From positions 1 to 21,113 of IMG/VR virus record IMGVR_UViG_3300025085_000238: a stretch of DNA of 21,113 nt. One strand, 5' to 3'. Of the stretch, positions 1 through 21,113 are shown in pieces (position 1 is the stretch's first letter; each line of letters starts with the position of its first letter). Under the pieces are notes generated by a model. That model was not told the origin of the DNA, searched no databases, and saw only the letters and a program-made list of their open reading frames with translations. Origin of the DNA: a virus. Both the position numbers and the translations under genes were made by a program.

Positions 1-1679
1 TTATGCGGGCTAGTTGCTCCAATACCTACGTTGTTGCTTCCATCTATACTTAAAGCGTAAGAAGTGTCAGTGTCGTTGTATATGCCAAACTTACCATCGT
101 TATTTATTATACTCCAGTCGTCGTTATTATCTGAGTCTGTTAAGAATATTCTTGGATATGTACTGTTTATAGTTAAATTACCAGTCATTGTACCGCCAGC
201 TTTTGGTAGAGCAGCGTTTGCTGTAGTTGTTGTAGATGTTAACACGCCGTCTCTTGTGGCTATATCAACACCGTCAACTGTACCAGACACAGCCATATCA
301 CCAGTAATATTAACACCGGACGTGGTTGCTTCAATTCTTAATACGTTGTTAGCATAAATATAACTATGACCACCAGAAAAAAACTGAGCAAGATCGTTAG
401 TTCCACCTGCGCTCTTTAAATGAATGTGGCTTGAGTATATGTCTAGACTTCCTGTACCGCTATCTTTTATAATAGAATCACTACCATCGTGGTATATTTG
501 TAGGTCATCGCTATCACCAAAAGCAGCTTTAACATTATCAAGAACATAGATTTGTCTTTTTAGTAAATCTTGCAGCTTAGGTTCTGATCCGTCTATAGCA
601 TGAAAGCCTGGGTTCCAAAAGTACACGTTTTCTCCAGCGTCTCCACTTTCATCATAGTATACATAAGCTCTATGTATTTGAGAAGTAGTATTATTACCCA
701 TTTTAAACTCACTTCCAGTGGCTACTCTTTCCCCTGTTTCTACATCATAAACACCAGATATAGTGTCATTACCTGTAGTTTCGTCGTTATACGGCTGTAT
801 AACCCCTATCATTAAGTACCATCTCTCAGCAATAACAGGACCACCATTGTTTATTGTGTATAGAGGATGTGAAATAAAATATGGGTTTGTATTACTAGAG
901 TTGTTAGATATATTTATAGTTTGCCCAGATGCGGTACCACAACCCAAATATACAGTACCATCTCTAGTGCCAGCTGTACTGCTATCAGGCGTAAAGTCTG
1001 CCATAAAGTAAACATAAGATAAATACCCTATGTTGTTGTTTGCTGGTATAGTTATGTTTTTATTCCAGCCACCATCAGCGTCGTCATCAGTATCATGTAG
1101 TATACATTTCCAAAGTAAAGCTTTATTATTAAATGGATCTTGACCTCGAACTACAGCGTTTTCATCCGCGTCACCATTTCTAACGAAGTCACCACCATAA
1201 AACCCTCCTTGTGTAGAAGATAAAGGCGCGTCGTCCTCAACCCAACCTCTAGACGTAGCGTAGTTTATTGAGCTACCACCTACGTGATGAGCTGCATATA
1301 TGTTTTTAAACGGAACTCCATTTGTACCAACGTCTACAGTGTTTGCAGATGTACCGCTTATAGCTGTTACAATACCTGCAAAGCTAGTGTTTCCACCGAA
1401 AGCCAACGTAGTGTTGCTAGAGCCTAAAGTAAGAACAACACCGCTAGCGCTATCGTCAGCTTTAATACTACCTGACTGCTCAAACAGTATGTCTACATTG
1501 TTAGCGCCATCACCTATATACACGTCAGAGGCTCCGTCTCCCAATAGTATATCTCCTAAAGGATTAGACAAAACAAGATCATTACCGTCCATGTTTATAA
1601 GCCCAGCATTAGTCCCTGAACTGTTTACAAACTGAATGTTGTCTAAGTTTACTATATCTTGTAAAAACTTTAATCCCAT
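1..1679 (-). CDS. Tail fibre / receptor-binding protein, C-terminus outside the window
   Basis: The reading frame starts at the ATG at 1679-1677 and stays open to the left edge (about 559 codons visible, no stop), so it is C-terminally truncated by the window. The start overlaps the stop of the upstream 924-codon gene by one base (TAATG), which suggests coupled translation. The N-terminus reads MGLKFLQDI, close to the MAIKFLQNV start of the 712-residue fibre. Around residue 378 lies the FGDSDDLQIYHDGSDS motif seen in many marine phage fibres; around residue 490 is a KAGGTMTGNL motif typical of tail fibre repeats; the visible end (NNVGIGATSP) resembles the segment that often precedes a C-terminal intramolecular chaperone (Peptidase_S74). 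The middle (about residues 150-350) is rich in Gly, Asn, Asp and aromatics and could be a beta-sandwich carbohydrate-binding module, but I cannot name it. Role inferred: host surface recognition at the tail tip. Confidence 0.85.
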   Translation of the reverse strand, partial: MGLKFLQDIVNLDNIQFVNSSGTNAGLINMDGNDLVLSNPLGDILLGDGASDVYIGDGANNVDILFEQSGSIKADDSASGVVLTLGSSNTTLAFGGNTSFAGIVTAISGTSANTVDVGTNGVPFKNIYAAHHVGGSSINYATSRGWVEDDAPLSSTQGGFYGGDFVRNGDADENAVVRGQDPFNNKALLWKCILHDTDDDADGGWNKNITIPANNNIGYLSYVYFMADFTPDSSTAGTRDGTVYLGCGTASGQTINISNNSSNTNPYFISHPLYTINNGGPVIAERWYLMIGVIQPYNDETTGNDTISGVYDVETGERVATGSEFKMGNNTTSQIHRAYVYYDESGDAGENVYFWNPGFHAIDGSEPKLQDLLKRQIYVLDNVKAAFGDSDDLQIYHDGSDSIIKDSGTGSLDIYSSHIHLKSAGGTNDLAQFFSGGHSYIYANNVLRIEATTSGVNITGDMAVSGTVDGVDIATRDGVLTSTTTTANAALPKAGGTMTGNLTINSTYPRIFLTDSDNNDDWSIINNDGKFGIYNDTDTSYALSIDGSNNVGIGATSPH

Positions 1680-4453
1680 TATATTCTACCGCTTATTCGT
1701 TTCTTGTTAGTATTAAAATTAGATCTTATACTCAACTTACTAAATGTTCCTCTATGAAAGTGTTGAGACTTTAGCACGCCAGGTTTATCCATTAAGCATT
1801 GCAGTGGCATAGCTTTAAAACCTACATCTTCTATATCACTGTTGTCTACGTAATATCCATAAGTTAATTCGTAGCCAGTTTTTTGAGGAGCTACAGTTAG
1901 CTCTTTTGTTTCCCAAGCCCCTTGACTAGAGCTAGTGTGCTCTATGTACTCTAAAAAACCATGGTGTAGTTTTCCTTGAGCTTCTGTACTATTGTTAATT
2001 CCTAACCTATCGTTAGGGTCTGCTATAAAATCCCACCCTGTATGCAAAGTACTAACGCTTCCGTTATCAGTTACTACGCCTTCACTGTGTCTTCCACCAA
2101 GCGCAGAGTTTCTTCTTGGCCTAGCAACTAAAACAGGAAGGCTATTGTTGTCAACAGTATCAGAAGTTCCATCATATCTTGTTGCATTTACTTTTACAGT
2201 AGATCTTAATCTAACCGTAGTATTAGCTGGAACCCACAATCTTTCTGTTAATTGACATGGAAATGAAGAACAAAATATTTCGTTAAAAGACTCACCAGGA
2301 ATATTTAAAAGATGCATAGCTCCTCCGTACTCAAAATACCCATCTTCTCTAAACCCATGCTCTATATAATATACTTTACCAACGTCGGCAGACGTACTCC
2401 TGTATGGTCTATTATTACCGCTGCAGAACATTCTGATAGGTCCATTACCATCATAGTTTGGGGTGTGTGACAATCCATACAGTCTAGACGTAGCATCCCA
2501 ATAGTTAGGAAATATTCTAGAATCGTATTTAACAGTGCTTGTTACACTATCGTTAACATGCATATACCTATACTTATCGCAGTATATTCTTCTCCACGTA
2601 GCGTTGCTTGCGTAACCGTGGTTTATAGCGTAGGCGTTCATGTACTGAATATTCATGTGTTGAACAGTAGTCATATCGTTTTGCCTACCCACGTGAGAGT
2701 AATTAATACCATAATCTTCAGCCATACGTAAATACATATAAGAGTACTCGCAAACTTGTTCGTATGCAGCTCCCCACTCTGTAGAAGTGTAGTTGGCTAC
2801 TGCTACTATATGCCCGTGGCTCTTTACGTGATACTGACTACTCCAATGCCACATTCCTCTACCAGACCCTATTATTATGTTGTTTCTAGAAACTATACCG
2901 TATGGATGCCTAACACATATAGACGGGTAACTATCTCCGTCTCTAGTAGAGTTGGAGCATAGATTGTAAGCTGTGTAGCTGCATCCATCTATGTAATTTT
3001 CCCCTGTTTGACTAACACCGCTAGAAGTGTGTATTGTAGATTCTGTATGGCTTGCTCCTGTTATTTTAGTGTCGTATCTTCCCAGGTAGCCACTTATAGT
3101 AACTCCAGCTCTAAAGTTAGTACCATCACCGGTATTGTATCCTAAACCATTAAACTCTACATATTTTATTTTACACCTCTTTGTCGGCGCGTTGTTCCAT
3201 CCATTACTAGTCCAATACTTTGTGTTAAAGAAAACTCTAGCTGTATCTTGATCGCCTATAGCCACGTCGTTACCACTACTGTCACAAGCCTTTATAACTA
3301 CATCTCTAGTCATTCTAGATACTAAACCACCAATAGACCCATCGTAAAGTATGTCTCTGTCTACGGTTATAGTATTGTTGCTTATGCTAGATATTGTGTA
3401 AACTAAATTATGTCTCCACGCGTTTGTCTCAGAGCCTGAAACATACGTATAACTATTATCACCACAAGCTTCTATGTATATTGTATCTCCAACAGAAAAA
3501 TCAGAAACGTTATTAACGTCTACAGTTCTTAGTCCAGTAGCTCCAGAATAGTTAGCGGTCATAGCGTTAGATAATCTCCTTACGTGAGAATTATCTAAAT
3601 GATATTTTTCAGTTCCTGTTTGATAAACATACTCACCAATTAAACTTGGATCATTATCTACAGAGCTGCCAAAAGTGATTACGTTTGTTCTTTTGTTTAT
3701 GCCTGTAACAGTTAAAACATTTCTATTGTTGCCAAAGCCAAATATTAACTTATATCCAACTCTAAAAACAGCAGCGTCGTCTACTGTTATAGTAGATCCG
3801 TTTACGCTTGATATTATAGGGGGCTTATTACTTTTGTTTGAAAGGGGGTGAACATATTGTCTGATGTATACTCTATTGTTACCAGTATCTACATCGTGAA
3901 CCCAAAAGCATTCGTCTGGAGATAATCTAAAATCTACCTCTCTCAAATACACTGATATAAGATCGTTTGTAGTAAAGTTTGTAGCGCTATCTACGGTTAA
4001 GTATGTAGCCTCGTAATCATGAGCTCCATCTAACTCCGTTTTTAATGTTGGCTCACCGCCTTGAATATCTACACCACACCATTTTCTAGCGTCAGTTTGT
4101 ATACCATGCTGATCAGAGTTTGATCCTGATATTTTTATTTCAGTACCACCAACCATACTAAGAAGAGATCCAGATGTGGCTGTACCTTCTACAAACTCTC
4201 CAGCGGTATTATTACTGTTACTAGTATTCTTAACAGTCATACGACCATGCAGGTGCATCTTACCACCACTAGCAAAATGTAAGTTGCCATCAATAGTAAC
4301 ATCACCAGTTCTAGTTGACTGTATGTTTGTATTGAGAGTTACCTTGTGTCCATGCGCAATAACAACAAGATCATCAGCAGCCGGAACAGATCCGCCTACC
4401 CATGTGCTAGTTGTTGCCCAGTTTCCACTTTGATTACTCGTTATTGTTGCCAT
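1679..4453 (-). CDS. Large fibre/spike protein with G8-like N-terminus and probable beta-helix
   Basis: A 924-residue protein. Residues 10-75 contain NWATTSTWVGGSVP, then DDLVVIAHGHKVTL, then short strands with regularly placed Gly (DVTIDGNLHF, KMHLHG). This arrangement resembles the G8 domain of CEMIP/TMEM2/PKHD1 proteins and of bacterial and phage surface proteins, usually followed by a parallel beta-helix. The central part (about residues 390-640) has His-, Tyr- and Asn-rich short strands (for example ICVRHPYGIVSRNNIII near residue 512) consistent with beta-helix turns. Such proteins can bind or cleave glycans, but I see no proven catalytic residues, so an enzymatic role is only a possibility. 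There is no signal peptide or membrane segment, as expected for a virion protein. The start overlaps the end of the upstream 65-codon gene by 20 bases, and its stop overlaps the next start by one base. Confidence 0.85.
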   Translation of the reverse strand: MATITSNQSGNWATTSTWVGGSVPAADDLVVIAHGHKVTLNTNIQSTRTGDVTIDGNLHFASGGKMHLHGRMTVKNTSNSNNTAGEFVEGTATSGSLLSMVGGTEIKISGSNSDQHGIQTDARKWCGVDIQGGEPTLKTELDGAHDYEATYLTVDSATNFTTNDLISVYLREVDFRLSPDECFWVHDVDTGNNRVYIRQYVHPLSNKSNKPPIISSVNGSTITVDDAAVFRVGYKLIFGFGNNRNVLTVTGINKRTNVITFGSSVDNDPSLIGEYVYQTGTEKYHLDNSHVRRLSNAMTANYSGATGLRTVDVNNVSDFSVGDTIYIEACGDNSYTYVSGSETNAWRHNLVYTISSISNNTITVDRDILYDGSIGGLVSRMTRDVVIKACDSSGNDVAIGDQDTARVFFNTKYWTSNGWNNAPTKRCKIKYVEFNGLGYNTGDGTNFRAGVTISGYLGRYDTKITGASHTESTIHTSSGVSQTGENYIDGCSYTAYNLCSNSTRDGDSYPSICVRHPYGIVSRNNIIIGSGRGMWHWSSQYHVKSHGHIVAVANYTSTEWGAAYEQVCEYSYMYLRMAEDYGINYSHVGRQNDMTTVQHMNIQYMNAYAINHGYASNATWRRIYCDKYRYMHVNDSVTSTVKYDSRIFPNYWDATSRLYGLSHTPNYDGNGPIRMFCSGNNRPYRSTSADVGKVYYIEHGFREDGYFEYGGAMHLLNIPGESFNEIFCSSFPCQLTERLWVPANTTVRLRSTVKVNATRYDGTSDTVDNNSLPVLVARPRRNSALGGRHSEGVVTDNGSVSTLHTGWDFIADPNDRLGINNSTEAQGKLHHGFLEYIEHTSSSQGAWETKELTVAPQKTGYELTYGYYVDNSDIEDVGFKAMPLQCLMDKPGVLKSQHFHRGTFSKLSIRSNFNTNKKRISGRI

Positions 4454-4631
4454 CTATATTATCGTCTTCAAATTGGTTGTTCCACTCGTCTAGCTCTACA
4501 GCTATTTCAAAAGATAGACTATCTTCGTCATCAACAACTGTGGTATCATTGATAACTACATTAACAAGATCCTCGTCCTTAGTTAGAACGAGGTCTCCTG
4601 TTTCTTTGTTATATTCTATCTTTATTATCAT
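4434..4631 (-). CDS. Small acidic protein between fibre genes
   Basis: A 65-residue protein of unknown function. It is strongly acidic, with about a third of residues Asp or Glu and a C-terminal tail rich in Asp, Asn and Glu (FEDDNIDGNNNE). The N-terminus (MIIKIEYNKETGDLVLT) looks like a short beta hairpin. The start lies four bases after the stop of the 712-residue fibre gene and the end overlaps the 924-residue gene by 20 bases, so it sits inside a coupled fibre operon. That tight packing is the main argument that it is real. It could be a fibre assembly chaperone or a small virion adaptor, but nothing in the sequence proves either. Confidence 0.65.
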   Translation of the reverse strand: MIIKIEYNKETGDLVLTKDEDLVNVVINDTTVVDDEDSLSFEIAVELDEWNNQFEDDNIDGNNNE

Positions 4632-4635
4632 ATAA

Positions 4636-6774
4636 TTACATTACTCTTTGTATAACTACTCTGTATTGATCTGTTGTTGGAGGGTTTCTAAATTTAAAAG
4701 TAACATTGTTAGCATCTGTTCTTTCGTGAGCTACAAACAAAGTGTCATACGGAGATGAGTTATCATATACTTGACATACTACATCTCTACTTCCTAAGTT
4801 ATGAGTTACAGCTATACTAGCAGCAGAGCCATCACCTATGTCATCAGCATATCCAGTATCTATATTTGCTGATCCATCAAAACTAATACCATTTATTTCT
4901 CTAGCAGTAGTAAGTGTAGCCGCAGACCCTGTAGTATTTTGATTTAGAGTTGGGAATGTACAATTAGCTAAATTACCAGATGCAGGTGTTCCTAAAACTG
5001 GTGCTGTTAATGTAGGTGAAGTTAAAGTTTTGTTAGTTAACGTTTGTGTAGCAGTTAACTGAACAATGTTACTATTTGTAATACTAGCAATTTTAGTAGC
5101 TGTGTCAGCGTTACCTGTAACATCGCCTGTTAAGTTACCAACAAAAGTAGAAGCTGCAATACTAGTTAAAGAAGATCCTAGTTTTGCTTCTAATCTAGTG
5201 TTACCAGCGCTCCACATCCAAGTAACATCATTACCAGTTCCGCCTTCAAGAGTTATACCAGCACCGTCAATTACAGCTGAAGTGGTGTTACCACTAGATA
5301 ATATTATATTGTTATCTTCAACTGTTAAATTTTCAGTGTCAAGAGTAGTTGTAGTACCATTAACTTGCAAGTTACCAGTAATAACAATTGTATCGCCTGA
5401 GTCAGTACCTATGACAATGTTTTCATTTGCAGCACCACTTGTAGATTCTAAGTTAGCAAGAGCGTCTAATAAATTAGCATTACTAACATCGTCAAAAGTT
5501 TTACCATCAACATAGGCTTTGTTAGCAGCGTCTGTACTAGCAGAAACAGTGTCAATACCTTGTATTCTACCAGTTCCATTTAATGTTATACCCCCACCAT
5601 TAACAGTAAGATTACCGTTTACTCTAACGTTGTCACCAAGAAAACACGTATCTCCTGCAGCTGACTGTAATGTTGGTTCATCCCCTGAAAAAGTTAAATG
5701 TGGATATGTTTGACCAGTAGTATATATTCCATCTCCATCTTGTAAGTATATGTTACCATTTGCAGTTAAAGCTGCACTAAATGTTTTTGCTCCAGAGAAT
5801 GTTTGTGTTCCAGATAGGTGAGCTGTATCAGCATCTAAGTATGCAGATGCTATTGCTGTACCGTTCCAAACACCTGTTGTAATTGTACCTACAGAAGTTA
5901 ATGAAGAGGCAGTTATACTAGAGTTTAATGTAGTCCCAGTCAATGTACCTGCTGCAGCCGTAACTGTTATAGCGGCAGTACCATCAAAGTCAACACCGTT
6001 AATAGCTCTAGCCGTAGCTAAAGCAGTAGCTGTATCAGCATTACCCTGAAGATCACCCTGCACATCGCCCTGCAAATCACCAGTTACGTTACCAGTTATA
6101 GAGCCTACGTTTATATTGTTTGTAGCAGGATTGTAGGTTAAACCTGTATCAGTTTCTATTCCTTGCGTACCTGTAGCACCGTCAACAAATGTTAAGTATA
6201 CAGTTTCGTTAATAGAGTTGTTTGCTGTAGCGTTTATAGTTGTAGCTACTGTTGCAGTGTCAGCATTACCTTCTAAATCACCGTCAAACTTAGTAGCTTC
6301 AATTTCACCTGAAGCTTTAAATATAACACCATCAGTAGCACCAACTCTAAATATAATTTGGTTGTCTGTACCAAACTTAATTTGGTTGTCAGCGTCTCTA
6401 CCTAAAACTAAACCAGTGTTTAATATTGATGTTATACCTGTCTGAGTAGCTGAGACAGCTACATCGTTTGTGTTAACAGTTATACCTGTACCCTGACCAA
6501 CAGTTAAAGTAACATCACCTGAGTCAGCCCCACCAGTTAAACCATTACCGTCTTGAACACTTGTTATATCACCTATAGCAGAACTTAATGTTATCCAATT
6601 AGATCCATTATAAAATTTAAGAACATTACTAGTACTGTTAAAAATTAGTCGTCCTTTATCTGCTACACCGTAACCTTCAGTAGCTGGATCTGGATCACTA
6701 GTAACATGATACACTACAAAGTTTTGTAATTCCCCGCCTTCAAGGCTTACGTTTTGTAAAAATTTAATTGCCAT
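4636..6774 (-). CDS. Repeat-rich tail fibre protein
   Basis: A 712-residue fibre. The N-terminus (MAIKFLQNVSLEGGELQNFVV, followed by KGRLIFNSTSNVLKFYNGSNW) matches the style of N-terminal particle-attachment regions of marine phage fibres. The body repeats fibre motifs: GNADTATxA several times, AINGVDFDGTAAITV and the related EINGISFDGSANI, GNGLTGGADSGDVTLTVG, and TQTLTNKTLTSPTLTAP near residue 600. Residues about 229-244 are a four-residue tandem repeat (GDLQ/GDVQ). The C-terminus (about 643-712) is a compact domain with IAVTHNLGSRDVVCQVYDNS, which resembles part of the neighbouring 113-residue protein. The composition (Thr, Gly, Asn, Ala, little Cys) fits a trimeric beta-structured shaft. 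Role inferred: receptor binding. The start codon is preceded by an A/T-only leader rather than a Shine-Dalgarno sequence. Confidence 0.88.
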   Translation of the reverse strand: MAIKFLQNVSLEGGELQNFVVYHVTSDPDPATEGYGVADKGRLIFNSTSNVLKFYNGSNWITLSSAIGDITSVQDGNGLTGGADSGDVTLTVGQGTGITVNTNDVAVSATQTGITSILNTGLVLGRDADNQIKFGTDNQIIFRVGATDGVIFKASGEIEATKFDGDLEGNADTATVATTINATANNSINETVYLTFVDGATGTQGIETDTGLTYNPATNNINVGSITGNVTGDLQGDVQGDLQGNADTATALATARAINGVDFDGTAAITVTAAAGTLTGTTLNSSITASSLTSVGTITTGVWNGTAIASAYLDADTAHLSGTQTFSGAKTFSAALTANGNIYLQDGDGIYTTGQTYPHLTFSGDEPTLQSAAGDTCFLGDNVRVNGNLTVNGGGITLNGTGRIQGIDTVSASTDAANKAYVDGKTFDDVSNANLLDALANLESTSGAANENIVIGTDSGDTIVITGNLQVNGTTTTLDTENLTVEDNNIILSSGNTTSAVIDGAGITLEGGTGNDVTWMWSAGNTRLEAKLGSSLTSIAASTFVGNLTGDVTGNADTATKIASITNSNIVQLTATQTLTNKTLTSPTLTAPVLGTPASGNLANCTFPTLNQNTTGSAATLTTAREINGISFDGSANIDTGYADDIGDGSAASIAVTHNLGSRDVVCQVYDNSSPYDTLFVAHERTDANNVTFKFRNPPTTDQYRVVIQRVM
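6043..6090 (-). repeat. 12-bp tandem repeat in the fibre gene
   Basis: Three close copies of a 12-base unit (plus-strand accctgaagatc, accctgcacatc, gccctgcaaatc) followed by a more diverged copy encode the short GDLQ/GDVQ/GDLQ run in the 712-residue fibre. The unit is a multiple of three, so gain or loss of a copy would keep the frame and change fibre length. Confidence 0.6.
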
Positions 6775-6786
6775 TTTATTTTATTT

Positions 6787-7128
6787 TTAATTCATATATG
6801 CTTTACCCGTAAAAGACCCTCTAAAATCTAAGGTTAACTGATTTAGAGAGTTGTGGGTTACTTGTCCTATAACCCAACATCCTCCAGAATCAATAACCTG
6901 GACAGCTGGGTATTTATTTAAGTTATGAGTAATTACCCATTGTGCTGAAGCTATGTCTTGATCATGTGTATATGTTTTATCGTGCGCATCAGTGTTAAAA
7001 CTAACTTTACCGTTATCATCAATGACGACAACTTTGGTATCTGTTGATGCTGTTGCACTCTCTAAAAACACATCGTTTCTAAAACGAGATTTCAGGTCTT
7101 GGATATTTTCTCCTTTGTACTTAGGCAT
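6787..7128 (-). CDS. Small fibre-associated protein with a C-terminal beta domain
   Basis: A 113-residue protein of unknown function. Residues 1-30 are polar and charged; residues 31-47 (TKVVVIDDNGKVSFNTD) look like a beta hairpin common at the start of phage fibre modules; residues 60-113 contain WVITHNLNKYPAVQVIDSGG and LTLDFRGSFTGKAYMN. That last stretch is a module I associate with small marine phage proteins and fibre tips, in which a beta-sandwich carries a T-H-N-L motif; a similar stretch forms the C-terminus of the 712-residue fibre. The start overlaps the end of the upstream DUF5675-like gene by 8 bases and the stop lies 12 bases before the fibre start, so it is part of the same transcript. 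Likely a structural or tip-attachment protein. Confidence 0.75.
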   Translation of the reverse strand: MPKYKGENIQDLKSRFRNDVFLESATASTDTKVVVIDDNGKVSFNTDAHDKTYTHDQDIASAQWVITHNLNKYPAVQVIDSGGCWVIGQVTHNSLNQLTLDFRGSFTGKAYMN

Positions 7129-7588
7129 AGTCTATATATGTTATGGTTACTTCTTCTCCTTGATCTATCGCCTTTGCAATAGCTGGATAAATCCTCTTAT
7201 ACGCGTTAACGCTCTTACCAACGAACCCATCACGGAGAATAAGATTGTTTTCCTGACTGTCTCCAACGATAAGACACCCAGCAGTATGCTCGTCAGTGTT
7301 TCCAGTATGAATAAGAATATACTCAAAACCAGGAACATCAGTGACATGCAGCATACCACGGTGTATACCAGGATATTTTTTATCGTATCTAGCATGAAAG
7401 CCTCCTTCTCTTCTTAATTCTATTTTATACGTTCCTGCAGGTATTCTGGTTTCACCCTTTACTTTAAGAACTCTTTGCTCATCTTCTAAGGTATAACATA
7501 AAAAATGTTTGCCTAACTCGTTTACATCAAATAAAAGACCGTGCGTACAATCTACTTGAGAACTTGTTCTTAATACTTCTAATTTCAT
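7121..7588 (-). CDS. DUF5675-like protein, candidate lysis or peptidoglycan-active protein
   Basis: A 155-residue protein. Its motif order resembles the DUF5675 family found in many phages: a YTLEDE segment near residue 32, RIPAGTYKIELR at 48-59, then VPGFEYILIHTGNTDEHTAGCLIVG at about 85-109. His94, Asn97, His101 and the Gly104-Cys105 pair are the obvious candidate functional residues; the IH-x-GN and GC spacing recalls the active site of L,D-transpeptidase-like folds, though catalysis in this family is not something I can state as proven. There is no signal peptide. The preceding genes encode small membrane/coiled-coil proteins, which supports a lysis role. The start overlaps the 71-residue gene by four bases (ATGA). 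A virion-associated structural role is the alternative. Confidence 0.78.
   Translation of the reverse strand: MKLEVLRTSSQVDCTHGLLFDVNELGKHFLCYTLEDEQRVLKVKGETRIPAGTYKIELRREGGFHARYDKKYPGIHRGMLHVTDVPGFEYILIHTGNTDEHTAGCLIVGDSQENNLILRDGFVGKSVNAYKRIYPAIAKAIDQGEEVTITYIDYA
7165..7395 (-). other. Hydrophobic ORF nested in the DUF5675-like gene (unproven)
   Basis: A 76-codon ORF on the same strand, shifted by one base relative to the 155-residue gene. The product would begin with a long hydrophobic stretch (about residues 8-40, enough for one or two membrane segments), have another hydrophobic part near 50-60, and end in a basic tail (TRIRG...LLQRR). This layout looks holin-like. AAGGAGG lies five bases upstream of the ATG, but the same bases encode Arg-Glu-Gly-Gly in the host gene, and the genes here generally lack Shine-Dalgarno sites. 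Hydrophobic shadow frames are common in AT-rich DNA, so I list it only as a possibility. Confidence 0.2.
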
Positions 7589-7800
7589 CTGCAGGATTTT
7601 AGTTTAGCTATTTCTTTTTCAAGTTCAACTATGCGATCTTCGCTTTCGTTGATAACTTTTATTTTTTTCTCAAGCCTTTGCTCTAAAACTTTTATATCTT
7701 CATCTAGCTGACCTATCTGACTGTACGCTATACCCATAGTAAAGATAATACCAATAATCCATATAATATTACCGATTGATATAGTAAAGTCTTTTTGCAT
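7585..7800 (-). CDS. Small membrane protein with TM helix and coiled coil (spanin- or holin-like)
   Basis: A 71-residue protein. Residues 8-27 (SIGNIIWIIGIIFTMGIAYS) form one clear membrane segment close to the N-terminus, followed by a long charged heptad-like region (about 30-68, rich in Leu, Ile, Glu and Lys) that should form a coiled coil, ending in SCR. A short N-terminus, one anchor and a periplasmic coiled coil is the layout of inner-membrane spanins (Rz-type), which link the two membranes during lysis of Gram-negative hosts; no separate Rz1-like lipoprotein is visible. It overlaps the upstream 79-codon gene by one base and the downstream DUF5675-like gene by four. A holin accessory protein is the alternative. 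The function is inferred from topology and neighbours only. Confidence 0.7.
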   Translation of the reverse strand: MQKDFTISIGNIIWIIGIIFTMGIAYSQIGQLDEDIKVLEQRLEKKIKVINESEDRIVELEKEIAKLKSCR

Positions 7801-8039
7801 TATGAGCCAAAAAACATTTTAGCTAATGCAGCAGCAACTATACCGTAAAGAACCCATATAGCTTTAACAAGAATTTTTCTAGCTGACGTATTTTTATTAA
7901 CTCGTGCTGTTACCCCGTTGTCTGGGTCTAATAATTGTTTAACAAGACTATCTAGCTTCTCGTCCATCTTGTCGAGTTTCTTATCCATCTGATCCATTCT
8001 CTGTTGCATTAATGCTATTTCTTTGTCAACCGTTGCCAT
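7800..8039 (-). CDS. Coiled-coil plus C-terminal TM protein, XhlA/holin-like
   Basis: A 79-residue protein. Residues 1-36 are a Met-, Asp-, Lys- and Gln-rich amphipathic helix (repeats of MDxKLDKMDEKLD type), a short linker with DPDNG follows, and residues about 57-77 (LVKAIWVLYGIVAAALAKMFF) form one membrane segment. This matches the layout of haemolysin XhlA-type phage proteins, which sit beside holins and endolysins. With the next two genes it makes a compact lysis-like cassette. Its leader is purely A/T (TATAATAATAAA before ATG). Being tail-anchored, it may insert post-translationally. Whether it is the holin itself or a partner cannot be decided from the sequence. Confidence 0.72.
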   Translation of the reverse strand: MATVDKEIALMQQRMDQMDKKLDKMDEKLDSLVKQLLDPDNGVTARVNKNTSARKILVKAIWVLYGIVAAALAKMFFGS

Positions 8040-8064
8040 TATTTTATTATTATATAAATAGTTT

Positions 8065-8136
8065 TCATTTAACTAAAACTATTATAAATATTAATAGGAG
8101 ATAAACTCCAAGTACTTTCCAAACAGGGTCTTTCAT
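8065..8136 (-). CDS. 23-codon single-TM micropeptide
   Basis: ATG at 8136-8134, stop TGA at 8067-8065. The product starts MKDPVWKVLG and continues with a run of Val, Leu, Ile, Tyr and Phe before a terminal Lys, so it is essentially one membrane segment with a short charged start. It begins one base after the stop of the 121-codon gene and ends 25 bases before the 79-codon gene, filling what would otherwise be a 98-base gap in a genome with few gaps. AAAGG lies just upstream. Position beside two other small membrane proteins suggests a role in lysis (holin or antiholin accessory). It is short enough to be chance, so confidence is moderate. Confidence 0.45.
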   Translation of the reverse strand: MKDPVWKVLGVYLLLIFIIVLVK

Positions 8137-8137
8137 T

Positions 8138-8503
8138 TTACGCCTTTGTCCAGTATCCGTATTCTAATATACAAGCCGCTGTGTTAGCTTGAACCTCTAG
8201 TCCTACTGCACCCTTAACTGGTAAGAATACAAACTCCTTTGGTCCTAAATCTAAAAACGCAGTAGCGTCATCTACCTTTACTGTTATAATATTATCACTA
8301 TCTATATTCTTAAGATACACATATGTTATAGCAGTATTGCCTGAAGCAGTAAGGATATTTGTTGCAGCTGAATGTGAAATACTTTGTCTTGCTAAACTTA
8401 CCGCAGGGTTTGTTACTACTAGAGAATCAGAAACGTTTAAGTTTAAAGAGTCACTAGATACTCCACTGCTAGAAAGTGTTAATTTTGCTGTTAATGTTGC
8501 CAT
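8138..8503 (-). CDS. Small beta-rich virion protein
   Basis: A 121-residue protein without Cys-rich or membrane segments apart from a single Cys near the end. It is rich in Ser, Thr, Val and Ala with alternating hydrophobic positions (LTAKLTLSSSGVSS, YVYLKNIDSDNIITVKVDD, FVFLPVKGAVGLEVQA), which predicts an all-beta fold. The second half (a ligand-like loop with LKNIDSDN, then GPKEFVFLPV and a closing LEYGYW) recalls small beta-sandwich virion proteins encoded near fibres in marine phages. Its start overlaps the stop of the 135-codon gene by one base. Decoration or fibre-base protein is the best guess; family not identified. Confidence 0.7.
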   Translation of the reverse strand: MATLTAKLTLSSSGVSSDSLNLNVSDSLVVTNPAVSLARQSISHSAATNILTASGNTAITYVYLKNIDSDNIITVKVDDATAFLDLGPKEFVFLPVKGAVGLEVQANTAACILEYGYWTKA

Positions 8504-8910
8504 TATTCAATAATTTTATCAATGTTAATAATTTGTTGTCCAGTAAGAGTCTCTGGTAAAGAATCTTCTGCAATAGCGTGTAATTGAATCTCTACTTCCT
8601 CAGATAACAAACTATTAACTTCATCTATTTGCTTTTGACGAGCTTTAATAATTTTATCGTTATCCTTCTCAAGTTTCTTTAGCTTCTTTTCATCTGCGCC
8701 TGAATCTTTAAGCTCGTTAAACTTTCTAGATAGTTCTACAAAGTCTTCGTGAGGTTGACTAAAAGTTTCTATGTCTTTTAGTTCTTCTTCAATAATTCTA
8801 AGATTCTTAGCAACTGCTAATCCAAATTTAACTCCTGGAAGAGATTTAACTTCATTAAGTCCGTTAAATAAATTAACAAACTCTCCGTTTTTCATTTTTA
8901 CTTTTTTCAT
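8503..8910 (-). CDS. Coiled-coil protein, DUF1617-like
   Basis: A 135-residue protein, mostly helical and highly charged. It opens with MKKVKMKNGEFVNLFNGL, followed by LPGVKFGLAVAKNLRIIEEEL, a central Lys/Glu-rich coiled coil (about 55-105), and a C-terminus with EVEIQLHAIAEDSLPETLTG. This order (a K-x-K-N-G-E start, a helix with AKN, and a closing segment with an x-LH-x-I pattern) resembles DUF1617 proteins that occur in tail/lysis regions of several phages; the family's role is unknown to me. It lies 27 bases after the 502-residue fibre gene and is coupled to the following gene by a one-base overlap. A fibre-assembly or tail-associated role is possible. Confidence 0.72.
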   Translation of the reverse strand: MKKVKMKNGEFVNLFNGLNEVKSLPGVKFGLAVAKNLRIIEEELKDIETFSQPHEDFVELSRKFNELKDSGADEKKLKKLEKDNDKIIKARQKQIDEVNSLLSEEVEIQLHAIAEDSLPETLTGQQIINIDKIIE

Positions 8911-8937
8911 TTTGTCTATATAATTAATTGGTTAATG

Positions 8938-10446
8938 TTATGCAATTCTTATCCAGTCTACTGTACTAGAACCGCTTCTTCTAATTCTATACATTGCAGA
9001 GCCTGACTGCGCTGCATTGTCATTATTATCTTTGTGTTTTATAACTTCATTACCTATAAATGTTACACCTGTACCTGCGCTTAGAGTAAGATCATGGGTG
9101 CCTGAAGCATCATTAACAAAAAATATGTCAAATGAGTCATTATCCTCTGTTAACCCTAAATCAGTTATAAGATCAGAAGCGCTTGGTGTTGCTTTAGTTC
9201 TGTCAGTTGTAGGTGTAATTTTTATAATTCCTGGAGTTACTTTAGCAGATGCAATTGCAGTAGCATCATCTGCTATTGTTACTACTGCTCCTTGTTTAAT
9301 ACGAATTCCTGATCTAGCATATATAAAATTATTTGGTACTAATAGTTTAGCATGTATTGTTGTATCTCTACTATCACCACCTGATACAGTAAGTCCTGCA
9401 GAACCTGTTCCTGAAGTATTATATGTTTTTAACTCTACGTCTCCTGGTGTACCACTAGCTGAATCTCCTGCCTCAAGTACAACATTTCCTCCAGCACCTG
9501 AACCTGCACCGGCTCCCCCGCGCATAGCTGCTGAAGCTCCTGCTCCGTTTCCTTCTCCACTACCTGCATAAAGCTCTAGTCTAGAACCAGCACTCCCACT
9601 TGTACCATCTATAGCTCTGATGTAGTAAGTATTTAAAGGAGTTCCTTGATTACCAAGTCTAATACCCTCAGCATTGTTACCTTGTAAATTTAATTGTGCT
9701 GCGGCATGACTTGTTGTAAGTGTAGATCCTGTATCGTTTATTATTACTTTACCGTTAGTGTGTACATATATACCTCTATCAGATCCGTCGTCACTAATAT
9801 AGTTAGTAGATAAATCAATATTATAAGTTGCTGTATCTAGATTAGCTGCTAGCGTTTGAAGACTAGCTGCTATAGAAATAGATCCTGCACCATTAGTTAT
9901 AGTTACATTACTACCAGCTGTAAGAGTTGCTACTGACGGATACCCATTGGTTGTATTACCAATAAGTAATTGTCCATTTGTAGACATAGCAGCAGTAGCA
10001 GATATTGCGTCGTCTGCACTTGCATACAATAAAGCACCTTTAGCAATACTAGATAATCCTGTACCCCCGTTAGTTACTGCTACAGTTCCTGTAACTGCTC
10101 CTGTAAAGTCCATTGAAGTTAAGAACCCTGCAGAACTATTGTCACAAAGACTTAAATCAATTCCTGCTTCTAATACAGTTAATTCTATATTTCCTGAACT
10201 AGTACCTACTGTTAACAAACCTGTATCTCCGGACTTAATACCTTTAAATACAATTTGATTCTTATTTGTTAATGTTGAACTAGTGTATATTGTTTCTGAA
10301 CTACTACCTGAAGTAGACACTGCTGGAAACAGTGATGCTAGTTGAAACTTTTTAGCAGCCTTAGTAGCTGAATTTGCTACTAATAAAAAATCCGTAGATG
10401 CTACGCTTGTTTTTGCTAAACTGCTGAGTGATGTTATTTCTGCCAT
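8938..10446 (-). CDS. Tail fibre-like structural protein
   Basis: A 502-residue protein. The N-terminus (MAEITSLSSLAKTSVASTDFLLVANSATKAAKKFQLASLFP) is a short helical attachment-type segment. Residues about 115-195 hold standard fibre motifs: TGTVAVTNGGTGLSS, GALLYASADDAI, GQLLIGNTTNGYP and AGSNVTITNGAGSI. Around residues 295-340 there is a Gly/Ala/Ser-rich run (GAGASAAMRGGAGAGSGAGG) that could be a collagen-like or polyglycine tip region, followed by LEAGDSASGTPGDVEL. The C-terminal part (after about 400) ends in a domain with SDLITDLGLTEDNDSFDIFFVND and TGVTFIGNEV that is probably a beta-structured tip. The gene ends 27 bases before the coiled-coil gene. Inferred role: side or tail fibre. 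Confidence 0.83.
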   Translation of the reverse strand: MAEITSLSSLAKTSVASTDFLLVANSATKAAKKFQLASLFPAVSTSGSSSETIYTSSTLTNKNQIVFKGIKSGDTGLLTVGTSSGNIELTVLEAGIDLSLCDNSSAGFLTSMDFTGAVTGTVAVTNGGTGLSSIAKGALLYASADDAISATAAMSTNGQLLIGNTTNGYPSVATLTAGSNVTITNGAGSISIAASLQTLAANLDTATYNIDLSTNYISDDGSDRGIYVHTNGKVIINDTGSTLTTSHAAAQLNLQGNNAEGIRLGNQGTPLNTYYIRAIDGTSGSAGSRLELYAGSGEGNGAGASAAMRGGAGAGSGAGGNVVLEAGDSASGTPGDVELKTYNTSGTGSAGLTVSGGDSRDTTIHAKLLVPNNFIYARSGIRIKQGAVVTIADDATAIASAKVTPGIIKITPTTDRTKATPSASDLITDLGLTEDNDSFDIFFVNDASGTHDLTLSAGTGVTFIGNEVIKHKDNNDNAAQSGSAMYRIRRSGSSTVDWIRIA

Positions 10447-10458
10447 TTTATATTTTAT

Positions 10459-13400
10459 TTATTGAGGAGGTCCGTATGAAACTCCATCATTAGTAACTGG
10501 TGATCCTCCTACAGTAAATCCGCTTGTAACTTCTACACTCACTTGTGAGCCATCAGTTTCTGTTTCTTGAGTATACGGAGGTATTCCGCAGTCTCTACAG
10601 TAGCTTTTAGCAAAGCTAACAAATTTTTCTAAATAATCCGAATTATCTGTAGGAGCTTTTATAGTAACGCATTTTTTCCAACCGCTGTTAGAATCTGAAG
10701 AGAAAGGATCTATAGTTAGACCGCTAGTAGATACTGCTATGTATATAACTCCGCCTAGTCCCCCATTTGCTCTTTTTACAATTGTTCCTAATCCAAAACC
10801 TACTGCGTCTGTAGGATTCCAGTATATAGATCCTGAGTCTTCCCATCTTGCTGCACAGTCATTTGTAGCTGCGCCTATCTGTATAGTACTTTCGTCTGAA
10901 CAGTTGTATACACAAGGTAATCCTTTTCTATTTAAGATTTCTTGTATAATAATCATTTTCCAAGCTTCCATTGTTGAGCAGTCGTCTCCTAAGCCTGTTA
11001 AAAGTTTTGTGTAAAATCTATTACCAGAAGTAGTTATACACTGGTCATTGTATTGTAAAAGGCTATCCATGTTTTGAGGAGTACATCCTGGTATAACGCT
11101 ATCTGTACCATCGTCAACATCTCCGCCTCCTCCACCATCGCCACCACAGCCTCCGTCACAACATGGTCCTGTACATCCTACTACGTCATACTCACATGAG
11201 CCATCATCTAAAGTTGCATTAGGATTATAATTATTTGCTAATGAATCCGTACAACCACTTTGAGGATCAGGTGTACAGCATTCTGAGTTATAAGTACCAT
11301 CAGGGCATAAACATTCTCCCTCACAAGGATCACAAGGATAATTACATGTGCCATCTTCTACCTCAGCATCAGGATTATAATTTTCTGCCTCTGGATCAGT
11401 ACATCCGATTATAATCTCTCCTCCCCCTTCTCCATCTGGAATATCACAAGTATAGTCTATACAAGCAGTGTTACCAAATCCTTCACAATACGTGTTAGGA
11501 TTTGTAGGTAATAATCCAAATGGTGTAGATATAATATCGGAGTAAAATGTAAGAGAATAGCCCCAACATCCATCAGTCAAATTATTAAATGTATACGTTC
11601 CTCCTTGATAATCTGATAAAGAAAGAAAGCCAGCTGGGTCATCTGTTAAAACAGGATTGATTCCAGTGGAACTGCCAAATGGCATTTGACCATTTTCATA
11701 ATAACTAGCGTATGAAGTAATAAATCCAGCGCTATTAGTTTGATTAATTTGAACAACAAACAGAACTCCGTTAGGGTTTACTATGTTAAGATCAGCAGTG
11801 CTAGGAATATTAATTGTTATTGATCCTCCTTCACCGATGTCACAGAATCCTGCAGTTTCATTGTATACACCTGTAGCGGCTGTAGTAGTAGCGTTCATAC
11901 CACCACTATTAGTATTAACCCAATTGCTTAACTCTAAACAATCATCTGGATCAATATCTAGACAAAACTCTTCACATTCTGCTTGTGTTGTATACCCATC
12001 TATAGTACCCTCTATAAACTCGCATTCTCCTGCTGCCGCATTTGAACAAAACCAAGATCCACTTCCTTGTACAGGCGGGCAAGAGCCATCATCAATTGTT
12101 GCTAAAGGATCAAAGTTAGAAGATAAAGGATCTGTACATCCAGGTCTCTCTTCTTCTTCAGGATACTCACAAAGAGTATTGTCAGTTATAACTCCTTCTG
12201 TACCTTCTGGGCAGCAGTAATTACTTGCTGTTGGATCAGTACACTCAAAGGTATTAGTTACTTCATTTGGATCGCAACAAACAGCTCCTCCATTTTCACC
12301 AATAAATGCTCCTCCTTGAAAAAACAAAATGTCACTTTGATACGTGTATTCAGGATTATCAAAACTTCCCCAATTATAATTATAGCTATAAGATATAGGC
12401 TCTGCAGTAGAATTAGTATTAAAGGTACTATTACAATTTGCATATATATATTTTAAAACAGAACCATTTCCAGGAAAACCTTCAGTCCCCCCAAACCATC
12501 TACCAAGAGGCTGCTCTATAGTTTCACTAGTTCCATCTGCATAATTAATTGTAAGATTAACAATAGGATGATTATTAAGTACTCCTGCCTGATTCAGAGA
12601 AGGTGGATTTCCATTACTATCAAATAAAGTATATGTTGCGTTAGCTCCTCCATAGAATGAAAAGTTAATAAAGTTAGCATTATCCCCAAAATAAGGTTGA
12701 TACATATAATGTACTTGTAATGGTCCGTACATATAATTAGGACCCCACCCCTCATTAAATTGCCAATTATCTAAATGAAGCTGAGTATTGTTAGTTTGAT
12801 CGTGGCAAAAAACTTCAGAATAGAAATACTCGCTTAGTAACGTTTGAGGAAAACCTGGATTATTTTGAATGTCAGCATTATAAACATAAAATGGAAATAC
12901 CTCTCCTATAAGAGGGCCCTGAGTGTAAGTAAATTGTCCAGCATTTAAAACTTCTGCAAGATTAGGATTAGTTTCAATAGGGCTTATTCCTACAAGATTT
13001 ACTTGTTTATTGCCGTAGTAATCTTCACCGCATTCTAATTTAATTCCTAAATTTATAACTCCACATCCTTCAGCTGGCTCTTCAGGTTCTGGATAGTTAC
13101 ATGAACCATCATCTATAGTAGCATCAGAATTATAATTAAGCGCATTAGGGTCAGTACATCCTGATTGTCCAACATTTATAGAGCCTGTTAGGCCGAGAAT
13201 ATTGTAACATTGTTCAATTTCATCATCTCCATCTAAAGTGCCGTCATTGTTATATTGCGTAATAACTACATATCTTCCTGCTGCTAGATCTGTAAATGAA
13301 TGAGATTGATTACCATTACCTGTTTGAGTTGCTATTAAAGTAGAATTATTTACTACAATATCTTTTGTACTAGTACCATTTAAGAATGCCGCAAGAACTA

Positions 13401-15018
13401 AATCTATATACTCCTCATCAGTAATATTAAGTTTATATAACTTATGTACAAAAGGTAAAGCCTCAGTGCTATTAAGATTATTTGATAGGACAAACTGAAA
13501 GAATCCATCTTCTCCTAAATTCCATACACCCACACCATCGTTATTCCAAAGATTCCATTCTGCTGCTTCTCCTGCAAAATTTATAATACCATCTGTAAGA
13601 CTAGTTCCTGTTGGAGAACTAGTAGCAATAGTAGGATCTATATAAGATAAAACATCTGGAAATGGTGCAGTAAAGCCGTTTTCTCCTCCTGCTACAAATT
13701 TACCTGTAACTGCATCACAGAATACACAAAGCTCGTCTACATTTGTTAATCCTGCTCCTGAGTCATAGTTTATTGCAGTAGCATCAGTACAAGCATAAGT
13801 AGTATCTGGAATAATATCTTCTTTTTCAGGAATAGTAAAGTTATAACTGTCAGCGCAAAGCCCTTCACCGTCTACCTTCAATGAATACACTCCTGGAAAT
13901 AGATTAGTATAAGTAATAGTATATGGAAGAGCCTGATCAGCTAAATTTACCGACACTGTACTAAAACTTAAATCAGGATTATCTGGAGTTCCAAATAGGG
14001 CATAAGATATAAGTCCTGTAGCTGCCCCGCTTAAACTTGTAACGGTAACTGTTATTGATCCATTTGCAGTATCCTGTGCTGCATCTCCAATATCAGTAAA
14101 AGTATAGACAAGATCATTGTCACATTCATCGCAACATCCTCCATCTATATAATTATCAGAATATTCATTTATTATTGCAGGAGTAAGAGCAACATTAGAG
14201 CAATCCTGTGGAAATGCTAGTCCGTTATCAACACAGGGTAATGTTTCATCTACACAAGATCTTAGCCAATAATTTACTGCAGTAGGGCTTGTACATATTT
14301 TTAAAGGTGTAACTCCTCCTGGAGGTATTATATCTGGTAAGATAAATGCAACTACCTCACCAAATACTACAGGGCCTTCTATTCCAAGAACGTTAGTATC
14401 TGTAACAGAAGAGGTAGTAATTGCTAAAGATTTGTTTTTAGTTCCTCCTTCAAACTTTCCTACAGAGTCTGATGTAGTACCTGAAGGTGTGTATTTTAAA
14501 TTATTTAAAAATTGATTTTGTAAATCATTTGATGCTACGTATGCAAGAGTACCATCAGATACATAATAAAAATCTATCTTACTACTAGTATCTAATTTTT
14601 CAGACGTAGAAGCTGGATATATTACAGTTTCCCTTTGCCCTTTTCCTTCTGGATAAGACAATGTATCTGTAAAACTAAAAGTTTGACTATTTATATCTTT
14701 TGTTTCACTAAAACTAGTAGTTAAAGAATCAAAAGGTACACTGAGTTTTTGTTTGTCTGTAGGAACTGGTAAATTTTTTGTTTCAGTTTTTCCAGACTTA
14801 AATGTTACTGTGTATTTTAAAGCTTTAGGATTAGAAGTTAACCTTGCTACAATTTGAGTGTGTCCTGAGCTAAGTCTAGTCATATTGAACTTTACTTGCT
14901 CTGAGTTTACTGCTAGTGCTACAACAGGATCTGTTAAACTTCCTATTGCTGCAACATATACTGCACCTGTCGAATCTCTAAGACACTTTACACTTAAATA
15001 CGATAGTCCTTTTGCCAT
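10459..15018 (-). CDS. Giant Cys-repeat adhesin-like virion protein
   Basis: A 1519-residue protein, the largest gene here. Four 21-residue repeats of the form GCTDP...NYN...DDGSC lie at residues 620-640, 960-980, 1205-1225 and 1255-1275, with degenerate Cys-bounded copies beginning near residues 242, 410 and 926. Such repeats, with conserved Asp/Asn, are common in secreted flavobacterial proteins and may bind calcium; the Cys pairs could form disulfides outside the cell. Residues about 360-388 (ALPYTITYTNLFPGVYSLKV...GLC) resemble SprB-type repeats of gliding adhesins. Near 1281-1304 is a Cys/Gly/Asp-rich linker (GCTGPCCDGGCGG). The first 220 residues and the last 200 look like separate domains. 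No signal peptide is seen, as expected for a particle component. The start overlaps the Cys-rich 169-residue gene by one base. Role inferred: long host-binding fibre. Confidence 0.82.
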   Translation of the reverse strand: MAKGLSYLSVKCLRDSTGAVYVAAIGSLTDPVVALAVNSEQVKFNMTRLSSGHTQIVARLTSNPKALKYTVTFKSGKTETKNLPVPTDKQKLSVPFDSLTTSFSETKDINSQTFSFTDTLSYPEGKGQRETVIYPASTSEKLDTSSKIDFYYVSDGTLAYVASNDLQNQFLNNLKYTPSGTTSDSVGKFEGGTKNKSLAITTSSVTDTNVLGIEGPVVFGEVVAFILPDIIPPGGVTPLKICTSPTAVNYWLRSCVDETLPCVDNGLAFPQDCSNVALTPAIINEYSDNYIDGGCCDECDNDLVYTFTDIGDAAQDTANGSITVTVTSLSGAATGLISYALFGTPDNPDLSFSTVSVNLADQALPYTITYTNLFPGVYSLKVDGEGLCADSYNFTIPEKEDIIPDTTYACTDATAINYDSGAGLTNVDELCVFCDAVTGKFVAGGENGFTAPFPDVLSYIDPTIATSSPTGTSLTDGIINFAGEAAEWNLWNNDGVGVWNLGEDGFFQFVLSNNLNSTEALPFVHKLYKLNITDEEYIDLVLAAFLNGTSTKDIVVNNSTLIATQTGNGNQSHSFTDLAAGRYVVITQYNNDGTLDGDDEIEQCYNILGLTGSINVGQSGCTDPNALNYNSDATIDDGSCNYPEPEEPAEGCGVINLGIKLECGEDYYGNKQVNLVGISPIETNPNLAEVLNAGQFTYTQGPLIGEVFPFYVYNADIQNNPGFPQTLLSEYFYSEVFCHDQTNNTQLHLDNWQFNEGWGPNYMYGPLQVHYMYQPYFGDNANFINFSFYGGANATYTLFDSNGNPPSLNQAGVLNNHPIVNLTINYADGTSETIEQPLGRWFGGTEGFPGNGSVLKYIYANCNSTFNTNSTAEPISYSYNYNWGSFDNPEYTYQSDILFFQGGAFIGENGGAVCCDPNEVTNTFECTDPTASNYCCPEGTEGVITDNTLCEYPEEEERPGCTDPLSSNFDPLATIDDGSCPPVQGSGSWFCSNAAAGECEFIEGTIDGYTTQAECEEFCLDIDPDDCLELSNWVNTNSGGMNATTTAATGVYNETAGFCDIGEGGSITINIPSTADLNIVNPNGVLFVVQINQTNSAGFITSYASYYENGQMPFGSSTGINPVLTDDPAGFLSLSDYQGGTYTFNNLTDGCWGYSLTFYSDIISTPFGLLPTNPNTYCEGFGNTACIDYTCDIPDGEGGGEIIIGCTDPEAENYNPDAEVEDGTCNYPCDPCEGECLCPDGTYNSECCTPDPQSGCTDSLANNYNPNATLDDGSCEYDVVGCTGPCCDGGCGGDGGGGGDVDDGTDSVIPGCTPQNMDSLLQYNDQCITTSGNRFYTKLLTGLGDDCSTMEAWKMIIIQEILNRKGLPCVYNCSDESTIQIGAATNDCAARWEDSGSIYWNPTDAVGFGLGTIVKRANGGLGGVIYIAVSTSGLTIDPFSSDSNSGWKKCVTIKAPTDNSDYLEKFVSFAKSYCRDCGIPPYTQETETDGSQVSVEVTSGFTVGGSPVTNDGVSYGPPQ
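11194..13161 (-). repeat. Four best GCTDP...DDGSC protein repeats within the giant gene
   Basis: Coding positions of the four 63-base units are 13099-13161, 12079-12141, 11344-11406 and 11194-11256. Each encodes Gly-Cys-Thr-Asp, then a variable stretch with Asn-Tyr/Phe-Asn/Asp, then Asp/Glu-Asp-Gly-Ser/Thr-Cys. The spacing between copies is uneven (about 340, 245 and 50 residues), so they behave as separators between larger domains and not as a simple tandem array. Confidence 0.8.
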
Positions 15019-15527
15019 TAGCAGTTACATCCGCAGTGGCCGCTACACATTTCAGCAGCCTTGTTATACTTCTTTTCCGCATTAGCTATTACCGCATTCC
15101 TTTCAAGTAATGTCCCTGATGCGGTAGCTAACTCAGCTTCTGCTGTTTTTAATAATAAAAATATTTTTTGTGCTGATACTAAATCATCAGAGCATTTCAT
15201 GCACTCACAATTACAATCAAGCAAGTCTTCCATTTTTTTGGCTAAACAACATAGAATATCACAGCTTACTAAAACTGCACTAGTAGCAACTACTGTTCCT
15301 GCTTCTAAATGCACTACAGTCATTACTCCTCCATACCCAGTTGCTGAGTTTGCTAACTGAGTCGCTAAGTTTACAACTCTAGTGTTAGTATTTCCTCCTG
15401 GAAAATTATACTCATAGTTAAAATCTCCTAGTGAAATTTTTATAGAATGTTGAGGATTTGCAGCTGCTCCTGTTACTGTTATTACTGCCTTTTTACAATC
15501 AGCAGTGAGGGATACGTTTAATGCCAT
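15018..15527 (-). CDS. Cys-rich small protein upstream of the giant adhesin
   Basis: A 169-residue protein with twelve Cys. Residues 1-90 look like a small beta-sandwich (NVSLTADCKKAVITVTG, HSIKISLGDFNYEYNF, VVNLATQL, MTVVHLEAG). The rest is helical: ILCCLAKKMEDLLDCNCECMKCSDDL, then a Leu/Ala/Glu-rich helix, then a Cys/His/Gly tail (MCSGHCGCNC). The two Cys clusters could fold together around a metal ion or form disulfides. I know no named family. It is the first gene after the intrinsic terminator at 15544-15582 and is coupled by a one-base overlap (TAATG) to the 1519-residue protein, which is also Cys-rich, so the two may assemble together. A/T-rich leader without Shine-Dalgarno. Confidence 0.75.
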   Translation of the reverse strand: MALNVSLTADCKKAVITVTGAAANPQHSIKISLGDFNYEYNFPGGNTNTRVVNLATQLANSATGYGGVMTVVHLEAGTVVATSAVLVSCDILCCLAKKMEDLLDCNCECMKCSDDLVSAQKIFLLLKTAEAELATASGTLLERNAVIANAEKKYNKAAEMCSGHCGCNC

Positions 15528-15543
15528 GTTGTTTATATTTTAT

Positions 15544-15582
15544 AAAAAAAGACCTACAGGGGAAACTAGTCCCCTGTGAGTC
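15544..15582 (-). terminator. Rho-independent terminator after the head module
   Basis: On the minus strand an inverted repeat (arms GACTCACAGGGGA and TCCCCTGTAGGTC with a two-base internal mismatch, six-base loop at about 15564-15569) is followed directly by seven T residues (15544-15550). This is the classical intrinsic terminator form. It lies in the 73-base gap between the 117-residue and the 169-residue genes and would end or reduce transcription of the head module before the adhesion genes. Confidence 0.85.
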
Positions 15583-15600
15583 TTATGTTTAATACTGAAA

Positions 15601-15954
15601 TTACTCAGCTGATTCCATCAAGTATACTACGTGAACCGTAGCTGCACCTGCTGTATAATTACCAGTTGTAGTTAGTTTTAACTCACCGGCAGCTGTCATC
15701 TTGTTAGCTGTTAAAGTAACATCATTGAAATCTGCAATAGATCCTGTAGCTAAAGCGCTCATTAAATCTGTAGAACCTGATACGATTTTAACGTTTGTTC
15801 CACCAGCTAATGCAGTTTGCTCGCTAATGTATGCTTTTACAACTAATGCGCCTTCTGGTAAGAAAACACCACTACCGCCTGAAGGATAATCTCCTGCGTC
15901 AGTAAGGTCTCCAGTTTTGAAGCTTGCTGTATAAACTTTTCCTAATTTACTCAT
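15601..15954 (-). CDS. Probable head decoration or head fibre-type protein
   Basis: A 117-residue beta-rich protein. Motifs include KVYTASFKTGDLTDAG near the start, FLPEGALVVKAYISEQTALAGG in the middle, VKIVSGSTDLMSALATG, and a closing AGELKLTTTGNYTAGAATVHVVYLMES. Small proteins with this pattern (an opening beta strand pair, an A-L-A-G-G-T loop, and a final strand of alternating Val/Tyr) are encoded near the capsid gene in many marine phages and are usually capsid-associated. It is the last gene before the intrinsic terminator. No membrane segment, no Cys. The role is inferred from pattern and place. Confidence 0.72.
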   Translation of the reverse strand: MSKLGKVYTASFKTGDLTDAGDYPSGGSGVFLPEGALVVKAYISEQTALAGGTNVKIVSGSTDLMSALATGSIADFNDVTLTANKMTAAGELKLTTTGNYTAGAATVHVVYLMESAE

Positions 15955-15979
15955 CTTTTCTAAGTTTTAAAAATTAATA

Positions 15980-16921
15980 TTATAAGTTAACTGGTGCAAA
16001 GTTTACACTAGCTGCATAACCATTAGCAGCAGCTTCAAACGCAACGTTATCAGCATCACCTGCTGGTAAAGCAATGTAAATTTCAATTAAGTTATCTACT
16101 CCGTGAATTTGAGAGTGAGAAGATCCATCTTTAGTAGCTACAATGTGATACATATCATATGCAGTACTTGTAACTGTACTTTGAGCTGGAGTGTTAGGTA
16201 ATTCTACTCTATTGTAGAAACCGTAGTTCACACCTCTTAATTCTTCTTCCATGTCTTTCACGTAGAAACCATCACCAAATCCTCTTGATCCTGCAGTTTG
16301 GTAAGAAACAGCCATAGTAGTTGCTCCACCTTCTGCGTTATCAAAAGCTGCGTCCATGTGTACTAACTCTTCTTGAGTTTGACCATCAACTCTTACTTCA
16401 CCTTTTTTGAAACCAGTAATATCTACAGTACCGTTACCATTGTCAGTAACTGCTCCGTTTACCCAGTAAGGTAAATCTGCATCAATAGCTACTTTTAAAG
16501 CGGCTCCTTGAGTTGCTGGAGTAGCACCACTTGCTACAGTGTACTCGTAGTTTTTGATCTCAAATGGCTCAGCGCCATTAGTAAGATTAATAATTTTGAA
16601 AGAATGTGTACCTGCAGCACTTGCGTTAGTAGCTAAAGTAATTCTCATTACCTCTGCAGTTTGTGCAACACCGGACTGTCCGCCCCATGCAACTATATCT
16701 CTACCGTAAATCCAAGGAGATACAATGTTTACATCGATCCCTGAAGGGCCACCTTGTACAATTCTAATTTGATCAGAGTCTGCGATAGTATCACCAGCAA
16801 CTAATGAAGTAGGTCCATCAGAAGATAGTTTTTGAATATCAACAGATCCGTCAGCTAAGAGACCAGTGGCAGCATTATATGCTACTGCTGTACCGTCTCC
16901 AATTAACAAATGTCTTGCCAT
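15980..16921 (-). CDS. Virion structural protein of the head/neck module
   Basis: A 313-residue protein that I do not recognise with certainty. It begins MARHLLIGDGTAVAYNA and is rich in Gly, Ala, Asp, Val and Thr. Predicted beta segments alternate with loops (DSDQIRIVQGGPSGIDVN, VMRITLATNASAAGTHSFKI, FEIKNYEYTVASG, GNGTVDITGFKKGEVRV). The middle (TQGAALKVAIDADLPYWVNGAVTDNGNGTVDIT) resembles domains seen in tail tube and capsid-associated proteins. The C-terminal third includes EELRGVNYGFYNRVELP and a segment with HSQIHGVDNLIEIYIALP. Position between the 387-residue and 117-residue genes makes it part of the particle. A tail tube or neck component is possible. The leader has a small 5-bp inverted repeat and no Shine-Dalgarno site. 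Confidence 0.72.
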   Translation of the reverse strand: MARHLLIGDGTAVAYNAATGLLADGSVDIQKLSSDGPTSLVAGDTIADSDQIRIVQGGPSGIDVNIVSPWIYGRDIVAWGGQSGVAQTAEVMRITLATNASAAGTHSFKIINLTNGAEPFEIKNYEYTVASGATPATQGAALKVAIDADLPYWVNGAVTDNGNGTVDITGFKKGEVRVDGQTQEELVHMDAAFDNAEGGATTMAVSYQTAGSRGFGDGFYVKDMEEELRGVNYGFYNRVELPNTPAQSTVTSTAYDMYHIVATKDGSSHSQIHGVDNLIEIYIALPAGDADNVAFEAAANGYAASVNFAPVNL

Positions 16922-16960
16922 TTTTGTAAAATTTATGCGACCTTATGTCGCTATTAATAA

Positions 16961-18124
16961 TTATTCATTCTTTGTTACCTCCATGATCGAAGATTTGTAT
17001 CTAGGATCACTTATGGCTTCTAATATACTGCTTACTGTCATAGCTACAATTTCTTCATGTGTATGCTCTGGCAACTCGCAGTCAATCCCCAAAGATAAGG
17101 ATATTTCGCCTGGCTTTCTAATGTACGTTATTTTTACAGTGTCTATTATAAATATATCACTAGTGTATATGTCTATAGAGTTACCTCTCATCGTTGTGAG
17201 TGGAGAAGTGTATTTTGTAGTATTAAACGGGTCACTTAAAAGCGTAAATATGTCGTCTTGTTGTGAGAATCTATTTCCTTCAGTTATGTTAGCTGAAAAA
17301 GAAACTGGTTCTCTTCGTTCTGCGTAAGTAGTATCCATAAACTCTAATCCTTGTGGAGCTGGAGCTGTCTCATCTACAGCTGGTACTCCAACAGCAAATG
17401 TTCTTTCTCCTAATGAGCCGTCATAGCTTATCCAAGGATATGATTCAATATCTACTACTACTATAAAACTTCCTGGGTAATTTAGAGTTTCGTACTCTTC
17501 CCAGTAAATGTCAAATCCTATTCCTGGATTATCTACAATATCTTGTTTAACTGCTTCTATATTTGAAGGATAACTTTCTGGTGTCCATCCTCCTGCTAGC
17601 AATGTAGCTGAAGGATTCCATATTGATGCTGATGTAGGATCAACTCCTGTAACATCTGCTACCATATCAATGCCATTTACAAATGCAGAAGAATTATTAG
17701 TTGCATTATTTGTAACAAAGTTATTTAAGCTTAGTACAAAATAGTATTGAGCTGGAGGATTGACCAGTGAGTAGGTTATAGGCCTACAATTATCTATCCA
17801 CAGTCTTGATTGTTGATTTACCAAATACATATAATCTCCTGGTAGTTGGAAAGTGTCAACAAATATCTTTGTTTTTAATTGCTCCTTAAATGATACTGGA
17901 GCTTCATACTCACGCACGAGCGTACGTAAGTCATCTATTCTTTTTTGAGATTCCTCAAAACCTTTTCTGTAGATGTTATTTCTACCGTACTTGGTATTGA
18001 TAAACCTGTACATATTTTTATTTAATTCAATATCTATCTCTTCGGATAGCAAACTGTCAGCTTGGAGTGAATTAATCTTATCCACTCCTTGCTGTACAGC
18101 TATATGCATTTCAGTTACATTCAT
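16961..18124 (-). CDS. Virion structural protein, possible head-tail connector or ring protein
   Basis: A 387-residue protein. Residues 1-60 (VTEMHIAVQQGVDKINSLQ, then SEEIDIELNKNMYRFINTKYG) form a helical N-terminus that I associate with a recurring family of neck/ring proteins in crAss-like and other Bacteroidota phages. Next come KGFEESQKRIDDLRTLVREY and FKEQLKTKIFVDTFQLPGDYMYLVNQQSRLW, followed by a beta-rich centre (about 110-250) with EYETLNYPGSFIVVVDIESYPWISYD, and a C-terminal part with FTLLSDPFNTTKYTSPLTTMRG, VKITYIRKPGEISLSLG and a closing helix (HEEIVAMTVSSILEAISDP). The final segment recalls head-tail adaptor proteins. The family link is from memory and unverified. The gene overlaps the 269-residue gene by one base. 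Confidence 0.72.
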   Translation of the reverse strand: MNVTEMHIAVQQGVDKINSLQADSLLSEEIDIELNKNMYRFINTKYGRNNIYRKGFEESQKRIDDLRTLVREYEAPVSFKEQLKTKIFVDTFQLPGDYMYLVNQQSRLWIDNCRPITYSLVNPPAQYYFVLSLNNFVTNNATNNSSAFVNGIDMVADVTGVDPTSASIWNPSATLLAGGWTPESYPSNIEAVKQDIVDNPGIGFDIYWEEYETLNYPGSFIVVVDIESYPWISYDGSLGERTFAVGVPAVDETAPAPQGLEFMDTTYAERREPVSFSANITEGNRFSQQDDIFTLLSDPFNTTKYTSPLTTMRGNSIDIYTSDIFIIDTVKITYIRKPGEISLSLGIDCELPEHTHEEIVAMTVSSILEAISDPRYKSSIMEVTKNE

Positions 18125-18933
18125 TAAGATGCTAGTTGTTTAAGTTTTGCTCTTAAAATTGTTAATTTACCTGAGTTCTTTTTGTCATTCAAGTGTATAA
18201 CTGTGTCATCCATAGTTTCTCCTAGTACTTCGTCGATAAAGATAACTTGGTTACCTATCTTTCTTAGAACTCCTGCAGTAACCATTGTTTCAATTTCTGC
18301 TTTTAATTCTAAGTGCTTATCTTCACATACTTTGATAAACTGCTTAGGTGATTTCTCCTTAATGTCGTAAAGCATGTTTTCAACTTGCTCTCTTGTCAAC
18401 GTATCAGGATTCATACTACCTACTAGTCTGAACACTCTTCTCATCTGCTTCTCGTCATTAGATACTTTGATAAATGCTTTATCTGCATCTTTCTTGACTT
18501 GAATATCATTGTTACGCTTCATATCCTTTTTAGCAATGTCGTGAATGTAAAAACGCTTTTGGGTATTCCCAAGCATTTCTTCTTCTGATAGTGCTACATG
18601 TGGATGTTTCAATGCAAAATGGTATTTAAGATAATCAGTAATATCAATAGGATTTCCATCTTCTGTCTTTCCTACTTCTAGTTCTACACCTTCAAAGCCT
18701 ACTGCGACAGTAAATTCTGCCCAGAATTTTTTAGTGTGTTTTGGCCACTCCATGTGAGCGGGATCTACGTCTAACATTCCGTCCAAGTATTTCTTTTCGT
18801 CGTCTGGACTAAAAGGTTTAAGTGGTTGTCTGTTGACATATACGCTACTTAGTTTCCTAACAGCGCTTGCGTTAATTTCTTTAGGTAAGTGATTGTTAAT
18901 CGGCTTAGCCCTTAAATAAACTTTTTTACTCAT
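18124..18933 (-). CDS. Conserved phage protein downstream of the capsid gene, function unknown
   Basis: A 269-residue, mostly helical, charged protein. Landmarks are LPKEINASAVRKLSSVYVN near the start, KKFWAEFTVAVGFEGVELEVG in the middle, PIDITDYLKYHFALKHPHVA around residue 100, then KDMKRNNDIQVKKDADKAFIKVSNDEKQMRR and LTREQVENMLYDIKEKSPKQF. The last third (VLRKIGNQVIFIDEVLGETMDDTVIHL) looks like a short winged or beta-hairpin element. I recall proteins of this plan near capsid genes of large Bacteroidota and T4-like phages, but cannot name a family. It could be an internal head or assembly protein. It follows the 135-base intergenic region with a hairpin and candidate promoter, and is coupled to the next gene by a one-base overlap. 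Confidence 0.68.
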   Translation of the reverse strand: MSKKVYLRAKPINNHLPKEINASAVRKLSSVYVNRQPLKPFSPDDEKKYLDGMLDVDPAHMEWPKHTKKFWAEFTVAVGFEGVELEVGKTEDGNPIDITDYLKYHFALKHPHVALSEEEMLGNTQKRFYIHDIAKKDMKRNNDIQVKKDADKAFIKVSNDEKQMRRVFRLVGSMNPDTLTREQVENMLYDIKEKSPKQFIKVCEDKHLELKAEIETMVTAGVLRKIGNQVIFIDEVLGETMDDTVIHLNDKKNSGKLTILRAKLKQLAS

Positions 18934-19068
18934 AATACAGTACTTTTAAAGTGTTAATTAGTGGATGTAAAGTATAACTCTCCAATATTTAAAGTAAGGA
19001 TGTGGGGGTTTTACCCCCCACGACCTTAACCAAAAACCAATATATAGACTTGCGAATGCACGCCAAAT
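18934..19068 (-). other. Largest intergenic region: putative leader between capsid and downstream genes
   Basis: This 135-base gap has no ORF. It contains the GC-rich hairpin at 19002-19021 and is entered by a promoter-like sequence at 19064-19095. The remaining part (18934-19001) is AT-rich and shows no other clear structure. Confidence 0.6.
19002..19021 (-). terminator. GC-rich hairpin, possible weak terminator or RNA-stabilising element
   Basis: A perfect 7-bp stem (GTGGGGG / CCCCCAC) with a six-base loop. On the minus strand the sequence after the stem is ATCCTTACTTT, which has no continuous T-run, so it is not a classical intrinsic terminator. It lies just after the capsid gene and could protect the 3' end of the abundant capsid mRNA, attenuate read-through, or form part of a 5' leader. 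Confidence 0.4.
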
Positions 19069-19095
19069 TTAAGAAGCTACACACTGAATGTCCAA
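19064..19095 (-). promoter_or_regulatory. Candidate Bacteroidota-type promoter
   Basis: On the minus strand TTG (19095-19093) is followed after 21 bases by TAAATTTG (19071-19064), matching the Bacteroidota sigma-factor consensus TTG...TAnnTTTG at a suitable spacing. The -7 box overlaps the capsid gene stop codon and points into the largest gap of the window, so it would drive the 269-residue gene and those after it. Such a degenerate motif occurs by chance in AT-rich DNA, so this is tentative. Confidence 0.3.
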
Positions 19096-20514
19096 CGAAG
19101 TATCAAATCTACGTAAGCAGATACCCGCTGTCTTCAACATGTGTACGCTCGCACCGTCAACGTCTGATGCTCTTGCATCTGAGCCAGAGAAACCTCTAGG
19201 AACTACAGAGCCAGCAACACACCAACGCATCATCTCACGACCTTTCTTAGAGATCATTGTAAGATTAGCTTGTCCGTCATAGTTAGACTGGTCAACAAAT
19301 ACCATACGGTAAGACTCTAAAGAGTAACCAGTAACAGGGTGCTTTCCACGAGCTTGTGCAACTGGACCGTGATCAAATAATGGTAATTTTACCACATTGA
19401 TTACATGACCATCTACGTGCTCGTATGTAGTGAAGTAACCAGTCAATCCTAAGTTACGTCCGCTACCTGTGATGAATCTGTTCTCACCACCTACTTTGAA
19501 GGAGTTACCTGCAAAGTGTGATTTAAGAGCTTCATCAAACTCTCTTGCGCCACCAGTACCAGTATACAAAGTAATTTGCTTCTGGTTAGCGTCTGTCATT
19601 TGGTAGAATAAATCACCAATGATGTTTTTCAACTTAGACTCAGTCATAGTTGAGTAAGTATCAGTGTTTACGATTTGCTCGAATAAACCAGGACCTACAA
19701 TAACAGGCTGTCCATTCTCATCTTTCATAAACGTGTTACCGTTTGCATCATAAGTTTTTTGTCCGTACCAGTAGTACATTTCACACTCTTCTTTGAAGTC
19801 AAGCATGTGTTGGTACTCTTCGTAATCCATCCAAAGTTTTGTAGAACCACCACCTTTAGTAGGTAAAGAGAATTCTGCAACGAAATCTTTTGCATGTCCT
19901 GACATGTGGTAAGATTTACGTACTGTTGTGATTTTGTTACGAACTTTTCCTGGAGCTTGCCAGTTAGAAGCGTTACCTCTAGAGAAGTCAACACCTACTG
20001 GTGCATACAATTGGGCCCAAAGATCACCTGCAGTAAAACCTGAAGTTAATACTGTAGCTGCTGCTGGGTTTACTAATTGTAATGTATACTCCCAACCAGA
20101 ACCGCCTACATAAGGCTTAGGCTCTTGCATGATACGTGCTAGCTCACCTTTTGAGTTTACTAATACATAAGGAAATATAAATCGTTTGTCAGGGAATACT
20201 AACGTGAAAGTTGATCCTCCCTGTCCTAAATTTGCTCCTGCATTTGTCACAGCCACTGGACGTGTTCTCAATTTGTGGGTAGCCACACGATATTCATACT
20301 CTAAACGGTCGATTGATTGAACATTACCAGCTCCTTCTGTTAAGAAAGATAGTGGGAATCTTTTATCATCTTTACCCGCTAGATGCGTGATAATCGGAGA
20401 AAGTTCAGTTGGCTTAGACAATAATGCATTTGCCAGACTGTTCATGTCTGTCATTTGCGAATCATTATAAAACGTCTTTTGAACGCTAATGTTCGTTCCA
20501 TTCAATTGTGGCAT
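19069..20514 (-). CDS. Major capsid protein
   Basis: A 481-residue protein. The N-terminus (NISVQKTFYNDSQMTDMNSLANALLSKPTELSPIITHLAG) precedes a segment with FPLSFLTEGAGNVQSIDRLEYEYRVAT, and then DKRFIFPYVLVNSKGE, a long helical part near KLWMDYEEYQHMLDFKEECEMYYWYG, GPGLFEQIVNTDTYSTMTESKLKNIIGDLF, and a C-terminal domain with KLPLFDHGPVAQARGKHPVTGYSLESYRMVFVD. Size, position right after a scaffold-like gene, and this organisation fit an HK97-fold capsid protein; the pattern is the one I associate with crAss-like and related Bacteroidota phages (memory, not searched). No membrane segment or signal peptide. Base use is slightly less AT-rich and more even than its neighbours, as often seen for highly expressed capsid genes. 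The start is preceded by an A/T-only leader. Confidence 0.85.
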   Translation of the reverse strand: MPQLNGTNISVQKTFYNDSQMTDMNSLANALLSKPTELSPIITHLAGKDDKRFPLSFLTEGAGNVQSIDRLEYEYRVATHKLRTRPVAVTNAGANLGQGGSTFTLVFPDKRFIFPYVLVNSKGELARIMQEPKPYVGGSGWEYTLQLVNPAAATVLTSGFTAGDLWAQLYAPVGVDFSRGNASNWQAPGKVRNKITTVRKSYHMSGHAKDFVAEFSLPTKGGGSTKLWMDYEEYQHMLDFKEECEMYYWYGQKTYDANGNTFMKDENGQPVIVGPGLFEQIVNTDTYSTMTESKLKNIIGDLFYQMTDANQKQITLYTGTGGAREFDEALKSHFAGNSFKVGGENRFITGSGRNLGLTGYFTTYEHVDGHVINVVKLPLFDHGPVAQARGKHPVTGYSLESYRMVFVDQSNYDGQANLTMISKKGREMMRWCVAGSVVPRGFSGSDARASDVDGASVHMLKTAGICLRRFDTSLDIQCVAS

Positions 20515-20566
20515 AATTATCTAATTTTTATAAAGTTAAGTTGCATTTTAAAATTGCCATTTTTAA

Positions 20567-21113
20567 TTAAAAGTTAAGATCTAAATCATCCAAGTCTACT
20601 TGCTTACTCTTACGTCTTTGACGTCCTCGCGCGCTTTTAACTCTTTCTTCATTTCTAGAAATTCTATCTTTCAATGATTTTGCATTTGATGTTCTAGCTT
20701 TCTTTTCTACAAGTTTTTGTAAATCAAAACCCTTGTACATCAAATAATCAATTGCAAGTTTAGTTTCCATCTCTGCGTCAGCATGATCTAAATCTCGCTG
20801 TGTGCGACCATCTTTGGTCACAGGTGTTGAGATATAGTCAAAAAACTTTGACTTCTCTCTATTTGGAACTGTGATACCTGCGAACTCATTGTTACTTTCA
20901 ATAGTCTCATACACACCATTCCAAAACTCTTGTTGCTGAATTTCTCGCTGCTCTTTATCTTCTTTTTGAGAAGCAACTAATTGCTGTCTAGATTGTTCTT
21001 GCATTTTACCTAATGCTCTTCTAGCAGCTTCAGCTTTCTGGTATAATTTACCAGTATCTTCGTAATCAGTCAATAACTCATTAATAAATTCGCTATCGTG
21101 GCCTTTTGTTGCA
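20567..21113 (-). CDS. Scaffold-like capsid assembly protein, N-terminus outside the window
   Basis: The frame is open to the right edge, so the true start is outside; about 181 residues are visible. An in-frame TTG at 21073 is not needed as a start because the frame continues through it without a stop. The visible protein is highly charged and helical: AAARRALGKMQEQSRQQL type segments, a Gln/Glu-rich stretch (KEDKEQREIQQQEFW), then FFDYISTPVTKDGRTQRDLDHADAEMETKLAIDYLM, and a very basic segment (RGRQRRKSKQ) before an acidic end (DLDDLDLNF). Position directly before the capsid gene, coiled-coil character and the basic C-terminal part fit a scaffolding protein. Another internal head protein is the alternative. 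The 52-base gap to the capsid gene holds only A/T-rich leader. Confidence 0.7.
   Translation of the reverse strand, partial: ATKGHDSEFINELLTDYEDTGKLYQKAEAARRALGKMQEQSRQQLVASQKEDKEQREIQQQEFWNGVYETIESNNEFAGITVPNREKSKFFDYISTPVTKDGRTQRDLDHADAEMETKLAIDYLMYKGFDLQKLVEKKARTSNAKSLKDRISRNEERVKSARGRQRRKSKQVDLDDLDLNF

Follow-up and report, generated by a model that had tools for sequence, protein, structure and literature searches.

The minus-strand gene at positions 1679..4453 of the window, i.e., of the whole 21,113-base viral record analyzed here, encodes a protein of 924 residues that is probably a virion spike and one half of a two-protein fiber. As we picture it, a right-handed beta-helix would open with G8-type turns and continue into three small rider-like modules, which is the plan of TMEM2; after these would come the main helix and a region rich in strands, with a basic tag at the end of the chain. 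This C-terminal tag would most likely dock on the 'IGDG' domain with which the product of the next gene begins, and the long face of the helix would bind, and possibly cleave or modify, a polysaccharide on the surface of a marine host that is probably a member of the Bacteroidota. The fold and the domain order are predicted by a structural model; the virion location, the docking, the glycan ligand, catalysis and the host are what we infer. Phage spikes built on a beta-helix are a known kind, of which this one, with its TMEM2-like plan, is a variant; what is surprising is its strict pairing with the neighboring gene, its tag and its wide spread. The original prediction had foreseen neither the partner gene nor the rider-like modules and the tag.

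Every open reading frame of the window with a family match lies on the minus strand. The phage is crAss-like, judging from its genes: it has the crAss-type major capsid protein by which Crassvirales are recognized (19069..20514, minus strand; Pfam PF23898, E 3.3e-82), as well as a match to the crAss tail ring protein (PF25710, E 9.8e-7). Fiber-like genes flank the spike gene on both sides, and the upstream one, P0002, matches several tail-fiber PHROGs. A small acidic open reading frame of 65 residues (4434..4631, minus strand) overlaps the start of the spike gene. It has a tblastn match upstream of the spike in every near-family locus examined and, among the loci of the distant group, in L089-L091; a role as assembly helper is possible. 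Elsewhere in the window, a 1519-residue protein (10459-15018, minus strand) carries repeated motifs of the type GCTDPxAxNYxxxAxxDDGSC, which we take to be familiar from Bacteroidota surface proteins; an NCBIfam scan of this protein gave no match.

The original prediction gave no strand for the gene at 1679-4453. The open reading frame is real and its limits are right: on the minus strand it runs from an ATG at 4453 to a stop at 1681-1679, and a plus-strand reading of the same interval contains 36 stops. It is also full length and intact, starting and ending alike, in all 24 relatives retrieved with a four-sequence profile.

The size of the family emerged from successive scans of IMG/VR. The spike protein alone retrieved 3 loci, and the four-sequence profile 24. 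Its N-terminal 108 residues added two near members (L039 and L043) and four distant N-terminal matches. A distant member, L057, retrieved 29 loci, including its own and four partial ones; a second distant query gave 3 new contigs, and a third only its own locus. The resulting alignment of 45 sequences consists of 20 near members, with 48-70% identity to the spike of the window, and 25 distant members, with 24-32%. Among 50,697 records of phage isolates, a collection that may lack entries very close to the window, there was no full-length relative at E 1e-3 or 0.01. The spike itself matches no PHROG family and no NCBIfam family; among the 45 members, three PHROG families appear, in scattered members. 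A search of the sequences of solved structures gave nothing credible with the spike (best E 0.29), nor with the four-sequence profile.

A structural model built from the 45-sequence alignment (pLDDT 84.9, pTM 0.87) predicts with good confidence that the spike is a right-handed parallel beta-helix beginning with G8-like turns; a prediction from only 4 sequences was useless (pLDDT 33.1). Strands of this model begin at residue 3 and continue to about 141. An insertion then occupies the chain as far as about 384; the main helix ends near 735, and strand-rich sequence follows until about 888. In window positions, with approximate borders and all on the minus strand, these are residues 1-141 (4031-4453) for the initial helix turns, 142-384 (3302..4030) for the insertion, 385-735 (2249..3301) for the main parallel beta-helix, and 736-890 (1784..2248) for the strand-rich C-terminal part, which we read as a putative beta-sandwich.

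The comparison with solved structures is consistent with this assignment. The 50 structures listed by VIA-align match the model with Z scores of 12.8-17.0, and they are mostly glycan-active beta-helices; further down the list come others such as phi29 gp12 and a DHS dehydratase. An alginate epimerase/lyase (8JAZ) scores 17.0, the CBA120 tailspike TSP2 16.6, and AlgE4 16.4; K1 lyase (7W1C) follows at 15.2, and the Sf6 tailspike and TMEM2 at 15.1 each. In Foldseek, phage depolymerases lead and the first match is the depolymerase of Klebsiella phage P560 (7VUL; E 3.3e-7), with low TM-scores of 0.06-0.18 on the query among the 50 matches listed. In BFVD, one protein of 896 residues (A0A516M121) matches over its full length (E 8.3e-47, TM 0.70). 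Model and comparison therefore both give the spike the right-handed beta-helix body by which phage tailspike depolymerases are recognized. The parallel beta-helix that had been proposed from the sequence to follow the G8 region is in this way borne out, and no other fold was predicted.

The TMEM2 ectodomain (8C6I) gives the longest alignment among the 50 matches listed, with 401 aligned residues at 14% identity, the next longest having 318. It places residues 6-729 of the model on residues 117-903 of the chain, although several other proteins have a higher Z score. The length of this alignment suggests that TMEM2 may also have counterparts of the spike's early turns and of some of its insertion. 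As in CEMIP and TMEM2, the G8 turns of the model are continuous with a right-handed parallel beta-helix (Z 15.1 to 8C6I). The proposal of a CEMIP/TMEM2-type arrangement within a phage fiber locus is supported by this alignment, and by neighboring genes that match tail-fiber PHROGs.

A G8-like domain had been claimed for the first 75 residues of the protein, and profile searches do find one: Pfam G8 (PF10162) matches residues 17-71 (4241..4405, minus strand), inside the first turns of the beta-helix. The match is barely above threshold (E 7.6e-5, 23.0 bits against a gathering cut-off of 22.9) and spans positions 1-54 of the 124 in the model, i.e., less than the whole of it. No other Pfam family was found in the spike. 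Within the family, G8 is detected at E<=0.01 in 26 of the 45 members, with 26.1 bits in L021; in the 8 matching proteins among 10 family and outgroup proteins scanned, coverage extends at most to positions 1-83 of the Pfam model. According to the description of the TMEM2 crystal structure, G8 is there part of a continuous beta-helix (PMC10206443). By this analogy, we prefer to see in the G8 region of the spike the opening turns of the helix rather than an independent binding domain, and we would accordingly not keep the part of the original prediction that treated it as a separate domain.

Similar starts occur outside the family. The N-terminus of a fiber of Curvibacter phage PCA1 (UZZ64504.1) is 51% identical over 41 residues (E 0.02; 1.5e-6 pairwise), and a second search of a phage collection returned it again (E 0.004), with only the first ~40 residues recurring. 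Three further contigs, L055, L056 and L058, have a G8-like N-terminus with 29-39% identity over 88-196 residues. Beyond this start, no credible similarity to the spike was found in any of these four proteins, which, unlike the spike family, come without an IGDG partner (0/4). L056 has short repeats that look like those of a classic beta-helix. Because the G8-like start is found on proteins that are otherwise dissimilar, it seems to be an independent module common to several spikes. A search of the literature found nothing that links the G8 domain with phage tail fibers; the papers retrieved for G8 and phage were, by their titles, on animal CEMIP/TMEM2. As a side observation, a DUF5675 gene is found near the G8-start spike in both the window (7121-7588, minus strand; PF18925, E 2.5e-27) and phage PCA1 (L030:3852-4289, where the gene carries the same annotation).

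The G8 match and the 401-residue alignment to TMEM2 raise the question of whether the spike is an enzyme or binder of the hyaluronan type, in the strict sense of CEMIP/TMEM2. We regard this as very improbable. Sequence scans with Pfam revealed no lectin-like (POMGNT1-type) or other CEMIP/TMEM2 accessory domain in the spike, nor a lectin-like one among the 7 families matched by the 45 members; several other beta-helix enzymes score equally well or better in the structure comparison; and the hyaluronan-depolymerizing activity of TMEM2 is itself described as disputed (PMC10206443).

The insertion after the first turns appears to consist of three related modules. For the blocks R1 (residues 128-212), R2 (210-286) and R3 (290-384), whose borders are approximate, hhalign gives probabilities of 94.7 for R1/R3 and 94.1 for R2/R3, and of only 17.6 for R1/R2 directly; R1 and R2 each match R3, and are weakly matched as repeats of one another. 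The K1-lyase_Rider family (PF24149) is matched by 5 of the 45 members at E<=0.01 (best E 0.0012), and in two members it is the third module that matches, at 19.6 and 16 bits, below the cut-off of 27. The 45-sequence profile likewise found two solved structures over rider-like stretches, 9n71 (E 5.8e-4) and 7vul (E 0.67). The rider of K1 lyase is described as inserted in rung 2 of the helix, where it helps the cohesion of the trimer and takes part in polysaccharide binding (PMC8822698).

From the company its fold keeps, the rider-like modules, the fiber locus and a faster-changing helix body, we consider it likely that the spike binds a glycan of the host surface, which it perhaps also cleaves. 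Divergence within the family peaks in the main helix: over 68 non-redundant pairs, mean distances are 0.69-0.77 for the main helix and the C-terminal part, compared with 0.55-0.57 for the G8 turns and the riders. From residue 383 up to the point where the main helix ends, Arg383, Lys430, Arg523 and Tyr572 are the only residues that at least 24 of the 25 distant members retain. Ser645 is less strongly kept in both groups; otherwise these four are the polar residues retained before the tail.

These residues bear on a second explanation, namely that the spike is an active polysaccharide depolymerase (a lyase, hydrolase or epimerase), and hence a true tailspike enzyme. The nearest solved folds among the matches listed belong for the most part to polysaccharide lyases, epimerases and depolymerases, and a set of conserved basic residues plus a tyrosine would suit a lyase, given that catalysis in K1 lyase is described as involving Tyr, His and Arg (PMC8822698). 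However, the fold by itself proves no function, and the 45-member alignment shows neither an acidic residue nor a histidine within the main helix that is kept family-wide. The original prediction had pointed to an acidic pair or a conserved histidine as the feature to look for in homologues, and to an HPYG segment near residue 515. The segment is indeed there, at residues 516-519 (2897..2908, minus strand), and its histidine is conserved in all 20 near members and in only 5 of the 25 distant ones; this rules out His516 as a family-wide catalytic residue. A catalytic set common to the 45-member family is not evident. Altogether, we see an active depolymerase as a real possibility, if a slightly doubtful one.

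The reading of the spike as one half of a two-protein fiber derives from the adjacent gene. This partner fiber gene (1..1679, minus strand) runs off the end of the contig and matches a tail-fiber family (phrog_8745) at residues 378-469. It starts with a conserved domain of ~90 residues, 'IGDGxxxVDIxFEQ', which in the window comprises the first 95 residues (1395-1679) and has no match in phage isolates at 1e-3. A gene with this domain lies directly downstream of the spike in 50 of 50 loci, several of them near-identical, with a junction that ranges from a 4-base overlap to a 15-base gap. The pairing also holds in reverse. When the IGDG domain alone was used as query, a spike was found upstream in 78 of the best 80 of 115 relatives (profile E no higher than 2.1e-13), with 13 of these 78 truncated at a contig end. 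Among the best 80 of 115, 35 loci were already known from the spike searches, and 43 of the 45 new contigs have the spike; in the two that lack it, the matches begin 5 and 53 bases from the contig end. The spike is half of a fixed gene pair. Partners are ~200 to 2,489 residues long, some being cut by the end of the stretch; tail-fiber families are matched by two of three other partners scanned, one of which has an S74 chaperone domain, and the partner of L025 has no PHROG match. In two carriers, similar methyltransferase-like genes lie downstream of the partner fiber (L003:12655-13221 and L004:13648-14208); that of L004 matches Methyltransf_25 at E 8.7e-5, below the cut-off, and that of L003 was judged by eye.

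The spike itself ends in a basic tag, KKRISGRI, at residues 917-924 (1682..1705, minus strand). The pattern R(I/L/V)(S/G)G ends all 82 full-length spikes paired with a partner, and in 80 of them it is followed by R or TR; the commonest forms are KRISGRI (30), KRIGGTRL (9) and KRISGRL (8). Such an ending occurs in 40 of 709 distinct open reading frames of the loci examined, and all 40 start like the spike. A C-terminal tag on one protein and a dedicated N-terminal domain on the next suggest a joint between the two. In a mirror-tree test, the tail was not singled out as the contact with the partner (rho 0.63, against 0.60-0.69 elsewhere), so docking through the tag is kept conditional.

The same observations could be explained by a non-enzymatic adhesin, or by a proximal scaffold rod that bears the partner fiber, with G8 on the virion side and the tag as the joint, analogous to the proximal half-fiber of T4. 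The fixed gene order and pairing, the tag in 82 of 82 spikes, the tail-fiber and S74 families matched by the partner at some loci, and the lack of a catalytic set seen across the family would all agree with such a role. The divergence of the main helix is nonetheless unlike that of a pure scaffold, and the closest folds are mostly enzymes; this explanation is therefore distinctly doubtful to us. We favor instead a spike that both forms a fiber with its partner and contacts the host polysaccharide through its helix.

This pair appears, by the marker genes of the records that carry it, to occur in both crAss-like and T4-like phages; the evidence consists of sheath, capsid and portal matches. One record, G021, carries a spike (L025) that is 66% identical to that of the window, and matches tail sheath, major head, portal, baseplate wedge and terminase families; we read it as a T4-like phage. 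The spikes of two crAss-like carriers, G018 and G023, are only 51% identical to that of the window, and their capsids are 50% identical. The similarity of the spikes thus does not seem to follow the type of capsid, which fits an exchange of the spike-partner unit. Sharing of fibers between distant phages is described for Alteromonas phages (PMC10579305). Among 46 of 55 carrier records, a contractile-tail sheath is found in 7, and the phrog_138 capsid of G021 in 5, including one record of 372 kb that is also in the sheath set. The crAss capsid was not seen in 21 of 24 and in 31 of 31 other carriers; since these records may be fragments, and the latter scan had no positive at all, we do not take its absence as proof. 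In G034, G036, G041, G048 and G053, the sheath matches contain internal stops, and may be neighboring or split sheath genes. The phrog_6681 terminase had been considered as a mark of an unrelated lineage and was dropped, as a contig near-identical to the window has it too.

The host is probably a member of the Bacteroidota, because crAss-like phages with known hosts are described as infecting this phylum (PMC8042965), and because of a type IX secretion sorting domain at the end of a 713-residue phage protein in another carrier (L003, IMGVR_UViG_3300025869_000013, 1934-4075). That protein, encoded two genes upstream of the spike, matches TIGR04183 (E 3e-11) and PF18962 (E 9.1e-11), which suggests its export by a Bacteroidota host. 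Maricaulis was rejected as host. The sole match in a genome falls on L029 (NZMJ01000013.1), a contig of 64.6 kb that carries a phage terminase and comes from a 'Maricaulis' MAG with terminase matches on three contigs, and on these matches L029 is phage sequence binned with the MAG.

In our judgment, the receptor-binding proteins that marine crAss-like phages use are poorly known. A spike and a fiber that move together across virion types would be a portable recognition unit, made up of two proteins amenable to expression and assay; the tag and the IGDG domain are a concrete candidate for a fiber joint, and could aid the annotation of host-recognition genes in metagenomes. In its boldest and rather unlikely form, the proposal would be that of a widespread, undescribed two-protein recognition machine of uncultivated aquatic phages, made of a TMEM2-type beta-helix enzyme with a near-universal R-x-G-G-R tag and an IGDG docking domain, and exchanged whole among crAss-like, T4-like and jumbo phages. 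If so, these spikes would be uncomplicated relatives of animal hyaluronan depolymerases that are themselves disputed, and a system for locating the active site of those animal proteins. The plan shared with TMEM2/CEMIP already offers phage relatives in which to seek it.

Among known systems, the alginate C-5 epimerases/lyase (8JAZ, AlgE4, AlgE6, AlgG) match the helix body with some of the highest scores (Z 15.2-17.0), tied with CBA120 TSP2. We know of no G8 start or rider insertion in these enzymes. K1 lyase (7W1C) resembles the predicted spike in having a beta-helix with an early insertion, a rider in the lyase and rider-like in the spike, and is described as having a C-terminal beta-sandwich (PMC8822698). 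The spike differs from K1 lyase and the P560 depolymerase in having three rider-like modules rather than one, and in beginning with a G8 cap, whereas those two begin with a separate N-terminal particle-binding domain. Unlike TMEM2/CEMIP2 (8C6I), with which it has 14% identity, the spike belongs to a phage, ends in a tag and is encoded beside a partner gene, and its inserts look rider-like; the active site of TMEM2 is reported as one that could not be assigned in the crystal structure (PMC10206443). The two proteins have in common a G8-type start within a continuous right-handed beta-helix, an insertion after the first turns (in TMEM2, domains described as inserted after three turns), and a strand-rich part after the helix, which in TMEM2 is the beta-sandwich 'domain X' (PMC10206443).
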